This document shows, piece by piece, positions 1 through 64,000 of a stretch of DNA of 64,000 bases. The DNA is from Streptomyces justiciae. Its GTDB lineage: Bacteria; Actinomycetota; Actinomycetes; Streptomycetales; Streptomycetaceae. Below the pieces are notes generated by a model, which saw only the letters and a list, made by a program, of their open reading frames with translations, searched no databases and was not told where the DNA came from. The stretch lies in the NCBI RefSeq assembly GCF_015163075.1, contig NZ_JADDXU010000001.1:186001-250000 (forward strand), written 5' to 3'. The position numbers and the translations under genes are program-made. Each line of letters starts with the position of its first letter. Positions within the stretch are counted from its first letter, which is position 1.

Positions 1-1
1 C

Positions 2-445
2 GAGCTGCTGGCGCGCGGGGTGCCGCCCTTCGTGCTGGGCGCGCTGCTGTTCGACCTGGCGCTGCCCACGGACGCGCTGACGTGGCTGGCGTTCCTGGTC
101 GCGGTGATGCTGGCGATGCTGGTCAGCTTCGGCATCCGGTACCTGGTGGCGCTGAGCGCGTTCTGGCTGCTGGACGGCACCGGGGTGGCGCAGATGGTGA
201 TGTTCGTCGGCTGGTTCTGCTCGGGGATGATCCTGCCGCTCAACGTGTTCCCGGGGCTGCTCGGCGAGATCGTCCGGGCCCTGCCGTGGTCGGCGCTGCT
301 CCAGGCACCCGCGGACGTGCTGCTGGGAGAGGGCGACCCGCTCGGCACGTACGCCTTCCAGGCGATGTGGGCGGTGCTGCTGCTGGCGGTCGGGCGGCTG
401 GTGCAGGGGATGGCGACGCAGCGGGTGGTGGTGCAGGGTGGCTGA
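2..445 (+). CDS. ABC-2 type transporter permease (5'-truncated by window edge)
   Basis: Only the C-terminal part (about 147 residues) lies in the window; the frame is open from base 2 and stops at TGA 443-445. The visible part is strongly hydrophobic, with at least three membrane segments (for example around LVAVMLAMLVSFG and VMFVGWFCSGMILPLN). The tail MATQRVVVQGG looks cytoplasmic. With the next two genes it makes a two-permease plus one-ATPase exporter of the ABC-2 (PF06182-like) kind. It overlaps the start of the next permease by 8 bases, which suggests translational coupling. The substrate cannot be inferred. Confidence 0.8.
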   Translation, partial: ELLARGVPPFVLGALLFDLALPTDALTWLAFLVAVMLAMLVSFGIRYLVALSAFWLLDGTGVAQMVMFVGWFCSGMILPLNVFPGLLGEIVRALPWSALLQAPADVLLGEGDPLGTYAFQAMWAVLLLAVGRLVQGMATQRVVVQGG

Positions 446-1310
446 CACGGTACGTGGTCCCGTCGGGACCGCTGACACGGTCCGCGGTCCTGTCGGGACC
501 AACCGGGTGCTGGACGGCATCCGCACCTACCGCATGATCTCGGCCATGTGGATCCGTTCCACGATGACCTACCGCGCCTCCTTCGCCATGACCACGCTCG
601 GCAACTTCACGGCGACCGCGTTCGACTTCGTGGCGATCCTGCTGATGTTCTCCCGCGTCGACGCCCTCGGCGGCTACGCGCTGCCCGAGATCGCCTTCCT
701 CTACGGCCTGTCCAGCGTGGCCTTCGGCCTGGCCGACCTCGGCCTCGGCTCCATGGAGCGACTGGGCCGGCGGGTGCGCGACGGCACGCTGGACACGCTG
801 CTGGTGCGCCCCGCGCCGGTGCTGGCGCAGATGGCCGCCGACCAGTTCGGGCTGCGCCGCCTCGGCCGGGTCACCCAGGGCACGATGGTGCTGGTCTACG
901 CGCTGGCCACGGTCGACATCGACTGGACGCCGCTGAAGCTGCTGCTGATGCCGGTGATGATCCTCAGCGGCGCCGGGATCTTCGCCGCGGTGTTCATCGC
1001 GGGCGCGGCCTTCCAGTTCGTCGCGAAGGACGCCTCCGAGGTGCAGAACGCCTTCACGTACGGCGGTACGACGTTGCTCCAGTACCCGCCGACGGTGTTC
1101 GCGACGGAGCTGGTGCGCGGGGTGACGTTCGTGCTGCCGCTGTCCTTCGTCAACTGGCTGCCGGCCACCTATGTGTTGGGGCGGCCGATCCCGCTCGGGC
1201 TGCCCGACTGGGTGGCGTTCCTGTCGCCGCCGGTGGCGGTGGCGTGCTGTGCGCTGGCCGGGCTGGCATGGCGGGCGGGGCTCAGGTCGTATCGGAGTAC
1301 GGGGAGTTGA
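438..1310 (+). CDS. ABC-2 type transporter permease
   Basis: This 290-residue integral membrane protein is the second permease of the exporter. From about residue 40 onward there are roughly six hydrophobic segments (such as FDFVAILLMF, LLLMPVMILSGAGIFAAVFIAGAAF and VAVACCALAGLAW). The GTG start at 438 overlaps the upstream permease gene. The first 21 residues are odd: ADTVRGPVGT occurs twice in a row, encoded by a 30-bp tandem duplication. An alternative start is the ATG at 534, just before the hydrophobic part, which would leave the repeat untranslated by this gene. The family assignment is good; the exact start is uncertain. Confidence 0.83.
   Translation: MADTVRGPVGTADTVRGPVGTNRVLDGIRTYRMISAMWIRSTMTYRASFAMTTLGNFTATAFDFVAILLMFSRVDALGGYALPEIAFLYGLSSVAFGLADLGLGSMERLGRRVRDGTLDTLLVRPAPVLAQMAADQFGLRRLGRVTQGTMVLVYALATVDIDWTPLKLLLMPVMILSGAGIFAAVFIAGAAFQFVAKDASEVQNAFTYGGTTLLQYPPTVFATELVRGVTFVLPLSFVNWLPATYVLGRPIPLGLPDWVAFLSPPVAVACCALAGLAWRAGLRSYRSTGS
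441..500 (+). repeat. 30-bp tandem duplication (2 copies) at a permease 5' end
   Basis: Bases 441-470 and 471-500 are two copies of a 30-bp unit with four differences. Each unit ends in an inverted repeat (GGTCCCGTCGGGACC in copy 1, one mismatch in copy 2). In the permease frame each copy encodes ADTVRGPVGT. Confidence 0.8.
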
Positions 1311-1316
1311 GGGCGG

Positions 1317-2294
1317 ATGGCTGAGGACATGAGCGAGGGCTTCATCGAACTCGACCGGGTCGAGAAGGTCTTCGAGGTGCGCAAGAAGACCGGCTTCATG
1401 AAACGGGAGCGCAGGGAGGTACGAGCCGTCGACTCGATCTCCTTCCGGGTGGCGCGCGGCGAGATGGTCGGCTACATCGGCCCGAACGGCGCCGGCAAGT
1501 CCACCACCATCAAGATGCTCACCGGCATCCTCGCCCCGAGCGGCGGCAGCCTGCGCGTGGCCGGCATCGACCCGTCCCGCGAGCGCCAGCGCCTCGCCCA
1601 CCGCATCGGCGTGGTCTTCGGGCAGCGCACCACCCTGTGGTGGGACCTCCCGCTGATCGACTCCTACAAGCTGATGCACCGCATGTACCGCATCCCCGAC
1701 GCCCGTTACCGCGAGAACCTCGACCGCCTCGTCGAACTCCTCGACCTGGCCGACCTGTTGGACGTGCCGGTCCGCCAACTCTCGCTCGGCCAGCGGATGC
1801 GCGGCGACATCGCGGCGGCCCTGCTGCACGACCCGGACGTCCTCTACCTCGACGAGCCGACCATCGGGCTCGACGTCATCTCCAAGGCCCGGGTCCGGGA
1901 GTTCCTGCGCGAGGTGAACGCCGAGCGCGGCACCACGGTCCTGCTCACCACCCACGACCTCCAGGACATCGAGCAGCTCTGCTCCCGGGTGATGGTCATC
2001 GACCACGGCCGGCTGATGTACGACGGCCCGCTCACCGGGCTGCACGAGGCGGGCGACAGTGAGCGCACCCTCGTGGTGGACCTGGAGCGGGAGCTGCCGC
2101 CGATCGAGGTCCCCGAGGCGCGGGTGGTGAAGGTGGAGGGGCCGCGGCAGTGGCTGGCGTTCCCGGCGGGGACGTCGGCGGCACCGCTGGTGGCGCGGAT
2201 CGCGGCGGAGTATCCGCTGGTGGACCTGTCGGTGCGGGAGCCGGACATCGAGACGGTGATTGCCAAGATGTACGCCGAGAAGGCCACCACATAG
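1317..2294 (+). CDS. ABC transporter ATP-binding protein
   Basis: This 325-residue ATPase powers the exporter formed with the two upstream permeases. The sequence shows Walker A (GPNGAGKST), the signature region LSLGQRMRGD, Walker B with catalytic Glu (DVLYLDEPTIGLD) and an H-loop (LLTTHDLQDIEQL). The signature is LSLGQ rather than LSGGQ, which is usual in the CcmA/DrrA-like exporter branch. The C-terminal 80 residues after the ATPase core form a DUF4162-like extension. The ATG at 1317 lies 6 bases after the permease stop; ATG 1329 is an alternative. It is the last gene of the three-gene operon. Substrate unknown. Confidence 0.92.
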   Translation: MAEDMSEGFIELDRVEKVFEVRKKTGFMKRERREVRAVDSISFRVARGEMVGYIGPNGAGKSTTIKMLTGILAPSGGSLRVAGIDPSRERQRLAHRIGVVFGQRTTLWWDLPLIDSYKLMHRMYRIPDARYRENLDRLVELLDLADLLDVPVRQLSLGQRMRGDIAAALLHDPDVLYLDEPTIGLDVISKARVREFLREVNAERGTTVLLTTHDLQDIEQLCSRVMVIDHGRLMYDGPLTGLHEAGDSERTLVVDLERELPPIEVPEARVVKVEGPRQWLAFPAGTSAAPLVARIAAEYPLVDLSVREPDIETVIAKMYAEKATT

Positions 2295-2326
2295 TGCCGG
2301 GCGCCCGGAACTCGTAGGCTGAGGAC

Positions 2327-3196
2327 ATGACGGACGCCGTGCCTTCCGAGGGGACACCCACGCCCCCCAGGCCCTCTGCCCCGGAACTCCGTGCCGCCGA
2401 CGCCGACCGTGAGCGCGTCGCCGAGATCCTGCGGGACGCCCTCGCCGAAGGGCGCCTCGACATGGCGGAGTTCGAGGAGCGGCTGGAGGCGACGTACAAG
2501 GCGCGGACGTACGGCGAACTGACGCCGATCACCCGCGACCTGCCGACCGCCCCCGGCGCCGTACCGTCGGTGAACCTGACCAAGGAGCCGTTGGCGGACG
2601 GGAGTTGGGCCTCGCGGATCACGGGCGGCGAGGGCTCGTCGACCTGGGCGGTCGCGATCCTGTCCGGGTTCCAGCGCCGGGGTCGCTGGACCGTGCCCAA
2701 GCGCTTCAACTGCTTCGCCTTCTGGGGCGGCGGCGAGATCGACCTGCGCGAGGCGAACTTCGCGGACCGCGAGGTCGAGATCAACTGCGTGGCCATCATG
2801 GGCGGCGTGAACGTGATCGTGCCGCCCGGCGTCGAGGTCGTCGTCCGCGGCATCGGCGTCATGGGCGGCTTCGACCACCGCGAGGAGGGCGTGCCGGGCG
2901 AGCCGGGCGGTCCGCGCGTGATCGTCACCGGGTTCGCGTTCTGGGGCGGCGTCGGCGTCGAGCGGAAGCTGACCCGGGAGGAGCGGCGGGCGCTGAAGGA
3001 GGAGCGGCGCCGGCAGCGGCTGGACCGCAAGGAGTCGATGCGCGAGCTGCACGAATCCTTCCGCGAGGACGTCCAGGACGCGCACCGCCGCCTGATGGAC
3101 GGCCACCACGACCTGATGCGGGACCGCCGAGACCGCCACCGCGACCGCCATGACAGGCGTGACCGCCGCGACCGCCGCGACCGGTACGACGACTAG
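2327..3196 (+). CDS. DUF1707 domain protein with LiaF-like C-terminal domain
   Basis: This 289-residue protein has the actinobacterial DUF1707 (SHOCT-like) domain at about residues 22-75 (LRAADADRERVAEILRDALAEG, then RLDMAEFEERLEATYKARTYGEL). A glycine-rich beta-repeat region at about 125-215 (FWGGGEID, IMGGVNVIVPPGVEV, GVMGGF, FAFWGGVGV) resembles the LiaF/DUF2154 C-terminal domain. The tail is an extremely charged Arg/Asp repeat (RDRHRDRHDRRDRRDRRD). No transmembrane segment is evident. Such proteins are thought to act in envelope-stress sensing, but here that is inference. The stop overlaps the convergent hydrolase gene by 4 bases. Confidence 0.8.
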   Translation: MTDAVPSEGTPTPPRPSAPELRAADADRERVAEILRDALAEGRLDMAEFEERLEATYKARTYGELTPITRDLPTAPGAVPSVNLTKEPLADGSWASRITGGEGSSTWAVAILSGFQRRGRWTVPKRFNCFAFWGGGEIDLREANFADREVEINCVAIMGGVNVIVPPGVEVVVRGIGVMGGFDHREEGVPGEPGGPRVIVTGFAFWGGVGVERKLTREERRALKEERRRQRLDRKESMRELHESFREDVQDAHRRLMDGHHDLMRDRRDRHRDRHDRRDRRDRRDRYDD

Positions 3197-4530
3197 AGCT
3201 CGGCCGGAGCCGCGCCCTTCAGGTCCTCCAGGTCGAAGACCTCCGCCATCCGCGCGTACCCCTTGTCGCTCGGGTGGAGATGGTCACCGGAGTCGTAGTC
3301 CGAGCGCAGCCGGCGCGGGTTGTACGGGTCGCGCAGCGCCTCGTCGAAGTCCACGACGGCGTCGTACACCTTGCCGTCCCGGATCGCGGCGTTGATCTGC
3401 TGCCGCACGCCCTCCCGGGCGCCCGTGTACCCGCGGTGGCCCTGGAAGGGCATCAGCGTGGCGCCGACGACCTTGATCCCGCGCGCGTGGGCCTGTCGGA
3501 CCAGGGTGCGCAGCCCGTCGAGGATCTTGTCGGGGTCGGCGAGCCGGGGGTTGCGCAGGATGTCGTTGATGCCGAGGTCGATGACGACGACCTTGACGTT
3601 AGTACGGGAGAGCACGTCACGGCCGAAGCGCCCGAGCCCGCTCTGGTTGTCGGCGGGGCGGCCGAGGCCGTTGGCGAGGACCTGGTTGCCGCTGATGCCC
3701 TGGTTGACGACGCTGTAGCGGGGCAGGTCGCGGCCGGCCTCGATCGCGGTGCGCAGCCGCTCCGAAAGGACGTCCGTCCAGCGGTGGTTGGCGCCCTCGG
3801 TGGAGGTGATGCCGTCGGTGAGCGAGTCGCCGAGGACGACGACGGTGCCGTCGGACTCGTTGCTCAGCACGTCCAGCGCGGTGAGGTAGCGCCAGTACGG
3901 CGTCTGTTCCGCGTACCCGGTGCCGGTGGTGTCCTCGGTGAGGTCACCGTCGGCGACGTACGAGATCTGCCGGGCGTGCGGGTGGTAGGTGACCGGCCCG
4001 GACCGGGTGGGCGAGTACGTGGTGACCAGGACGTCGCTGTCGTGCGCGACGGTGATGCCGACCGCGTCGCTCATCACCTGGCCGCCCGCCGGGACGACGA
4101 CGGAGGGGTTGCCGCCGAAGGTGAGGCGCCGCATGGTGCCGACCGCCGCGGCGGCGGAGCCGTCGGCCGCCGCGAGGGCGATCGAGGCGTGGGTGATCGT
4201 CAGCGGTGACTGGCCGTAGAGATTGGACAGCGTGATCCGGGCACTCGTACCACCGACCGACGCGTGCACGACGTTGCGCACCGAGCGGCCCGCCATGCCC
4301 TCCGTCTCGGTGCCGGGCTCGGCACCGGCCGGGGAGGCGGACCAGGCGCCGACCCAGGTGCCGGTGGAGGCCGGGGCGGCGTTGCGCGGAGCGGGGGCGC
4401 CGGCGGCGCGGTGCCGGGGGCTGTCGGCGCTGCCGTCGTCGGCGGCGACACCGACGTAGATGGCGCCGGACAGGGCCACGATCAGGGCGATGATCGCCGA
4501 AAGCAGGGCATAACCACGTTTTCTGGTCAT
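3193..4530 (-). CDS. Secreted SGNH/GDSL-family hydrolase
   Basis: This 445-residue predicted esterase or lipase is exported or membrane-anchored. It starts with a basic N-terminus and one hydrophobic segment (residues 7-30), then a beta-rich domain (about 57-225) and the SGNH hydrolase domain (about 228-440). Block I GDSLTDG carries the nucleophile Ser236. GND-like block LGINDIL is at about 319-325, and the DHLH motif supplies Asp416 and His419. The ATG at 4530 has a GAGGAGA ribosome site. The natural substrate is not evident; the architecture matches the secreted Streptomyces SGNH proteins with an N-terminal jelly-roll-like domain. It lies divergent to the DUF445 gene. Confidence 0.88.
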   Translation of the reverse strand: MTRKRGYALLSAIIALIVALSGAIYVGVAADDGSADSPRHRAAGAPAPRNAAPASTGTWVGAWSASPAGAEPGTETEGMAGRSVRNVVHASVGGTSARITLSNLYGQSPLTITHASIALAAADGSAAAAVGTMRRLTFGGNPSVVVPAGGQVMSDAVGITVAHDSDVLVTTYSPTRSGPVTYHPHARQISYVADGDLTEDTTGTGYAEQTPYWRYLTALDVLSNESDGTVVVLGDSLTDGITSTEGANHRWTDVLSERLRTAIEAGRDLPRYSVVNQGISGNQVLANGLGRPADNQSGLGRFGRDVLSRTNVKVVVIDLGINDILRNPRLADPDKILDGLRTLVRQAHARGIKVVGATLMPFQGHRGYTGAREGVRQQINAAIRDGKVYDAVVDFDEALRDPYNPRRLRSDYDSGDHLHPSDKGYARMAEVFDLEDLKGAAPAEL

Positions 4531-4697
4531 GCGGTGCGGGTCTCCTCGGGCGGATGGGAGCCCGAGGCTCCGATGTGATCACCTCATGATGCGTCATGTG
4601 GTGAGGGGTAGTTGACCGGACCCCCTTGTCCCGATGCCCCGATCAGACAGACGCCGGGAACTCCTGTTCCGTTCCGGGAGTAGGTCAGGAAGGGACA

Positions 4698-6074
4698 ATG
4701 TGTGCAGGGGATCACGAACGGATGGAGTGGATGGAACGCACTAATCCGGATGAAACGGATGCCGCTGACGTCAAGCAGCATGCCCGCCCAGCCACCACCG
4801 GTAACCGCGCGATGAGCACCTTCAGCGCGGCCGACGAGGAGAAGCAGCGCGGCGTGCGCCGCATGAAGCTCACCGCGCTCGGGCTGCTGCTGTTCGTCGC
4901 GCTCGTGTACGTCCTCGCCACATGGGCCTCCCACGAGGGCGCCGGCGCCTGGGCGGGCTATGTCGCCGCCGCGGCGGAGGCGGGCATGGTCGGCGCGATG
5001 GCGGACTGGTTCGCGGTGACGGCCCTGTTCCGCCACCCGCTCGGCCTGCCCATCCCGCACACCGCGATCATCCCCACCAAGAAGGACCAGTTGGGCGTGT
5101 CGCTGGGCGAGTTCGTCGGCGAGAACTTCCTCTCCGAGGACGTCGTACGACAGCGTCTGCGCGCCGTCGGCATCGGCAGCCGGCTCGGCGCCTGGCTCGC
5201 CGAACCCGAGCACGCCGACCGGGTCACGGCCGAGCTGTCGGCCGCGCTGCGCGGCGCCCTGACGGTCCTTCGGGACTCCGACGTCCAAGCGGTCGTCGGC
5301 GAGGCGATCACCCGGCGGGCCGACGCACAGGAGATCGCGCCGGGCATCGGCAAGATGCTGGAGAAGATCGTCGCGGACGGCGGCCACCGCAGGGTCGTGG
5401 ACCTGGTGGTGACGCGGGCGCACGACTGGCTGGTCCTCCACGACGAGCAGGTCATGGACGCCGTACAGGGCGGGGCGCCCGGCTGGACCCCGCGGTTCGT
5501 GGACAAGAAGGTCGGCGAACGGGTCTACAAGGAGCTGCTGCGCTTCGTCACGGAGATGCGGGACATGCCCTCGCATCCGGCGCGGGGAGCGCTGGACAGG
5601 TTTCTGACGGACTTCGCCTCCGACCTCCAGTCCGACACGGACACGCGCGCGCGGGTGGAGCGGCTCAAGGGCGAGGTGCTGGGCCGGGGCGAGGTCCAGG
5701 ACCTCATCGCGTCCGCCTGGACCGCCGTACGCTCCATGATCGTGTCGGCCGCCGAGGACGAGCGCAGTGAGCTGCGGCTGCGCGTGCGGGCGTCGCTGCT
5801 GTCGCTCGGGGCGCGGATGTCGGTCGAGCCGCGGCTCCAGGCGAAGGTCGACGGCTGGGTCGAGGGCGCGGCGGTGTACGTCGTCACCACCTACCGGCAC
5901 GAGATCACGTCCCTGATCACCGACACGGTCGCCGGCTGGGACGCCGAGCACACCACGAAGAAGATCGAGGCGAACATCGGCCGTGACCTGCAGTTCATCC
6001 GGATCAACGGCACGGTGGTGGGGTCGCTGGTGGGGTTGCTGATCTACACGGTGTCGCGGGCGCTGGGGGCGTAG
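4698..6074 (+). CDS. DUF445 (YjiN-like) membrane protein
   Basis: This protein of about 458 residues has one transmembrane segment near the N-terminus (LTALGLLLFVALVYVLATWA), the conserved DUF445 block (GYVAAAAEAGMVGAMADWFAVTALFRHPLG, followed by IPHTAIIP), a long helical soluble region and a C-terminal hydrophobic segment (GTVVGSLVGLLIYTV). ATG 4698 was chosen because AGGAAGGGAC lies just upstream; in-frame ATGs at 4722 and 4731 and an upstream TTG at 4626 are alternatives. The family is widespread and its biochemical role is unknown. Confidence 0.85.
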   Translation: MCAGDHERMEWMERTNPDETDAADVKQHARPATTGNRAMSTFSAADEEKQRGVRRMKLTALGLLLFVALVYVLATWASHEGAGAWAGYVAAAAEAGMVGAMADWFAVTALFRHPLGLPIPHTAIIPTKKDQLGVSLGEFVGENFLSEDVVRQRLRAVGIGSRLGAWLAEPEHADRVTAELSAALRGALTVLRDSDVQAVVGEAITRRADAQEIAPGIGKMLEKIVADGGHRRVVDLVVTRAHDWLVLHDEQVMDAVQGGAPGWTPRFVDKKVGERVYKELLRFVTEMRDMPSHPARGALDRFLTDFASDLQSDTDTRARVERLKGEVLGRGEVQDLIASAWTAVRSMIVSAAEDERSELRLRVRASLLSLGARMSVEPRLQAKVDGWVEGAAVYVVTTYRHEITSLITDTVAGWDAEHTTKKIEANIGRDLQFIRINGTVVGSLVGLLIYTVSRALGA

Positions 6075-6128
6075 GTCGCCCTCGTCGGGGAACCCGTCGT
6101 CGGGTCTCGCTCGACGAGGAGGGAGCCC

Positions 6129-7625
6129 ATGACCACCGCAGACCAGGCCGCGACCGGCCGCACCGTGACGACGAACATCCCCGCCCGCCTGGACCGCCTC
6201 CCCTGGTCCCGCTGGCACTGGACGATCGTCATCGGACTCGGCACCGTGTGGATCCTCGACGGCCTGGAGGTGACGGTCGTCGGCAACATCGCGGGCCGCC
6301 TGTCCGAACCGGGCAGCGGCCTGCCGATCACCTCCGGCGAGGTGACGGGCCTGGCGGCGGCGCTGTACGTGGCGGGCGCGTGCACGGGAGCCCTGTTCTG
6401 GGGCCGTCTGACGGACAAATGGGGCCGGAAACGCCTCTTCATGATCACGCTGGCGGTGTATCTCGCGGCGACGGCACTGACGGCCGTGTCGTTCTCGACG
6501 TGGTGGTTCTTCGCGTTCCGCTTCCTGACCGGGTTCGGCATCGGCGGTGAGTACGCGGCGATCAACTCGGCGATCGACGAGCTGATCCCGGCGCAGTACC
6601 GGGGCCGGGTGGACCTGATGATCAACGGCAGCTTCTGGCTGGGAGCGGTGGGCGGCTCCCTGCTGTCGATAGTCGCCCTGGATACGTCCGTGCTGGCGAA
6701 GGACGTGGGCTGGCGCCTGACGTTCGCACTGGGCGCGGTCCTGGCCCTGGTGATCCTTCTCGTACGACGTCACGTCCCGGAGAGCCCACGGTGGCTGCTG
6801 ATCCACGGCAGGGACGAGGAGGCAGAACGGATCGTCACGTCGATCGAGGAGCAGGTGGCGGCGGAGAAGGGGGAGCGGCTCGCCGAGCCGGAGGGCGAGA
6901 TCACGATCCACCAGCGGCGCAGCGTGAGCTTCATGGAGATCGCGAGGACGGTGTTCTCGGACTACCGCAGGCGAGCGGTCCTGGGATTCTCCCTGTTCAT
7001 AGGCCAGGCGTTCCTCTACAACGCGATCACCTTCGGCTTCGGCGCGATCCTGACCAAGTTCTCCGACGTCCCGACCGGCAGCACCGGCTACTACTTCGCC
7101 GTCATCGCGATCGGCAACTTCATGGGCCCGCTGCTGCTGGGCAAGCTTTTCGACACGGTCGGACGCCGGGTGATGATCTCGGGGACGTACCTCCTGTCCG
7201 GCCTGCTCCTGTTCGGCACGGCATGGCTGTTCGACCAGGGCTCGCTGAACGCCGGGACGCTGACGGCGTGTTGGTGCGCGGTGCTGTTCTTCGCGTCGGC
7301 GGGCGCGTCCAGCGCGTACCTGACGGTCTCGGAGATCTTCCCGATGGAGACCAGGGCGATGTCGATCGCGTTCTTCTACGCGCTGGGCACGGCGGCAGGC
7401 GGCATCAGCGGCCCGCTCCTCTTCGCCGACCTCACGGAAACGGGCAAGGTCGCCGACACGGTCCTCGCCTTCCAGGTGGGCGCGACACTGATGTGCCTGG
7501 CGGGGCTGGTGGCGGCGGTGCTGGCGGTGCGGGCGGAACGGAGGTCGCTGGAGGACGTGGCGCGGCCGCTTACGGCGGCGGTGGGGCGTACTTCCACGAA
7601 GGCTGCGGGCATGCGGGCGGCTTGA
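6129..7625 (+). CDS. MFS transporter (sugar/organic-acid porter type)
   Basis: This 498-residue protein shows the twelve-segment major facilitator layout. The MFS loop motif GRLTDKWGRKRLF lies between segments 2 and 3, there is an RFLTGFGIGGEY stretch in segment 4, and the second-half copy is KLFDTVGRRVM. A GAGGAGGGA ribosome site precedes ATG 6129. The layout resembles metabolite:proton symporters of the sugar-porter or aromatic-acid groups, including NiaP-like carriers, but the substrate cannot be told. It stands alone, with a GC-rich octamer repeat just downstream. Confidence 0.88.
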   Translation: MTTADQAATGRTVTTNIPARLDRLPWSRWHWTIVIGLGTVWILDGLEVTVVGNIAGRLSEPGSGLPITSGEVTGLAAALYVAGACTGALFWGRLTDKWGRKRLFMITLAVYLAATALTAVSFSTWWFFAFRFLTGFGIGGEYAAINSAIDELIPAQYRGRVDLMINGSFWLGAVGGSLLSIVALDTSVLAKDVGWRLTFALGAVLALVILLVRRHVPESPRWLLIHGRDEEAERIVTSIEEQVAAEKGERLAEPEGEITIHQRRSVSFMEIARTVFSDYRRRAVLGFSLFIGQAFLYNAITFGFGAILTKFSDVPTGSTGYYFAVIAIGNFMGPLLLGKLFDTVGRRVMISGTYLLSGLLLFGTAWLFDQGSLNAGTLTACWCAVLFFASAGASSAYLTVSEIFPMETRAMSIAFFYALGTAAGGISGPLLFADLTETGKVADTVLAFQVGATLMCLAGLVAAVLAVRAERRSLEDVARPLTAAVGRTSTKAAGMRAA

Positions 7626-7654
7626 GGTGGCACCCGGGGCTTGATGCGCTGGCT

Positions 7655-7710
7655 GCGGGCGTGCGGGCGTGCGGGCGTGCGGGCGTGCGGGCGTGCGGGC
7701 GTGCGGGCGG
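7655..7710. repeat. 8-bp tandem repeat, 7 units
   Basis: Seven consecutive units of GCGGGCGT (the last ends in GG) lie in the gap between the MFS gene and the convergent alginate-lyase-like gene. The unit is not a multiple of three and no credible gene covers it. The rest of the gap (7711-7851) shows no recognisable gene. Confidence 0.9.
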
Positions 7711-7851
7711 CTTGGGGCGGCTTATGGGGCCGTGTCCTTCTGCGCAAGCTGCGGGCAGTCGTGCCGCTGGGGCGGCACGGGTGGGCGCAGGCGGCACCCC
7801 GTCAGCGCCGGGCCGCGCGACCCACCCCCGGCCCACCCCGACGCCGGACGC

Positions 7852-9336
7852 CTACTCAGCAGCCTCGCGGCGACCCCGCTCCCGCCGGCGCAGCAGCAGC
7901 AATCCACCCGCGACGGCGGTGACCCCGGCAGCCGCACTCCAGCCGACGAGGTCATTCGACCCGGTGGCGGCAAGGTCATCGCCCGCTGCGGCGGAAGCAG
8001 ACGGGGAGGTGCCCGTCTGAGGACGAGGCTCGGAACCGGCATCCGACGCCGACACAGAGGGCTCCGCCGAAGCCTCCACGCCGCTCACCTTGTCCCGCGT
8101 GAACGCCAACGTCCCGAACCCCAACTGGTCGTACCCCCCACTGTTCGGCCCATAGTCCCCACCCCCACCCTCAGGCGAAGCCTTCGCCGCGATCCGCGTG
8201 AGATACGACGCCGACACCCCTCGCCGCTTGGTGTAGTGGTTGGCGATCATCGCCCAGATGGGCCGCATCATGGCCGGGTCCACCCCCGCGGCCTCGCTGA
8301 CGGTCTCCGCCCCCGACCATCCACCCACGGCCCCCTTCCGCCGCGTGTTCGCGGTGAACGGCACCTCCCCACCCAGGCTCCACTTCGCCACGTACTGCGC
8401 CCCCTTGAGGAACCGGCTGTCGTCGTAGCCGTACAGATCGATCCCCTGGTTCCACGCCATCTCGCACAACGTGCCCATCAGCCCGACCCCCAGCAGCGCA
8501 TGCCCCTGGTCCCGCCCGGCCTCCAGCCACTCGCCGAGCCCGTCGTCGTACACCACGGGGATAGCGTTCTTGACCGCCCCGAGCCCGGCCCCACTCTTGA
8601 AGTACTCGACCGCACGTCCGACTTGGGCCTTGTCGTCGCAGAAGATGCCGGTGGCGAGGACGCAGGCCATGTTGGCGAGGTCCCAGTTGGTCCAGTAGTT
8701 GGAGTCGACGGCGCCGTTGTGCCGTACGAGGAAGTCGTCGGCGAGCGTGCCGAAGACGGTGCTGAGCATCTCCTGGAACCGACCGAGCTCGAAGTCCCCG
8801 TGTCCACGGACGAGTTCGGCGGCGTTCGCGAACTGGTACCCGTACAACCCGGACGCGAGGAACCGGTCCGCGCTCCCGGCGAGCTGCGTGAGCTTCCCCG
8901 ACCAGGCGTTGAGGATCGCGACGGCGGTGTCGGCGTGGGCGGCCTCGCCGCTGACGTGGTAGCGGAGGGCGTTCTGGTAGGCGGCGTGGATGTCGTTGTA
9001 GAGGATTGTGTAGTTCTGCGGGCTGCCCGCGCCGCGATAGACGGTGGCCTGCGGGTTCGGCGTCCACCCGGCCTGCGCATGCCGGTTGGCGGTCAGCTTG
9101 GCGTACCCGGCGGTGTAGGGCGCGGCCCCCGCCTTCACCTTCGCCCGCATCCGGGCCAGGTCGGCAGAGGTGTGCAGCAGACCGGGGTGGGCGTAGGCGG
9201 AGCCGGCGGCGTGGGCGGCCGGGTCGGCGCCGAGCACCGCCGTGGCGATACCGACGGCTCCGGTCGCCTTGAGCATGCTGCGGCGGCTGAACGCCGAAGT
9301 CGAGGTCACGGGTGTCACGGGTGTCACGGGTGTCAT
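7852..9336 (-). CDS. Tat-exported alginate-lyase-family protein with LAATG sorting signal
   Basis: This protein of about 494 residues begins with a twin-arginine signal (SRRSMLK followed by a hydrophobic stretch ending AHAA). It continues with an alginate-lyase-like helical domain containing HPGLLHTSADL, NYWTNWDLANM and GRDQGHALLG. The C-terminus is a sortase signal: LAATG, a hydrophobic segment (WSAAAGVTAVAGGLLLL) and an Arg-rich tail. Class E sortases of Streptomyces use LAxTG motifs, so the enzyme is probably attached to the cell wall; a class E sortase is encoded at 32655. The start was placed at the ATG before TPVTPVTPVT, a 9-bp repeat, and could lie further downstream. The actual polysaccharide substrate is not known. 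Confidence 0.82.
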   Translation of the reverse strand: MTPVTPVTPVTSTSAFSRRSMLKATGAVGIATAVLGADPAAHAAGSAYAHPGLLHTSADLARMRAKVKAGAAPYTAGYAKLTANRHAQAGWTPNPQATVYRGAGSPQNYTILYNDIHAAYQNALRYHVSGEAAHADTAVAILNAWSGKLTQLAGSADRFLASGLYGYQFANAAELVRGHGDFELGRFQEMLSTVFGTLADDFLVRHNGAVDSNYWTNWDLANMACVLATGIFCDDKAQVGRAVEYFKSGAGLGAVKNAIPVVYDDGLGEWLEAGRDQGHALLGVGLMGTLCEMAWNQGIDLYGYDDSRFLKGAQYVAKWSLGGEVPFTANTRRKGAVGGWSGAETVSEAAGVDPAMMRPIWAMIANHYTKRRGVSASYLTRIAAKASPEGGGGDYGPNSGGYDQLGFGTLAFTRDKVSGVEASAEPSVSASDAGSEPRPQTGTSPSASAAAGDDLAATGSNDLVGWSAAAGVTAVAGGLLLLRRRERGRREAAE

Positions 9337-9429
9337 TCCTCGCGTGCCGGTGGCTGGGGACGCAGGGGAGACGCGAGGGTGGGAGCACGGATAACAGAAA
9401 GTCCCGAACGCCCGTGAGGAGCCGTACCC

Positions 9430-9792
9430 ATGACCGTCCGCCGGATCATGCCCGACTACCAGGTCGAGTCGGAGGAGGCGATGAGGGCCAGCCGCGATTT
9501 CTACGGCCTCCTGGGCTTCCAGCAGGTCATGGACATGGGCTGGATCGTCACCCTCGCGTCCCCCGCCAATCCCACCGCCCAGATCAGCTTCTTCACCGAG
9601 GAGCGCACCGCACCCGTCGTCCCCGACCTGAGCGTGGAGGTCGAGGACGTGGACGCCGTCTACGCGCAGGTGGTGGCGTCGGGCGCGGAGGTCGTACGGG
9701 AGTTGCGGGACGAGGAGTGGGGCGTACGACGTTTCTTCGTACGGGACCCGAACGGCCAGGTGGTGAACGTGCTGACGCACCACCGGAGTTAG
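9430..9792 (+). CDS. VOC/glyoxalase-family protein
   Basis: This 120-residue single-domain protein has the vicinal-oxygen-chelate pattern: beta-alpha-beta repeats with SRDFYGLLGFQ in the first half and FFVRDPNGQVVNVL in the second. Members are lyases, dioxygenases or resistance proteins, and no residue here decides between these. The ATG at 9430 follows GAGGAGCCG. The stop overlaps the convergent gene at 9789 by 4 bases. Confidence 0.85.
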   Translation: MTVRRIMPDYQVESEEAMRASRDFYGLLGFQQVMDMGWIVTLASPANPTAQISFFTEERTAPVVPDLSVEVEDVDAVYAQVVASGAEVVRELRDEEWGVRRFFVRDPNGQVVNVLTHHRS

Positions 9793-10445
9793 CCGTCCCG
9801 CGGCACCGGCTCCCACTCCGCGCGGTACTCGACATGCATCAGCGGCATCGAACGGTCCAGCAGCCCTGACCCCGGATGCAGTTCGGCACACACGTGCCCG
9901 TCCTGGTGGGGCCCCGTGTCGGCGAGGTCGAAGAAGTCCGCGGCGGCGTCCGCGAAGGGCAGGGCGCTTCCGCTGAGTACGAGGGTGTCGGCGGCGCTGC
10001 TGAGGCCGAGCCGGTCGCGGAACCCGGCGTGGTGCGCGCCGGGCACGACCTGGTCGTGGGGGAGGGGGAAATCGGCGCGCCGGAACTCGACGGTGTGCTG
10101 CCGTCCCGCCTTGCCCGCCCTCGCCCGGACCTCCTTCCAGCGGGACGCCGGGAACTGGAGGGAGTGGTGCAGCAGAAGCAGATCGCGGGCGCGGTGCGGC
10201 TCAGGGAGCGCGGCATCGACCGGCCGCTCAGCGCGCCGCCGCAGCGGCAGATGCACGAGCGAGCGCGGCGACCGCGCGGCCAGCAGCCAGGCCGCGGCCA
10301 GCTCGGCGGCGGCACCCCGGTCCACCCACAGGCTCAGCCAGTGCTCGCTGTCGTAGCAGAGCGCCCGCCGCAGCCCGCCGACGCGCAGCACCCGGTACTC
10401 CTCCGCACCGAGCCGCACGCGATGTTCGGTGACCCCGATGCGCAC
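9789..10445 (-). CDS. Hypothetical protein (unrecognised)
   Basis: This 218-residue protein is not assigned to a family here. It is rich in Arg, Leu and His, has no signal peptide or transmembrane segment, and contains motifs such as ALCYDSEHWLSLWVD and AELAAAWLLAARSPRSLVHLPLRRR. Coding character is good: strong third-position GC over the whole length. It reads towards the VOC gene and starts 16 bases from the stop of the next minus-strand gene is not the case; rather that small gene (10459) lies just upstream and could share its transcript. Probably an actinomycete-restricted cytoplasmic protein. Confidence 0.6.
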   Translation of the reverse strand: MRIGVTEHRVRLGAEEYRVLRVGGLRRALCYDSEHWLSLWVDRGAAAELAAAWLLAARSPRSLVHLPLRRRAERPVDAALPEPHRARDLLLLHHSLQFPASRWKEVRARAGKAGRQHTVEFRRADFPLPHDQVVPGAHHAGFRDRLGLSSAADTLVLSGSALPFADAAADFFDLADTGPHQDGHVCAELHPGSGLLDRSMPLMHVEYRAEWEPVPRDG

Positions 10446-10458
10446 CCCCCTCCCCCTC

Positions 10459-10761
10459 TCAGCTCTGCCGGTCGGCCACCGCCCAGGAGGCGAGCGCGAC
10501 GGCCCCCGCCACCCCGAACACGGCGGGCCAGGCGCCCACCTTCTTGGCGAGCGGGTGCGACCCGGCGAAGGCGGCGACGTACGCGGCCGTCAGCGCGCCC
10601 GCCGCCTTGCCTCCGGCCTGCTGCCGCCACTGCGTCGCCGCGGCGGCCCCGGCGACGGCCAGCACGGCCCCGCCGAGCTGCCGCTTCTTGGTCCAGCGGG
10701 CCACGCCGTACCCACCGACGAGCCCGCCGGCCGCGACAACCGCGCTGGGGACCTTCGCCAT
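10459..10761 (-). CDS. Small hydrophobic protein (100 aa)
   Basis: This 100-residue protein is rich in Ala and Gly, with three hydrophobic stretches (VVAAGGLVGGYGVA, GGAVLAVAGAAAAT, AVFGVAGAVALASWAVA), so probably a small membrane protein. The start ATG at 10761 has a clear AGGAGG site. No family is recognised. It is followed at 13 bases by the 218-residue hypothetical gene on the same strand, so the two may be co-transcribed. A purine/pyrimidine-biased tandem repeat sits immediately upstream of its ribosome site. Confidence 0.65.
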   Translation of the reverse strand: MAKVPSAVVAAGGLVGGYGVARWTKKRQLGGAVLAVAGAAAATQWRQQAGGKAAGALTAAYVAAFAGSHPLAKKVGAWPAVFGVAGAVALASWAVADRQS

Positions 10762-10770
10762 GCCTGCCTC

Positions 10771-10830
10771 CTGGTGGTTCTTCTGGTGGTGCTCTGGTGG
10801 TGCTCTGGTCGTTCTTCTGGTGGTGCTTGA
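10771..10830. repeat. Degenerate 11-12 bp tandem repeat (about 5 units)
   Basis: Five units of the type TGGTGGTTCTTC or TGGTGGTGCTC follow each other in the leader region of the small minus-strand gene. Read on the minus strand this is a purine-rich GAAGAACCACCAG-like run that would lie in the mRNA leader. Confidence 0.75.
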
Positions 10831-10882
10831 GGCCTTGAGGCTAACTCCGGCACCGCGAGCCGCCCCGAACCTGAGTCGAGGC

Positions 10883-10911
10883 TTGTCAGCTTTCCTCCTC
10901 CGAGCTATATA
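10883..10911 (+). promoter_or_regulatory. Sigma70/HrdB-like promoter for hsp20
   Basis: TTGTCA (10883-10888) and TATATA (10906-10911) are separated by exactly 17 bases, a near-consensus vegetative promoter pointing at the Hsp20 gene. The AT-rich -10 stands out strongly in this DNA. The transcript would begin near 10918, giving a leader of about 45 bases. No clear CIRCE or HAIR inverted repeat was found around it. Confidence 0.6.
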
Positions 10912-10962
10912 AGAAGTCGTAAGGGCATCGCACCCAGTTCCCGAAGAGAGGAGTGACCCGTG

Positions 10963-11385
10963 ATGCTCATGCGTACCGACCCCTTCCGCGAATTCGACCG
11001 ACTCGCGCAGCAGGTCTTCCAGCCCGCCCGTCCGGCCGCGATGCCGATGGACGCCTACCGTGCCGGGGACGACTTCATCGTCCACTTCGACCTCCCCGGC
11101 ATCGACCCCGAGACGATCGATCTGGACGTCGAACGCAACGTCCTCAACGTCCGCGCCGAGCGCCGTTCCCCCGCCCCCGAGGGCGCGGAACCCATCGTCG
11201 CCGAACGACCCACCGGCACCTTCACCCGCCAGCTCTTCCTCGGCGACACCCTCGACACGGAACGCATCGACGCCTCGTACGAGGCAGGCGTCCTGACCCT
11301 GCGCATCCCCGTGGCCGAACAGGCCAAGCCGCGCCGCATCCAGATCAGCGGGGGCGGCGGAGGACGCAAGCAGCTGAGCAACTGA
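10963..11385 (+). CDS. Hsp20/alpha-crystallin small heat-shock protein
   Basis: This protein of about 140 residues is a small heat-shock chaperone that binds unfolding proteins. The sequence has the classic beginning [17 protein letters not shown], an alpha-crystallin domain at about 25-130 ([32 protein letters not shown]) and the A-x-x-x-G-V-L motif near the end ([12 protein letters not shown]). Starts GTG 10960, ATG 10963 and ATG 10969 are all possible; the AGAGAGGAG site fits 10963 best. The DUF2267 gene follows after 24 bases on the same strand and is probably co-transcribed. Confidence 0.93.
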
Positions 11386-11409
11386 TCGCACACCAGGAGG
11401 AGATACTCG

Positions 11410-11817
11410 GTGGTGAAGAGAAGCTGGGCCGAACTGGTGGACGCGGTGCGGGAGTCGGGTCAGTACCCGACCCGCGTCGAGGCCGAACGCGTCACCCGCG
11501 TCGTCCTGTCCGCCCTCGGCGGCCACGTCACCGGCGACGAACGCGTGGCCCTCGCCCGGGCCCTGCCCGAGCAGGCCGCGCGCGTCGTCGCCGCCCAGAT
11601 CCCGGCCACCCGCCCCCTGACGGCGGCGGAGTTCGTGGAATCGGTGGCGGCCCGCATCGAGGGCGCGACGACGGCGACGGCCCGCTGGGACGTCAGCTCG
11701 GTACTGAGCACACTGCCGCGCTGGGCGGGCGACGCGCTGGTGGACCGCATCCTCTCCCAACTCCCGCAGGGGTACGCGCTGTTGTTCGGGAGGGCGGAGC
11801 TGATGCCGACAGCGTGA
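11410..11817 (+). CDS. DUF2267 protein
   Basis: This 135-residue soluble helical protein has the DUF2267 pattern of two helical halves (WAELVDAVRESGQYPTRVEAERVTRVVLSALG and the later FVESVAARIEGATTATARWDVSSVLSTL). The GTG start at 11410 follows AGGAGGAGA. DUF2267 proteins often sit next to Hsp20 genes in actinobacteria, as here, which suggests a shared stress role; the molecular function is unknown. Confidence 0.85.
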   Translation: MVKRSWAELVDAVRESGQYPTRVEAERVTRVVLSALGGHVTGDERVALARALPEQAARVVAAQIPATRPLTAAEFVESVAARIEGATTATARWDVSSVLSTLPRWAGDALVDRILSQLPQGYALLFGRAELMPTA

Positions 11818-11831
11818 GCGAGTGAGCGCCG

Positions 11832-12335
11832 CTACTGGGCTTCGCCCGCACGGCTCCTGTGCTGCCTCCGGGCGCGCATCTCCGAGACGTACCCCGCGCC
11901 GATGACACACCCGGCACCGGCGAGGGCGAAGCCCAGAAGGGCCGGGTTGAGATACCCGGGCACGTCCCCGTTGTCGTAGCTCCCGCCGTCACTGGTCTCG
12001 CACACGAACCCGAGCGGGAGATACGACACCGAGTAGTCGACGATCTCGACCCCACGCTGGTGCCGCTCCCACCAGCCGGCCGTACGACAGGACTGCGGCG
12101 GCGCGGAATCCGTACCGCCGTCCTGAGCGGTCATGACAGCGCCGACGACGATGAACAGCCCCCACGCACAGAGCACCGCGGCCACGGCACCGGCCAGGGC
12201 GCCGAGGCCACGGAGAAGGGTGGGCAGATCTGCCCGCCGTACACCACGCTCGGCGAGCCGCCCGAACCCGTACCCGGTGAGCGCGAAGGCGACGACGGCG
12301 GCGACGAGGGCGAGCAGCAGATTCAGCAGTGCCAT
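11832..12335 (-). CDS. Hypothetical membrane protein
   Basis: This 167-residue protein has three hydrophobic segments: the N-terminal LLNLLLALVAAVVAFALTGYGF, LGALAGAVAAVLCAWGLFIVVGAVM and the C-terminal PALLGFALAGAGCVIGAGYV. Between the last two lies an extracytoplasmic loop with two Cys (SCRTAGWW and VCETSDGG) that could form a disulfide. ATG 12335 was chosen because it opens the first membrane segment and has a GGGGG site; an in-frame ATG at 12368 exists. No family is recognised. Confidence 0.65.
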   Translation of the reverse strand: MALLNLLLALVAAVVAFALTGYGFGRLAERGVRRADLPTLLRGLGALAGAVAAVLCAWGLFIVVGAVMTAQDGGTDSAPPQSCRTAGWWERHQRGVEIVDYSVSYLPLGFVCETSDGGSYDNGDVPGYLNPALLGFALAGAGCVIGAGYVSEMRARRQHRSRAGEAQ

Positions 12336-12465
12336 ACCGCCCCCTGGTGTGATCGACTGTCGACTCACGGATTGTCGGGCGAGTCCAGCAGGCGCCCTGG
12401 CGGTACGGCAGTGGCGGAGCCCACAGTTCCGGCAACAGGTCGGCTACAGGAGACAGGGGAGCCAC

Positions 12466-13272
12466 GTGAGCCGACTGAGGCACATGGCCGTGCCGGACGG
12501 CACGAGCATCGCGTACCGGGACCAGTCCCCACCCCTCTCCGATCCGCCCCGCACGATCCTGCTCCTGCACGGCCTCGCCGGTCACCTGGGCGAGTGGGAC
12601 GCCCTGACACCGGGCCTCCTGGCCGCCGGCTTCCGCGTGGTGTCGTACGACGCCCGCGGCCACGGCGCGAGCACCCGCCGCCCGCATACGGTGAGCAGGG
12701 CGGCGCATGTCGAGGACGCGCGGACGCTGATCGAGGAACTCGAGCTGACCCGCGTGACAGTGGTGGGCCAGTCCATGGGCGGCAACACGGCCATGCTGCT
12801 GGCGTCGGCGCACCCGGAGCTGGTGTCGTCCCTGATCCTGCTAGAGGCGGGCCCGGGCGGCCCGAACCCGGACGTACCGACACAGATCGCGGCCTGGCTG
12901 GACGGCTGGCCGACGCCCTTCAGGTCTTTCGGAGAGGCGGAGAGGTTCCTGGGCCACGAGGCATGGGCGAGGGGCCTGGAGCAACGCCCGGACGGCTGGT
13001 GTCCCCGCTTCGACCCGGACACGATGGTCGCCACGATCACGGAGGTGGCGGCGAGGGCGTACTGGGAGGAATGGTCGAGGCTGAGCTGCCCGACGCTGGT
13101 GGTGAGGGGCGGGAAGGGGATGCTGCCGGCGGGGGCGGCGGAGGAGATGCTGAGGCGCAGGCCGCAGGGAACCCGGCTGACGGTAATCCCGGACGCGGGC
13201 CACGACGTACACCTGGACTGCCCGGGGCGACTGCTGGCGGCGATGGAGGAGTTCAGGCTGGACCAGGCCTGA
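12466..13272 (+). CDS. Alpha/beta-fold hydrolase
   Basis: This 268-residue hydrolase has the oxyanion motif LLLHGLAGH, the nucleophile elbow VGQSMGGN (Ser), and a C-terminal His in PDAGHDVHLDCPG; the acid residue is probably in the strand after YWEEWSRLSCPTLVV. The GTG start at 12466 follows AGGAGACAGGGG. The open frame extends upstream to 12133, but that part overlaps the divergent gene and lacks coding character. Substrate unknown; esterase, epoxide hydrolase and haloperoxidase-like activities are all possible. Confidence 0.85.
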   Translation: MSRLRHMAVPDGTSIAYRDQSPPLSDPPRTILLLHGLAGHLGEWDALTPGLLAAGFRVVSYDARGHGASTRRPHTVSRAAHVEDARTLIEELELTRVTVVGQSMGGNTAMLLASAHPELVSSLILLEAGPGGPNPDVPTQIAAWLDGWPTPFRSFGEAERFLGHEAWARGLEQRPDGWCPRFDPDTMVATITEVAARAYWEEWSRLSCPTLVVRGGKGMLPAGAAEEMLRRRPQGTRLTVIPDAGHDVHLDCPGRLLAAMEEFRLDQA

Positions 13273-13323
13273 CGCGACCGGAGTCGAAGGCCCGGCGTTC
13301 ATCCACACCGGGCGGGACACGCG

Positions 13324-13363
13324 ACGGCCGGCGCGCTGCGCCGATGAGGCACGCGCCGGCCGT
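13324..13363. terminator. Bidirectional hairpin terminator
   Basis: Perfect 12-bp arms ACGGCCGGCGCG (13324-13335) and CGCGCCGGCCGT (13352-13363) with a 16-base loop sit between the convergent hydrolase and cyclophilin genes. Confidence 0.8.
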
Positions 13364-13384
13364 TCACAGGTGCCGTGGGGCAGG

Positions 13385-13882
13385 TCAGAGCTGACCGGAC
13401 TCGGCGATGGTGATCTTCGCCGAGGTGGTGCCGCTGCGCGAACCGAGCGCCTCGATCTTCTTGACGAGCTCCATGCTGCTCTCGTCGGCGACCTCGCCGA
13501 ACACCACGTGCTTGCCGTCCAGCCAGTCCGTCACGATGGTCGTGATGAAGAACTGCGAGCCGTTGGAGTTCGGGCCGGCGTTGGCCATGGACAGCAGGCC
13601 CGGGCGGTCGTGCTTGAGGGTGAAGTTCTCGTCGGCGAACTTCTCCCCGTAGATGCTCTTGCCACCGGTGCCGTTGCCCCGGGTGAAGTCGCCGCCCTGG
13701 AGCATGAAGGCGGGGATGACACGGTGGAAGGACGACCCGGCGTAACCGAAGCCCTTCTCGCCGGTGGCGAGAGCACGGAAGTTCTCAGCCGTCTTCGGGA
13801 CGACGTCGTCGAAGAGGTTGAAGTTGATACGGCCAGCGGGCTGGTCGTTGATGGTGATGTCGAAGTAGACCTTGGTTGTCAT
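13385..13882 (-). CDS. cypA: Peptidyl-prolyl cis-trans isomerase, cyclophilin A type
   Basis: This 165-residue cytoplasmic prolyl isomerase closely follows the eukaryotic cyclophilin pattern. It has [20 protein letters not shown], the catalytic [17 protein letters not shown] (with the active-site Arg), [10 protein letters not shown], the substrate pocket [19 protein letters not shown], and [10 protein letters not shown] with the Trp linked to cyclosporin binding. Length matches the 165-residue standard. Streptomyces are known to carry such a eukaryote-like CypA as well as bacterial types. ATG 13882 starts MTTKVYF; an upstream in-frame ATG at 13897 is less likely. Confidence 0.95.
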
Positions 13883-13976
13883 GGGTCTATCCTGCACCCT
13901 CGGCTCTGAGCTGCCACATTCGTGTCGCCGGGGCCTTGGTGGTACGGGGTGTCACCCCAGGTTACGATCCTGTTGA

Positions 13977-14180
13977 TCAGTGCGAGCACGGGGTGGCTGC
14001 CAGGAAGTCGGCCCACGCTCGCGCCGACACCGTGAGATGCGGCTCCGCGGGTCGCTTGGAATCCCGGACCAGCACACCCGAGGGTATGAACGCGGCTTCC
14101 AGGCATTCGGTCGCGTTACCGCCGCTGTATGACGACTTGAACCAGGCAGGCTCGCTGGCGGGCCGGGAGACGACTGGCAT
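13977..14180 (-). CDS. DUF397 small protein
   Basis: This 67-residue protein is a typical DUF397 member: WFKSSYSGGNATECLEAAF, then VLVRDSKRP and the tail ARAWADFLAAT. DUF397 proteins are almost always encoded next to an Scr1/DUF5753 HTH regulator in actinomycetes. Here the ATG directly follows the regulator's stop codon, so the two are one transcript. The pair is thought to behave like a regulatory or antitoxin-like unit; this is family knowledge, not visible in the sequence. Confidence 0.88.
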   Translation of the reverse strand: MPVVSRPASEPAWFKSSYSGGNATECLEAAFIPSGVLVRDSKRPAEPHLTVSARAWADFLAATPCSH

Positions 14181-15026
14181 TCACAGCTCCTTGAGAGCGC
14201 GATGGATCATGGCGGACGAGGCTTCCATGTCCAACGCTTGTGCGCGGAGGTACTCGAACGCAAGTCTGTAGCGCTCCAGTTCCTCGTCCTTCTCCAGGAA
14301 CAGGGAGCCGGTGTGGAAGTCGACGTAGACCACGTCGAGGCCCGGCTCGACGCCCCCGATGATGACGAAGCTTCCCAGGGCCGCGGCGTGGGCCCCTTTG
14401 GAGAAGGGCAGCACCTGGAGCGTGATGTGCGGCGATTCGTTGGCTTCGAGGAGTCTGCCGAGCTGCTCTCTCATGGTCCCGGCTGACCCGACGACGCGGC
14501 GGATGACGGACTCGTCGAGAATCGCCCAGAGGCGCGGGGGCTTCGGCCGGGTGAGGATCTCCTGCCGCTTCATGCGGATGTCGACGAGCCGCTCGATCTC
14601 GCTCGGCTCCAGGGGGACCTCGTTGGCCCGTTGAAGTGCCGTGCTGTACGCGCGAGTTTGCAGTAGGCCGGGGACGTAGACACACGCGAAGTGGTTCTCA
14701 CCGATGGCCTCGTCCTCCAGCGTGAGCATCAGGTTCATGCTCTCCGGAATGGAGTCGGCGAAGGAGCTCCACCAGCCTTGCTGTTTGGCGTCCTTGGCCA
14801 GAGCGACAACAGACGTGCGTTCGGCCTCAGTTGCTCCGTATTCACGGCACAGCGCATCGACGACGATCCACTTGACGGGCCCGGCCTGGGTCTCGTACCT
14901 GCTGACCGTCGCCTTGGATACGCCGACGAGCTTCCCGGCCTCCTCCAGGGTCAGCCCCTTGCGGGCGCGCAACTTGCGCATCATCGCGCCCAATTGGCGG
15001 CGACGCGTTGTGGTCCGTTCGGACAT
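14181..15026 (-). CDS. Scr1/DUF5753-type helix-turn-helix regulator
   Basis: This 281-residue regulator has an N-terminal XRE-type HTH (about 9-65: LGAMMRKLRARKGLTLEEAGKL, then GVSKATVSRYETQAGPV). The long C-terminal DUF5753 domain (about 95-270) shows VYVPGLLQTRAYSTAL, MKRQEIL, WAILDESVIRRVVG and LGRLLEANESPHITLQVLPF. Such proteins control development or antibiotic genes together with DUF397 partners. It sits directly upstream of the DUF397 gene and divergent from an HATPase gene, the usual three-gene arrangement. Confidence 0.92.
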   Translation of the reverse strand: MSERTTTRRRQLGAMMRKLRARKGLTLEEAGKLVGVSKATVSRYETQAGPVKWIVVDALCREYGATEAERTSVVALAKDAKQQGWWSSFADSIPESMNLMLTLEDEAIGENHFACVYVPGLLQTRAYSTALQRANEVPLEPSEIERLVDIRMKRQEILTRPKPPRLWAILDESVIRRVVGSAGTMREQLGRLLEANESPHITLQVLPFSKGAHAAALGSFVIIGGVEPGLDVVYVDFHTGSLFLEKDEELERYRLAFEYLRAQALDMEASSAMIHRALKEL

Positions 15027-15244
15027 GCTGCTCCTTCGCCATGCGCCGGGTGCTAGACCCAGACATCCCCATCAGGCTAGGCAGCGCCGAACCAGACCCA
15101 CCATCAGATTCACCCGATAGATTCTGATGAGAAGTTACACAGTGAGAGTTCTCCGTGCCATGCTCAAACGCAGATCGCTACGCAGCGCAGCCGTACAGAC
15201 ACGGCAGGTGCAGCGCGTGCGTGGCATGGGAGGGAGGAGTGGCC

Positions 15245-15877
15245 GTGCCTGGCTACGAAGTCACCGAACCTCAACTCCGTTGTGTCCTGCCATTCGAGGC
15301 CGCGCCGGGGGAAGTCCGCCTGCTCCGGAGAGCGGTCGTGAAACAGCTGAGCCGATGGGGTGTGCCCATGGCGGCCGACGAAGCGGAGCTGCTCGTCACG
15401 GAGTTGGCGACGAACGTCTTCAAGCATGTTGGCGAGGGCGCCTCGGCCACCTTGATCCTTGAGCAGAGGGGAGAGCGGCTCCGGCTTGAAGTCCACGACA
15501 AGAGCCAGACGGTGCCGTCGTTGAGGGCAACTGATTGCGATGAGGAGTGCGGCCGCGGCCTCCACCTGCTCGCCGCCTTGGCAGTGGACTGGGGCACGGT
15601 CCTGACTGCGGTCGGCAAGGCAGTCTGGTGTGAGCTCTCGATCGGCTCGGAGCAGGGCTGTCGGCGTATCGAGAGAGCCGTTGAAACGCTTAAGTGCTAT
15701 CAGGGGCCCAGTCGCGGAGCTGTCCTCCAGGGGAAAGGGCGGGATGTGGCCCTTGAGGAGTCAGCGGTCGAGTTGATCGCGGACTTGCTTCACTGGACCG
15801 CGTCGCGCGGCCTTGATCCAGACGACGTTCTGGATCGCGCCCAGATGCACTACGAAGCCGAAGCGGATGTTGCGTAG
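15245..15877 (+). CDS. HATPase_c_2 ATP-binding protein (RsbW-like)
   Basis: This 210-residue protein has the GHKL ATPase core of RsbW-type anti-sigma kinases at about residues 10-130. The N-box ELLVTELATNVFKHV and G-box region CGRGLHLLAALAVDWG are visible, and the C-terminal 80 residues are helical and unassigned. GTG 15245 was chosen because AGGGAGGAG sits 5 bases upstream; the earlier GTG at 15239 overlaps that site. It is divergent from the Scr1-type regulator, and together they form a common Streptomyces regulatory trio. It may act as a kinase or adaptor for that regulator, an inference from context. Confidence 0.82.
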   Translation: MPGYEVTEPQLRCVLPFEAAPGEVRLLRRAVVKQLSRWGVPMAADEAELLVTELATNVFKHVGEGASATLILEQRGERLRLEVHDKSQTVPSLRATDCDEECGRGLHLLAALAVDWGTVLTAVGKAVWCELSIGSEQGCRRIERAVETLKCYQGPSRGAVLQGKGRDVALEESAVELIADLLHWTASRGLDPDDVLDRAQMHYEAEADVA

Positions 15878-15964
15878 AGGGTTCGCATTGGGCGGCTGGT
15901 GAGCCCCGCGGCGTCAAGACGCGGGGCGCATCCGTAATGCCTGGACGAGCGGAGTTCCTCGGTG

Positions 15965-16663
15965 CTATTCATCCTCGATCAGTGCTCCCGCGAGTTGCAG
16001 CATGACCTCCACCCGCTCGTCACGCCCCAGCCGCAGCCATTCAGCGAAGATCAAGTCGACTTCATCTCGCTCTGGCCTGCCAGCCTGCATGAGTCGGTAC
16101 AGCCGGCGCTTTTCTTCGCGGCTGCTGAGTCCGGATGCTCGCTCTGCTACTTCCTCTGGTGTGGTCAGCGCCGTTCCCCCGCCCCTGATCCCGGCGTTGC
16201 ACCGTTGGCACTCCACTCGGAGGTTGGACAGCTCTGTGTCTACTGGTGGCGTCGCGTCGATGATGTGGACGCTGAGTACCGCCCTCAGGTCTTCATCTGG
16301 ATAGGGCTCGCCTGCTGCCATACCGCATGTTTGGCAGGCGGACCCTGCCCTTTCGATGGCTTCTCGTCGGCGAGCGGCCGAGATCCGCGGCCGGGGAGTC
16401 TCCTTTGGCTGCTCCCCTAGATCGATACGGGTTCCGATCCTTGTCAGTCGGTACTCGTCAGGCTGGAGGTGCGGATCGGTCTTGTAGTTGTCGATCTTCC
16501 AGCCCAGCTCACGCAGGTCGCGCATGCGGCGATCCGCCTGGGCGACGCCAGGGACCCCCTCGAAAAGCTGGAGCTTGGTGAAGAGGTTGCCTTCTCCGAC
16601 TGCTGCCAGAAACTCGGCGACCTTCACTTTTGATGACCGCCGCACGGGGCGCTCGTCTGTCAT
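15965..16663 (-). CDS. HNH endonuclease-like protein, probable restriction subunit (HNH residues intact)
   Basis: This 232-residue protein has an N-terminal winged-helix-like domain (about 14-60: VAEFLAAVGEGNLFTK, then ADRRMRDLRELGWKI). A zinc-supported HNH domain (about 108-160) has Cys110/Cys113 and Cys152/Cys155, with candidate catalytic His133 (LSVHII), Asn147 (LSNLRV) and Asn156 (RCNAG). The ATG at 16663 has a GGAGGGAAG site; the open frame upstream of it is not convincing. It is paralogous to the product at 18926, which has lost the HNH residues. Lying downstream of a C5 methyltransferase, it is a good candidate for the cognate restriction enzyme or one of its subunits. That pairing is inference. 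Confidence 0.78.
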   Translation of the reverse strand: MTDERPVRRSSKVKVAEFLAAVGEGNLFTKLQLFEGVPGVAQADRRMRDLRELGWKIDNYKTDPHLQPDEYRLTRIGTRIDLGEQPKETPRPRISAARRREAIERAGSACQTCGMAAGEPYPDEDLRAVLSVHIIDATPPVDTELSNLRVECQRCNAGIRGGGTALTTPEEVAERASGLSSREEKRRLYRLMQAGRPERDEVDLIFAEWLRLGRDERVEVMLQLAGALIEDE

Positions 16664-17323
16664 CGCTTCCCTCCTGTCCGGCGCTTCTGATGCGCTGCCG
16701 TCGACTCTCGTAGCGGTGACGGCTCGGACTAGTGTACCGTCGGCGTCACCCGATTGGGTGCCGTCAGCGTTCGGCAACGTTCGGCAGAAACGCCACTGCG
16801 ATCTGTGGAGGCCAACCCACACCTGGACTCAAAGGGAGCGCTAGATCGGCTGCCCAGGCATCCATGAACCGCGCCTTTCAGCTGGAGGCACGGCAATGAG
16901 GCTTCCACGCCGACGGGAGCGTTCCCCGTTTATACGGCCCTCGGGCCGGAGAGGAGACCGGTCTTGAAGCTGGTGCGCTGGCTTAGGGATCGGTGGAAGG
17001 ACCAAGCGCGACCGCTCGTATCGTCCGCGCGCGTCTCGGCGGGGTGCGAAGCATTCCTCGTGATCGCGTGGATCTGCGAGCACTGTCTCTGGTCTTGATA
17101 TGCGTGTGCCCCGACTGAGTCATCAGCCAGGGCACACACCACCGAAGCCAGGAGCTCCGTCCTCGCACCCCGCGGATAGCAGCCGCGGGAGGACGGAGCC
17201 TCTGGTCGCTGTCGGCGCTGCGCCACCTCTACGAGGTGCGGGCACCTAGCACGACAGTAGCAATTGAGCCGCCATGATGGGGAGGCTGATGGCTGCGAGG
17301 GGCAGCGACAGCCCGCCGCTGAC
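16664..17323. other. 660-bp non-coding gap in the restriction island
   Basis: No credible gene was found between the HNH gene and the methyltransferase: the open frames here lack coding bias and start signals. The gap must hold the promoter of the HNH gene (AGTGTA at 16731-16736 gives TACACT on the minus strand, a possible -10) and the end of the methyltransferase transcript. It also contains the two strong hairpins listed separately. Confidence 0.6.
17104..17198. ncRNA. Candidate structured RNA or terminator pair
   Basis: Two adjacent stem-loops lie about 125 bases past the methyltransferase stop. The first has 8-bp arms GTGTGCCC (17104-17111) and GGGCACAC (17130-17137). The second has 10-bp arms CTCCGTCCTC (17155-17164) and GAGGACGGAG (17189-17198), with an inner CCGCGG pair. 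The second could be a strong terminator; both together might be a structured RNA of either strand. No known RNA family is recognised. Confidence 0.4.
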
Positions 17324-18691
17324 CTAGCTGATCTTGGCCCTGTGCTGAGTAAACAGATCGTGCCGCTGATGGTCGTCCTGACCAGTGAACGCCTTGAACT
17401 CGCCCAGGCTGTATGCGATGACGCCATTTGACCTGGCCGTCATCGTTACCGTGAAGTCGTGACCCAGGTGGTTCAAGCGCCGCTCAACATCCGGCTGCTC
17501 AAGGAAAGTGCCACCCTTGGCGAGCTTCTCAATGATCTGGTCGACAGTCAGGGCACGGTTAGAACCACGGAGCAGTTTGTACACGGGGTCCAAAATCCGG
17601 TCAGTGCTCTCCAGAAGGGTCCGACGCTCACCCTCCTGATGGATGGCTTTCCGGATGGCTACCCCCAGAGCCTTGGCGACCGGGGGAGGGAATGCGTTGC
17701 CGATCTGCCGGTACACGGAGGTCTTGCGTCCGTGGAATTTCCAGCGGAATTCGTAGCTTGCAGGCGAAGCGCTGCCCTCAAGAGGCTCGAAGTCGTGCCA
17801 TCCCTGGATTCGGGCAACCATGGCAGTAGTCAGTTTTGGTCCTGGGACGCCTTCTGGGGCTCGCCACCCCTCTGATGGGGCCTCGTTGGCCACGCCCATG
17901 GCGTCCACACCGAGGGCCTCCCACGCCCGCTTGGCCCTTGTAGGGCCGAGGTCAGCCCCACCATGTTTCTTGGAACCGCCGACAATCGTCGGAGCGATGC
18001 CATCGGCTCTCTTGACCCAGTCATTGACCTGGTCTTCTTCCCAGCCATTGCTGGCCATGAGGTCACGGAGCAGCTCTCCCACTGAGGGCGGCTCTTCCTC
18101 GCAGGGTGTGGGCCAGTCCCAGTACTCTGCAAACTCTTTTTTGAGGGCAACGAGGACAAAGCGAGGACGGAGCTGGGAGACACCAAACTCGTTGGCTTGG
18201 AGGAGTTTCCAGTCACCGATGTAGCCGTGCTCGTGAAGCCGGTCCAAGACATGCTGCCGGTAGGCCGTGAAGCGATTGGCGCTGAGCCCCCGCACGTTTT
18301 CTAGCAGGAGCGCCTTCGGTTGAATCTCCCCACAGAGCTCGACCGCCCAAGCAAAAAGATCTCGTTCGTCATTGGCGCCCAACTGCTTGCCTGCGATGCT
18401 GAACGGTGGACACGGGACGCCGCCAGCGAGCAAGTCGACGCCCTTGTGTTCTTCGGGCTTCCAGGTGTTGCTGTCGGCAACGTCGCCGATCTTTACAGTC
18501 TCTTCCGCCTCTTCTTCGCTGTACCCGAGGACTTCCTGCAAATTGCAACGCAAGGTGTTTGCCGCGTTCGCATCGAGCTCCACTGCGACACGATGACGAA
18601 ACCCCGCCCGTTCCAGCCCGAGGGTCTGACCTCCCGCGCCCGCGCAGATCTCGACGACTTCGAGCTGCCTGTCGCGCTCCGACGTCGCCAT
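17324..18691 (-). CDS. DNA cytosine-5 methyltransferase (Dcm family)
   Basis: This 455-residue enzyme transfers methyl from S-adenosylmethionine to C5 of cytosine in a specific site. Visible motifs are I (EICAGAGGQTLGLERAG, 14-30), IV with nucleophile Cys94 (GGVPCPPFS), VI (LENVRG, about 130), VIII (QLRPRFVLVAL, 173-183) and X (RQIGNAFPPPVAKALG, 328-343). The target-recognition region lies at about 190-320. A C-terminal extension (about 360-455) beyond the usual end of the family resembles a winged-helix domain. ATG 18691 has a GGAG site. It is flanked by two HNH-type genes on the same strand, with a Vsr gene nearby, so it probably protects host DNA in a type II-like system. The recognition site is unknown. 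Confidence 0.93.
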   Translation of the reverse strand: MATSERDRQLEVVEICAGAGGQTLGLERAGFRHRVAVELDANAANTLRCNLQEVLGYSEEEAEETVKIGDVADSNTWKPEEHKGVDLLAGGVPCPPFSIAGKQLGANDERDLFAWAVELCGEIQPKALLLENVRGLSANRFTAYRQHVLDRLHEHGYIGDWKLLQANEFGVSQLRPRFVLVALKKEFAEYWDWPTPCEEEPPSVGELLRDLMASNGWEEDQVNDWVKRADGIAPTIVGGSKKHGGADLGPTRAKRAWEALGVDAMGVANEAPSEGWRAPEGVPGPKLTTAMVARIQGWHDFEPLEGSASPASYEFRWKFHGRKTSVYRQIGNAFPPPVAKALGVAIRKAIHQEGERRTLLESTDRILDPVYKLLRGSNRALTVDQIIEKLAKGGTFLEQPDVERRLNHLGHDFTVTMTARSNGVIAYSLGEFKAFTGQDDHQRHDLFTQHRAKIS

Positions 18692-18925
18692 TCGATCTCC
18701 TTTCAGGCGCGCTGAGTCAGCGCGGGGCCGAGATTTTTTGCGCTCGGCTCTATCACAGCGGGCACTCGATTGAACACAGCTCCCGCAGCAGCACACTAGT
18801 CGTCGATCTTCGCCGACGTCACCCAGTTCGTGCGGCGAGCCGGGCGCGAAGGCGAAGTCTACGGTGGCCCACTGGCCTGCACGAAACACGCCTGGCTCAT
18901 GGGCCCCGCAGCCGAGTAGGAACGA

Positions 18926-19615
18926 TCAACCTTCAAGCACGGCCCGTACCTCGTCGCGGGCATCGGCCGGCAGGCGGCGGTAGGAATTCCACGCCCGGTC
19001 CAGTGCTGTGGAGCCCCGTCGTCCGCGCTCGATCCACCGGAGGAGCCGACGTCGGTCGCTGGGGTCTAGCGCCTGGATATCAGCCACCGCCTCGTCGGCT
19101 CGGGCGGGAAGATCGCCACTCCCTGCGCGGCATCGCTTGCATTCAGTGACGAGCAGGGTTCGTTCCCGGCCGTCCGGAAGTACGGTTTCGCGGCGGGTGA
19201 CGGAGAGCACGCCAGTCTGGTTGGAGTCGTCCACGTAGGCCTCGCCGCCAGAAATTCCGCAAACGCTGCACATGTAGTCGTCGCGGGCCATGACGGCCTG
19301 TTTCTCCTTGTTGGAGACGGTCTTCTGCGGTGCCGCAGCGCGGCGGGCCGCCGAGTCCCAGACAGGGACGCCCGCCTTGACGAAGCGCTGGTCCTCAGCC
19401 ATGAGCCTTGCATCGTCAGCGTTCGTGAAGAGGACCCAGCCGTAGTCGCGAAGATCGCGTATGCGTCGGTCCGCCTGTGAGATCCCCGGGAAGGCTTCGC
19501 GCAGCTGCTCCTTGGTGAACGTGTTTCCCTCGCCGACCACTTGGACGAGCCAGAGTGCTCCGCGGACCATGGTTCCGGCCTTGAGCGCAGGATCGTCCCA
19601 GACGGGCAGCGTCAC
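18926..19615 (-). CDS. HNH-like paralogue with all three HNH residues replaced
   Basis: This 229-residue protein aligns with the product at 15965 through its N-terminal domain (EGNTFTKEQLREAFPGISQA, then DRRIRDLRDYGW) and through the zinc-binding domain. Cys116/Cys119 and Cys159/Cys162 are kept. In a gapless 29-residue alignment the candidate catalytic His, Asn and Asn of the paralogue become Thr140, Leu and Arg163. It is therefore probably catalytically inactive but still folded, perhaps a DNA-binding partner subunit. The start is GTG 19615 with GGAG at suitable distance. It is the first gene of the minus-strand set and is divergent from the ParB-like gene across 119 bases. Confidence 0.72.
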   Translation of the reverse strand: MTLPVWDDPALKAGTMVRGALWLVQVVGEGNTFTKEQLREAFPGISQADRRIRDLRDYGWVLFTNADDARLMAEDQRFVKAGVPVWDSAARRAAAPQKTVSNKEKQAVMARDDYMCSVCGISGGEAYVDDSNQTGVLSVTRRETVLPDGRERTLLVTECKRCRAGSGDLPARADEAVADIQALDPSDRRRLLRWIERGRRGSTALDRAWNSYRRLPADARDEVRAVLEG

Positions 19616-19734
19616 TTCTTGCTCCGTTCTCCAAGTGATCGAGATGTTGATTGTCGGCTATGGGCGCACGCTGTGTCAGCGGGTCCTGCCATGATGCTGG
19701 GACACACTGCGTCTGGCACTTGGAGGCTCTGGTT

Positions 19735-21144
19735 ATGGCTGTGAAGTTCGGCGTTCCGCCCGAGGGTGAGAAGATTCGCTCGCTGGTGGACGAGCGGCTC
19801 AAGCAGGCCATGGCCGACGACGGTGCGAAGATCACCGTGGAGTGGCGTGGTGAGCAGAAGCACCTGCATGTGATCTCCATGCCGGTCGACATGCTCTACT
19901 TCAACCCCGACACGCACCGCATCCGCGCGCAGCGCACTCTTGACCCGGAGCGCAATCGGGTTCTAGAGGAAGAGCCTTGGAGCGAACCCGCACAAACGTA
20001 TCTGCATCACTTGTTGCGTTGCCGACCCTCCAACCCCACCCAGACTGACCCTGATTACCTGGCGCTGCAGGACGAGTTGGACGATGTGGGCCAGAGAGAG
20101 CCCGGCATCATCAGCCCAGACGGCATCCTCGTCGACGGGAACACCCGATGTGCCGCGTTGAAGGACCTGGGCATCAAGAACATTCGGGTGGGTGTCCTTC
20201 CTGCCGACACGTCTCGTCGCGATATCAACAGCGTTGAACTTGCCCTGCAGTTGCGTCGTGACAAGCGTCGCGAGTACTCGTACATCAACCGCCTCATCGC
20301 GATCGAAGACGAGCTTGCGGACGGCCGACGTGAGGAGGACGTGGCCCGAGATTTCAACATCAAGAGGACTACGCTCCAGCAGGACCGCTGGGTTTACCAG
20401 CTGATCAAAGATGCGATTGACCGCAGCAAGACGCCGAACGGTGCCGTTCTGCGCCTGGTCGACTTCGAAGATCACCAGGAGAAGCTCCGTGAGCTTCACC
20501 GCGACTACACCAAGCTGGCCAAGACTGACCCAGACGCTGCTGAGCAGCTCAAGGAATCCCGTCTGGCCATGGTGGTCCTGAACTATGCGAAGACGACAGT
20601 GCGCCTTGCAGAAGCTGACTTCCACAGCCGATACCTCGAAGAGCGCCTGCCCAGCGAACTGCGGCCCGCCACCCAGGAGTCTGCTGCCGTGGCGATTCCA
20701 GGCCTGGTTGGTGTAGCGATCCCAGACGCAACCGCTGCAGTCAAGACCACTCGTGCTCTTACAGACGCCCTGTTGCAGGCGAAGGCGGTGGCACAGGCCG
20801 GTGACAAGCTGGATGCTGCGGCCGTGGCACAGGCTGACGCTCGCATCAAGACGGCGCGGAAGACCTTCGACGCTGCGGTGAAGCTGGCAGGAGCGAATGC
20901 TGAACTCCAGAAGCGTCAGGTGGCTGTCCCGGAGCGCCTCACGGACGCTGCTGACTACGTCAACCAGTGTGCTGCCGAGTTCGCCGAGGCCAAGGCTAAG
21001 CGAGCACTCGACGAGGATGCATTTGATGACGCTTTGCTCACGTTGAAGGCCAGTCTTGCCCGCCTAGCTAAGCAAGCGGGGCGCACCTTCAGCTCGCCTG
21101 GCAACGGTGTGGCCTGGCTGCTCGACTCCACGCGGGAGAACTGA
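19735..21144 (+). CDS. ParB/Srx-like domain protein of the defence island
   Basis: This 469-residue protein has a ParB-like core at about residues 45-160. VDMLYFNPDTHRIRAQ corresponds to the first strand region and DGILVDGNTRCAAL (129-142) to the DGNRR-type motif. This is followed by a helical DNA-binding-like section (EDELADGRREEDVARDFNIK, then RTTLQQDRWVYQLI) and a long Ala-rich helical C-terminus (about 330-460) likely to form coiled coils. ATG 19735 has GGAGG 8 bases upstream. Its stop overlaps the start of the SNF2 helicase (TGATG), indicating coupled translation. Related domains act as nucleases, CTPases or target-binding parts in phage defence; which applies here is unknown. Confidence 0.75.
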   Translation: MAVKFGVPPEGEKIRSLVDERLKQAMADDGAKITVEWRGEQKHLHVISMPVDMLYFNPDTHRIRAQRTLDPERNRVLEEEPWSEPAQTYLHHLLRCRPSNPTQTDPDYLALQDELDDVGQREPGIISPDGILVDGNTRCAALKDLGIKNIRVGVLPADTSRRDINSVELALQLRRDKRREYSYINRLIAIEDELADGRREEDVARDFNIKRTTLQQDRWVYQLIKDAIDRSKTPNGAVLRLVDFEDHQEKLRELHRDYTKLAKTDPDAAEQLKESRLAMVVLNYAKTTVRLAEADFHSRYLEERLPSELRPATQESAAVAIPGLVGVAIPDATAAVKTTRALTDALLQAKAVAQAGDKLDAAAVAQADARIKTARKTFDAAVKLAGANAELQKRQVAVPERLTDAADYVNQCAAEFAEAKAKRALDEDAFDDALLTLKASLARLAKQAGRTFSSPGNGVAWLLDSTREN

Positions 21145-22988
21145 TGGCAGGGCAGTCCCCTGCTCCCAGCCTTGAGATCGGTTTTGGCGAGGGCGTGACC
21201 CGCGCGCGGCTTCGAGCCGGGACTGGATATGAGAGCGATCTGCGGCGCCTCGCCCTGCGGTTCCAAAGCAGCGTCCAGCGCTCCCCGGGAACCATGGAAG
21301 TCGAGATCGATGATCTCCTGACGAACCTGGTGGCACTCGCTACCTGGCCTGAACCCAGCAGTGTTGCCTGGGATCCACAGCTGGCTGCGCTGGCTACAGA
21401 CTCCGCCGTCGACGCGCAGACGGTTGCCAAGCGGCTGGATGCCAAAGCTGGCCCAGACGGAGAGGTCGACCCGGACGACGTTGACAGTCTGCTTGGCTCA
21501 AGTTGGGTAGCGGATCTCACGGTGTTTCAGCGCCGGGATATCGCAAAACTGCTCTCACTTCGCCACGGCGCCAACTTCTCTGTACCGGGCGCTGGCAAGA
21601 CCCGTGTGGGCCTCGCCGTGTTCCACTCTTTGCGGCGCAGTAGTGGCATTGAGAGGCTGCTGATCGTCGGTCCGAAGTCCTGCTATGAGTCCTGGAAGTA
21701 CGAGAACCAGAAGTGCTTGCGCGAACCCTTGAGCATGGACGTGTTCTCCAAAGACGCCGATCCAGGTGCGGACGCGCTCATTGTGAACTACGAGCGCCTG
21801 CGCCAGGACGGAGTTGTGAATGAACTCGGCCAATGGCTGGCGGCTCGGCCATCGATGCTGCTGCTAGATGAGGCGCACCGGATGAAGCGCGGTGCCGACG
21901 GCACGGACGGAGCTGCCTGCCTCGCCCTGGGGCCCCGCAGCAGACACCGGCTCATCCTTACCGGGACGCCGGCGCCGAACGGTGTGAAGGACTTGGAGAA
22001 CCTCTTCGGCTTCGTGTGGCCTGGCCATGGCCGCCAGAAGGTAATCCAGGCGGTGGCCGGCGGGGACCTCGCCAAGGCGAGCCAGGTGCTGCGCCCCTTG
22101 TTCACGCGCACGACCAAGAGTGAACTCGGGTTGCCACCTGTTTCCACGAGCCTGACTACCGTGCCCATGCCGCCTCTTCATCAAGAGGTCTATGAGGCGC
22201 TTGTCGGGCGGTTTTCTGCCCGCGCCTCTGGCTCGGAGAGTGACTTCCTCGCTCTTGGCAAGGTCATCGTCTACATGCTGATGGCAGCGACTAGCCCTGC
22301 GCTGCTCGCCGTTGGCACGACGCGGCATGAACCCTTGTCGTACCAGGTGCCGCCACTCTCCGTGCCTGCGGGCACGCCGCTGTTTGAGCTGATGAAGGAC
22401 CTGCCGAGTTACGAGATGTCGCCGAAGTACCGCGAGGTTCTGGCGATCCTTAGCAGGAATGCTGCCCAGGGACGTAAGACGCTGGTTTGGTCGACCTTTG
22501 TACGGAGTCTTAACACGCTGGAGCGCATGCTCAGCGAATTCTCGCCCGCCCTGGTCTACGGCGCGATGGATGATGCGGACCGCGAGGAAGCGATCAATCG
22601 ATTCCGTTACGATCCCGACTGCATGGTTCTCCTGTCTAACCCAGGAACTCTCGGCGAAGGCATTAGCCTTCACCATCACTGCCACGACGCTGTTTACGTG
22701 GATCGGGATTTTGCGGCGGGTCGCTTTCTTCAAAGCCTCGACCGTATTCATCGGCTCGGTCTTGCTCCAGAGACGGAGACACGGATCACGGTCCTTGCTT
22801 CAGAAGGAACAATTGACGAAATTGTTGATCAACGGCTCAGTGACAAGCTCAAGTTCATGGGGAGCATCCTCGATGATCCGGCTGTCCAGCAACTGGCTGA
22901 CCTTGAGGAAGAACCCGCAGTCGGCGGTGGCCTGGACCACCGGGACCTTCAGGCCCTGATGGGACATCTCCGTGCCCGTGCCGCCTGA
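21144..22988 (+). CDS. SNF2-family DNA helicase/translocase
   Basis: This 614-residue ATPase has Walker A (PGAGKT, 148-153), DEAH box (242-245), motif III (TGTPAPNG, about 273-280) and a RecA-like second domain with GEGISLHHHCHDAVYVDRDF and motif VI QSLDRIHRLG (530-539). About 120 N-terminal residues precede the motor and may bind the partners. It starts inside the stop codon of the ParB-like gene and its end overlaps the DUF3883 gene by 17 bases. The three genes form one tightly coupled operon. SNF2 motors in restriction-like systems translocate on DNA to license cleavage, so it probably drives this module. Confidence 0.88.
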   Translation: MAGQSPAPSLEIGFGEGVTRARLRAGTGYESDLRRLALRFQSSVQRSPGTMEVEIDDLLTNLVALATWPEPSSVAWDPQLAALATDSAVDAQTVAKRLDAKAGPDGEVDPDDVDSLLGSSWVADLTVFQRRDIAKLLSLRHGANFSVPGAGKTRVGLAVFHSLRRSSGIERLLIVGPKSCYESWKYENQKCLREPLSMDVFSKDADPGADALIVNYERLRQDGVVNELGQWLAARPSMLLLDEAHRMKRGADGTDGAACLALGPRSRHRLILTGTPAPNGVKDLENLFGFVWPGHGRQKVIQAVAGGDLAKASQVLRPLFTRTTKSELGLPPVSTSLTTVPMPPLHQEVYEALVGRFSARASGSESDFLALGKVIVYMLMAATSPALLAVGTTRHEPLSYQVPPLSVPAGTPLFELMKDLPSYEMSPKYREVLAILSRNAAQGRKTLVWSTFVRSLNTLERMLSEFSPALVYGAMDDADREEAINRFRYDPDCMVLLSNPGTLGEGISLHHHCHDAVYVDRDFAAGRFLQSLDRIHRLGLAPETETRITVLASEGTIDEIVDQRLSDKLKFMGSILDDPAVQQLADLEEEPAVGGGLDHRDLQALMGHLRARAA

Positions 22989-23829
22989 ACCGGTACTGCG
23001 TGCGGCTGTCCGCTGGCTGGAGAGGCTCCCTGCCAGCGGAGTCGCGCGGGTCCGCGCGTTGTTCACTACACACGGCGACTTTAGCGACATCACGCCCACT
23101 CAGTACGACGCAGCGTATGCCTGGATCCAGGAAACGGGACTCCTTGACGGGGCGAATAGCAAGGTGCCAGTGAGTTGCCGAGTCTTTGATGCAGCGATGG
23201 CGCATAGCGGAGTGCCGTGGTTCCGAGACGCCGACCTGCTTATCCGCAGGCCGGATGAACTTCCCGAAGACGCCCTTCGGGCAGCAGAGGCCCTCGGTCT
23301 TGCTCCGGACGAGGCCTACGCTCAGGTGGGTACGGTGTGGGGCAAGGTCGATACCGAGGAGCGTTCTCGCATCGGTTCAGCGGGTGAACTTGCGCTCCTT
23401 GAGCTGCTGTCGGAATCAGCGGAAGGGAAGGTTGAGCATGTCGCAGCATGGTCCGACGGCTACGGTTACGACATTTTCGTGGACGCTTATCAGCACTCCG
23501 CCCACCTGGAAGTGAAGACGACGGTTCGCGTGGGGCGGCTCACGATCTACATATCGCGCAACGAGTACGAGACGATGTTGCGCGACCCGGCTTGGGAACT
23601 CGTAACTGTCCGCCTCACTCCAGAGCTGAAAATAACGGGCGTAGCGGCAGTTCCACGAGATTGGATTGCACGCCACGTTCCCTCAGATCGCACAGCACGA
23701 GGACGCTGGGAATCATGTCGGCTCGAAGTGCCTCCAGAGGTGCCGGTGCCAGGCATTCCGAGCGTTGTACCGATGCTCACCGAAACCGCGCCAGACGTCC
23801 TCAGAGGGCAGCTGGTACATCAGGTCTGA
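22972..23829 (+). CDS. DUF3883 protein with PD-(D/E)XK-like core
   Basis: This 285-residue protein has an N-terminal helical domain (about 5-120) and a C-terminal DUF3883 domain. The spacing of Glu139 (SAGELALLELL), Asp167 (GYGYDIFV) and Glu180-Val-Lys182 (HLEVKTT) is that of a PD-(D/E)XK nuclease active site, so a DNA-cutting role is plausible. The GTG start at 22972 lies inside the end of the helicase gene; GTG 22978 is an alternative. It converges on the DUF262 gene with a 10-base overlap. It is the likely effector of the ParB/SNF2/DUF3883 module, by inference. Confidence 0.78.
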   Translation: MPVPPEPVLRAAVRWLERLPASGVARVRALFTTHGDFSDITPTQYDAAYAWIQETGLLDGANSKVPVSCRVFDAAMAHSGVPWFRDADLLIRRPDELPEDALRAAEALGLAPDEAYAQVGTVWGKVDTEERSRIGSAGELALLELLSESAEGKVEHVAAWSDGYGYDIFVDAYQHSAHLEVKTTVRVGRLTIYISRNEYETMLRDPAWELVTVRLTPELKITGVAAVPRDWIARHVPSDRTARGRWESCRLEVPPEVPVPGIPSVVPMLTETAPDVLRGQLVHQV

Positions 23830-25823
23830 GCTCCAGCGTTTGAGAGCAGGAACTCCTGTGGCTCCGCAGACCATTGATCGTCGTTGGGCTCAGGACACTC
23901 CGCCAGGGGCTGTACCCCCTCGAAAGCATCCTTGACCGCAGTACGCCACTCATCGAGTGAACCCCGAATGATGAAAGGGCCTAGGCCGAGTGTCACGCTG
24001 CCTTCGTCATCGACGCGAAGCGGAGCTGTCTCGTCGCCAACGGGCACATCACTGGCAATACCGGTGGCGGCAGCGTCGAGCGCTGCTTCAAAGTCAGCTG
24101 GGTCAATCCACCCGATCCAGCCTTGGTCGTCAGATTTAGCCTCTGCCACCAGTACGCTCCGGCCGGCTCCCGTATAGCCGACGAGCGCAAGCGATCGCGG
24201 AGCGCGGGTCTTGGGTGGTGCGGCGTCCTTAGCCAGGGAATTGGGTCGGAATTCGTCGAAGAGAGCTGTGATCCGTTCGGCTAGAAGTGCTCTCCGGGCC
24301 CCCAGGAATTCTCGATAACCTTCGGGATCAAGCACGGTGGGGTCGTTCGGGATTGCATGGGCGACACGGTCACTGGCGCTCACGCTCTGCATGTAGGCAG
24401 CTGGTGATCGGCTACCAATGATGTTCTTCGACGTCTGCTCTGAGACGAACACGATGTTCGCAAGTTCGTTGATCTCTGCTGACGAGTACTTGCTGCCGTA
24501 GGTCCGCAATTTTGCCGTCGGATGTACAAGGCTGTATTGCGGCTTGCCGGACCCATCGATACCATCGGAAATGGGGCAGCCGTCCCACCAGTCGGTGGCA
24601 TTCGCGTGAGCTGCCGCAAGATAGCAGAACATCAAGTAGGGACTCTGGTGGTTACGTCCTGCCAAGTCGCTGGCGGTTACGGAAATTCCGCCCTCATAGA
24701 TTCCCAGGTTAGAAAGCAGAGCGGGCACAGGGTTTTCATTGTCAAGCATCCTGATGTCCTGCGTAAGCGCTGTGTCCGAGGCTCCGCCGTATCGGTTGCG
24801 GGCTGTAGCAGCAAGGAACCAATACAGAAGTCCATTGTCCAGTTCCTCGGAGATTACTGTGTCATCTGGCCAACGCCCGTAGTAGTGGATGAGCGGGTGG
24901 AGCGCGGCAAGTGAAGGGACCAGAGCCGTAGTCGGGATGAGGAGCCTCTCTTGCAGGAGAGGCACGACGCGGGAAAGCCCGCGCCGGACCTTTTGCCAGC
25001 CGGCTTCGACCGATTCCTTGCTGGCAGCGGTCAGCTTGGCGACGGAGGCCAGACGTGTGCCCGTGGTTGACAGGCTCAACGTCAGCGCTTTGATGAGGAA
25101 GTTGACGTCGAGGGCACCATACCCGCGCTCAGCCCAATGGGCCGATTCTGCTTCCAGCTGTCCCAGGAATCCGGGTGTGCGTGCGGAAAGTGTCGCGAGC
25201 GCGAGGTCTGTGGTCTTGAGTGCACGGCCACCGCTGTTTACTCGGACGAATACGTCGGCGACTTCTTCATATTCGAATTCGTGGAGCACCTCCATGTGGA
25301 AGTCGCGTTGAGTGATCTTCTGAAGTGCACTTAGGCGCCGCCCGATTTCAGAGTCGGGAATGGCAAGCCCTGCGCCCTTGAGGTCGCCATGGATTGCAAA
25401 CACGTCGGAGTCAGGGCCGACGACGTCGTAGACTTTGATCCATTTCTTGTTGCGCCGGGTAGCAGCGCTCTGGTTCTGGAAAGCTTCGGTCTCGATGTTG
25501 AAGACAACCTGGGCGTCCGGATGATCAGTGAGCACTCGGAAGAGCGAGGTGAGCCTCTGCTGGCCGTCGAGAAGGTATAGGGGCATGACGCTTGGCAACG
25601 CCTGACGGGCACCGATTGCCGCCCCCCGAGTTTCGGTAGGCTGGCCGGTCTTCCAGAAGAGAAGGGAGCCAGCCGGGTATCCGCGATACAGCGACTCGAT
25701 GAGCCTGGCGACCTGCGATGCCTTCCACACATATCCACGCTGGATCTCGGGGAGCATGATCTCTCCCGCTGCGATCTGCGTGATCAGTGTCCGGACGTCG
25801 CGGTTTGTGCGTTCGACGGCCAC
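23820..25823 (-). CDS. DUF262 (GmrSD-like) protein with degenerate HNH-like C-terminus
   Basis: This 667-residue protein has an N-terminal DUF262 domain with LPEIQRGYVWKASQVARLIESL, GYPAGSLLFWKTG and the DGQQR motif (residues 86-90) followed by LTSL. DUF262 is a ParB-like NTP-binding and cleaving domain known from type IV restriction enzymes such as GmrSD and from BrxU. In the C-terminal half, LVHPTAKL (His434) and INELANIVFVSEQTSKNIIGSRSPAAYM align by eye with the HxxP...N...N...K HNH pattern of that group. GTG 25823 was chosen because it opens the conserved N-terminus and follows GGGGGG. Probably a modification- or NTP-dependent nuclease, in the same island as the methyltransferase. Confidence 0.78.
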   Translation of the reverse strand: MAVERTNRDVRTLITQIAAGEIMLPEIQRGYVWKASQVARLIESLYRGYPAGSLLFWKTGQPTETRGAAIGARQALPSVMPLYLLDGQQRLTSLFRVLTDHPDAQVVFNIETEAFQNQSAATRRNKKWIKVYDVVGPDSDVFAIHGDLKGAGLAIPDSEIGRRLSALQKITQRDFHMEVLHEFEYEEVADVFVRVNSGGRALKTTDLALATLSARTPGFLGQLEAESAHWAERGYGALDVNFLIKALTLSLSTTGTRLASVAKLTAASKESVEAGWQKVRRGLSRVVPLLQERLLIPTTALVPSLAALHPLIHYYGRWPDDTVISEELDNGLLYWFLAATARNRYGGASDTALTQDIRMLDNENPVPALLSNLGIYEGGISVTASDLAGRNHQSPYLMFCYLAAAHANATDWWDGCPISDGIDGSGKPQYSLVHPTAKLRTYGSKYSSAEINELANIVFVSEQTSKNIIGSRSPAAYMQSVSASDRVAHAIPNDPTVLDPEGYREFLGARRALLAERITALFDEFRPNSLAKDAAPPKTRAPRSLALVGYTGAGRSVLVAEAKSDDQGWIGWIDPADFEAALDAAATGIASDVPVGDETAPLRVDDEGSVTLGLGPFIIRGSLDEWRTAVKDAFEGVQPLAECPEPNDDQWSAEPQEFLLSNAGAQT

Positions 25824-26035
25824 CTTGCCCCCCAGGGATCTACGCGGGCGCGGCTCGATGGCCGTCTCCGCTGCGCCTCGTTGTGAGCCCAGCCAGACAG
25901 CCTCCCCACCGAAGCTGCTAATGCCGCTGAACCCGCTGGAGATAGCGTAGACGAGGGAGAAGGGACTATGGCCTGGGATTCTTACATCGCGGCGGAAGCG
26001 GATGGGCTGGGCAACAGCTGCGGCGCGCACCGTTG

Positions 26036-26503
26036 CTAACGCGAGGCTTCAAGGGGTTGTGTTCTTCTGGCTGCGACCGCCTCGCAGACCTTGAGCGAGC
26101 ACTCTTCCGCCGACTCGTGTTCCCAGAAGCGGAGTACGAGCCACCCCGCCTCCTTGAGCTGTTGATCTGTGTCGCGATCACGCGCCACGTTGCGCAGTAC
26201 CTTCTCAGACCAATAGCCAGGATTCGTCTTCGGCGGTACGTAGTGCTCGGGGCAACCATGCCAGTAGCAGCCGTCGATGAAGACGGCCACTTTAGCCGGA
26301 CGGAACACCATGTCTGCTGTCCGGCGGAGGCCTGGCAGAGGGCGCGCGGCCACGCGGTAGCGAAGTCCTTGGGCATGAACTAGCCGTCGGATCAGCTTCT
26401 CGGGCTTTGTGTCACGGCTGCGGATCGCCTGCATGTTGCGACGACGGGCCGCGGACGAGGCCCAGGAACCTTCTGGTGCTTCCCACTCGGGATCTTCGGA
26501 CAC
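26036..26503 (-). CDS. vsr: Very-short-patch-repair (Vsr) type endonuclease
   Basis: This 155-residue protein matches Vsr along most of its length: RRRNMQAIRSRDTKPE, the metal-binding Asp64 (TADMVF), the zinc/active-site region FIDGCYWHGCPEH (His82, His87) and LRFWEHE. Vsr nicks next to T:G mismatches made by deamination of 5-methylcytosine and so prevents C-to-T mutation at methylated sites. Its presence fits the C5 methyltransferase at 17324. The gene lies 212 bases upstream of the DUF262 start on the same strand. In actinobacteria Vsr-like proteins may also act as restriction nucleases. Confidence 0.9.
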   Translation of the reverse strand: MSEDPEWEAPEGSWASSAARRRNMQAIRSRDTKPEKLIRRLVHAQGLRYRVAARPLPGLRRTADMVFRPAKVAVFIDGCYWHGCPEHYVPPKTNPGYWSEKVLRNVARDRDTDQQLKEAGWLVLRFWEHESAEECSLKVCEAVAARRTQPLEASR

Positions 26504-26626
26504 ATCGTTGAGCGTAGTACCGGTGGGGAGTCTCGGGTACGTGGGTCCTGTCTGGCTCTGAGGGGAGTACTGGCGCGACAGGCTTGAAGGACCCTAGGCG
26601 GGCCTCTCCTTTGCGTGGTTGCCGTT

Positions 26627-26762
26627 GGGCCGCCCGCTTCTTTTCAGTGTCGTGCTTCCACGGCCCGCCTCAAGGGCGCTTCGCGTCGCCTTCGGCGATG
26701 GCCCTTCGGGCCACCCTTGACCCGGGCCGCTCCAGCACGGGTTAGAAGCGCGCGGGCGGCCC
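26627..26762. repeat. 136-bp nested palindromic element
   Basis: Outer arms GGGCCGCCCGC (26627-26637) and GCGGGCGGCCC (26752-26762) enclose further nested arms: CGGCCCGCCTCAAGGG pairs with CCCTTGACCCGGGCCG with two mismatches, and inside are the small hairpins GCCTTCGGC and GGCCCTTCGGGCC. The whole could fold as one long stem with side hairpins, like a MITE, a cruciform or a structured RNA. It lies in the 500-bp gap between vsr and the DUF222 gene, which otherwise shows no gene. Confidence 0.65.
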
Positions 26763-27010
26763 GGAAAGACGGGTGGCCGAGGTTAGTCGGCGAGTGCTGT
26801 CGGCTGGGCAGTTGGCCGGTGTTGGGCGGGCGCGGGGGCGTCTCGCCTGCACGCCGGGTGGGTTTGGCGGCTTGCGGGTTGGTGGGTGGGCGCGCTGGCG
26901 GGGTGGGGGCACGCCGGGTGAGGCTCGGCGACCGCGAGTAGGTGTTCGGCGGTGGTTCACTCGTTCGAGTGGCTGCTCTGACCTGGTGTTATCACTCTGT
27001 GTGAGCGACA

Positions 27011-28489
27011 ATGGGGATGTCAGCCTGCTCGGGGGAGCGGGCGTTGCGGCGCGGTGTCGGGATGGGGGTGAGTGCCGTGGCTGAGGTGGAGTTGGTGGCT
27101 CTTGGGGGTGTGGAGGGTGGGGGAGGTGTTCGCCGTTCGGGGGTGGCTGCCGGGCCTCTTGATGAATGGGTTGCTTCGCTTCGGGAGCGGTCGCCCAGTG
27201 CGGTGACTGCTGGTGAGCTTGGTGCTCTTGAGCCGGAGCTGATGACGGCGCGCGGGCGTATTGATGCGCTTGTGGTGTTGGAGCAGCATCTGGCGTGGTT
27301 GCAGGCCAAGCAGGTGGAGGTGTTGGCGGCTGTTGCCGCGCATACGGAGACTCCCGAGGCCGTCATCGTTGAGGCGGGTGGGTGTTTGGAGGACGTCTTT
27401 GCTGCTTCCTGGGACGGGGCCGTAGAAGAGGTGGCCTGCGCCCTGCGGTTGGCCAATCAGACGGCTGCGCAGCGGCTGAAGGTGGCTACGTTGTTGGTGG
27501 GGCGCCATGGGGCGACTTGTCGGCTGCTGGGCGAGGGACAGATCTCCTATGTGCAGGCCATGGCGGTCGCCGAGCAGTTGGAGGTCTTGGACGACGAGGT
27601 GGCTGGGCGGGTTGAGGCCGCCCTCGTCGACAAGATGCCGGGGCAGGCTGCCGGGCAGACTCGGGCCGCGTTGCGTCGGCAGATTCTGCGGGCCGATCCC
27701 AAGGGGGCAGAGCAGAGGCATCGGGCGCGGGCGAGCGAGCGGAGGATTCAGCACTATCCGCAGGATGACGGCATGGCGTTGTTCGGGGCAGTGTTGCCCG
27801 CTCAGCAGGCTGCGCTCATGGAGCAGGCGGTTGACGTGCGGGCCCGGGGCTATGAGGCCGATGGGCGCAGCTTGGAGCAGAAGCGTGTGGATGCTCTGTT
27901 CGATCTTGTGGTCAATCAGCCTGGGGCTTTGCCTTCGGGATCGGCTTCCGAGGCGGCTTCGGTCTCGGGGGACGCTGCGGGTGGGCGGGGTGCTGCGGTG
28001 GTGCAGGTGACCGTTCCCATTGATGTGCTTCTCGGTGCCGATGAGGGGCCCGCGGAGCTCAAGGGGTATGGGCCCATCGGAGCCTCGCAGGCGCGGGAGG
28101 TGGCCTTTGCGCCGGGGACGGTCTGGCGGCGGTTGTTGATCGAGCCGGCGACCGGGTTGCTCGTCAAGACCGATCCCACCACCTATCGACCCACCGCCGA
28201 GACTGAGCGGCAGGTCATCGCCCGGGATCAGTACTGTGCGTTTCCCAGCTGCCGTATGCCTGCTCATCGGTGCGATCTGGATCATGTGGAGCCGTTCGAC
28301 CATCGGAACCCCGGGCGGGGTGGTCAGACGACGCCGGACAATCTGCAGCCGTTGTGCCGTCGACATCATCGGCTCAAGACACATCACCCGGGGTGGAAGG
28401 TCACCCGGGATCCCCACACCGGCGTTGCCACCTGGACCGCGCCGACCGGACATACGTACACCAATGCTCCGCCCGTCTATCGGGAGTGA
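27011..28489 (+). CDS. DUF222 / HNH endonuclease (13E12-repeat-like family)
   Basis: This 492-residue protein has an N-terminal DUF222 region (about 60-330; AQRLKVATLLVGRH and LRRQILRADP are typical) and a C-terminal HNH domain (about 400-450). That domain has Cys pair YCAFPSC, the CDLDHVEPF His motif, TTPDNLQPLCRRHHRLKTH and then HPGWKV. All HNH residues appear intact. Actinobacteria carry many such genes; their role is unsettled and they are often linked to mobile DNA. ATG 27011 is used, but ATG 27017 or 27062 is possible since no strong ribosome site is visible. A Gly/Ser/Ala linker splits the two domains. Confidence 0.87.
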   Translation: MGMSACSGERALRRGVGMGVSAVAEVELVALGGVEGGGGVRRSGVAAGPLDEWVASLRERSPSAVTAGELGALEPELMTARGRIDALVVLEQHLAWLQAKQVEVLAAVAAHTETPEAVIVEAGGCLEDVFAASWDGAVEEVACALRLANQTAAQRLKVATLLVGRHGATCRLLGEGQISYVQAMAVAEQLEVLDDEVAGRVEAALVDKMPGQAAGQTRAALRRQILRADPKGAEQRHRARASERRIQHYPQDDGMALFGAVLPAQQAALMEQAVDVRARGYEADGRSLEQKRVDALFDLVVNQPGALPSGSASEAASVSGDAAGGRGAAVVQVTVPIDVLLGADEGPAELKGYGPIGASQAREVAFAPGTVWRRLLIEPATGLLVKTDPTTYRPTAETERQVIARDQYCAFPSCRMPAHRCDLDHVEPFDHRNPGRGGQTTPDNLQPLCRRHHRLKTHHPGWKVTRDPHTGVATWTAPTGHTYTNAPPVYRE

Positions 28490-28601
28490 GGTGTCAGTGA
28501 GGGGGCGAGGCGGGGTGGGGCTTCGCCATGTCCTGAGAGCGTCCGCGCGTAGCGAGATCCGGATCTGTATGCAGACACCCTTCCTGGAGTCCGATCAGCC
28601 G

Positions 28602-28931
28602 ATGAACACTTCCCACATGCACGCCGCCGAGATCCGTCTCCCCCTTGCCGAAGTCGTGGCGGTCCTGCAGGACCTGAACGAGTTCGTGGTTTCCCTTGAT
28701 CGGATCGGGTCTCGCCAGGCGTCGGGGACTGCCGATGAGCGCACCGTGGGGGAGTTCGTCGCCGACTGGGATGTTGCTCGGCGGCTGGCTCGGGCGCGAC
28801 GTGTCATCAGCGTTGCGCTGGACGAGCAGTTGAGCGAGGAGGCGAACGCGGAGATTGATGCCCTCTGCGAGCGCGGGCGGTTCTACGGTGAGGGCGGCGG
28901 TCGTGGTGTTGGTGTCGAACCGCGTGAGTAG
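28602..28931 (+). CDS. Small hypothetical protein
   Basis: This 109-residue soluble protein contains ADERTVGEFVADWDVARRLARARRVI and looks mostly helical, with a Gly-rich tail. No family is recognised. ATG 28602 follows a distant GGAG; ATG 28569 in the same frame is an alternative. It sits alone between the DUF222 and TOPRIM genes. Confidence 0.5.
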   Translation: MNTSHMHAAEIRLPLAEVVAVLQDLNEFVVSLDRIGSRQASGTADERTVGEFVADWDVARRLARARRVISVALDEQLSEEANAEIDALCERGRFYGEGGGRGVGVEPRE

Positions 28932-29048
28932 CGCTGAGATGGGCGCTGGTCGCTTCGGCTGCCGCCCGAATGGGCGGATGGGGCTCGGCGGCCTGCGGGC
29001 TGGGGAAATTGCCTCGCTCTGGGGTCGGGGTGGGCTGAGACTCGTCTT

Positions 29049-29675
29049 ATGACTGACATGGGGGCGTTCCGGGACGCGGTCGCCGTATGGGTGGGGGGTG
29101 GTGACGGTGGGGCTGTGCGGGAGTTGGCTGGGCTGTTGCCCGTTCGGGTCGTCGTGCTGCTTGAGGGGCTAAGTGATGTTGCCGCCGTCAATGCCCTCGC
29201 GGAGCGGCGTGGGCGGGACCTGGAGGCCGAAGGTGTCTGTGTGTTGTCCATGGGTGGGGCCATGAATGTGGGGCGCTATGCGGGGCTGCTTGGGCCCTCC
29301 GGGCTGGGGCTTCGGCTTGCGGGGCTGTGTGATGAACGGGAGCGGCCGTACTACCTGCGTGGCTTTGAGCGGGCCGGGGCAGTGGAGCAGGGGATCTTTG
29401 TCTGCGCGGCGGATCTTGAGGATGAGCTCATCCGTGCCTTGGGGGTGGCGCGGGTGGGGGAGCTCGTGAGGGAGGAGGGCGAGCTGCGGGCCCTGGAGAT
29501 CTTTTTGCAGCAGCCTGCGCAGCAGGGGCGGGCTCCGGAGCAGCAGTTCCGGCGTTTTCTCGGTACTAAGAAGGGGCGCAAGATCCGGTACGGGCGCGTT
29601 CTCATCGAGGCGCTCGATGACGATCGGGTGCCCGCTCCGCTCGACGGGTTGCTGGCCAGTCTGGGCAGGTTCTGA
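29049..29675 (+). CDS. TOPRIM-domain protein (OLD-nuclease-like TOPRIM)
   Basis: This 208-residue protein is a stand-alone TOPRIM domain. The N-terminal strand carries Glu39 in VVLLEGLSDVAAVNAL (E-G-x-S-D), followed by VLSMGGAMNVGRYAGLL and the acidic LCDERE (Asp95). The ADLEDELIRALG stretch is typical of the TOPRIM part of OLD-family nucleases, but no ATPase domain is present or encoded next door. Related small proteins are common in Streptomyces; function unknown. The start could be ATG 29049 or 29058. Confidence 0.75.
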   Translation: MTDMGAFRDAVAVWVGGGDGGAVRELAGLLPVRVVVLLEGLSDVAAVNALAERRGRDLEAEGVCVLSMGGAMNVGRYAGLLGPSGLGLRLAGLCDERERPYYLRGFERAGAVEQGIFVCAADLEDELIRALGVARVGELVREEGELRALEIFLQQPAQQGRAPEQQFRRFLGTKKGRKIRYGRVLIEALDDDRVPAPLDGLLASLGRF

Positions 29676-29762
29676 CCTGTGGGTGACGGCCGCCCTCGCC
29701 GTGGCCGTGGTGGCGGACCGTCACCCGGGTCAGATTCCGTTACGTCGATTCCGGCGCGGGCC

Positions 29763-30791
29763 CTATGCCGCTCCCACCCCGTGGCAGTCCCCGTACACCT
29801 GCTCCGACCCGCACCAGCACGCCGCCCCCCGCTGCGGCGGCCACGCCACCGCTCGGCCCCGGGCCGCCAGCGTCGTCGCGTACTGCGGCAGCAGCGCGCT
29901 GTCCGCCGGGGAGGTTCCCTCTGATGCCGCGAAGGCCTCGTAGGAGGGGACCGTGCCCGTGACGATGCCCAGGTTCGGGGTGCCGGAGGCCGCCAGTTCG
30001 CGGAGGGAGGCCTCTATCGTCGCGAGGTGCTCCTCGTGGGAGGGGTACTCCTCCGACAGGGGCGCGTACGCGGTCAGCAGCTCCGTCAGTTCGGCCTTCG
30101 GCCAGTGCAGGACCGCCACCGGGAACGGGCGGGACAGGGCCTCGCGGTAGGCGCCGAGCTCTGCTCGTAGGCGGGAGATCTCCGCCGCGAGTTCCGCCGG
30201 GTTGTCCGAGCCGAGGGACCAGACGCGCTTGGGGTCGTGCAGTTCGTCCAGCGGGACCGGGGACGTGTGGAGGGTGTCCGCCAGTACGTCCCAGTCGTCG
30301 TGCGGGGCGCCCAGCATCCTGCGGACCCGGTGGCGGCCGAAGAGCAGGGGGTGGGTTGAGTACGGGGGCTCCGGCACGTCCGTCAGGAGGAGGCGGGCGC
30401 CCTCCGTGAACGTCTCCTGGGCCTGCTCCAGCTCGTCGTGGGCTTCGAGGGCCTCCGCCACGATCACCCACGGTGCCGGGTCCCGGGGGGACGCCGCGCG
30501 GACGCCGGTAATGATGGCCCTGGCCTCGGCCTCGTGGCCGTACTCCCACAGGTTCGAGGCCTTGAGGGCGCGTACCAGATGCGGGTTCTCCAGCGAGGCG
30601 GACGAGGACAGCAGGCGGTCGTAGAGCGTGGTCGCCGCGGGGCGGTCGCCGGACAGTTCCAGGTGGGCGGCGGCCTGCAGGAGCAGGGGCTCGGCGTCCT
30701 CGGGATACAGGCCGGCGGTTCGCTCCAGGCGTGCCGCTTCGGCGGTGTGGTCGACGTTCTCGGCAGGCGTGTCGGGGCGCATGAGGGACAC
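29763..30791 (-). CDS. TPR-like protein with C-terminal SEC-C zinc motif
   Basis: This protein of about 342 residues has TPR-like helical repeats at about 20-125 (AARLERTAGLYPEDAEPLLLQAAAHL and later), a middle alpha/beta part and a C-terminal SEC-C motif (CWCGSEQVYGDCHG), a SecA-like zinc-binding element. SEC-C domains often mediate protein contacts. The GTG at 30791 and the ATG at 30782 are both possible starts; neither has a strong ribosome site. The gene stands alone. Confidence 0.75.
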   Translation of the reverse strand: MSLMRPDTPAENVDHTAEAARLERTAGLYPEDAEPLLLQAAAHLELSGDRPAATTLYDRLLSSSASLENPHLVRALKASNLWEYGHEAEARAIITGVRAASPRDPAPWVIVAEALEAHDELEQAQETFTEGARLLLTDVPEPPYSTHPLLFGRHRVRRMLGAPHDDWDVLADTLHTSPVPLDELHDPKRVWSLGSDNPAELAAEISRLRAELGAYREALSRPFPVAVLHWPKAELTELLTAYAPLSEEYPSHEEHLATIEASLRELAASGTPNLGIVTGTVPSYEAFAASEGTSPADSALLPQYATTLAARGRAVAWPPQRGAACWCGSEQVYGDCHGVGAA

Positions 30792-30871
30792 CGTACTGCC
30801 GAGCGGTGACGGGGGAGAGATATCTGCAGGCCAGGGCCCGCCCCGGAACCCTGGCCCGCCTCACGCGGTCG

Positions 30872-32344
30872 CTAGATCGTCACCCCGTCGATCTGGATCG
30901 TCTGCACCGCCTTCGCGGCGAAGGGCACGGCCACCGTCTTCCCGCTCAGGTACGTGTTGGAGTACGACGCGTACTTGTCGCCGCCCGTCGTCACCGTGTT
31001 CCAGCGCGGGACCAGGCCGCCCGAGCCGCCCGTCACCGTGGTGAAGCGGGAGAGGTCGAAGGTCAGGGTCTGGGCCGAGGTCGAGGTGTTGAGGGCGACG
31101 ATGACCAGGCGCTTCGCCGTCGCGTCGTACGCCGCCGTCGCATAGCTGACGCCGGTGTCGAGGATCTTCATCCCCGGGCGGATGTGGCGGCTGAACTGGG
31201 CCATCACGTAGTACTTCGTCTGGACCGTCGTCGGCTGCAGGGTGCTCGCGTCGTACGCGATCATCGCCCAGCCGGTGGACGGGTCCATGACCTGCCAGTA
31301 CACCCAGGCCGTCGGGTGCAGCCAGCGGAAGTCGTAGAGGAGGTTGAAGGCCAGGTTGTAGCCGGTGCCGTCGCTGTCGCCGGTCTCCGAGTTCCACAGC
31401 TTCTTGCCGGCGGTCGTGACGACGTCCGTGTAGAGCAGGTCGCGGCGGCCGCCCGAGCCCTGGTAGCCGTGGACGTTGACCTGGTCGACGTAGCCCTTCG
31501 TCGTGGAGCTGAAGGAGTTCCAGGTGGTGCGGGCGAGGTCGTAGCTCGTCTCGTCCGAGGAGGAGATCTTCACGCCGGTGAGGCCCCGGCTGTTCAACTC
31601 GCTGCGCATGTACGGCAGTACGGCCGCCTGGACCGTCGCGTCCATGTGGCAGCCCTCCTGCGTGCCGGTCGCCGTCCACCAGGACGACGAGGGCTCGTTG
31701 AAGGGGTCCACCGTCGCGAAGTTCACGCCCCAGTTGTTCTTGGCGTACAGGGCGACCGAGGCGAGGTGGGAGGCGTGCTGGCGGTAGTTCCAGGACTGGA
31801 GGTTGTTGCCGCCGTCCGAGGCGCCCGAGGGGTTGTGGTTCAGACACATCCACCACATGGGGGAGTTGGCGAAAAGCTCGGTGGTCGCGCCGCGGGCCAC
31901 CGCCTTCGTCAGCATCGCGCGCTGGGTGGCGTCCGCGGTCCAGTCCCAGGCGGAGGATGTGGGACTCTCGTTGTTCCAGTCCTGCCAGTAGCCCTCGATC
32001 TGCTTGAACGCGGGGATGTTGGGGGACGCGACCATCGACGACCCGTTCACCGTGTTCCAGCTGCACGCGCCCAGGTTGTAGCGGGCGATGTTCAGGCCGA
32101 GGCCGGGGAGCGAAGTGCCGCTGTACGTCGTCGACTTGGTGGTGAAGAAGATGTCGGCGAAGTCGTCCCGGGCGCCGAAGACATTGGCCCACCAGGCCAG
32201 CGAGGTGCCCCAGCCCTCCCAAGTGCCGTACGACGTGCCGGGGTTGACGGCGATCGTGGCGTCCGCCCGCGCGGTGCCGGTCGCCAGGGCGCTGCCGAGG
32301 AGGGTTCCTCCCGCGGCTGTCAGCAGCGTTCTGCGTCGGATCAT
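30872..32344 (-). CDS. Secreted GH30 endo-beta-1,6-galactanase-like glycoside hydrolase
   Basis: This 490-residue enzyme has a twin-arginine signal (MIRRRTLL and a hydrophobic stretch to ARA, about residue 27), the GH30-type beginning GTWEGWGTSLAWWANV, the acid/base Glu217 in DPFNEPSSSWW and the nucleophile Glu320 in LWNSETGDSDG. A C-terminal beta-sandwich follows (about 400-490). The sequence resembles GH30 subfamily 5 galactanases acting on arabinogalactan side chains; exact specificity is inference. ATG 32344 opens the signal peptide, and the longer frame upstream is not likely. A LacI-type operator-like palindrome lies 141 bases upstream. Confidence 0.87.
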   Translation of the reverse strand: MIRRRTLLTAAGGTLLGSALATGTARADATIAVNPGTSYGTWEGWGTSLAWWANVFGARDDFADIFFTTKSTTYSGTSLPGLGLNIARYNLGACSWNTVNGSSMVASPNIPAFKQIEGYWQDWNNESPTSSAWDWTADATQRAMLTKAVARGATTELFANSPMWWMCLNHNPSGASDGGNNLQSWNYRQHASHLASVALYAKNNWGVNFATVDPFNEPSSSWWTATGTQEGCHMDATVQAAVLPYMRSELNSRGLTGVKISSSDETSYDLARTTWNSFSSTTKGYVDQVNVHGYQGSGGRRDLLYTDVVTTAGKKLWNSETGDSDGTGYNLAFNLLYDFRWLHPTAWVYWQVMDPSTGWAMIAYDASTLQPTTVQTKYYVMAQFSRHIRPGMKILDTGVSYATAAYDATAKRLVIVALNTSTSAQTLTFDLSRFTTVTGGSGGLVPRWNTVTTGGDKYASYSNTYLSGKTVAVPFAAKAVQTIQIDGVTI

Positions 32345-32484
32345 GGCTGTCTTTCCGCCTCTCCGTGGGGCCGGGTTCCTGCCCCTGAGCAGGAGTTGGC
32401 CTGAAGACGTAGTGGCTCGCACCTCTCGCCCCCCGCGCGCCATCACGAAGCATCAGGGGTGACGTGTGGGGTTGTCGAGAGGTG

Positions 32485-32498
32485 AGACAGCGCTTTCT
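32485..32498. promoter_or_regulatory. LacI-type operator-like palindrome
   Basis: AGACAGCGCTTTCT differs by one base from the perfect palindrome AGAAAGCGCTTTCT and has the central AGCGCT common to LacI/GalR-family operators. It lies in the 310-bp gap between the divergent GH30 and class E sortase genes, 141 bases upstream of the GH30 start. Control of GH30 by a sugar-responsive LacI protein is inferred; no LacI gene is in the window. The rest of the gap shows no other feature. Confidence 0.45.
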
Positions 32499-32654
32499 TT
32501 CTATCGGGCTTTCTATTTCTCCAATGGTTATGACAAGGGGTAGCGGTGGGGGTGAGGTGCCGGTGTGTCTGGTCACTTGCGGGAGCAGCGCCTATCGTGC
32601 GGGCCCGGTCCGGGTCGGGTGGGCGACCGGGCGGGCGAGCGGGCAGGTGGGTGC

Positions 32655-33422
32655 ATGCGCATTCCCGTCGTACGGCACGACACCCGGCGTCGGCGTGCCC
32701 GACGGCGGCGGGCGGTGTGGGCCGGGGGTGAACTCCTCGTCACCGTAGGAGTGGTGCTGCTGCTCCTCGTCGTCCACCAGCTGTGGTGGACCAACCGGGA
32801 GGCGCGGCGCGGCGCCGAGCGGAAGGTGGAGGCGCTGGAACGGGAATGGGGGACCGGGACGCCGACCCCACCTCCCAGCGATGCGCCCGCGGATGAGGCC
32901 GAGGGCTCGGGAGAGCAGCAGACCCCCACGACCCGCCGACAGCCCACCACCCGCCCCCCGCAACCCAGTTGGTCCCAGGCCTACGCCATCCTCACCATCC
33001 CCCGCCTTCACCTCCGCGTCCCCGTCGCCGAGGGTGTCGGCAAGCAGGAGGTGCTCAACAAGGGGTACGTCGGCCACTACCCCGGCACCCAACAGCCGGG
33101 CCAGGCCGGGAACTTCGCGCTCGCGGGGCACCGGAACACGCACGGGGAGCCGTTCCGGTACATCAACCGGCTGGCCAAGGGGGACACGGTCCAGGTGGAG
33201 ACGCGGAGCGCGGTCTACTCGTACGCCGTCGACAAGACCCTCGCCCAGACCTCGGCCCGTGACTCGGGCGTCCTGAACCGTGTCCCGCGCTCCACGGTCC
33301 GTACCGCGTACGGCTACTCCGAACCCGGCTACTACCTCACCCTCACCACCTGCACCCCGGAGTACACGTCCCGGTACCGGCTGGTGGTGTGGGCCAAGCT
33401 GACCTCGATGCGCCCTCGCTGA
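32655..33422 (+). CDS. Class E sortase
   Basis: This 255-residue membrane-anchored cysteine transpeptidase has one N-terminal membrane segment (GGELLVTVGVVLLLLVV, 24-40) after an Arg-rich cytoplasmic start, a Pro/Thr-rich linker and the sortase barrel. Catalytic residues are His159 (LAGHRNTHG), Cys233 (LTTCTPEY) and an Arg in SRYRLVV (240-242). The TLTTC and GYYLTLTTC patterns are typical of class E enzymes, which in Streptomyces recognise LAxTG signals; two such proteins are encoded here (7852 and 39440). ATG 32655 was chosen over the earlier in-frame start. Confidence 0.9.
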   Translation: MRIPVVRHDTRRRRARRRRAVWAGGELLVTVGVVLLLLVVHQLWWTNREARRGAERKVEALEREWGTGTPTPPPSDAPADEAEGSGEQQTPTTRRQPTTRPPQPSWSQAYAILTIPRLHLRVPVAEGVGKQEVLNKGYVGHYPGTQQPGQAGNFALAGHRNTHGEPFRYINRLAKGDTVQVETRSAVYSYAVDKTLAQTSARDSGVLNRVPRSTVRTAYGYSEPGYYLTLTTCTPEYTSRYRLVVWAKLTSMRPR

Positions 33423-33430
33423 CGCGGGCC

Positions 33431-33511
33431 CTACGCCCGCTCCCGCAGCACCCCCAACAACACCGCCGTCACGGCCAGCTCCGCCGACACGACCATCGCG
33501 ATGTCCGTCGT
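33431..33511 (-). pseudogene. 3' remnant of an unidentified gene cut by the IS element
   Basis: On the minus strand about 26 codons ending at TAG (33431-33433) read TDIAMVVSAELAVTAVLLGV, then LRERA, with strong third-position GC and a hydrophobic character like a final membrane helix. The reading stops making sense at about 33511, where the IS-associated sequence begins. The parent family is not recognisable from so short a piece. Confidence 0.4.
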
Positions 33512-33538
33512 AGCGGGGCAAGGAAAGACCAAGCGCCG

Positions 33539-33688
33539 TCAAGGCGATTGATCGTCCCTCTTCACGGTGGTGAGGGCGACCTCAAGCATGTACAGGATCT
33601 CGGAGTTGAGGGACCGCCGATCGGTCTCTGCTTGCGCGACCAGCCGTGCGTGAAGTTCATCAGGGATGCGAACCGTAACTTTGACCAT
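33539..33688 (-). CDS. Tiny Arc/MetJ-type ribbon-helix-helix protein
   Basis: This 49-residue protein begins MVKVTVRIPDELHARLVAQA and continues with an SLNSEILYMLEVAL helix, a complete ribbon-helix-helix fold of the Arc type, so it is probably a DNA-binding repressor dimer. It is shorter than usual gene-calling limits. It reads away from tnpB, with start codons 28 bases apart on opposite strands and a palindrome between them that could be its operator. It probably represses tnpB or itself; this is inference. Confidence 0.72.
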   Translation of the reverse strand: MVKVTVRIPDELHARLVAQAETDRRSLNSEILYMLEVALTTVKRDDQSP

Positions 33689-33716
33689 GCCGCCATCATG
33701 CCACTACAGTGGTGGC

Positions 33717-35015
33717 ATGTCACGTTTCCGGATGTACCCGACGCCTGTGCAGGAGCGGCAGATGCTGCTGCACTGCGCGCACGCCCGGTACGTCTGGAAC
33801 CTCGCCGTCGAGCAGCACGCGCACTGGCGCAGATGGCGCAAGTCCGCGCCCGGTTTCGCGGAGCAGTGCCGCCAGCTCACCGAAGCCCGACGCGACAACG
33901 AATGGCTCGGCGCTGGGAACGCCGACGTGCAGCAGCAGGCACTCAAGGACTTCGCCAAGGCCAAGAACGCCCGCTTCGCCTCCGGATTCGGCGAGCCGAC
34001 ATGGCGTAAGAAGTACCGGCACGAGGGCTTTAGAGTCATCGGCACCGACCGTGTGCCCGAGTGCAACGAGGACGGCACGCCGAAGCTGAACACGAAGACC
34101 GGCAAGCAGGTCATGGGCCGGTCCGTCGTCGTGCACAGGCTCAACCGCAGGTGGGCCCAGGTCAAGGTGCCTGGCTGCGGCTGGGTGCGATTCCGCCTCA
34201 GTGTGAGGGGCAAGTGCGCCCGGCTGCCCGACGCGAAAACGTTCCGGGTCACCTTCCGCAACGGTCAGTGGCATGTGGCGTTCGCCGTCATCCCCGAGCC
34301 GACCCCGGCCCCGGGTACGGGCGGGGTCATCGGCATCGACCGGGGTGTGAAGATCACGGCCGCGCTGTCGGACGGCCGCACCCTCAACTGCCCTCAGCTC
34401 ACCACCCGCGAACGCGCCCAGATTCGCAAGCGCCAGCGGCGGGCGGCACGCGCACCCAAGGGCAGCGAGACCAAGACCGCCGAATACGCAAAGGCTGCGA
34501 AACTCAAGGCCCGGGAGGCGAACCGGCGCAAGGACTGGTGCGAGAAGACCAGCACCATGCTCGCCACGTCGTACGGCCTGATCCGGTTCGAGAGGCTGAA
34601 CATCAAGAACATGACCCGCTCGGCCAAGGGCACGATCGCCGAGCCGGGCACGCGGGTCGCCCAGAAGGCCGGCATGAACCGAGCCATCCTCGCCCAAGGC
34701 TGGGGCCTGCTGCGCCAGCGCACCGAACACAAAGCCCCCGGCCGGGTCGAAGACGTACCCGCCCCGTACACCAGTCTGCGGTGCAGTAACTGCGGATGGA
34801 TCGACAAGAACTCGCGCAAGAGCCAAGCCGAGTTCGAGTGCTCCTCCTGCGGCTTCACCTGCAACGCGGACACCAACGCGAGTACCAATGTCGCGGCAGG
34901 ACAGGGCGGGATCCCTCGCCCCCGGCGATCAGCCGGTGCCGGAGGGACGACATCCCGCAAGGGGTCGAGCGTCCGTGAACCTCAGTCCAAATGGGCTGGA
35001 ATCCCCCTCTTTTAA
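33717..35015 (+). CDS. tnpB: TnpB RNA-guided nuclease of an IS605-like element
   Basis: This 432-residue protein has the TnpB layout: an N-terminal wedge/REC part (RMYPTPVQERQMLLHCAHARYVWNLAV), and a split RuvC domain with Asp208 (GIDRGVK), Glu292 (RFERLNIKNM) and Asp385 (CNADTNAS). The zinc finger has Cys356/Cys359 and Cys375/Cys378. The catalytic triad is intact, unlike the exapted, inactive TldR-type relatives. TnpB proteins use an RNA copied from the element's right end to cut the donor site after transposition and so favour element retention. ATG 33717 opens MSRFRMYP; the longer frame is unlikely. Confidence 0.93.
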   Translation: MSRFRMYPTPVQERQMLLHCAHARYVWNLAVEQHAHWRRWRKSAPGFAEQCRQLTEARRDNEWLGAGNADVQQQALKDFAKAKNARFASGFGEPTWRKKYRHEGFRVIGTDRVPECNEDGTPKLNTKTGKQVMGRSVVVHRLNRRWAQVKVPGCGWVRFRLSVRGKCARLPDAKTFRVTFRNGQWHVAFAVIPEPTPAPGTGGVIGIDRGVKITAALSDGRTLNCPQLTTRERAQIRKRQRRAARAPKGSETKTAEYAKAAKLKAREANRRKDWCEKTSTMLATSYGLIRFERLNIKNMTRSAKGTIAEPGTRVAQKAGMNRAILAQGWGLLRQRTEHKAPGRVEDVPAPYTSLRCSNCGWIDKNSRKSQAEFECSSCGFTCNADTNASTNVAAGQGGIPRPRRSAGAGGTTSRKGSSVREPQSKWAGIPLF

Positions 35016-35022
35016 GAGGGGG
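35003..35022 (+). ncRNA. Terminal hairpin of the TnpB guide-RNA (reRNA) region
   Basis: CCCCCTCTT (35003-35011) pairs with AAGAGGGGG (35014-35022) across a two-base loop, overlapping the last codons of tnpB and followed by AGGATGTC. In this element class the RNA scaffold covers the tnpB 3' end and right end, and the guide is the flanking DNA just after it, here starting near 35033. Confidence 0.6.
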
Positions 35023-35051
35023 AGGATGTCAACTGTTCTCCAACACCACGA

Positions 35052-35402
35052 ACCGAACCCCCGCTGCTGACCCATGAACTCTTCGCCGCGCCCCTCGGCG
35101 GCCGCTGGTCCGACGCGCTCGGTGACGGCGGGATGCTCGGGGGCGCGGGGCTGGTGTACGCAGCCCTCTTCGCGCTCGTCGCGGTCGTCGCCGCTTTCAA
35201 CTACCGGCGTGCCAAGCGCACCATGCCGGTCCCGGTCACCGATGGGGAGGCCGTACCCGGCATGGGGGCGATGACCAAGGTCATGCCGTTCATGTCCTTC
35301 TTCACGCTCTTCACCGTGGCGGTGGTGCCGCTGGCCGCCGCGCTCTACGTCGTGACCAGTACGACCTGGAGCGCGGTGGAGCGGGCCTTCCTGTACCGCT
35401 GA
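35052..35402 (+). pseudogene. 5'-truncated YidC/Oxa1-family insertase
   Basis: From about 35061 the frame reads LLTHELFAAPLGGRWSDAL and continues with two membrane segments (LVYAALFALVAVVAAF; FMSFFTLFTVAVVPLAAALYVVTS) to ERAFLYR and TGA 35400-35402. This is the C-terminal third (about 115 residues) of a YidC/Oxa1 membrane insertase. The N-terminal two-thirds are missing: the sequence directly upstream is the right end of the IS605-like element. No matching N-terminal part is found on the left side of the element. Probably a dead paralogue; Streptomyces keep an essential YidC elsewhere. Confidence 0.75.
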
Positions 35403-35532
35403 GCCCCGGCGGGCGGGCGGTCCAGTCCGTGAACCGGGTATTGCGGACTGGACGCCGACCTTGGAGGATCGACCAGTCATCCGATGGCTGCACCCGTCGG
35501 AGGGCGCCCCGCGATCGAGGGAGATTGTGATC

Positions 35533-36390
35533 ATGAAGCTGCTGCGAGTCGGTACGGCGGGAGCGGAGACGCCCGCGCTGCTCGACGGCGAGGGTGTCCT
35601 GCGGGACCTCTCCGGTGTCGTCCCCGACCTCGACGGAGCACTGCTCGCCGACGCCGACGCGCTGGGCCGGATCCGGGCCGCGGCCGAGGCGGGCACGCTG
35701 CCCGCGCTGGACCCGACCGGGCTGCGGATCGGACCGCCGCTCGCCCGCATCGGCAAGGTCGTCTGCATCGGCCTGAACTACCACGACCACGCCCGCGAGA
35801 CCGGCGCCCAGCCGCCCGCCGAGCCGGTGATCTTCTTCAAGGCCGCCGACACGGTCGTGGGCCCGAACGACACGGTGCTCGTCCCTCGCGGGTCGGTGCA
35901 GACCGACTGGGAGGTCGAGCTGGCGGTCGTCATCGGACGTACGGCCCGCTATGTCGAGTCGGCGGAGGCGGCGCTCTCGCATGTCGCCGGGTACGCGGTG
36001 TCGCACGACGTGTCCGAGCGGGAGTTCCAGCTGGAGCGCGGCGGGACGTGGGACAAGGGCAAGAACTGCGAGACGTTCAATCCGCTGGGGCCGTGGCTGG
36101 TGACGGCGGACGAGGTGCCTGACCCGCAGAACCTGTCGTTGAAGCTGTGGGTCAACGGGGAGTTGAAGCAGGACGGTACGACGGCCGAGCAGATCTTCCC
36201 GGTGGCGGAAGTGGTGCGGTACGTCAGCCAGTTCATGACCTTGTACCCCGGGGATGTCATCAACACGGGGACGCCCGCGGGGGTTGCGTTGGGGGCGCCT
36301 GAGCCGAAGCCGTTCCTGCGGGCGGGGGATGTGGTGGAGCTGGAGATCGAGGGGCTTGGTCGTCAGCGGCAGGAGTTGAAGGACGCCTGA
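35533..36390 (+). CDS. Fumarylacetoacetate hydrolase-family protein
   Basis: This 285-residue enzyme has the FAH barrel with IGKVVCIGLNYHDHA, the metal-binding DWEVELAVVIG (Glu-x-Glu), SHDVSEREFQ and the C-terminal NTGTPAGVALG. Members hydrolyse or isomerise C-C bonds in oxo-acids (ureidoglycolate lyase, 2-hydroxyhepta-2,4-diene-1,7-dioate isomerase or oxaloacetate decarboxylase types); which one is not decided here. ATG 35533 has GAGGGAG 8 bases upstream. It stands alone next to the truncated yidC. Confidence 0.9.
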   Translation: MKLLRVGTAGAETPALLDGEGVLRDLSGVVPDLDGALLADADALGRIRAAAEAGTLPALDPTGLRIGPPLARIGKVVCIGLNYHDHARETGAQPPAEPVIFFKAADTVVGPNDTVLVPRGSVQTDWEVELAVVIGRTARYVESAEAALSHVAGYAVSHDVSEREFQLERGGTWDKGKNCETFNPLGPWLVTADEVPDPQNLSLKLWVNGELKQDGTTAEQIFPVAEVVRYVSQFMTLYPGDVINTGTPAGVALGAPEPKPFLRAGDVVELEIEGLGRQRQELKDA

Positions 36391-36395
36391 GGGGT

Positions 36396-36460
36396 GGGGC
36401 GCGGGGTTTGTGCGGCGGCTGCGGGTGGTTCGTGGTTGCTCGCGCAGTTCCCCGCGCCCC
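36396..36460. terminator. Convergent-gene hairpin, common Streptomyces intergenic repeat type
   Basis: GGGGCGCGGGG (36396-36406) and CCCCGCGCCCC (36450-36460) are perfect 11-bp arms around a 43-base loop rich in CGTGG and GCGGC words. It lies between the FAH gene and the convergent UPF0303 gene. The CGCAGTTCCCCGCGCCCC wording is, from general familiarity, frequent between Streptomyces genes. Confidence 0.65.
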
Positions 36461-36469
36461 TGGGGGCAG

Positions 36470-36979
36470 CTACTGATCCTTGCTCAGGAACTCCTCCAGC
36501 GCCTCCACCACGAGCTTGTGGTCCTGCAACTGCGGCAAACCGCTCACCGTCACCGATCCGATGACCCCTGCGCCCTCCACCGTGATCGGGAACGAACCCC
36601 CGTGGGCCGCGTACTCGTCCGGGTCCAGGCGAGAGCTCTCCTCGAAGGTCGTGCCCTTGGCGCGGAAGCGGGCGCCCACCAGGTAGGACGCGGAACCGTA
36701 GCGTTCGACCACCCGGCGCTTGCGGTTGATCCAGGCGTCGTTGTCGGGGGCGGAGCCCGGCAGGGCGGCGTGGAAGAGCTGTTGGCCGGCCCGGTGGATG
36801 TCGATCGCCACCGGGGCCTGGCGCTCGCGGGCCAGGTCCACCAGCAGGGAGCCCAGCGCCCAGGCGTCGTCATGGGTGAACCGGCGGAAGACCAGACGGC
36901 GTTCCTGGGCCTCCAACTCCTCGATCGGCGGGGTCAGTTCCGGATGGAACTTCGGGGTCAGCTCGGTGTTGTGGGTCAC
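36470..36979 (-). CDS. UPF0303 / heme-degrading-domain (DUF336, HbpS-like) protein
   Basis: This 169-residue protein has the DUF336 fold: ELEAQERRLVFRRFTHDDAWALG, an APVAIDIHRAGQQLFHAALPG core, RVVERYGSASYLVGARFR, and the closing ITVEGAGVIGSVTVSGLPQLQDHKLV, here cited in part. HbpS-type relatives bind heme or cobalamin or protect against redox stress. The GTG start at 36979 overlaps the stop of the Gfo/Idh/MocA gene (GTGA), so the two are co-translated, and the pair is probably controlled by the divergent ROK regulator. Confidence 0.85.
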   Translation of the reverse strand: MTHNTELTPKFHPELTPPIEELEAQERRLVFRRFTHDDAWALGSLLVDLARERQAPVAIDIHRAGQQLFHAALPGSAPDNDAWINRKRRVVERYGSASYLVGARFRAKGTTFEESSRLDPDEYAAHGGSFPITVEGAGVIGSVTVSGLPQLQDHKLVVEALEEFLSKDQ

Positions 36980-38073
36980 AGCTTCACCACCACTCCGTCG
37001 TGGGCCGAACGGCGGGCCGCCTCCAGTACGTCGAGGGCGGCGGCCGCCTGAGTCGCGGTCACCGGGTTGGGACCGCCGTCGAGCAGGGCTTTCGCCACGG
37101 CCGCATAGTAAGCGGGGTAGTCCCCGGCGAGGGTCGGTTCGGCGCGTCCGCCGCCGGTCACCGGGGATTCCCCGGCGCCGACGCGACCCCACATCGACTC
37201 GGGTTCGAGACCCCAGTCCTCGTCGGTCCCCGGCCGCTTGCCGTCCCGCAGAGCCGACTCCTGGGGGTCGAGGCCGTACTTCACGTACCCCGCCTCGGAG
37301 CCCAGCACCCGGAAGCGCGGGCCGAGTTGGGCGGTGGTCGCGGAGACGTAGAGGTGGGAGCGGACGCCGTTCGCGTGGGTGAGGGCGATGAACGTGTCGT
37401 CGTCGACGGAGGCGCCGGCCCGCCGGATGTCCGCCTCGGCGTACACGGAGGTCACGGGGCCGAAGAGGACGAGCGCCTGGTCGACGACATGGCTGCCGAG
37501 GTCGTACAGCAGACCTCCGATCTCTGCCGGGTCGCCGGACTCCCGCCAGCCGCCCTTCGGCTGCGGCCGCCACCGCTCGAAGCGCGACTCGAAGCGCCAT
37601 ACGTCGCCCAGGGCGCCCTCGGCGAGCAGCTTGCGGAGCGTCAGGAAGTCGTTGTCCCAACGGCGGTTCTGGAAGACGGAGAGGAGCAGGCCCCGCTCTT
37701 CGGCGAGGGCCGCCAGCTCGCGCGCCTCGGCCGCGGTGCCGGCGACGGGCTTGTCGACGACGACCGGGAGGCCGGCCTTCAGGGCGGTCGTGGCGAGCTG
37801 GACGTGCGTCTTGTTGGGGGACGCGATGACGATCAGGTCGAGGTCGGCGGCCCGTTGCTCGAACAGCTCGTCGGGGGTCGCGGCGACGCGTACGTCCGGG
37901 AACTCGGCGCGGGCCTGCTCCTGGCGCTCGGGGTTCGAGGTGACCACCGTGTCGAGGGCGAGGCCCGCGGTGGCCGCGATCAGCGGGGCGTGGAAGACGG
38001 AGCCGGCGAGGCCGTATCCGATGAGGCCCACGCGGAGGGGGGCCTCGGGGATGCCAGGAGTCGTACCAGTCAT
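36976..38073 (-). CDS. Gfo/Idh/MocA-family oxidoreductase
   Basis: This 365-residue NAD(P)-dependent sugar or inositol dehydrogenase-like enzyme has a Rossmann start (LRVGLIGYGLAGSVFHAPLI), the DKPVAGT motif with the conserved Lys, the NRRWDNDF stretch, and GGLLYDLGSHVVDQALVLFG in the C-terminal domain with the active-site Asp/His pair. ATG 38073 follows GGGGGT. It leads a two-gene operon with the UPF0303 gene and faces a ROK regulator across 56 bases that hold a perfect palindrome. The substrate is probably a sugar or sugar acid. Confidence 0.92.
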   Translation of the reverse strand: MTGTTPGIPEAPLRVGLIGYGLAGSVFHAPLIAATAGLALDTVVTSNPERQEQARAEFPDVRVAATPDELFEQRAADLDLIVIASPNKTHVQLATTALKAGLPVVVDKPVAGTAAEARELAALAEERGLLLSVFQNRRWDNDFLTLRKLLAEGALGDVWRFESRFERWRPQPKGGWRESGDPAEIGGLLYDLGSHVVDQALVLFGPVTSVYAEADIRRAGASVDDDTFIALTHANGVRSHLYVSATTAQLGPRFRVLGSEAGYVKYGLDPQESALRDGKRPGTDEDWGLEPESMWGRVGAGESPVTGGGRAEPTLAGDYPAYYAAVAKALLDGGPNPVTATQAAAALDVLEAARRSAHDGVVVKL

Positions 38074-38080
38074 GACCCCC

Positions 38081-38105
38081 ACTTTCGCAACGCTGTTGCC
38101 AAAGT
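38081..38105. promoter_or_regulatory. ROK-type operator palindrome
   Basis: ACTTTCGCAAC (38081-38091), GCT, GTTGCCAAAGT (38095-38105) form an inverted repeat with 10 of 11 arm positions matching. It is the only strong palindrome in the 56-bp gap between the Gfo/Idh/MocA and ROK genes, and resembles the TTTGCAAC/GTTGCAAA half-sites of ROK and related sugar repressors. It lies 8 bases from the oxidoreductase start codon. Confidence 0.75.
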
Positions 38106-38123
38106 GCAAGCACAGGCGACAAT
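38096..38123 (+). promoter_or_regulatory. Putative promoter giving a leaderless ROK transcript
   Basis: TTGCCA (38096-38101) and GACAAT (38118-38123) are spaced by 16 bases. Transcription would start near 38130, at the GTG start codon, implying a leaderless mRNA, which is common in Streptomyces. The -35 lies within the right arm of the operator, so binding of the regulator would block its own promoter. Confidence 0.5.
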
Positions 38124-38129
38124 GGGGGC

Positions 38130-39206
38130 GTGAACAGGACGAACGTCGGCGCCAACCTCCCGGCTCTGCGCAGCCACAACACCGCACTGGTGCTGGACCT
38201 GCTGCGCACCGCCGGTGGCGACGGCATCAGTCGGCTGGAGCTCGCCGAGCGCACCGGGCTGACCCCGCAGGCCGTCAGCAAGATCACCGGGCGGCTGCGG
38301 GAGGAGGGCCTCGCGGCGGAGGCGGGTCGCCGCGCGTCCACCGGGGGCAAGCCGCGCACGGTGCTGCGGCTGGTGCCGGAGGCCGGGCATGCGATCGGCG
38401 TGCATCTGGACCGGGACGAGCTGCGGGCGGTACTGGTCGATCTGGACGGGGCCGTGGTGGGGGAGCGGTGCCTGCCGATGGACCTGGGGGCGGGTGCCGA
38501 GGCGGTCGTGGAGGGGGTGGCCCGGGCGGCGGAGGGGCTGGCCGAATCTGTGGCGTCGGTGCTCGGGGTGGGGGTGGCGCTGCCCGGGCCGCTCGACCAT
38601 GTGCGGGGCGTGCTGCACCGGGTCACGGGGTTTCCGGAATGGGACGGGTTTCCGCTGCGGGACGCGCTCGCGGCGCGGCTTGGGCTGCCGGTCGTCGTGG
38701 ACAAGGACACCAACGCCGCCGCGCTGGGGCTGGCGGTCGCGGACGAGGGCGCCTCCTTCGCCTACCTGCACCTCGGGACCGGGCTCGGTGCCGGGCTGGT
38801 GATCGGCGGGGTCGTGCACCGGGGGGCCAGGACCGGGGCGGGCGAGTTCGGCCATCAGGTGGTCCAGCTGGACGGGCCGGTGTGCGGGTGCGGCAACCGG
38901 GGCTGTATCGAGGCGTTGTGCCTGGGCGCGGTGGGGCGTGGGGACGTGGCGGAGGCGGCGCGGGTGCTGGGGGTCGGGGCCGCGAACCTGGTCGGGCTGC
39001 TGGACATCGACCTGGTGCTGCTGGGCGGACGTACGGTCGCCTCGGCGCCGGAGGAGTTCGTGGCCGGGGTACGGGCGGTACTGCGGGAGCGGGCCCGGGG
39101 CGAGGAGGCGGTGCCGGTGCGGATCGCTCCCGGCGGGGTGCGCGGGGTGGCGGAGGGCGCGGCCCAGTCGCTGCTGGCACCGCTGTTCGGGAGGGCGGAC
39201 GGGTGA
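38130..39206 (+). CDS. ROK-family transcriptional regulator
   Basis: This 358-residue repressor has an N-terminal winged HTH (about 10-65: LPALRSHNTALVLDLLRTAG, LELAERTGLTPQAVSKI) and a ROK sugar-kinase-like domain. That domain shows HLGTGLGAGLVIGG, the ROK zinc motif region GEFGHQVVQLDGPVCGCGNRGCIE (here in parts: GEFGH with the conserved His, then CGCGNRGC) and VVDKDTNAAALG. GTG 38130 is the start; no ribosome site is visible, consistent with leaderless translation. It probably represses the divergent oxidoreductase operon in response to a sugar. Its last codons lie in a 45-bp tandem repeat. Confidence 0.92.
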   Translation: MNRTNVGANLPALRSHNTALVLDLLRTAGGDGISRLELAERTGLTPQAVSKITGRLREEGLAAEAGRRASTGGKPRTVLRLVPEAGHAIGVHLDRDELRAVLVDLDGAVVGERCLPMDLGAGAEAVVEGVARAAEGLAESVASVLGVGVALPGPLDHVRGVLHRVTGFPEWDGFPLRDALAARLGLPVVVDKDTNAAALGLAVADEGASFAYLHLGTGLGAGLVIGGVVHRGARTGAGEFGHQVVQLDGPVCGCGNRGCIEALCLGAVGRGDVAEAARVLGVGAANLVGLLDIDLVLLGGRTVASAPEEFVAGVRAVLRERARGEEAVPVRIAPGGVRGVAEGAAQSLLAPLFGRADG

Positions 39207-39342
39207 CGCGGCCGGGTCCGAGGCCCGCTTTTCAGGGCGGCGGACGGGTGACGCGGCGGGGTCCGAGGCCCGCTGTTCAGGGCTGCGGGCGGGTGACGCG
39301 GCGGGGTCCGAGGCCCGCTTCTCAGGGCTGCGGACGGGTGAC
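39198..39342. repeat. 45-bp tandem repeat (3 full units plus a partial)
   Basis: Units at 39198-39242, 39243-39287 and 39288-39332, plus a partial copy to 39342, share GGGTGACGCGGCGGGGTCCG and the following AGGCCCGCT-TTCAGGGC part. The first unit contains the end and TGA stop of the ROK gene, so the repeat looks like serial duplication of that gene's 3' end, each copy carrying the stop codon again. Confidence 0.85.
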
Positions 39343-39439
39343 CGCGCCGCGCCGCGCGCCCGCCGATCGGGCGGGATTCCCTCTCCGACCGGTGCGGCTC
39401 CCCTCGTAAGCCACCCCCACCCGTCATGGTCATGTGTTT

Positions 39440-40165
39440 ATGCGACTGTTCCTGCCTCTCGCCCTCCCCCTCGCCGCGACAGCCGCCCTTCTCCTCGCAC
39501 CCCCCGCCGCGGCGCACGCCGCCCCCGTCTGCGACAGCCCCGACGACACCCGCGCCTTCCCCCTCACCACCCGCATCCACGGCGGCCCCGCCGCCTACGC
39601 ACCCGGCGGCGGCTACGGCACCTGGAATCTGGACCTCACCAACACCACCACCCGCACCTGCGCGGGCATCCACCCGGTCGTCGTCCTCGTCGACAAGGAA
39701 CGCGCCCTCAAGGCCTCGCAGCCCCGCCTGGAGTTCTACGAGGGCGGCGGCCCCCGCCCCGTCCGCTTCGAGACCACCGACGAGGACGAGCTCGTCGGCG
39801 CGTTCGGCGGCGCCGGCCTCACCGTGGGCCCCGGCAGGACCGTCACCGTCAAGCTCCGCCTCGCCCTCACCTCGGACGCCGTGCCGAACGAGGTGACCGC
39901 CAACGCGGCCGTCGTCCAACGCCATGACGACGACGGCGACTGGGTCGGCCAGTCCAACGACTACCGGTTCGCCATCGCCGACGACGACAACACGGCTACC
40001 GCCGCCCCGGAGGACCGGCCGGTGACAGGGGACGAGGACCGCCTCCCGTACGTCGAGGAACTCGCCCGTACCGGCCTCGGCCCGGCGGGCCCCGCCCTCG
40101 CCGCCGCCACCGCCGCGCTCCTCGTCGTCGGCGCCGCCCTCCTCGTGGTCCGACGCCGCCGCTGA
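39440..40165 (+). CDS. Secreted surface protein with LARTG sorting signal
   Basis: This protein of about 241 residues has a signal peptide (LFLPLALPLAATAALLLAPP up to AHA), a beta-rich ectodomain (WNLDLTNTTTRTCAGIHPVV, two Cys) and a C-terminal sortase signal: LARTG, a membrane-spanning stretch (LAAATAALLVVGAALLVV) and RRRR. The LAxTG motif suits a class E sortase such as the one at 32655, so the protein is probably linked to peptidoglycan. ATG 39440 is used; GTG 39434 in the same frame is possible, and there is no good ribosome site for either. The ectodomain family is not recognised. Confidence 0.75.
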   Translation: MRLFLPLALPLAATAALLLAPPAAAHAAPVCDSPDDTRAFPLTTRIHGGPAAYAPGGGYGTWNLDLTNTTTRTCAGIHPVVVLVDKERALKASQPRLEFYEGGGPRPVRFETTDEDELVGAFGGAGLTVGPGRTVTVKLRLALTSDAVPNEVTANAAVVQRHDDDGDWVGQSNDYRFAIADDDNTATAAPEDRPVTGDEDRLPYVEELARTGLGPAGPALAAATAALLVVGAALLVVRRRR

Positions 40166-40292
40166 CCGCGGAGGTACCGGGTGATCGACGGGGTCAGGAT
40201 CACGACTTCCTGACTAGGCTGAGGGGCGTCGGTACGCCGTGGTTCCGGCGCTCCCAGCCTGTCCCCGCACCATCGCCTGGAGTTCGAAGCAC

Positions 40293-41072
40293 ATGCCCGA
40301 CCGCAAGGCCATCGATTCGTGGCTCACCGACATGGACGGCGTACTCATCCACGAGGGCGTGCCGATTCCCGGCGCCGACGCCTTCCTGAAGAAGCTGCGC
40401 GAGTCCGGCAAGCCCTTCCTGGTGCTCACCAACAACTCCATCTACACCCCGCGCGACCTGCACGCGCGCCTGCGCCGCATGGGCCTCGACGTGCCGATCG
40501 AGTCCATCTGGACCTCGGCCCTGGCCACCGCCCAGTTCCTGGACGACCAGCGGCCGGGCGGCTCGGCGTACGTCATCGGCGAGGCCGGTCTGACCACCGC
40601 GCTGCACGACATCGGGTACATCCTCACCGACCACGAGCCCGACTACGTCGTCCTCGGCGAGACCCGGACGTACTCCTTCGAGGCCATGACCAAGGCGGTC
40701 CGGCTCATCAACGCCGGCGCCCGCTTCATCTGCACCAACCCCGACGAGACCGGCCCCTCCACCGAGGGCCCGCTCCCCGCCACCGGTGCGGTCGCCGCCC
40801 TCATCACCAAGGCGACCGGCAAGCAGCCCTACTTCGCGGGCAAGCCCAACCCCCTGATGATGCGCACCGGTCTCAACGCGATCGGCGCGCACTCCGAGAC
40901 CAGCGCGATGATCGGCGACCGTATGGACACCGACGTGCTGGCCGGCATGGAGGCCGGGATGCAGACGTTCCTCGTGCTGACCGGCCTGACCCGGCCGGAG
41001 CAGGTGGAGGACTTCCCGTACCGGCCGTCGAAGGTCGTGGACTCGATCGCGGACCTCGTCGACCGCGTCTGA
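40293..41072 (+). CDS. HAD-superfamily IIA phosphatase (NagD-like)
   Basis: This 259-residue phosphatase has HAD motif I (WLTDMDGVLIHE with both Asp), motif II (LVLTNNSIYTPRDL), the IIA cap region, the conserved Lys in GKPNPLMM and motif III (MIGDRMDTDVLAGMEAGM). It probably hydrolyses a small phosphate ester (NagD acts on UMP/GMP; other members act on 4-nitrophenyl phosphate or phosphoglycolate). ATG 40293 follows CTGGAG. A hairpin terminator follows. Confidence 0.92.
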   Translation: MPDRKAIDSWLTDMDGVLIHEGVPIPGADAFLKKLRESGKPFLVLTNNSIYTPRDLHARLRRMGLDVPIESIWTSALATAQFLDDQRPGGSAYVIGEAGLTTALHDIGYILTDHEPDYVVLGETRTYSFEAMTKAVRLINAGARFICTNPDETGPSTEGPLPATGAVAALITKATGKQPYFAGKPNPLMMRTGLNAIGAHSETSAMIGDRMDTDVLAGMEAGMQTFLVLTGLTRPEQVEDFPYRPSKVVDSIADLVDRV

Positions 41073-41109
41073 AACGCCCGCACCACGAAATCCACCCCGT
41101 ACGGAGCAA

Positions 41110-41143
41110 CGACGGCCCCCTTGAGGATGCGGGGCCGCCGTCG
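41110..41143. terminator. Hairpin terminator after the HAD gene
   Basis: CGACGGCCCC (from 41110) pairs with GGGGCCGCCGTCG (41131-41143) with a short bulge, 38 bases after the HAD-phosphatase stop. Confidence 0.6.
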
Positions 41144-41176
41144 CGGGGGGAGTCTCCAGGTATCTGGAGGTTCACG

Positions 41177-41728
41177 ATGGGCTCACTACGCATCACTCTC
41201 TGTGCCGGACTGCTCGGCGTCGCCTTCCTCACCCCGGCGGCCCACGCGGCGGACGGAGGGGACGGAGGGGGCGTCGCGGTCACCCCGGCGTCCCCCGCCC
41301 CGGGGACCGACGTCGCCCTGCGGGTGAGCGGCTGCGCGAGCAGCAGAACCGGTACGGCGGTCTCCGCGGCGTTCGTCGCCGAGGTACGGCTCACCGGCGC
41401 CGACGGCACCCTCGTCGGCGAGACCCGGGTCCGCACCGAGCTCAAGGCCGGCAGCTACGACGTGAAGATCAGCTGCGGGGACCGGTCCCGCTCGGGCGCC
41501 CTCACCGTCGTAGAAGCACCCGCGCGGTCCTCGGAAGCCCCCGCGCAGCCGTCGCCGTACGCGTCCCCCGTCGCGCCCGTCCACGCGGGCGGCGGCGGTA
41601 CCGCGCAGCATCTCGCCTCCGCCACCGGACCCGGCACCGCGCACGCCGTGACCGGCCTGGTGCTGGCCGGGGTCGCGGCGGCGGCGGTGGCGCTGCGCAG
41701 GTCCCGGCGGAGCCGCAGGAGCGACTGA
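41177..41728 (+). CDS. Secreted protein with C-terminal membrane anchor, partner of the class F sortase
   Basis: This 183-residue protein has a signal peptide ending AHAA (about residue 25), an Ig-like beta domain (AVTPASPAPGTDVALRVSGC ... SYDVKISCGDRS, with one probable disulfide), a Pro/Ser/Ala linker and a C-terminal hydrophobic stretch (GLVLAGVAAAAVALRR) with a basic tail. The region before the stretch reads LASATG rather than a canonical LPxTG or LAxTG. ATG 41177 has GGAGG. The class F sortase gene starts 6 bases after its stop, so the two are one operon and this is its likely substrate or cofactor. Confidence 0.75.
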   Translation: MGSLRITLCAGLLGVAFLTPAAHAADGGDGGGVAVTPASPAPGTDVALRVSGCASSRTGTAVSAAFVAEVRLTGADGTLVGETRVRTELKAGSYDVKISCGDRSRSGALTVVEAPARSSEAPAQPSPYASPVAPVHAGGGGTAQHLASATGPGTAHAVTGLVLAGVAAAAVALRRSRRSRRSD

Positions 41729-41734
41729 CGGGCC

Positions 41735-42415
41735 ATGTCCGAGCACAGCGACCCCTCCGAGCACGGCACCCGCACCAGCGGTCGGCTGCTGACCGTTGTG
41801 GCCTGGGCGGTGCTGCTCCTCGGCCTGTGGCTGTGGGGACGCGAGGTCACCGACGTACGGAACGGGATATCCGCCCCCACCACCGGCGACGTGGCCGCGG
41901 TCGGCCGGCCGCCCGGCGTCGAGTTGCCGCCCGCCGTGAAGCCCCTCGGTGCCGCCCGGCCGCAGCGCCTCGACATCCCCGGCCTCGGCGTGCAGGCCCC
42001 CGTGGTCGCCCGCGGGCTCGACCAGGACGGGGCGATCGACCCGCCGCCGTACGACCAGGCCGGCGTCGTCGGCTGGTACGCGGCCGGCACCCGGCCCGGG
42101 GCGGCCGGGACCGCGCTGATGGTGGGACACGTGGACACCGAGACCCGGCCCGCCGTCTTCTACAAGCTCAGCAGCGTCAAACCCGGCGAGACGATCCGGG
42201 TGATCCGGGACGACGGCAAGGTCGCCGAGTTCACCGTCGACGACGTACAGGTCGTCACCCGCGACCACTTCGACGCCCAACAGGCCTACGGGACACGGCA
42301 GTCGGGGCGGGCCGAGCTCCGCCTGGTCACCTGCGGCGGCACCTTCGACCGGGCCAGCCGCAGCTACACGGCGAACGTGATCGTGTCGGCGTACCTCACA
42401 GGCACCGGTCTGTAG
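41735..42415 (+). CDS. Class F sortase
   Basis: This 226-residue protein has one N-terminal membrane helix (LLTVVAWAVLLLGLWLWG), a linker and a sortase domain with catalytic His in VGHVDTETR, Cys in LVTCGGTFD and Arg in SRSYTANVIV. The LVTCGG context is typical of class F enzymes of actinobacteria, whose substrates are poorly known. It directly follows a secreted, membrane-anchored protein gene. The 264 bases after it hold no gene that I can see. Confidence 0.9.
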   Translation: MSEHSDPSEHGTRTSGRLLTVVAWAVLLLGLWLWGREVTDVRNGISAPTTGDVAAVGRPPGVELPPAVKPLGAARPQRLDIPGLGVQAPVVARGLDQDGAIDPPPYDQAGVVGWYAAGTRPGAAGTALMVGHVDTETRPAVFYKLSSVKPGETIRVIRDDGKVAEFTVDDVQVVTRDHFDAQQAYGTRQSGRAELRLVTCGGTFDRASRSYTANVIVSAYLTGTGL

Positions 42416-42679
42416 GGGGCGGGCACCTGGCCCGGTCGACGGCCCGCTCCCCCCGAAGCCGCCGACCGGGCTGGTCCTCAACCGCGTGCGCACGGGCTGC
42501 GGGAGTAACCCGGCGTCCGACGCGGGAGGCTGGATCAGCCATGGGTGGGTGGACCACAGGCCGGGGGCTGGGGCCTTCTGGGGAAGACTCTAGAACGGAT
42601 GAGCGTCCGGGCCTAGAGGGTGATTGACGCCAAGTCAGAGGATGACGGCGCTCTGTCATCCGCGCAGGTCGTACGGGTT

Positions 42680-43486
42680 CTACGAAGGCCCGCCGGGTGG
42701 CCGGCCGCCCGCTTCGCGCAACGCCGCGTCGTCGACGGCCCGTTCGATGACCGCGCTCGCCACCTCACCCAGGGGCAGCCGGTGCCGCCGCGCGAACCGG
42801 CGCAGCGCCACGAACGCGTCGTCGGCGCGCACCCCCCACCGCTCCGCGAGCATGCCCTTGGCCTGCTCGATCCGCACCCGGCTGGAGAGCGCCTCCTGCA
42901 ACTGCGCGGACAGGGTGCGGTACTGCGTGAACTCCCGGTGGTTCCGCAGCCCGACGGCGGCGGCGTCGGCGAGGGCCTGGGCCACCAGCACCTCGGCCTC
43001 GCAGTCGGGCGTCCCGCCGTCGGCCACCGGGCCGGGCGAGCCGGTCCGGTCCGGCAGCGTCGGCACGAACACGTTGAGCGCGCCGAGCAGCGTCCCGTGC
43101 CGGCGTAAGGGGACCGCGAAGGTCGCGACGATGTCGTGGCGCAGCGCCCGCTCGGTGAACTCGGGCCAGCGGGCGTCCGCGTGGGCGACCCGGATGGAGA
43201 CGTGCGGCACCGGCTCGCCGGACTCGTAGCTGTCCAGACAGGGCCCGCCGGTGTGCTGCGCCTGCAACAGGTCCAGCGCCACCTCCTCGCGGCGGCTGCT
43301 CGCGGCGAACGACACCGCCCGCCCGGCGTCGACCAGCATGATCCCGGCGGCCCGCGCGGCCAGCAGCTCCACGCAGTGGTCCGAGACGCGGCGCAGATGG
43401 TCCCCGGCGTCGAAGCCGTCCGCGAGGGTGTCGGCCGCCTCCACGAGGGCCGCCGCCAGCCGGAGTTCCCGGGTGGTGTGGTGCAT
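42680..43486 (-). CDS. GAF and ANTAR domain regulator
   Basis: This 268-residue protein has an N-terminal GAF domain (about 5-170, with RAAGIMLVDAGRAVSFAASS and MSIRV-like strands) and a C-terminal ANTAR RNA-binding domain (about 195-255: LQEALSSRVRIEQAKGMLAERWGV, then DDAFVALRRFARRHRLPLGEVA). ANTAR proteins act as antiterminators by binding paired RNA hairpins, so this is likely a signal-dependent RNA-level regulator. The target is unknown. It is divergent from the GH6 lipoprotein gene. Confidence 0.9.
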   Translation of the reverse strand: MHHTTRELRLAAALVEAADTLADGFDAGDHLRRVSDHCVELLAARAAGIMLVDAGRAVSFAASSRREEVALDLLQAQHTGGPCLDSYESGEPVPHVSIRVAHADARWPEFTERALRHDIVATFAVPLRRHGTLLGALNVFVPTLPDRTGSPGPVADGGTPDCEAEVLVAQALADAAAVGLRNHREFTQYRTLSAQLQEALSSRVRIEQAKGMLAERWGVRADDAFVALRRFARRHRLPLGEVASAVIERAVDDAALREAGGRPPGGPS

Positions 43487-43652
43487 GACCGAGCACTTCC
43501 TTCCCCTGCCGGCCCGCCCCCCGTGTCAGCGCGCGCCTACCTCGACCATGGGCGCTGTAACAGCTCCCCGACAAGGCTCGGGCGATCTCGTGTGCCCCAC
43601 GACACCTATGTCAGGATTGAGACTTGGACGAGTGCACCCGAGGGGGAGCTGC

Positions 43653-44672
43653 ATGTACGGCATGAGGGGGGCCGGGGCGAGGACGTCCGCGATGGTGCTG
43701 GGGGCGGCGCTGATGATCGCGGGATGCTCCTCGTCCGGGGACAAGGACGATCCGGAGGACAGCTCCGGCGCCCGGATCACTCAACAGCCCAAGGGCACCG
43801 ACCCGTTCTGGGTCAACCCGGACGGCAACGCGGCCGAGCAGGTCGCCGAGTACGAGAAGGCGGGCAAGAAGACCGAGGCCGAACAGATCCGCAAGATCGC
43901 CGAGCAGCCGACCGGCGAGTGGATCGGCCCGGAGAACCCCGAGCAGGAGGCCCGCGGCTTCACCGAGGCCGCCGAGAAGGCGGACCGCACGGCCCTGCTG
44001 GTCCTCTACAACATCCCGCACCGCGACTGCGGCCAGTACTCGCAGGGCGGCGCCGCCGACGGCAACGCCTACCGCTCCTGGATCGACGGCGTGGCCGCCG
44101 GCATCGGCGACCGCCCGGCGACGGTCATCCTGGAGCCGGACGCGGTCCTGCACCTGGTCGACGGCTGCACCCAGGACGAGTTCCACGAGGAGCGCTACGA
44201 CCTGCTGGGCGGCGCCATCGACAAGCTCAAGTCCCTGAAGAACACCAAGGTCTACCTGGACGCGGGCAACGCGGGCTGGGGCCACCCGGACCAGATCTTC
44301 GAGCCGCTGAAGTGGGCGGGCGTGGAGCGCGCCGACGGCTTCTCGGTCAACGTCTCCAACTTCTACTCGACGACCGACTCCATCGCGTACGGCAAGCAGC
44401 TGTCCGAGAAGGTCGGCGGCAAGCACTTCGTCATCGACACCAGCCGCAACGGCAACGGCCCGTACACCGAGGGCAAGGCCGACGAACGCTGGTGCAACCC
44501 GCCCGGCCGCGCCCTCGGCGAGACCCCGACGACGAAGACGGCGGACCCGCTCGTCGACGCGTATGTGTGGGTCAAGCGGCCGGGGGAGTCGGACGGCGAG
44601 TGCAAGGGCGGCCCGAAGGCGGGCGAGTGGTGGGCGGAGTACGCGCTGGGCCTTGCCAAGGCGAGCAAGTAG
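43653..44672 (+). CDS. cslZ: Lipoprotein endoglucanase, glycoside hydrolase family 6 (CslZ-type)
   Basis: This 339-residue protein has a lipoprotein signal (ALMIAGC, Cys at about residue 25), then a GH6 catalytic domain with YNIPHRDCGQYSQGG (catalytic Asp), the VILEPDAVLH strand, LDAGNAGWGHP and NVSNFYST. GH6 enzymes cut beta-1,4-glucan with inversion. In Streptomyces a GH6 protein is encoded beside cslA and glxA and helps process the glycan made at hyphal tips. ATG 43653 follows GAGGGGGAG. It is convergent with glxA across a strong terminator. Confidence 0.9.
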   Translation: MYGMRGAGARTSAMVLGAALMIAGCSSSGDKDDPEDSSGARITQQPKGTDPFWVNPDGNAAEQVAEYEKAGKKTEAEQIRKIAEQPTGEWIGPENPEQEARGFTEAAEKADRTALLVLYNIPHRDCGQYSQGGAADGNAYRSWIDGVAAGIGDRPATVILEPDAVLHLVDGCTQDEFHEERYDLLGGAIDKLKSLKNTKVYLDAGNAGWGHPDQIFEPLKWAGVERADGFSVNVSNFYSTTDSIAYGKQLSEKVGGKHFVIDTSRNGNGPYTEGKADERWCNPPGRALGETPTTKTADPLVDAYVWVKRPGESDGECKGGPKAGEWWAEYALGLAKASK

Positions 44673-44686
44673 CCCCTACGACGACG

Positions 44687-44720
44687 AGGGCGCCCACCGA
44701 TTCACCGGCGGGCGCCCTCA
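44687..44720. terminator. Bidirectional hairpin terminator between cslZ and glxA
   Basis: GAGGGCGCCC (44687-44696) and GGGCGCCCTC (44711-44720) form perfect 10-bp arms around a 14-base loop in the short convergent gap. Confidence 0.85.
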
Positions 44721-44732
44721 ACCACGTACGGA

Positions 44733-46670
44733 CTAGGGAACCTTGACCCACTGCGCCTTGCTCGGCGTCCCCTGATCGTCATCGACGAACAGCATGTACC
44801 ACCCCGACTGCACCAGGTTCTTGTTCTTCGGCACCGTCACCGTGATCTTGTCGCCGCTCACCTTGTAGTCCAGCGCGATCGACCGCTGGTCCACGTCCGT
44901 GACGTGCGTGGACGCGCTCGGCCGGATCAGCCGGACCTTCTTGATCGTCGAGGCGTGCTGGGAGGTGAACGTCCCCGAGTCGCCGCGCTCGATGGTCTGC
45001 GGACCGCCCGAGAGGGAGGGCCGCGAGTCCCGGTAGAGGTACGGCGGCGTGTAGATCTCGATGCGCTGCTCGAACTTGCCCGGCTTGGTGTTGGCCTTGT
45101 CGCTGTAGAGCGAGTCCGAGCCGAAGAACATCACCCGGCCGTCGGGCAGCAGCAGCGACCCGGAGTGGTAGTTCCGGCCCACCAGCGGGTCCGCCACCTC
45201 CTCGAACGTGTTGGTGTCCGGGTGGTAGAGCCGGGCCTGGAGGATGTTGGAGTCGCCGCGCCCCCGGTAGTCCTCCGAGCCGCCCGACACCAGCACGGTG
45301 TCGTCGGGCAGGATCGAGGAGCTCGGGTAGCGGGTGCCCTTCTCCAGCGTCGGACCGTCCACGAACTTCGGGTTGTCGGCCTTCAGGTCGATGATCCGGG
45401 TCTTGTTGCTGGACTGGGCGGACTCGCCGACCCCGCCACCGCCGACCACCATGAACTTCTCGTCCTGCGCGGGCGGCAGCAGCACCGTGCCGGAGGTCTC
45501 CATCAGCGTGGGGTCGCTGAGCCCGGACAGCTTGGTGAACTTGTTGGAGTCGACGTCCCAGATGCCCGGGTCACGGCCGACGTTGTCCGGTCCGTAGCCC
45601 GCGTTCGACCCCGAGTAGAAGACCTTGCCGTTCTGCATGAGGAACAGCGCGGGGTACGTCGGGAACTGCCGGACCTTGTCGAGGTAGGTCCACTTCTTGG
45701 TCTTCGGGTCGAAGACCTCGTTCTTGCCCGGCACCAGCTGGCCGATGTCGTCGAGGCCGGAGACGCTGAGGATCTTGCCGTCGCTCAGGGTGGTGAGCGT
45801 CGGGTACCAGCGGGCCTCGTTCATCGGGTCGACCTTGATGTACCGCTCGGCCACCGGGTCGAACTCGTAGGCGTCCCGGATGCCCTGGAAGTCCTTCTTG
45901 TCCAGGGCGAGCTTCTGGGCTATGCCGTAGGTGTTGCGCGCGTCGGTGCCGGACAGCCCCTGGATGCGGTAGTTGTCCTGGGTGCCGGTCGCGTACTTCT
46001 CGCCGGACTTCTGCGCCTCCACGTACACCCGGTAGATACCGGGGGTGTTGCCGAGGAACTTGCCGGTCGCCTTGTCGAAGTTCTTCTTCGCGCGCGGCAC
46101 GATGATCGAGTCCTTGGACACGAACGTCATGCCGTTCTCCTTGCCGGTGAACTTCGTTCCGGCGGGCAGGGTGATCGGCTTGTCCGGGTTCTCGTTGTGG
46201 ACGATCATCAGGCCGCCGGCCTTGGTGACGTCACCCTTCAGCTTCTCGTACCGCTTGGTGCCGCCCGCGATCAGCAGATTGCCGTTGGCGAGCTGGGTGT
46301 GGCCGGTGCAGAACAGGTCGCTGGGGGTGGGCACCTTCTTGATGGTGCCCTTGACCGGGTCCCAGATCCGGGTGTCGAACTTCTTGGCGTCGAAGTTGTC
46401 CTGGTTGTTGCCGGAGCCCGCGACGAGCAGCACCTTGCCGGTGCGCAGCAGCGCCGCGTGGATGGTGTTCTGCCGGTACTCCTCGGGGAACTCGACGACT
46501 TCCCACTTGCCGTTCTCGGCTTTGTACTCCGGCTTGTTGATCTGGTACTGGTGGTATTTCTCGGTGCCGAAGCGGTACAGCCACGGCCCGTTCATCCCGG
46601 CCAGTGCGAGTACCACCACCGTGCCGATCGCGAGGCGACGGGCACGGCGGCGTCCAGCCTGGTCGTTCAT
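44733..46670 (-). CDS. glxA: Mono-copper radical oxidase GlxA (galactose oxidase-like)
   Basis: This 645-residue membrane-anchored oxidase has an N-terminal helix (13-30), seven Kelch-like blades and a C-terminal Ig-like domain. Cofactor and copper positions are present: Cys121 (LFCTGHTQ) with Tyr248 (RNTYG) for the Tyr-Cys cross-link, Trp288 (ARWYPT), Tyr501-His502 (GRNYHSGS) and His589 (SASTHVTD). In Streptomyces GlxA oxidises the glycan made by CslA and is needed for tip glycan deposition and morphogenesis. The ATG overlaps the stop of cslA (ATGA), so the two are co-translated. Confidence 0.95.
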   Translation of the reverse strand: MNDQAGRRRARRLAIGTVVVLALAGMNGPWLYRFGTEKYHQYQINKPEYKAENGKWEVVEFPEEYRQNTIHAALLRTGKVLLVAGSGNNQDNFDAKKFDTRIWDPVKGTIKKVPTPSDLFCTGHTQLANGNLLIAGGTKRYEKLKGDVTKAGGLMIVHNENPDKPITLPAGTKFTGKENGMTFVSKDSIIVPRAKKNFDKATGKFLGNTPGIYRVYVEAQKSGEKYATGTQDNYRIQGLSGTDARNTYGIAQKLALDKKDFQGIRDAYEFDPVAERYIKVDPMNEARWYPTLTTLSDGKILSVSGLDDIGQLVPGKNEVFDPKTKKWTYLDKVRQFPTYPALFLMQNGKVFYSGSNAGYGPDNVGRDPGIWDVDSNKFTKLSGLSDPTLMETSGTVLLPPAQDEKFMVVGGGGVGESAQSSNKTRIIDLKADNPKFVDGPTLEKGTRYPSSSILPDDTVLVSGGSEDYRGRGDSNILQARLYHPDTNTFEEVADPLVGRNYHSGSLLLPDGRVMFFGSDSLYSDKANTKPGKFEQRIEIYTPPYLYRDSRPSLSGGPQTIERGDSGTFTSQHASTIKKVRLIRPSASTHVTDVDQRSIALDYKVSGDKITVTVPKNKNLVQSGWYMLFVDDDQGTPSKAQWVKVP

Positions 46671-48643
46671 TCCTTACGTCCCCCAAGTCCACCCAGGGCG
46701 ATTTGCATGGTCTGGTCGTTGCCTCCGCTGTCCTGCTGAGAGGCGGCCCAGGTCGGTTTCTGTGCCGGGGCGTGCGGAGTCGTGGGCAGCGGCTGCGGCT
46801 GGTACTGCGCTTGCGCCGGCACAGCCGCCGGGTCCTGCGGCTGCGCCGCGGGCCGCTTCTTCTCCTGGCGCAGCATGTGCCGCCAGACGAAGATCGGGGT
46901 CGCGGTGATCAGCATGGCGAAGATGGCCCAGGTGATCATCGCGGGGTGCGAGTGGCCGTAGACGAAGCCGGCTCCGATCGAGGCGCCGAAGATCGCGATG
47001 AAGTACCAGTGGTAGCGGAAGGTCGCGAACCAGCGGTCGGGGCTGGCCGAGTCGCCCTTGGGGGTGACGACGAACTTGCTCTTGCGGCGCAGCGCGGAGT
47101 CGATCAGGGCCTTGGCGTACAGCGGCGCGGAGAGCGCGGACATCACCATGCCGGCCACACCGCCGGAGCCCTCCGGTTCGTGCGGCGAGACGTTGTGGCG
47201 GCGGTTCCAGACGTAGAGGCCGATCTGGAGCGCGGAGGCGTTGCCGTAGAGCATCAGCCACACGGTCGGGTCGATGTTCACACCCGAGGCGCCCAGGCCC
47301 AGGAAGAGCGCGCAACTGACGGCCGCGAGGATCCAGTTGAGGGCGGACATCGGGTAGAAGATGATCATCATCGTGTAGTTGAAGAGCTTGCCCGGAGGCA
47401 GTGAGAACCAGCCCTTCCAGTACTGCTTGAGGATCGTCTCGTACGTCCCTCGCGACCAGCGCATCTGCTGGGTGAAGAAGTCCGTCCAGGCGCTGGGGCC
47501 CTCGCCGACCGCGAGCACGTCCGGGGTGTACACGGACCGCCACTTGCGGCCCGTCGCCGGGTTCTTGTGGCGGTGGATCTCGAAACCGGTCGCCATGTCC
47601 TCGGTGATCGAGTCGTACAGGCCGCCGATCTGCTTGAGTGCCTTGATCCGTACGGCGTTTGACGTACCCACGAACATCGGGGCGCCGTAGTAGTTTCCGG
47701 CCCGCTGGATGAGCGCGTGGAAGAGGAACTGCTGGGACTCGGCGGCCTTGGTGACGAAGTTGTCGTAGTTGCCGTAAACCTGCGGGCCGATGACGAAGCC
47801 GATGTCCGGGTCGCGGAAGAAGCCGAGCATCCGCTCCAGGTAGTTGGGCAGCGGCACGTGGTCGGTGTCGACGGAGGCGAAGTAGTCGTAGTCGTCGCCG
47901 TGCGCGTCCAGCCAGGCGTTGTAGTTGCCGTGCTTGGTCTTGGCGCGGTGCGGGCCCTTGGCCTGGTTCCACTGCGCGACGCCCTTGCGGGAGAAGTGGT
48001 GCACGCCGAGCCGGGCGCAGACCTCCTTGACCTCGGGGTCGTCGCCCTCGTCGAGGAGCCAGACGTGCAGAAGGCCCCGGTGGCGCAGCTTGACCGCCGC
48101 CTCCAGGGTCTTCGTCACCATCTCCAGCGGCTCCTTGCCGGGCACGAAGGAGGTCAGGAAGGCGACTCTGGTGCCGGTCTCGGGCACCACCGGGATGGGG
48201 TCGCGGGCGACCAGGGTGGCGTGCGCGTTCGACAGCACGTTCATGCAGCGGAAGAACTCGATCAGGCCGATCGAGACGAGCATGACGATGTCGAGGGCCG
48301 GCAGGAAGTCGAAGGCGGGGTAGTCGCGTTCGGTCCAGTGCTCGGGCTGGAGCAGCCAGAACAGCAGGACGAGGGAGAGCACCGGCGCGGCGGCCAGCAT
48401 CAGGGCGACCCGTATGCGGTGCGGCTCCTGGGAGATCAGTGAGCGGTACTGCACCTTGTACGGCTTCGTCGGATCCGGCTGGGTGAGGGGACCGGCCAGC
48501 CGGCTGTAGTGCTCGTAGTCGTACTTCGGCAGCGTCTTCTTGATCCGACGGAACGTGCCCGTCCGGGTTTGTGAAGCCACCCTGAGCTGGGTGGTCTGAG
48601 ACGGGTCGAAGTTCTGCCGGGCGCCCGTCGGCGTCGACGTCAT
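46667..48643 (-). CDS. cslA: Cellulose synthase-like glycosyltransferase CslA
   Basis: This 658-residue family-2 glycosyltransferase has a processive synthase layout: two membrane segments at about 78-130, the catalytic domain with LLDEGDD, Asp259-x-Asp261 (DTDH), T347-E-D and Q392-QM-RW, and further membrane segments to about 600. A Pro/Gln-rich cytoplasmic tail follows. It makes a beta-glucan at hyphal tips that GlxA modifies. ATG 48643 has a GGGGGGATG leader. It heads the cslA-glxA operon. Confidence 0.95.
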   Translation of the reverse strand: MTSTPTGARQNFDPSQTTQLRVASQTRTGTFRRIKKTLPKYDYEHYSRLAGPLTQPDPTKPYKVQYRSLISQEPHRIRVALMLAAAPVLSLVLLFWLLQPEHWTERDYPAFDFLPALDIVMLVSIGLIEFFRCMNVLSNAHATLVARDPIPVVPETGTRVAFLTSFVPGKEPLEMVTKTLEAAVKLRHRGLLHVWLLDEGDDPEVKEVCARLGVHHFSRKGVAQWNQAKGPHRAKTKHGNYNAWLDAHGDDYDYFASVDTDHVPLPNYLERMLGFFRDPDIGFVIGPQVYGNYDNFVTKAAESQQFLFHALIQRAGNYYGAPMFVGTSNAVRIKALKQIGGLYDSITEDMATGFEIHRHKNPATGRKWRSVYTPDVLAVGEGPSAWTDFFTQQMRWSRGTYETILKQYWKGWFSLPPGKLFNYTMMIIFYPMSALNWILAAVSCALFLGLGASGVNIDPTVWLMLYGNASALQIGLYVWNRRHNVSPHEPEGSGGVAGMVMSALSAPLYAKALIDSALRRKSKFVVTPKGDSASPDRWFATFRYHWYFIAIFGASIGAGFVYGHSHPAMITWAIFAMLITATPIFVWRHMLRQEKKRPAAQPQDPAAVPAQAQYQPQPLPTTPHAPAQKPTWAASQQDSGGNDQTMQIALGGLGGRKE

Positions 48644-49147
48644 GAGTCATCCCCCCACACGCGAGTCATCGCGTGCTTTGTCGGTTCCTTACGCCTGCTC
48701 GAGTCCCCCTCGACCTTCACAGACGTATCAGTGGTGGGCCGCAGTCACCACATTCTCCACACCAATAGACATGGAACTGCGACCTTCCGGTTGCATGATG
48801 CCCCCCTCGGCATCTCCTTATGAAACGGGGCCCCTCACCCCGTCAGCGTCGGCAACCGGCTCCGTGCCCCCCAACTGCCGCGAATCCGCAGCATCTTGAA
48901 AACCAGGTTTCTACGGTGTCAGGCATGATCGCAAGATGCGAAACGCGGTGTTTACCGGTCATACGCGTTCATTGTGGCCCGTGTGGGGAGCTTGTGGAGC
49001 CGTTGTGGACAGCGGCGCGCGAAGGTTGCCGAACCGAGTCCTGGCTGCTCCTCGCCCCGCCGTCCCATACGGACCGAGCCCCCACCCGGTTCAACCGGAC
49101 CCACCCGCCGAGCCACGACACGAGAGGCGGCTACGCCACCAAAAGCG
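48644..49147. other. Intergenic region upstream of cslA
   Basis: About 500 bases without a credible gene separate cslA from the tRNA-Lys repeat unit. The stretch is less GC-rich around 48720-48800 and 48880-48970, where the cslA promoter probably lies, but no pair of -35/-10 boxes with good spacing stands out. Confidence 0.5.
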
Positions 49148-49175
49148 AAAGCCCCCCGCTTCCACGGAGGGCCTT
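49148..49175 (-). terminator. Terminator after the first tRNA-Lys 3' fragment
   Basis: On the minus strand AAGGCCCTCCG pairs with the CGGGGGGCTTT part (11 pairs including two G-U). It follows the tRNA fragment in the same way as the terminator after the intact tRNA. Confidence 0.6.
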
Positions 49176-49184
49176 CGTCGTCTG

Positions 49185-49220
49185 TGCGCCGCCAGGGACT
49201 CGAACCCCGGACCCGCTGAT
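49185..49220 (-). pseudogene. 36-nt 3' fragment of tRNA-Lys
   Basis: These 36 bases are identical to the last 36 of the intact tRNA-Lys at 49320-49393: from the last base of the anticodon loop through the T arm and acceptor strand to the discriminator base. Identity continues through the adjoining terminator side (50 identical bases in all, offset 135). The 5' half is absent. Confidence 0.85.
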
Positions 49221-49281
49221 GCTGCATCCCCCGCAGGACAACCCCCGGACCCCCGGCCGCCCCTGCTGCCCCGGCAAGACG

Positions 49282-49310
49282 AAAAGCCCCCCGCGTGTGC
49301 GAGAGGCCTT
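49282..49310 (-). terminator. Terminator of tRNA-Lys (first locus)
   Basis: On the minus strand AAGGCCTCTCGC pairs with GCGGGGGGCTTT around an ACAC loop (12 pairs with three G-U), just past the tRNA 3' end and ending in T-rich sequence. Confidence 0.65.
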
Positions 49311-49319
49311 CGTCGTCTG

Positions 49320-49393
49320 TGCGCCGCCAGGGACTCGAACCCCGGACCCGCTGATTAAGAGTCAGCTGCTCTAACCAACTGAGCTAGCGGCGC
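49320..49393 (-). tRNA. tRNA-Lys (anticodon CTT)
   Basis: The 74-nt cloverleaf is complete on the minus strand: acceptor GCGCCGC/GCGGCGC, D arm GCTC/GAGC, anticodon stem GCTGA/TCAGC with loop CTCTTAA, five-base variable loop, T arm CGGGG-TTCGAGT-CCCTG and discriminator A. CCA is not encoded. The same tRNA occurs again at 55289-55362 with the same sequence. Confidence 0.97.
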
Positions 49394-49580
49394 CTGCTGA
49401 CCCGGAGAACTCTACCGGACGTCGGAGGGTGCTCTCGACCATCGGCGGGTGCTCCCACCTGGGGCGGAGCGGGCCGCGTACATCATTCGGACCGTCAACA
49501 TGCGCGTCCGGAAGACAGTTGAGAAACTGACGAATGTGCACAGTCGCGGACATTTCCATCTGGAGTGTGAGGGGAATCGC

Positions 49581-50888
49581 ATGGAGACTCCGGGATTCGA
49601 CGAACCGACGTTCGAGGAATTCGATCCCGCGAGCGACTGCGACTGCCCCGGATGTGTTCACTGGAGGCGCGTACTGCCCCATTCCCGCACCGGCCGCCAC
49701 CCGGCCGCCCACCGAGCCGTCGTCCTCGCCGCGACGGCCACCGCGGCGATCGCCGTGACCCAGGCCGCCCCCGCCTTCGCCGCCCCCCACGCCCCCGACC
49801 ACCCCCACCGCCCCAACGTTCCCGCAGGTGACGAGCCCGACACCCCCCAGGGCGGCAAGGCCCCGCTGCACGGTCCGGGCGGCAAACCCGCCGGTGTCAA
49901 GGCCCCCGCCACCACCCGCGCGGCGATCATCAAGCGGGCCAAGACCTGGGTCGCCGCGCAGGTGCCGTACAGCATGACCGAGTACTGGTCCGACGGTTAC
50001 CGGCAGGACTGCTCCGGCTTCGTCTCCATGGCCTGGAGCCTGCCCGGCAACGAATGGACCGGCAGCCTCGACCAGTACGGCGTCCGGATCGCCAAGGACG
50101 ACCTCCAGCCCGGCGACATCCTGCTGTTCCACAACCCGGCCGACCCTGAGAAGGGCTCGCACGTCGTCATCTTCGGTGGCTGGACCGACTACACGCACAC
50201 CTACTACATCGCCTACGAGGAGACCCGCCCCCGCGCCCGCAAGCAGGCCACCCCGTACGCGTACTGGAGCAACTCGGCCCGCTACACCGCCTACCGCTAC
50301 AAGGGCCTGGTGGCCGGCGCGGCGGGCGGCGACAAACCGGCCGAGCCGCTCGACGTGCCGTTCCCCGGCGCCGCGTACTTCGGTCCCGGCGCCAACAACA
50401 AGTACGTCACCCAGCTGGGCCGCATGCTCGTCGAGCGCGGTGCCGCCCGCTTCTACTCCTCGGGCCCCGGACCGCGCTGGACGGACACCGACCGGCGGGC
50501 CACCCAGGCCTTCCAGCAGGCGCAGGGCTGGACCGGCCGGGACGCCGACGGGCTGCCGGGACCGCAGACCTGGACGCTGCTGGTGACGGGCAAGGGCAAC
50601 GACATCCGCACCGGCGCGGCGGGCCCGCCGGCACCCTCCTCGCACGGGGTGCCCGGCTATCCGGGGCGGGCGTCCTTCCGGCCCGGCGCGAACAACAAGT
50701 ACGTCACCCTGCTCGGCAAGCAGCTGGTGAAGAAGGGGTTCGGCAAGTACTACACGACGGGTCCCGGCCCCCGCTGGGGCGAGGCGGACCGACGGGCCGT
50801 GGAGGCCTTTCAGCGCGCCCAGGGCTGGCGGGGCGGCGCGGCGGACGGCTACCCGGGCCCGGAGACCTGGCGGCGACTGTTCAAGTAA
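49581..50888 (+). CDS. Secreted NlpC/P60-type protein with two peptidoglycan-binding-like repeats
   Basis: This 435-residue protein has an unusual N-terminus with a CDCPGC cluster before an internal signal-like segment (AVVLAATATAAIAVTQAAPAFA, about 45-65). A cysteine-peptidase-like domain (about 115-250) follows, with QDCSGFVSMAW (catalytic Cys) and SHVVIFGGW (His). Two repeats of about 75 residues each contain FGPGANNKYVTQLGRMLVERG or FRPGANNKYVTLLGKQLVKKG and end in PGPxTW. It probably cuts or remodels peptidoglycan. ATG 49581 has GAGGGGA; the longer frame is less likely. Confidence 0.82.
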   Translation: METPGFDEPTFEEFDPASDCDCPGCVHWRRVLPHSRTGRHPAAHRAVVLAATATAAIAVTQAAPAFAAPHAPDHPHRPNVPAGDEPDTPQGGKAPLHGPGGKPAGVKAPATTRAAIIKRAKTWVAAQVPYSMTEYWSDGYRQDCSGFVSMAWSLPGNEWTGSLDQYGVRIAKDDLQPGDILLFHNPADPEKGSHVVIFGGWTDYTHTYYIAYEETRPRARKQATPYAYWSNSARYTAYRYKGLVAGAAGGDKPAEPLDVPFPGAAYFGPGANNKYVTQLGRMLVERGAARFYSSGPGPRWTDTDRRATQAFQQAQGWTGRDADGLPGPQTWTLLVTGKGNDIRTGAAGPPAPSSHGVPGYPGRASFRPGANNKYVTLLGKQLVKKGFGKYYTTGPGPRWGEADRRAVEAFQRAQGWRGGAADGYPGPETWRRLFK

Positions 50889-50975
50889 CCCGCACTCCCG
50901 CTGACCCGCATTCCCGCATTCCCGCAACACCCATCCACTGTCATGACGCATCTGGCGCGGAGGCTGGAGGCACGC

Positions 50976-52106
50976 ATGAGCACCACCACACCATCCACGG
51001 AAGAACCCGAGGGGCCGACGACCGAGACCACCCCGGTCTCCCGGCCCGCCCGGCTCATCCAGAACGAGGCGACCACCGAGATCCCCGTTCATCTGCTGTT
51101 CCGCGACGACCTCGAAACCGGGGCCGTTCCCCTCAGCCCCGCGGTCGTCGGACGCCGCCAGGGCACCGGCGAGCAGCCCCGCTTCCGGCGCCCGGGCCGG
51201 CCCGCGCCGCGCCCCGCCCCCCAGGTCGACCCCGAGCTGGCCGAGCGCCCGGCGCGGGTGCTGCCCGGCTCGGCGGGCGTGCTCGCCGGTGCCTGCGGGG
51301 TGGCCGGCTGTGTGGCCACCTCCTGGTGGGCGGGCGCGCTGCCGACACTCGCCGTGGAGGCGCTGCGGCTGCCCGAGTACGCGGGCGCCGGCCTCGGTCC
51401 GGCGCAGTGGGCGGCGTACGCGGGCGCGGGTGCCCTCGGTCTCTTCGGGTTCGGCGGGCTGGCCCGCGGGCGGACCGGTCGGGCCTGGGTGCTCGGGCTG
51501 TTCGGCCGCTACCGCGGCACGGTCCGGCGCACCGGCCTGATGTGGGTCAACCCGCTGCTGCTGCGCCGCCGGGTCGACGTACGGCTGCGGCACTGGCGCA
51601 GCGAGCCGATGCCGGCCGCGGACGGCAACGGGGTCGCGCTGCGGGTGGTCGTGCTCGTGGTGTGGCGGGTGCGGGACACCGCGCGGGCCACGCTGGGCGT
51701 CGAGGACCACGAGAGCTATCTGCGCGAGTGCGTGGAGGCGGCGCTGGCGCGGGTTCCGGTGGAGCTGCCGGGTTCGCCGAAGGCGTCCGTCGACGCGGCG
51801 ACCGACGCGCTGACCCGGCTGGTCGTGACGGACGCGGCGCCGGTGGGGCTCGAGGTGTTCTCCGTCCAGCCGGTGCGGGTGGAGTACGCCCCCGAGGTCG
51901 CCGCCGCGATGCACCGCCGCCGGATCGCCGCGCTGGACGCCCAGCACCGGGCGAGCGTGCTGACGTCGGTCGTGGACTCGGTGGAGGACACGGTGACCCG
52001 GCTGACCATGCGCGGTCTGGTGGAGCTGGACGACTACGAACGCAAGGCGCTGGTCAAGGACTTGACGGTGGCGTTCTGCGCGGGGCGTGGGGAGCAGGGG
52101 GCGTGA
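50976..52106 (+). CDS. SPFH/band-7 (stomatin-like) membrane protein
   Basis: This protein of about 376 residues has a long Thr/Pro/Arg-rich N-terminal region, two hydrophobic segments (about 100-125 and 145-165) and an SPFH domain (about 190-340). That domain shows RTGLMWVNPLLLRRRVDVRLRHW, VVVLVVWRVRDTARA and LEVFSVQPVRVEYAPEV, then a helical end. SPFH proteins scaffold membrane microdomains. ATG 50976 has GGAGG upstream; ATG 50943 is in frame but weaker. Possible link to envelope growth next to the NlpC gene is inference. Confidence 0.82.
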   Translation: MSTTTPSTEEPEGPTTETTPVSRPARLIQNEATTEIPVHLLFRDDLETGAVPLSPAVVGRRQGTGEQPRFRRPGRPAPRPAPQVDPELAERPARVLPGSAGVLAGACGVAGCVATSWWAGALPTLAVEALRLPEYAGAGLGPAQWAAYAGAGALGLFGFGGLARGRTGRAWVLGLFGRYRGTVRRTGLMWVNPLLLRRRVDVRLRHWRSEPMPAADGNGVALRVVVLVVWRVRDTARATLGVEDHESYLRECVEAALARVPVELPGSPKASVDAATDALTRLVVTDAAPVGLEVFSVQPVRVEYAPEVAAAMHRRRIAALDAQHRASVLTSVVDSVEDTVTRLTMRGLVELDDYERKALVKDLTVAFCAGRGEQGA

Positions 52107-52184
52107 CGGGCGCCTGAGCCGACCCGTCGAACAGGTCCGCCGATTGGTATGGACATGTTCAAGGGTCAGCAATAATCTGGGACT

Positions 52185-52195
52185 TGGTCTAGACC
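52185..52195. promoter_or_regulatory. DasR-type operator (dre-like) upstream of the LPMO gene
   Basis: ACTTGGTCTAGACCTGC contains the palindromic TGGTCTAGACC core of the DasR-responsive element known for chitin-regulon genes. It lies 46 bases before the LPMO start codon. DasR represses such genes until glucosamine-6-phosphate or GlcNAc-6-phosphate accumulates, so this enzyme is probably part of the chitin/GlcNAc regulon. Confidence 0.75.
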
Positions 52196-52241
52196 TGCAC
52201 GCCTCACTGAACTTCCCCCACGTTCTCCAGGGAGCGGCAGC

Positions 52242-52847
52242 ATGCGCAAAAAGACCAAGTGGTACGCCGCCGTGCTGGGCCTCAGCACGGCCGGAGCCCT
52301 CGTGCTCTCCTCCGGCGGCGCCAGCGGCCACGGCTACACCGACCTCCCCGTCAGCAGGCAGAAGCTCTGCCAGAACGGCACCGTGACGAACTGCGGCGAC
52401 ATCCAGTGGGAGCCGCAGAGCGTCGAGGGCCCCAAGGGCTTCCCCGGCTCCGGACCGGCCGACGGGCAGATATGCAACGGCGGCGTGAGCCGCTTCAGCC
52501 AGCTCAGCTCGCCCACCAAGCCGTCGGGCGGCGCCTGGCCGACGACGAAGGTGACGGGCGGTCAGAGCTACACGTTCCGCTGGCAGTTCACCGCCATGCA
52601 CGCCACCACCGACTTCAAGTACTACGTCACCAAGCCGGGCTGGAACCAGAACCACAACCTGGCCCGCTCCGACCTCAACCTCACCCCGTTCCTGACCGTC
52701 CCCTACAACGGTCAGCGCCCGCCGTCCACCCTCTCCCACAGCGGCACCCTGCCGTCCGGGCTGAGCGGCCGCCACGTGATCCTCGCGGTGTGGACGATCG
52801 CCGACACCGGCAACGCGTTCTACGCCTGCTCGGACGTCACGTTCTGA
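52242..52847 (+). CDS. AA10 lytic polysaccharide monooxygenase (LPMO)
   Basis: This 201-residue copper enzyme has a signal peptide cut just before His30 (SGHGYTD), which with His120 (TAMHATTDFKYY) gives the histidine-brace copper site. The protein has no carbohydrate-binding module, so it is a single catalytic domain. Four Cys (KLC, TNC, QIC, YAC) suit two disulfides. AA10 enzymes oxidatively cleave chitin or cellulose. The DasR-like site in front suggests chitin or GlcNAc control, while its place near cslA-glxA fits reports that an LPMO acts on the CslA glycan. Which role holds is not decided by the sequence. Confidence 0.92.
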   Translation: MRKKTKWYAAVLGLSTAGALVLSSGGASGHGYTDLPVSRQKLCQNGTVTNCGDIQWEPQSVEGPKGFPGSGPADGQICNGGVSRFSQLSSPTKPSGGAWPTTKVTGGQSYTFRWQFTAMHATTDFKYYVTKPGWNQNHNLARSDLNLTPFLTVPYNGQRPPSTLSHSGTLPSGLSGRHVILAVWTIADTGNAFYACSDVTF

Positions 52848-52958
52848 TTCTCTGAGCCTTGCTTGAGCTGGGCCGGCTCTCCCCCGGGGTAGGTTCCCTC
52901 CACGCCGTCATGACCATGTCGGCGCTGAGGAGCAGCACCTGACCTCGGGGGAAGCACC

Positions 52959-53480
52959 ATGGAGCTCTTCTTCTACCTCGTCCCCAGCCTCATCCTGGCG
53001 CTGGTCCTGTTCATGGCGTACCGCCTGCTGCGCCGCGCGATGCAGATCCGCCGGGCCTGGAACAGCGGGCTGACGGCCGAGGCGCGCTGTCTGCGGGTGT
53101 ACACGACGACCCACGGCGGCAGCGGCGACACGTCGGTGAGCACGACGCTGCACCACGTCTACGAGTTCACCGCCCGCGACGGCCGTACCGTCCGCTTCGA
53201 GGAGGAGGACGGCCCGGGCACGGTCCTGGAGGGCGACTTCGTCACCGTGTACTACGCCGAGGGCGCCACCGTCGTCGCCACGGCCAAGGCGCCGCGCCGG
53301 ACCGCGCTCGCCGCGTCCATGATCGGTGTGCTGGCGTTCCTCGGGGTGGTCGCGGGCTTCTGCATCGCCTTCATGATCACGTTCAACCAGATGTCGGACG
53401 AGTTCGGCTTCGGCTTCGGCGACGACGTGGACGACACGACCAACACGGTCGTCGTGGACGGCGTGACGATGACCCCGTGA
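52959..53480 (+). CDS. DUF3592 membrane protein
   Basis: This 173-residue protein has an N-terminal membrane segment (FFYLVPSLILALVLFMAYRLL), a soluble beta-rich DUF3592 domain (about 40-110: HVYEFTARDGRTVRFEEEDGPGTVLEGDFVTVYY), a second membrane segment (IGVLAFLGVVAGFCIAFMI) and an acidic tail. The family is common and uncharacterised. ATG 52959 follows GGGGGAAG. Confidence 0.8.
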   Translation: MELFFYLVPSLILALVLFMAYRLLRRAMQIRRAWNSGLTAEARCLRVYTTTHGGSGDTSVSTTLHHVYEFTARDGRTVRFEEEDGPGTVLEGDFVTVYYAEGATVVATAKAPRRTALAASMIGVLAFLGVVAGFCIAFMITFNQMSDEFGFGFGDDVDDTTNTVVVDGVTMTP

Positions 53481-53523
53481 CGCCTCTCCTCATCTGACGG
53501 TCCATCAACTACCGTGCGCGGCC

Positions 53524-55185
53524 ATGGAGTCCAAGGCGTGCACGGTCGCGGAGCTCGTCGCGGGGCGGTGGGGTGATCACCGGCCCGGCCTGTGGTTCGA
53601 GGAGCGGACGCTCACCCATCACGACGTGGCGGCGGGCGCGGCGGCCCGGGCGGCGCTGCTGGCCGACCTGCTCCCGCCCGGCGGCGCGAACATCGGCGTG
53701 CTCCTCGACAACACCCCTGAATACCCCCTGTGGTTGAGCGCGGCGGCCCTCGCCCGTACGGCCGTCGCCGGCATCAATCCGACCCGCCGGGGCCCCGAAC
53801 TGGCCCGGGACATCCTGCACACCGAGTGCCGCGTCCTGATCGCGGACCGGACGTACGACCCGCTCCTCGCGGACCTCGAACTCCCCGGCGTGCGGAAGCT
53901 GTTGACCGACTCCGAGGAGTACGAGGCCCTGCTGGCGCCGTACGCGGGCGCCCGCCCTGACCCCTCCCGGGCCACCCCGCGCGACCGCCTGCTCCTCTAC
54001 TTCACCTCCGGTTCGACGGGCGCCCCGAAGGCGGCGATCTGCTCCCAGGGCAGGCTGGCTGCGGCGGGACGCTCGCTCGCCGACCAGTTCGGTGTCGGCG
54101 CCGACGACGTGCACTACGTCTGCATGCCGATGTTCCACGGCAACGCGGTGATCGCCGACTGGGCGCCCGCGCTCGCCGCCGGAGCGGGGGTCGCGTTGCG
54201 GCGGCGGTTCTCGGCGTCGGGCTTCCTTGGGGACGTACGGCGGTACGGGGCGACGTACTTCACGTACGTGGGCCGGGCCGTCCAGTACGTCCTGGCGACC
54301 GAGGAACGCGCGGACGACCGGAACAACCCGCTCCGGATGGGCTTCGGCACGGAGGCGGGGGCGGTGGACGCGGCGGCCTTCGAGCGGCGGTTCGGGGTGC
54401 GGCTGGTGGAGGGGTACGGGTCCTCGGAGGGCGGGGCGGCGGTGCAGTGGTCGCCGGGGACGCCGGCCGGGGCGGTGGGGCGGGCGGGGCCGGGTCTCGT
54501 CGTCCTCGACCCGGAGACGCGGGCCGAGTGCCCGGCGGCGGTGTTCGACGCGGCGGGGCGGCTGCTGAACGGGGACGAGGCGATAGGGGAGCTGGTCAAC
54601 CGGGCCCCGAACCCCTTCGAGGGCTACTGGCGCAACCCGGAGGCGGAGCAGGAGCGGCGCCGGGACGGCTGGTACTGGACGGGCGACCTGTTCTGCCGCG
54701 ACGCCGACGGCTTCCTGTACTTCGCGGGCCGAGCGGACGACCGCATCCGCGTCGACGGGGAGAACCTGGCCGCCGCGATGATCGAGAACATCCTCGCCCG
54801 GTACGAGGGGGCCGGCGCCGTCGCCGTGTACGCGGTCCCGGACCCGGTGACCGGGGACCAGGTGATGGCGGCGCTGGCGGGAAGCTTCGAGGCGTCAGGC
54901 TTCACGGCCTTCCTGTCCGCCCAGCCCGACCTGGGCACGAAGATGGCCCCCCGTTTCGTACGGGTCGTGGACCGGATGCCGGTAACAGCCACGAACAAGA
55001 TCCACCGAGCCCAGCTGAGACGGGAGGGCGTCCACTGTCCGGACCCGGTCTGGTGGCGCCCCCCGGGCGAGCCGACGTACCGCCCCCTGACCCAGGCAGA
55101 CCTGCACAACATCGAAGGGCCCCTCGCTCCCACGAGAGGCCCTTCAGGAGTGCGCCGCCAGGGACTCGAACCCCGGACCCGCTGA
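53524..55185 (+). CDS. AMP-dependent acyl-CoA synthetase (FadD-like)
   Basis: This ANL-superfamily ligase has the AMP-binding motif YFTSGSTGAPKAA (about 160), the VEGYGSSEGGAAV adenine-binding part, WYWTGDL and the C-terminal VDRMPVTATNKIHRAQLR with the catalytic Lys. It activates a carboxylic acid with ATP and joins it to CoA; chain-length preference is unknown. The natural protein probably ends near residue 530 (DLHNIEG). The last 20 or so codons, ending GVRRQGLEPRTR, are read through the tRNA terminator and antisense through the tRNA-Lys fragment, so the C-terminus is an odd extension. An earlier GTG/ATG start is not seen. Confidence 0.85.
   Translation: MESKACTVAELVAGRWGDHRPGLWFEERTLTHHDVAAGAAARAALLADLLPPGGANIGVLLDNTPEYPLWLSAAALARTAVAGINPTRRGPELARDILHTECRVLIADRTYDPLLADLELPGVRKLLTDSEEYEALLAPYAGARPDPSRATPRDRLLLYFTSGSTGAPKAAICSQGRLAAAGRSLADQFGVGADDVHYVCMPMFHGNAVIADWAPALAAGAGVALRRRFSASGFLGDVRRYGATYFTYVGRAVQYVLATEERADDRNNPLRMGFGTEAGAVDAAAFERRFGVRLVEGYGSSEGGAAVQWSPGTPAGAVGRAGPGLVVLDPETRAECPAAVFDAAGRLLNGDEAIGELVNRAPNPFEGYWRNPEAEQERRRDGWYWTGDLFCRDADGFLYFAGRADDRIRVDGENLAAAMIENILARYEGAGAVAVYAVPDPVTGDQVMAALAGSFEASGFTAFLSAQPDLGTKMAPRFVRVVDRMPVTATNKIHRAQLRREGVHCPDPVWWRPPGEPTYRPLTQADLHNIEGPLAPTRGPSGVRRQGLEPRTR
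55102..55145. repeat. 44-bp direct repeat, copy A (contains a terminator)
   Basis: These 44 bases recur identically at 55240-55283. The repeat contains the hairpin AAGGGCC...GGCCCTT that serves as tRNA terminator. Copy A lies inside the acyl-CoA synthetase frame, with the 36-nt tRNA fragment next to it, so the whole unit (terminator plus tRNA 3' part) is duplicated with an offset of 138. Confidence 0.9.
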
Positions 55186-55186
55186 T
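55151..55186 (-). pseudogene. 36-nt 3' fragment of tRNA-Lys (second locus)
   Basis: Identical to the last 36 bases of the intact tRNA-Lys at 55289-55362 and to the fragment at 49185-49220. Beyond the tRNA part the two fragments share GCTGCATCCCCC on their inner side, so they come from one ancestral unit. Confidence 0.85.
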
Positions 55187-55239
55187 GCTGCATCCCCCGG
55201 GGGGTAACCCCCGGACCCCCAGCAGAACCTCGCACGACC

Positions 55240-55283
55240 CTGCACAACATCGAAGGGCCCCTCGCTCCCACGAGAGGCCCTTC
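55240..55283 (-). terminator. 44-bp repeat copy B: terminator of tRNA-Lys (second locus)
   Basis: Second identical copy of the 44-bp repeat. Its hairpin (55253-55282, stem AAGGGCC/GGCCCTT with further pairs) lies 6 bases past the 3' end of tRNA-Lys on the minus strand. Confidence 0.75.
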
Positions 55284-55288
55284 TGAGG

Positions 55289-55362
55289 TGCGCCGCCAGG
55301 GACTCGAACCCCGGACCCGCTGATTAAGAGTCAGCTGCTCTAACCAACTGAGCTAGCGGCGC
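55289..55362 (-). tRNA. tRNA-Lys (anticodon CTT), second copy
   Basis: The 74-nt sequence is the same as at 49320-49393, with full cloverleaf and CTT anticodon loop CTCTTAA. Two identical tRNA-Lys genes about 6 kb apart, both followed by a partial copy of themselves, indicate duplication of the whole unit. Confidence 0.97.
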
Positions 55363-55462
55363 ATGACCCTCGCCGACCTCGGGTTTTGGTTCCCGTGGCT
55401 GGCGACAGAGAAAATACTACCTGGTCCTGAGGGGTGCTTCTGACCACCGGTGGGTAGGGGGA

Positions 55463-56221
55463 TCAGATGGCCAGGCTGAGCAGGACCGGGGCCGCGTTGC
55501 GGTTCAGGGCGTCCGCCGCCTGGCGGAGCCGGTGGGCGTGCTCGACCGGGAGTGAGAGAGCCAGGCAGCCCACCGACGAGCCGGCGGTGATGGGGACCGC
55601 CGCGCACACCGTGCCCACCGCGTACTCCTGGAGGTCGAGGTGGGGGACGGTCGGCGGCTGGGACTCCAGACGGGACAGCAGGAGCTTGTCGCTGGTGATG
55701 GTCCGGGAGGTGAGGCGGGCCATCTTGTGCCGGGAGAGATGGTCGCGCCGGCTGTTGTGGTCCAGCTGGCCCAGCAGACTCTTGCCGATCGCCGTCGCGT
55801 GCGCCGAGTAGCGGAAGTCCACCCACTCGTTCACCACCGGCATCGACGGCCCGTCGGCGTACTGGGCGATCCGCACCTCGCCGTCGACATACCGGCTCAG
55901 GTACACGGCCGCACCGACCGAGTCGCGCAGCCGGTCCAGCGTCCGCTGGAGCGTCTCGCGCAGCGCCTGCTCACGGTCATGGGCGGAGCCGAGGCGGGTC
56001 AGGGCGTCGCCCGTGACATACGCGCCGTCGGCGACCTGCTCGACGTACCCCTCGCGGCGCAGCATGCGAAGGAGGGTGGTCAGCCGCTCCGGTTCGATGC
56101 TGGTGTGCCGGGCGAGCTGGGCGTCGGTGATTCCGGTGGTGTGCCGCGCCACCGTCTCCAGAACGCGGAGGGCGTCCTGGGCCGAGTGGTACGGCGCGGT
56201 CGGCTCGTGCTTCAGCGCCAC
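55463..56221 (-). CDS. IclR-family transcriptional regulator
   Basis: This 252-residue regulator has an N-terminal winged HTH (about 15-75: ALRVLETVARHTTGITDAQLARH, LLRMLRREGYVEQV) and an IclR effector-binding domain (about 90-250), with SAHATAIGKSLLGQL, the DLQEYAVGTVCAAVPI motif and GCLALSLPV. It lies just downstream of the Ehu-type transporter operon on the same strand and is the likely local regulator of the transport and catabolic genes; its ligand is unknown. Confidence 0.9.
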   Translation of the reverse strand: MALKHEPTAPYHSAQDALRVLETVARHTTGITDAQLARHTSIEPERLTTLLRMLRREGYVEQVADGAYVTGDALTRLGSAHDREQALRETLQRTLDRLRDSVGAAVYLSRYVDGEVRIAQYADGPSMPVVNEWVDFRYSAHATAIGKSLLGQLDHNSRRDHLSRHKMARLTSRTITSDKLLLSRLESQPPTVPHLDLQEYAVGTVCAAVPITAGSSVGCLALSLPVEHAHRLRQAADALNRNAAPVLLSLAI

Positions 56222-56348
56222 GGTGGTTCCCCCTGCGCTCGCTAAGTCGCTCTACAGTTGGGCCGTAATCCGGACAGCGATCCCTACCACGATAACGGGC
56301 AAGAGGCTTGAAGTGAGGGCCTGTTGACGAGATTCCATCCCTCTCAGC

Positions 56349-56397
56349 AGGGGCGCTGACCCGCTGGCATATGCCAACGTCATGACCCAGCGCCCCT
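56349..56397. promoter_or_regulatory. Nested inverted repeat between ehuA and the IclR gene
   Basis: Outer arms AGGGGCGCTG (56349-56358) and CAGCGCCCCT (56388-56397) are perfect. Inside is the 12-bp palindrome TGGCATATGCCA (56365-56376), AT-rich at its centre. The outer part could terminate the transporter transcript; the inner palindrome looks like a regulator site, possibly for IclR autoregulation. Confidence 0.5.
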
Positions 56398-56440
56398 ACC
56401 TCGTGCATCGACGTCTTCACAAGGTGTAGTTGACCTTTGG

Positions 56441-57232
56441 TCAGAGCACCGCGCTCAGGAATTCCCGCGTACGGTCCTGCTCCGGCTCGCTGAAGATCTT
56501 CTCCGGCGCCCCGGCCTCGATGATCCGGCCCGAGTCGAACATCAGGACCTGGTCCGAGATGTCCCGGGCGAAATTCATCTCGTGGGTCACGCACAGCATC
56601 GTGATGTCGGTGCTGCGGGCGATGTCCCGCAGCACGTCGAGGACGCCCGCGACCAGCTCCGGGTCCAGCGCCGAGGTCACCTCGTCGAGCAGCAGCACCT
56701 GCGGCCGCATCGCCAGCGCCCGCGCGATCGCGACCCGCTGCTGCTGGCCACCGGACAGCTGCGCCGGGTAGGCGTCGCACTTGTCGGCCAGCCCCACCAG
56801 GTCGAGGAGCTCGCGGGCGCGCTCCTCCGCCTCGTCCTTGGACAGGCCGAGGACGGTGACCGGGGCCTCGGTGATGTTTCTCAGCACCGGCATGTTCGGG
56901 AACAGGTTGAACTGCTGGAACACCATGCCGATCTTCTTGCGGACCTCGCGGACCTCCTTGTCGGAGGCCGGGAAGAGGTGCTGTCCGTCGACGGTGATGG
57001 TGCCCTCGTCCGGCTTGGTCAGGGTCATCAGGAGCCGCAGGATCGTGGTCTTGCCCGATCCGGACGGCCCGATGAGGGTGACGTGCTTGCCGGCCTCGAC
57101 GGAGAAGTCGAGGTGGTCGAGGACGGTGTTGTCGCCGAACCGCTTGGTGACCTGGTCGAGCCGGATCAGCTCGCCGTTGCTCCGCTTGTCGGCGGGGTTC
57201 ATGTCAGGGGACTGCTGGATGTCAGTGGACAA
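56441..57232 (-). CDS. ehuA: Amino-acid/ectoine ABC transporter ATP-binding protein (EhuA-like)
   Basis: This protein of about 263 residues is the ATPase of a polar amino acid-type importer: Walker A GPSGSGKTT, Q-loop MVFQQFNLFPNM, signature LSGGQQQRVAIARAL, Walker B VLLLDEVTSALDPE and H-loop VTHEMNFA. The start TTG 57232 has GGAG at good distance; ATG 57202 is an alternative. It overlaps ehuD by 11 bases and ends the B-C-D-A operon. The Ehu name rests on family resemblance and gene order. Confidence 0.85.
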   Translation of the reverse strand: MSTDIQQSPDMNPADKRSNGELIRLDQVTKRFGDNTVLDHLDFSVEAGKHVTLIGPSGSGKTTILRLLMTLTKPDEGTITVDGQHLFPASDKEVREVRKKIGMVFQQFNLFPNMPVLRNITEAPVTVLGLSKDEAEERARELLDLVGLADKCDAYPAQLSGGQQQRVAIARALAMRPQVLLLDEVTSALDPELVAGVLDVLRDIARSTDITMLCVTHEMNFARDISDQVLMFDSGRIIEAGAPEKIFSEPEQDRTREFLSAVL

Positions 57233-57872
57233 GACGTCGCTCCAGGGCTCGCATGAGGAGGGAGGCCAGATAGGAGATGAGGATGAAGGCCACGCCGATC
57301 ACGGTCAGGGGCTCGGTGAACTGGAAGTGCTCCTGGGAGAAGAGCCGCGCCTGCCCGAGCATGTCGAGGACGGTGATCGCCATCAGCAGCGGCGTGTCCT
57401 TGAGCATCGCGATCACGTAGTTGCCGAGCGCGGGCACGACCCGGCGGATCGCCTGCGGCAGGATCACCACCCGCCAGGTCCGGGTCACCGGCAGGTTCAG
57501 CGCCGTCGCGGCCTCCCACTGGCCGACGGGCACCGCCTCGATGCCGGCCCGGTAGACCTGCATGGTGTACGTCGAGTAGTGCAGGCCGATCGCGAAGACG
57601 CCGGTCGTCAGCGCGGAGAACGTGAAGCCCCACTCGGGCAGCACGTAGAAGAGGAAGAACAGCTGCACCAGCAGCGGCGTGTTCCGCACGAACTCGGTGA
57701 CCGCGCCCACCGGCCAGGTCACCCACCGGGTCGGCGCCCGCATCAGCAGCGCCCACACCAGTCCGAGCACGAAGGAGATCACCGAGCCGAGGGCCAGCGC
57801 CTGCAGGGTGACCAGCAGACCGTCCCAGAACTGCGGCATGAAGTCGCCGACCGCTCCCCAGTCCCACTTCAC
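57222..57872 (-). CDS. ehuD: Amino-acid/ectoine ABC permease (EhuD-like)
   Basis: This 216-residue permease of the HisMQ type has about five membrane segments and the EAA loop (VGQWEAATALNLPVTRTWRVVILPQAIRRV in part: GQWEAATALNLP). The ATG overlaps the stop of the ehuC gene (ATGA). It forms the membrane channel together with EhuC. Confidence 0.87.
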   Translation of the reverse strand: MKWDWGAVGDFMPQFWDGLLVTLQALALGSVISFVLGLVWALLMRAPTRWVTWPVGAVTEFVRNTPLLVQLFFLFYVLPEWGFTFSALTTGVFAIGLHYSTYTMQVYRAGIEAVPVGQWEAATALNLPVTRTWRVVILPQAIRRVVPALGNYVIAMLKDTPLLMAITVLDMLGQARLFSQEHFQFTEPLTVIGVAFILISYLASLLMRALERRLVH

Positions 57873-58591
57873 GCGACACCACCTCCGACGCCCGTGGTCT
57901 CAGCCCGCTTCAGCTCCTGCTGCGGGGAGATCCCGCGGGTCGGAGCCTTGCCGACGCCCGCCTTCAGCTTCTTCTCCAGACCGCGCATGATCCGGGTGAG
58001 GGCGAAGGCGATCACGAAGTAGATGACCAGCAGATACGTGTAGATCTCCGCGCTCTCCTGCAACGCGAGCCGCACCAGGTTGCCGCTGAACGCCAGGTCA
58101 CCCATGCCCATGATCGACACCAGGGCGGTGCCCTTGAGCAGCTCGATCAGCAGGTTGGAGAACGGCGGGATCATCTCCGGCACCGCCTGCGGCAGCAGGA
58201 TCAGCTTCATCCGCTGCCAGGGCGTGAAGCTGAGCGCGATCCCGCCCTCCTTCTGCGCCGGGTCGACCGCGTTGAGGGCCCCGCGCACGATCTCCGAGCC
58301 GTAGGCGCCGTACGTCAGCCCGAGCGCCAGCGTGCCCGCCCACAGCGGGACCAGCTGCCAGCCGAACGCGGGCGGCAGCACGAAGAAGACCCAGAAGATC
58401 ATGACGAGGGCCGAGGTCCCGCGGAACACCTCGGTGTAGAAGCCGGCGAGGAAGCGCACGATCCACAGCCGGTGGGTGCGCGCGATGCCGACCACGAAGG
58501 AGACGGCACCCGCCAACAGCGCGCTCAGGAAGAGCAGTTGGATGGTGACCCAGACGCCCTTGAGGACAAGCTCCCAGAGTCCTGAAGTCAT
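57869..58591 (-). CDS. ehuC: Amino-acid/ectoine ABC permease (EhuC-like)
   Basis: This 240-residue HisMQ-type permease has five to six membrane segments, the EAA-type loop KEGGIALSFTPWQRMKLILLPQA (in part) and YTEVFRGTSALVMIFWVFFVLP near the N-terminal side. Start and stop overlap the neighbours by ATGA. The short C-terminal tail is polar. Confidence 0.87.
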   Translation of the reverse strand: MTSGLWELVLKGVWVTIQLLFLSALLAGAVSFVVGIARTHRLWIVRFLAGFYTEVFRGTSALVMIFWVFFVLPPAFGWQLVPLWAGTLALGLTYGAYGSEIVRGALNAVDPAQKEGGIALSFTPWQRMKLILLPQAVPEMIPPFSNLLIELLKGTALVSIMGMGDLAFSGNLVRLALQESAEIYTYLLVIYFVIAFALTRIMRGLEKKLKAGVGKAPTRGISPQQELKRAETTGVGGGVA

Positions 58592-59526
58592 CCGCCACAG
58601 AGCTCCTTCGCCGTGAGGTCCGTCATCTCGGCCTCGGTGAACCCGAAGGGCCGCAGGATGCGGAACAGTTCCCCGCTCTTCTTGAGCTTGCGCAGCTCGA
58701 CGTTGAAGGCGTCCCGCAGCCGGGTCTCGGTGGGCCGGAAGGCGAACGCGCCGCCGTCCACATGCGGTTTGCCGTCCACGAGCGGCGCGAAGGCCTTGGT
58801 GGCCTCGGCCTTGGAGGACTTCTTCACCACCTCACGGGTGGTGAGCGCCGTACCGGCGAACACGTCGGCCCGGCCCGCCTCCACGGCGTTCAGCCCGGCG
58901 ACCTGGTCCGGCACGATCAGGATGTCGCTCTCCTTGTACCCCGCGTCCACGGCGTACTGGATCTCCGCGTACCCGGTCCCGGTGGCGAACTTGGCCTTCT
59001 TCTCGACGACGTCCTGGTAGTCGTGCAGCCCCTTGGGGTTGCCCTTGCGGACGATGAAGGAGTCGAGCATCTGGTAGTCCGGGTCGGCGAAGATGACCTG
59101 CTCGCAGCGCTCGGGGTTCACGTACATCCCGGCGGCGACGACGTCGAACTGCTGGGAGTTCAGCCCGGGTATGAGCGAGCCGAACTCGGTCGGCACCGGC
59201 TGGACCCGGTCCACGCCCAGCCGTTTGAAGATCGCCTTGGCCAGCTCGGGCGCCTCGCCGGTCAGTTCGCCGTTCTTGTCGATGTAGCCGAACGGGATCT
59301 CACCGGCGATACCGAGCCGTACCACGCCGGCCGCCTTCATCCGGTCCAGCAGATCACCGCCGTCCGTCGTCGAGGCCGTGGCCACCCGCGAGCAGCCGGC
59401 GGCCCCCAGCGCACCGAGCGCCGCCACCCCCGCGAGCAGCGATCGGCGCGTGGTTCCCGGTGTGTCGTCTCTGGCGTACGCGGTCCTGTCGTACGTGTTC
59501 CTGTCGTACCGAAGTGGTGGAGCCAT
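58588..59526 (-). CDS. ehuB: Extracellular solute-binding lipoprotein (EhuB-like)
   Basis: This 312-residue protein has a Tat-type lipoprotein signal (TTRRSLLAGVAALG, lipobox ending AAGC) and an SBP family 3 fold: MKAAGVVRLGIAGEIPFGYIDKNGELTGEAPELAKAIFKRLG (in part) and FGSLIPGLNSQQFDVVAAGMYVNPER. The latter wording is typical of ectoine/hydroxyectoine-binding EhuB proteins. ATG 59526 is the start, without a strong ribosome site. It captures the substrate for the importer. It is divergent from the DUF3830 gene across 47 bases. Confidence 0.85.
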   Translation of the reverse strand: MAPPLRYDRNTYDRTAYARDDTPGTTRRSLLAGVAALGALGAAGCSRVATASTTDGGDLLDRMKAAGVVRLGIAGEIPFGYIDKNGELTGEAPELAKAIFKRLGVDRVQPVPTEFGSLIPGLNSQQFDVVAAGMYVNPERCEQVIFADPDYQMLDSFIVRKGNPKGLHDYQDVVEKKAKFATGTGYAEIQYAVDAGYKESDILIVPDQVAGLNAVEAGRADVFAGTALTTREVVKKSSKAEATKAFAPLVDGKPHVDGGAFAFRPTETRLRDAFNVELRKLKKSGELFRILRPFGFTEAEMTDLTAKELCGG

Positions 59527-59557
59527 GGCGGCGCGGCTACCCGAGAGCATGCGATGT

Positions 59558-59575
59558 ATGCACCATGGAGTGCAT
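59558..59575. promoter_or_regulatory. Inverted repeat overlapping the DUF3830 start
   Basis: ATGCAC-CATGGA-GTGCAT is a perfect 6-bp inverted repeat with a six-base centre, lying between the divergent ehuB and DUF3830 genes and covering the first bases of the DUF3830 start codon. It could be the binding site for the IclR-type or another local regulator. Confidence 0.45.
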
Positions 59576-60068
59576 GGCTGACCGTTACATAGAAGTCTCG
59601 CTGGTCAAGCGGGGTGTCACCGGTACGGCAAAGCTGCTGGACGACCGCGCGCCCGTCACCTGCGCGGCCGTGTGGGACGCCCTTCCGCTGGCCGGTGACG
59701 TCTACCACGCCAAATACGCCCGCAACGAGATCTACGCCCTCTTCCCGCCCTTCGCGGCGACTGAGCCACCCATGGAGAACCCGACCGTCACGCCCATCCC
59801 GGGCGACCTCTGCTACTTCTCCTTCGCCGGGACCGAGCTGGGCACCAAGTCCTACGGCTACGACCGCGAGGTCCGCGCCGGGACCACGGTCGTCGACCTG
59901 GCCCTGTTCTACGAACGGAACAACCTGCTGCTCAACGGCGATGTGGGCTGGGTGCCCGGCATCGTGTGGGGGCAGGTGGTGGACGGGCTGGAGGCGCTGG
60001 CCGAGGCGTGCAACGACCTGTGGCGGTCGGGTGCGCTGGGGGAGACCCTCAGTTTCCGGCGGGCCTGA
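59574..60068 (+). CDS. DUF3830 protein
   Basis: This 164-residue protein has the DUF3830 pattern: an N-terminal strand YIEVSLVKRGVTGTAKLLDDRAPVTCAAVW, then GDVYHAKYARNEIYALFPPF, PGDLCYFSF and FYERNNLLLNGDVGWVPG. The family is predicted to have a cyclophilin-like fold and usually occurs beside amidases, racemases and importers, as here. It ends inside the convergent amidase gene (20-base overlap). A role in handling the imported substrate is inferred. Confidence 0.82.
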   Translation: MADRYIEVSLVKRGVTGTAKLLDDRAPVTCAAVWDALPLAGDVYHAKYARNEIYALFPPFAATEPPMENPTVTPIPGDLCYFSFAGTELGTKSYGYDREVRAGTTVVDLALFYERNNLLLNGDVGWVPGIVWGQVVDGLEALAEACNDLWRSGALGETLSFRRA

Positions 60069-61434
60069 ATCCGTCCAGGGCGTGCGCCGCCCGCAGCACC
60101 AGATCGTCCCGGTGCCGGGCGGCCACGAGCTGGAGTCCCACCGGCAGCCCGTCGGCGTCCACCCCCACCGGGACGGACGCGGCCGGCTGCTGGGTCATGT
60201 TGAACGGGTAGGTGAACGGCGTCCACCCCGTCCACCGCCGGTACCCCGAGCCCTTCGGCACCTCGGCGCCCGCCTCGAACGCCGTGACCGGCAGGGTGGG
60301 CGTCACCAGCAGGTCGTACGACTCGTGGAAGCGGCCCATCCGGCGGCCGAGGTCCATGCGGACGTCGACGGCGGCGAGATAGTCCAGCGCGCTGTAACGC
60401 GCGCCCAGCCCGCAGATCTCCCGCAGCCCGGGATCGAGCAACTCCCGCTGGTGCGGCCCGAGATGCTGGGTCACCCGGGCCGCCCCGCTGAACCACAGGG
60501 TGTGGAAGGCGTCCACCGGGTCGGCGAAGTCGGGGTCGGCCTCCTCGACGTAGGCACCGAGCCGCGCCAACTGCTCGACACCCCGCCGGACCGCCGCCGC
60601 GACGCCCGGCTGCACCCGGACCTGCCCGCCGAAGGAGGGGGAGTAGGCGACCCGCAGACCACGGACGCCCTCCTGGAGAACGTCCTGATACGACACGGCA
60701 CTTGGCCCGTGCGCCGACCAGTCCCGGGCGTCCGGCGCCCCGATGACGTCCAGCATCAGCGCCGCGTCCGCCGCGTCCCGGGTCATCGGCCCGACATGGG
60801 CGAGGGTGCCGAACGCGCTCGCCGGGTACAGCGGCACCCTCCCGTACGTCGGCTTCAGCGCGAAGATCCCGCAGAACGCGGCCGGGATACGGACGCTGCC
60901 GCCCCCGTCCGTGCCGAGGGCCAGGGGGCCCGCGCCGAGGGCCACGGCCGCCGCGGCGCCGCCGCTGGAGCCGCCCGCGGTACGGGTGGGGTCGTGCGGG
61001 TTGCGGGTGACGCCGGACAGCGGCGAGTCCGTGACGCCCTTCCAGCCGAACTCCGGGGTGGTGGTCTTGCCGATGAACACGGCACCCTGCTCGCGCAGCC
61101 GGGCCACGGACGGCGCGTCCTCGTCCCAACTGCCCTTCTCCGACAGCACCTTGGAGCCCTTGAGGGTCGGCGACCCGCGCATCAGCAGGATGTCCTTCAC
61201 CGTGACCGGGATCCCGTCCACCAGCCCGGCGGGCTCACCGCGCCGCCAGCGGTCCGCCGACTCCCGCGCCTGCGCGAGCGCCTCCTCGCCGGTCAGCCGC
61301 ACGAACGCGTTGACCTCCGGCTGGATCGCCTCGGCCCGCTCCAGCGCCGCCCGGGTCACCTCCACGGGGCTGAACTCGCCCTTGCGGTAGCCCTCGACGA
61401 GTCGTACGGCGCCGAGTTCGGTGAGGTCCCTCAT
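60049..61434 (-). CDS. Amidase-signature enzyme
   Basis: This 461-residue hydrolase has the amidase-signature core: Lys in GIPVTVKDIL, the Gly/Ser motif GGSSGGAAAAVALG with the cis-Ser, and the nucleophile Ser in GTDGGGSVRIPAAFCG. It should cut an amide bond in a small molecule. ATG 61434 follows GGGGGTG. It lies 13 bases after the dehydrogenase stop on the same strand, so the two share an operon. Substrate unknown. Confidence 0.9.
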   Translation of the reverse strand: MRDLTELGAVRLVEGYRKGEFSPVEVTRAALERAEAIQPEVNAFVRLTGEEALAQARESADRWRRGEPAGLVDGIPVTVKDILLMRGSPTLKGSKVLSEKGSWDEDAPSVARLREQGAVFIGKTTTPEFGWKGVTDSPLSGVTRNPHDPTRTAGGSSGGAAAAVALGAGPLALGTDGGGSVRIPAAFCGIFALKPTYGRVPLYPASAFGTLAHVGPMTRDAADAALMLDVIGAPDARDWSAHGPSAVSYQDVLQEGVRGLRVAYSPSFGGQVRVQPGVAAAVRRGVEQLARLGAYVEEADPDFADPVDAFHTLWFSGAARVTQHLGPHQRELLDPGLREICGLGARYSALDYLAAVDVRMDLGRRMGRFHESYDLLVTPTLPVTAFEAGAEVPKGSGYRRWTGWTPFTYPFNMTQQPAASVPVGVDADGLPVGLQLVAARHRDDLVLRAAHALDGFRPAGN

Positions 61435-61447
61435 GCACACCCCCAGG

Positions 61448-62395
61448 TCAGTGTCCGGGTACGTACCCACGCTTCTTGTCGACCACGTTCAGCAGCGGCT
61501 TGCCCGCCTCCCACCGCTCGTACAACTCCAGGAACTGCGCCCCGAGTTCGTCCCGCCAGCCCACCGTGTCACCGCTCATGTGCGGGGACACGATCAGATC
61601 GGGCACCTGCCACAACGGGCTGTCCGGGCCCAGGGGTTCGTGCTCGAAGACGTCCAGCGCCGCGCCCGCGATCCAGCGCCGCCGCAGCGCCTCGGCCAGC
61701 GCGTCCTCGACGACCAGACCGCCCCGCCCGATGTTGATGAACCGCGCCGAGGGCTGCATCACCCCGAACCGCCGGGCGTCGAACATGCCGTACGTCTGCT
61801 CGGTCAGCGGGGCCGCCGCGATGATCCAGTCGGCGCGGGCGATCAGCCGGTCCAGGTCGTCGGGGCCGTGGACACCGGTGCGCGGGGTACGGCCGACCAG
61901 CGCGGTCGTCACCTCGAGCGCCTTGAGCGTGCGGGCGATCGTCCGCCCGATGGGCCCGGAGCCGACGATCACGGCCCGCGTCCCGGAGACCCGGCGGGAC
62001 TCCCGATGCCGCCACACGCGCTCACGCTGGAGCTCCAGCGTCCTCGGCAGGTCCTTCGCCATCGCCAGGACGAGGGCCGCGACGTACTCGGCGATCGGCT
62101 GGTCGAAGATCCCGCGCGCGTTGGTCACCACCGTGTCGGACGCGGCGAGTTCGGGGCACATCAGATGGTCCACGCCCGCGCTCGCCGTGTGCACCCAGCG
62201 CGGCCGCGGCCCCTCGCCGGGCCAGGCCTCCCGTACGGCGTGCGAGGTGAAGTCCCACACCAGCAGCACATCGGCGGACGGCAGCCGCTCGGCCAGCGTC
62301 GACGCGTCCGCGTGCGTGATGCGGGCGCGACCGGTGAGGCGGCCGAGACGGGGGAGGGGATCGGCGTCCAGGACGAGGAGGGTGGGGGAGGTCAT
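61448..62395 (-). CDS. D-2-hydroxyacid dehydrogenase
   Basis: This 315-residue NAD-dependent enzyme has the Rossmann motif VIVGSGPIGRTIARTL, the substrate-side Arg in FINIGRGGLVVEDAL, Glu in DVFEHEPLG and His in VSPHMSGDT, the usual triad of the family. The N-terminal catalytic domain has SAGVDHLMCPEL. ATG 62395 starts the protein, preceded by GGGGGAG in the strand's leader region. It is the first gene of the operon with the amidase. Confidence 0.88.
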   Translation of the reverse strand: MTSPTLLVLDADPLPRLGRLTGRARITHADASTLAERLPSADVLLVWDFTSHAVREAWPGEGPRPRWVHTASAGVDHLMCPELAASDTVVTNARGIFDQPIAEYVAALVLAMAKDLPRTLELQRERVWRHRESRRVSGTRAVIVGSGPIGRTIARTLKALEVTTALVGRTPRTGVHGPDDLDRLIARADWIIAAAPLTEQTYGMFDARRFGVMQPSARFINIGRGGLVVEDALAEALRRRWIAGAALDVFEHEPLGPDSPLWQVPDLIVSPHMSGDTVGWRDELGAQFLELYERWEAGKPLLNVVDKKRGYVPGH

Positions 62396-62527
62396 GCGAA
62401 GCCGTTCCTCCACAGGCGTCTGACATGCGCGGATTGACCACGCTCGCACCCGAACCTACCTTCGTCAACACGGGCGCGTGCACGGTCCGTTGTCCCCCTG
62501 TCTCTCCCGGTGAGGCCGGTGCCTGCC

Positions 62528-63325
62528 ATGGACCTCTCATTTCTCGGCGGACCGCGCCCCCAGCGCGGTGTCGGCGTCGTGGCACCCTTCGACTTCGCCC
62601 TGGACCGCGAGCTGTGGCGCTGGGTCCCGGACGAGATCTCGCTCCATCTGACCCGGACGCCGTACGTGCCCGTCGAGGTCAGCCTCGACCTGGCCCGCCT
62701 CGTCAGCGAGCACGAGACGCTGCACGACGCCGTCCGCACCCTGCACGCCATCACCCCCGAGGTCGTCGCCTACGCCTGCACCTCCGGCAGCTTCGTCGGC
62801 GGCATCGCGGGCGAACGCGCGATGTGCGAGGCGATGACGAGGGCGGGCGCGGTCCCGTCCCTCACCACGTCGGGGGCCCTCCTCGAAGCCCTCACCGAGC
62901 TGGGCATACGCCGGCTGGCCCTGGTGACGCCGTACACCGTGTCGGTCACCCGCTCACTGGAGGAGTACGTCGCGGAGGCGGGCGTCACCGTCACCGGCTG
63001 CGCCTTCATGGGCCTGACCAGGCACATCTGGAAGGTGCCGTACCGCGAGGTGGTCGCCATGGCGCACAAGGCGGTACGCCGGGACGCCGACGCCCTGTTC
63101 ATCAGCTGCACCAACCTCCCGACGTACGACGTCATCCCGCAACTGGAGGCGGAACTGCGGCTGCCGGTGATCTCGGCCAACCAGGTGACGATGTGGGCGG
63201 CGCTGCGCCGGCTGGGTACCCGGGCGATGGGGCCCTATCAGGCGCTGATCGATCCGGCGGCGCGCCCGGGCCCCCTGCGACCGGTACTGCCCGACGAAGA
63301 ACAGCAGCAGGAAGGCTGGACATGA
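62528..63325 (+). CDS. Maleate cis-trans isomerase / Asp-Glu racemase-family protein (both Cys kept)
   Basis: This 265-residue protein belongs to the maleate isomerase / arylmalonate decarboxylase group (EutA-like). One catalytic Cys lies in YACTSGSFVGG and the second in FISCTNLPTYD, the two-Cys arrangement of racemases and isomerases. Strands such as RRLALVTPYTVSV fit the family. ATG 62528 was chosen; GTG 62510 is in frame. Its stop overlaps the next gene (ATGA). It lies near Ehu-type transporter genes as EutA does in ectoine degradation, though the other Eut enzymes are absent here. Confidence 0.83.
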   Translation: MDLSFLGGPRPQRGVGVVAPFDFALDRELWRWVPDEISLHLTRTPYVPVEVSLDLARLVSEHETLHDAVRTLHAITPEVVAYACTSGSFVGGIAGERAMCEAMTRAGAVPSLTTSGALLEALTELGIRRLALVTPYTVSVTRSLEEYVAEAGVTVTGCAFMGLTRHIWKVPYREVVAMAHKAVRRDADALFISCTNLPTYDVIPQLEAELRLPVISANQVTMWAALRRLGTRAMGPYQALIDPAARPGPLRPVLPDEEQQQEGWT

Positions 63326-64000
63326 CCGCACTCGGACTCCTCTACCCGGGCCACTCCGCCGAGGACGACTATCCACGCATCGAGCAGCTCCTGGGCAGCG
63401 ACATCCGGGTCGACGTGGTGCACACCGACATCGGCGAGGACGCCCACCGCGAGGACGCCCTGCTGGAGATGGGCTCGCCCGAACGCCTCGCGGCCGGCGT
63501 CGAGGAGCTGCGCATGGCGGGCGCCGAGTCCGTCGTGTGGGCGTGCACCAGCGGCAGCTTCGTCCGCGGCTGGGAAGGCGCCCACGACCAGGTCCGCGCC
63601 CTGGCCCGGGCAGCCGGCATGCCGGCCTCCTCGACGTCTTTCGCCTTCGTGCACGCGGCCCAGGAGATCAAGGCCGGCCGGGTCGCGATCGGGGCGACGT
63701 ACCCGGACGACGTGGCGGACCTCTTCGCGGCCTTCCTGCGGGCCGGCGGCCTGGAGGTGACCGGGGTCAAGGGCGCCGGGATCATCACGGCGGCCGAGGT
63801 CGGCACCTGGGGCGAGGCGGAGGTCTTCGCCCTGGCGCGGCAGGCCGACTCCCCGGACGCGGACGCCCTCCTCCTCCCCGACACGGCCCTGCACACGGTC
63901 GCCCACATCCCCGCCCTGGAGAAGGAACTCGGCAAGCCGATCCTCACCGCCAACCAGGTCACGGTCTGGGAGGGCCTCCGCCTGGCAGACCGCCGCGTGA
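63322..64000 (+). CDS. Maleate isomerase/decarboxylase-family protein, second copy (3'-truncated by window edge)
   Basis: The frame starts at ATG 63322 inside the previous stop and stays open to the window end (226 codons visible). It has WACTSGSFVRGWEG with the first catalytic Cys, but the second position reads LLLPDTALHTVAHI, with Asp where the first copy has Cys. It is therefore a one-Cys member, perhaps a decarboxylase or a different isomerase. The tandem pair is probably one functional unit in the same pathway. Confidence 0.8.
   Translation, partial: MTALGLLYPGHSAEDDYPRIEQLLGSDIRVDVVHTDIGEDAHREDALLEMGSPERLAAGVEELRMAGAESVVWACTSGSFVRGWEGAHDQVRALARAAGMPASSTSFAFVHAAQEIKAGRVAIGATYPDDVADLFAAFLRAGGLEVTGVKGAGIITAAEVGTWGEAEVFALARQADSPDADALLLPDTALHTVAHIPALEKELGKPILTANQVTVWEGLRLADRRV

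Follow-up and report, generated by a model that had tools for sequence, protein, structure and literature searches.

Eight genes with signatures of nucleic-acid processing lie together at positions 15965..26503 of the window, the 64,000-nt stretch of Streptomyces justiciae DNA analyzed here. All eight open reading frames are found where an earlier note had placed them and have no internal stops; the likely starts have been corrected for HNH1 (16663), the methyltransferase (18691), the ParB-like gene (19735) and the DUF262 gene (about 25823). The features are as follows.

15965..16663, minus strand: HNH1, winged HTH and HNH (PHROG HNH, 2.4e-05, and alignments)
17324..18691, minus strand: C5-cytosine DNA methyltransferase (PF00145, 4.7e-53)
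18926..19615, minus strand: HNH2, winged HTH and degenerate HNH zinc scaffold (alignments and AlphaFold models)
19616..19734, no strand: divergent HNH2/ParB intergenic region of 119 bp, presumed to hold promoters
19735..21144, plus strand: ParB-like protein with a predicted ParB/Srx nucleotide-binding domain, HTH and a long helical C-terminal part
21144..22988, plus strand: SNF2-family ATPase (PF00176, 8.1e-16)
22972..23829, plus strand: NOV_C/DUF3883 protein with a complete PD-(D/E)XK motif (PF13020, 4.9e-07)
23820..26030, likely start about 25823, minus strand: DUF262 (GmrSD_N) protein without DUF1524 (PF03235, 9.7e-26)
26036..26503, minus strand: Vsr mismatch endonuclease (TIGR00632, 134.6 bits with a cut-off of 97.85; PF03852, 1.3e-21)

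The GC content of the locus is 0.620, compared to 0.706 and 0.712 in the flanks, and among 214 stretches of this length (10.5 kb) across the window, none is lower; hence the earlier remark on reduced GC holds. The overlaps between the ParB-like and SNF2 genes and between the SNF2 and NOV_C genes are consistent with a single operon.

Neither HNH2 nor the ParB-like protein has a Pfam match. The former is labeled by a weak PADLOC REase_II match (4.3e-04; PHROG match not found) and the latter by a weak PHROG ParB-like match (3.5e-04), in both cases together with alignments and AlphaFold models, which predict a ParB nucleotide-binding domain and an HTH in the ParB-like protein; in the latter, GNTR stands in place of the GERR region. 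In the SNF2 protein, Walker A, DEAH and motif VI are kept across 79 sequences. The PD-(D/E)XK residues E139, D167, E180 and K182 of the DUF3883 domain, which we take to be equivalent to Pfam NOV_C, are retained in at least 97% of 40 sequences. The methyltransferase scores above the TIGR00675 cut-off with its motifs intact, and PCPP, ENV and GGS..HGGADLGP.RAK are kept in at least 97% of 68 sequences.

Conserved co-occurrence, proposed earlier as a check, was assessed in two surveys. Each of the 78 loci collected via the ParB-like gene contains HNH2 and SNF2 (78/78 each), accompanied by the C5 methyltransferase in 75 and Vsr in 68. All 22 strong SNF2 matches in 150 Streptomycetaceae genomes have both ParB and HNH2 as neighbors (22/22 each); Vsr lies within 12 kb of SNF2 in 21 of these 22 genomes and the methyltransferase in 19, being additionally found in G128 and G082 once their loci were fetched. 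The NOV_C gene is present in 39 of the 40 loci of the clade of the window (clade A) and absent from clade B cores, which often have no recognizable nuclease besides Vsr. The gene set recurs among actinobacteria, with counterparts in other bacteria, and the eight genes are not chance neighbors. Because the co-occurrence is conserved, it favors one core, comprised of HNH2, ParB, SNF2 and, in the clade of the window, NOV_C, with the C5 methyltransferase and Vsr.

The earlier note had allowed for one system or two stacked ones. The remaining two genes look like add-ons. DUF262 is encoded in 8 of 78 loci; its sole above-cut-off Pfam match is GmrSD_N, and no DUF1524 nuclease half is seen in 23820–26030. 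HNH1, about 33–34% similar to HNH2, was seen in the window and, among the 78 related stretches, in L006 alone; in the alignment it keeps H and N with a one-residue shift and lacks the Pro.

The HNH relationship of HNH2 had been recognized earlier, the loss of its catalytic histidine missed. In the alignment this residue is found in none of the 79 core copies, 72 of which have Arg instead, while all four zinc Cys are retained in 79/79. For comparison, of the relatives listed for the non-core HNH protein of L099 (120, taken by sequence and not by gene neighborhood), 119 have His and 99 have Asn. In the tree, one side of a branch (98/91) holds core HNH2. HNH2 is likely a restriction-enzyme relative that has lost the catalytic histidine, and it probably serves as a sequence-recognition subunit.

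A comparable arrangement, X-ParB-SNF2-DUF3883 with X at the head, is observed on alphaproteobacterial plasmids. The X protein is unrelated to HNH2; it is 27–30% similar to a PD-(D/E)XK-like gene directly following the local C5 methyltransferase. The latter gene keeps HDY..(E/D)LK in 6/6 sequences, both aligned acids are lost from X in 9/9, and X reads IQK or VQK in 117 of the 120 relatives listed. The methyltransferases of three X loci form a family of their own (60–73% identical). Hence, with HNH2 in actinobacteria and X in these plasmids, two unrelated dead nucleases occupy the same slot.

The suggestion that this is a restriction- or defense-type locus belonging to none of the named systems agrees with the PADLOC and NCBIfam matches, which are sub-threshold or partial (parts of DISARM, Druantia, Zorya, Dpd and BREX). 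The SNF2 protein resembles DrmD, but reaches only 43 bits with a DrmD cut-off of 610; DrmB and DrmC are not among the PADLOC matches listed for the eight proteins, and DrmA is represented by one weak match (6e-04) to the SNF2 protein. The methyltransferase resembles DruM2 (6.5e-190) and DrmMII, but the other defining genes were not found, DruE, DruF and DruG being absent from the matches listed for the eight proteins (for the methyltransferase, the best 25 of 60). GmrSD type IV systems share the DUF262 domain and the theme of a ParB/Srx fold with HNH, but DUF1524 is lacking here and the locus carries its own methyltransferase. NaeI type IIE systems have a related C5 methyltransferase and Vsr, and a NaeI homolog is found in 22 of 78 loci (the L068 copy matches PF09126 at 1.5e-115); the ParB-SNF2 core is, however, additional, and the NaeI endonuclease has no matches in the genome of the window (G000) at E 1e-15.

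Among published systems, the ATP-dependent restriction-modification (R-M) systems CglI and NgoAVII similarly combine a methyltransferase with an SF2 ATPase and a nuclease that reside on distinct subunits (PMC5737866, PMC4267653). The second group of MORC-containing R-M operons has SWI2/SNF2 helicases, HNH or EcoRII-like nucleases, C5 methylases and Vsr, but is defined by the MORC/GHKL ATPase, which the core described here lacks, and a term search of that paper did not find ParB (PMC2292703). A Lactococcus plasmid protein, compared with DISARM by its authors, joins an SNF2 ATPase to a PLD nuclease domain beside a methylase; the passage describing it mentions neither ParB nor a dead nuclease (PMC6098607).

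The reading we prefer, with a probability of about one half, is that the locus encodes an ATP-dependent R-M system in which a dead restriction enzyme acts as the guide. It could alternatively comprise two co-traveling modules sharing a hotspot, one a C5 type II R-M system made up of the methyltransferase and Vsr, at times with NaeI or HNH, the other an independent ParB-SNF2 module for defense or maintenance. The methyltransferase and Vsr, in some cases with NaeI, occur without the core in seven of nine further loci (L097–L101, L103, L104), which makes a history of two modules real. Moreover, the core of G123 is distant from its NaeI-methyltransferase-Vsr set, L070 and L077 lack the methyltransferase, ParB-SNF2 on Bacillota plasmids adjoins type III mod-res genes and Sau3AI-type systems, and a conserved flanking gene has R-M neighbors in core-less genomes. 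Still, we consider present-day independence unlikely: 21 of the 22 genomes with the core have the methyltransferase and/or Vsr within reach, in L041 the pieces are interleaved in a single direction (ParB-SNF2-NOV_C-HNH2-Vsr-methyltransferase; co-directional genes are also seen in L032 and L033), and the core's first subunit is related, in degenerate form, to nucleases found paired with methyltransferases of this type.

A module that does not cut, its dead enzyme placing ParB and SNF2 on foreign DNA that is unmethylated for silencing or exclusion, or else protecting sites against an active partner, would fit the spreading of ParB proteins on DNA and the clade B cores; the complete nuclease motif in NOV_C of nearly all clade A loci, and the presence of NOV_C in alphaproteobacterial and phage-borne versions as well, make it rather improbable. 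Least credible is an ordinary type II HNH system with HNH2 or HNH1 cutting via altered residues and ParB, SNF2 and NOV_C acting as repair or anti-suicide helpers. The H and N of HNH1, though shifted, and the normal HNH motif in the HNH-methyltransferase-Vsr sets of L097 and L098 speak for it, but no core HNH2 copy has the catalytic His, and beyond the window HNH1 was seen, among the related stretches, only in L006.

In the proposed guided R-M system, for which we infer restriction, target site and phage defense alike, the methyltransferase would mark self DNA at the site read by HNH2, possibly GCCGGC, since related methyltransferases adjoin NaeI-type enzymes. HNH2 would recognize unmethylated invading DNA and recruit the ParB-like, SNF2 and NOV_C proteins: ParB may bind CTP and be loaded at the unmethylated site, SNF2 may move along or remodel DNA, and NOV_C may perform ATP-dependent cutting. 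Vsr would repair T:G mismatches arising from 5mC deamination, with DUF262 and HNH1 as possible extra effectors.

No description of such a system was found in the literature searched. We tentatively suggest, at somewhat less than even odds, a new restriction class, in which the active site of a restriction enzyme was killed at least twice and the dead enzyme retained as a guide that senses methylation and loads both a ParB CTP clamp and an SNF2 motor onto unmethylated sites. Cutting would pass to a nuclease that can be exchanged (NOV_C or, in Bacillota, a PLD–SNF2 fusion), and the dead enzyme and methyltransferase would be swapped together with ParB-SNF2 constant, yielding a re-targetable ATP-powered engine. 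If so, recognition would fall to a retired restriction enzyme and cutting to another protein, and immunity would include a protein of the ParB type, a family known from chromosome partition. This would also account for the ParB and SNF2 genes in many C5 R-M loci and make natural DNA-binding modules with site specificity available.

All eight genes that the earlier note had placed in a composite defence island are real and intact ORFs, and the low GC content noticed there is borne out by a value of 0.620, the lowest among 214 same-size stretches in the window. The host genome is 10.45 Mb in size. The locus and its flanks are arranged as follows.

14181–15877: regulator/ATP-binding pair, one flank of the locus
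Minus strand: HNH1 (accessory HNH protein), MT (C5-cytosine DNA methyltransferase), HNH2 (winged-HTH and degenerate HNH protein, catalytic His absent)
Plus strand, overlapping genes: ParB-like, SNF2, NOV_C (DUF3883 protein with a complete PD-(D/E)XK motif)
Minus strand, after NOV_C: DUF262 (accessory), Vsr (mismatch endonuclease)
29763–30791: conserved gene, the other flank of the locus

The nearest named relative of the window's HNH2 comes from Streptomyces pseudovenezuelae (L040, 86%). The conserved flanking gene is present in 35 of 150 Streptomycetaceae genomes; as judged by eye from coordinates, the core (HNH2, ParB, SNF2 and, in the window's clade, NOV_C) lies at most about 7 kb from it in five genomes (G000, which is the window's own, G055, G064, G094, and G128), and other C5 restriction-modification (R-M) genes are found near it in more genomes, e.g., G072, G107, and G148. 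As the core or other C5 R-M genes adjoin this gene in several of its 35 genomes, the site looks like a defence hotspot. Beside the locus, 27011–28489 holds what we take to be a DUF222-like/HNH ORF. Two tRNA-Lys (CTT) genes are located 6 kb apart on the minus strand, at 49319–49393 and 55287–55362.

Seventy-eight loci were collected by alignment of the ParB-like protein, which is therefore present by selection, and gene presence was scored by tblastn at 1e-6. HNH2 and SNF2 are found in all 78 loci, MT in 75, Vsr in 68, NaeI in 22, and DUF262 in eight. The core falls into two clades, A (40 loci, the window included) and B (38 loci). In clade A, NOV_C and MT are each present in 39 of 40 loci, the sole misses being L010, cut off by a contig end, and L008, near a contig end, respectively. 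In clade B, MT and Vsr are present in 36 of 38 loci, and NOV_C was detected in none of the 38 at the same threshold; the operon is often preceded by a divergent gene; in 19 loci this gene belongs to one cluster (the member scanned has no Pfam match) and in 11 to another, with weak HTH matches. In L041 all six genes are co-directional, in the order ParB-SNF2-NOV_C-HNH2-Vsr-MT. On a Streptomyces albidoflavus plasmid (L085, 10001–14077), ParB-SNF2-NOV_C are present and HNH2 was not found.

Linkage was also assessed without selection, in the 150 genomes. SNF2 matches occur in 23 of them; one (G075, 31%) has no partners nearby, and each of the remaining 22, all strong matches, has ParB no more than 2 kb and HNH2 no more than 4 kb away. 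Of these genomes, 21 have Vsr within 12 kb, 19 have MT by the cut-off applied, and ten have NaeI; both MT and Vsr proved to be present in G128 and G082 once the loci were fetched, while in G123 MT, Vsr, and NaeI sit elsewhere in the genome, apart from the core. Genome-level Fisher p-values are 1.7e-25 for HNH2 with SNF2 and 4.1e-08 for MT with SNF2, to be taken as a guide only, the genomes being related. In a single genome, G115, HNH2 is strongly matched although the core is missing, and G096 has a truncated match where a contig ends. The lone G115 gene (L102, 6675–7349) has lost the His and kept the Asn; no MT, ParB, or SNF2 lies in the stretch fetched around it.

The ParB-SNF2 pair has other partners as well. 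The Rhizobium SNF2 was searched against plasmids (70 records) and phages (4 records), and ten neighborhoods were examined. In L088 (6170–8821) and L089 (5951–8506), SNF2 with an N-terminal PLD domain follows ParB beside a Sau3AI-type R-M system, and the nuclease seems to have been exchanged; L092 has the same setting, with the PLD domain below the Pfam cut-off. On Lactococcus and Enterococcus plasmids (L090, 5377–8500; L095, 5602–8725), ParB-SNF2 directly follow type III mod-res genes. Streptococcus phage Javan191 (L094, 1–6607) encodes a BanI/DpnII-like protein, ParB, SNF2, and NOV_C adjoining a C5 MT, and a Paracoccus plasmid (L087, 3835–9651), as labeled from motifs, an N4/N6-type methyltransferase, ParB, SNF2, and a NOV-like gene, with no dead enzyme seen in this locus. 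Partners in L091 and L093 are of no recognised type. The Rhizobium cluster of SNF2, ParB, a DGQHR protein, and radical SAM (L096, 6983–12232) looks like a different system, perhaps a modification one.

Plasmids of Kozakia, Azospirillum, Rhizobium, and Mesorhizobium carry an X-ParB-SNF2-DUF3883 operon (in Mesorhizobium, with a transposase gene preceding DUF3883), as well as a C5 MT and, except in Azospirillum, Vsr. Their ParB and SNF2 are 24–28% and 39–43% identical to those of the window. The heading protein X does not belong to the HNH family and is 27–30% identical to the product of L084 2845–3711, a gene immediately after a C5 MT. Genes of the latter type are restriction-enzyme candidates, since 18 plasmid records contain one or an X, and a C5 MT is directly ahead in 6/6 aligned loci. 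The Kozakia plasmid holds both the X operon and an active-type nuclease gene beside a C5 MT; that nuclease gene (L109, 2093–2951) is split into two annotated pieces. All six L084-type proteins retain the PD-(D/E)XK-like motif HDY...I(E/D)LKG; in X, both acidic positions are occupied by Ile/Val in 9/9 aligned proteins, and the sequence is IQK or VQK in 117 of 120 relatives among the matches listed. Loss of nuclease activity in X is thus strongly suggested by sequence, rather than proven, as the motif Lys and an Asp two residues upstream are retained. X would be a second dead enzyme, after HNH2, that accompanies ParB-SNF2.

Three X loci have MTs that share 60–73% identity with one another and barely resemble the MT of the window; hence dead enzyme and MT family switch together, with ParB and SNF2 constant. 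Mainly for this reason we infer that the dead enzyme is probably the specificity subunit. In the most likely scheme, each step of which is a proposal, MT would mark self DNA, HNH2 would read the unmarked site, ParB would be loaded there, SNF2 would supply ATP-driven movement, and NOV_C would cut. Against it stand clade B, lacking NOV_C and often any other obvious nuclease, the loci with MT absent or unlinked, and the extra HNH2–MT distance correlation (partial 0.41, 56 loci), which is not seen within clade A.

MTs of the window's type, both MT groups included, share GGS..HGGADLGP.RAK in at least 97% of 68 sequences. In 22 of 78 loci such an MT has NaeI nearby; as NaeI cuts GCCGGC, that is our guess for the target site. 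The assignment rests on association, as GCCGGC is only slightly depleted in the window (78 observed vs. 105 expected), less than the control CCGCGG (54 vs. 100).

Neither PADLOC (2023) nor NCBIfam offers a good model for HNH2, ParB, or NOV_C. The gene set is not described in the part of the open-access PMC literature covered, and an account elsewhere is possible; the nearest described systems in these sources include CglI/NgoAVII enzymes, MORC-type R-M operons, a Lactococcus PLD-SNF2 protein encoded next to a methylase (PMC6098607), and DUF3883-SNF2 fusions (PMC3710099). We would file the locus as a new form of ATP-dependent R-M.
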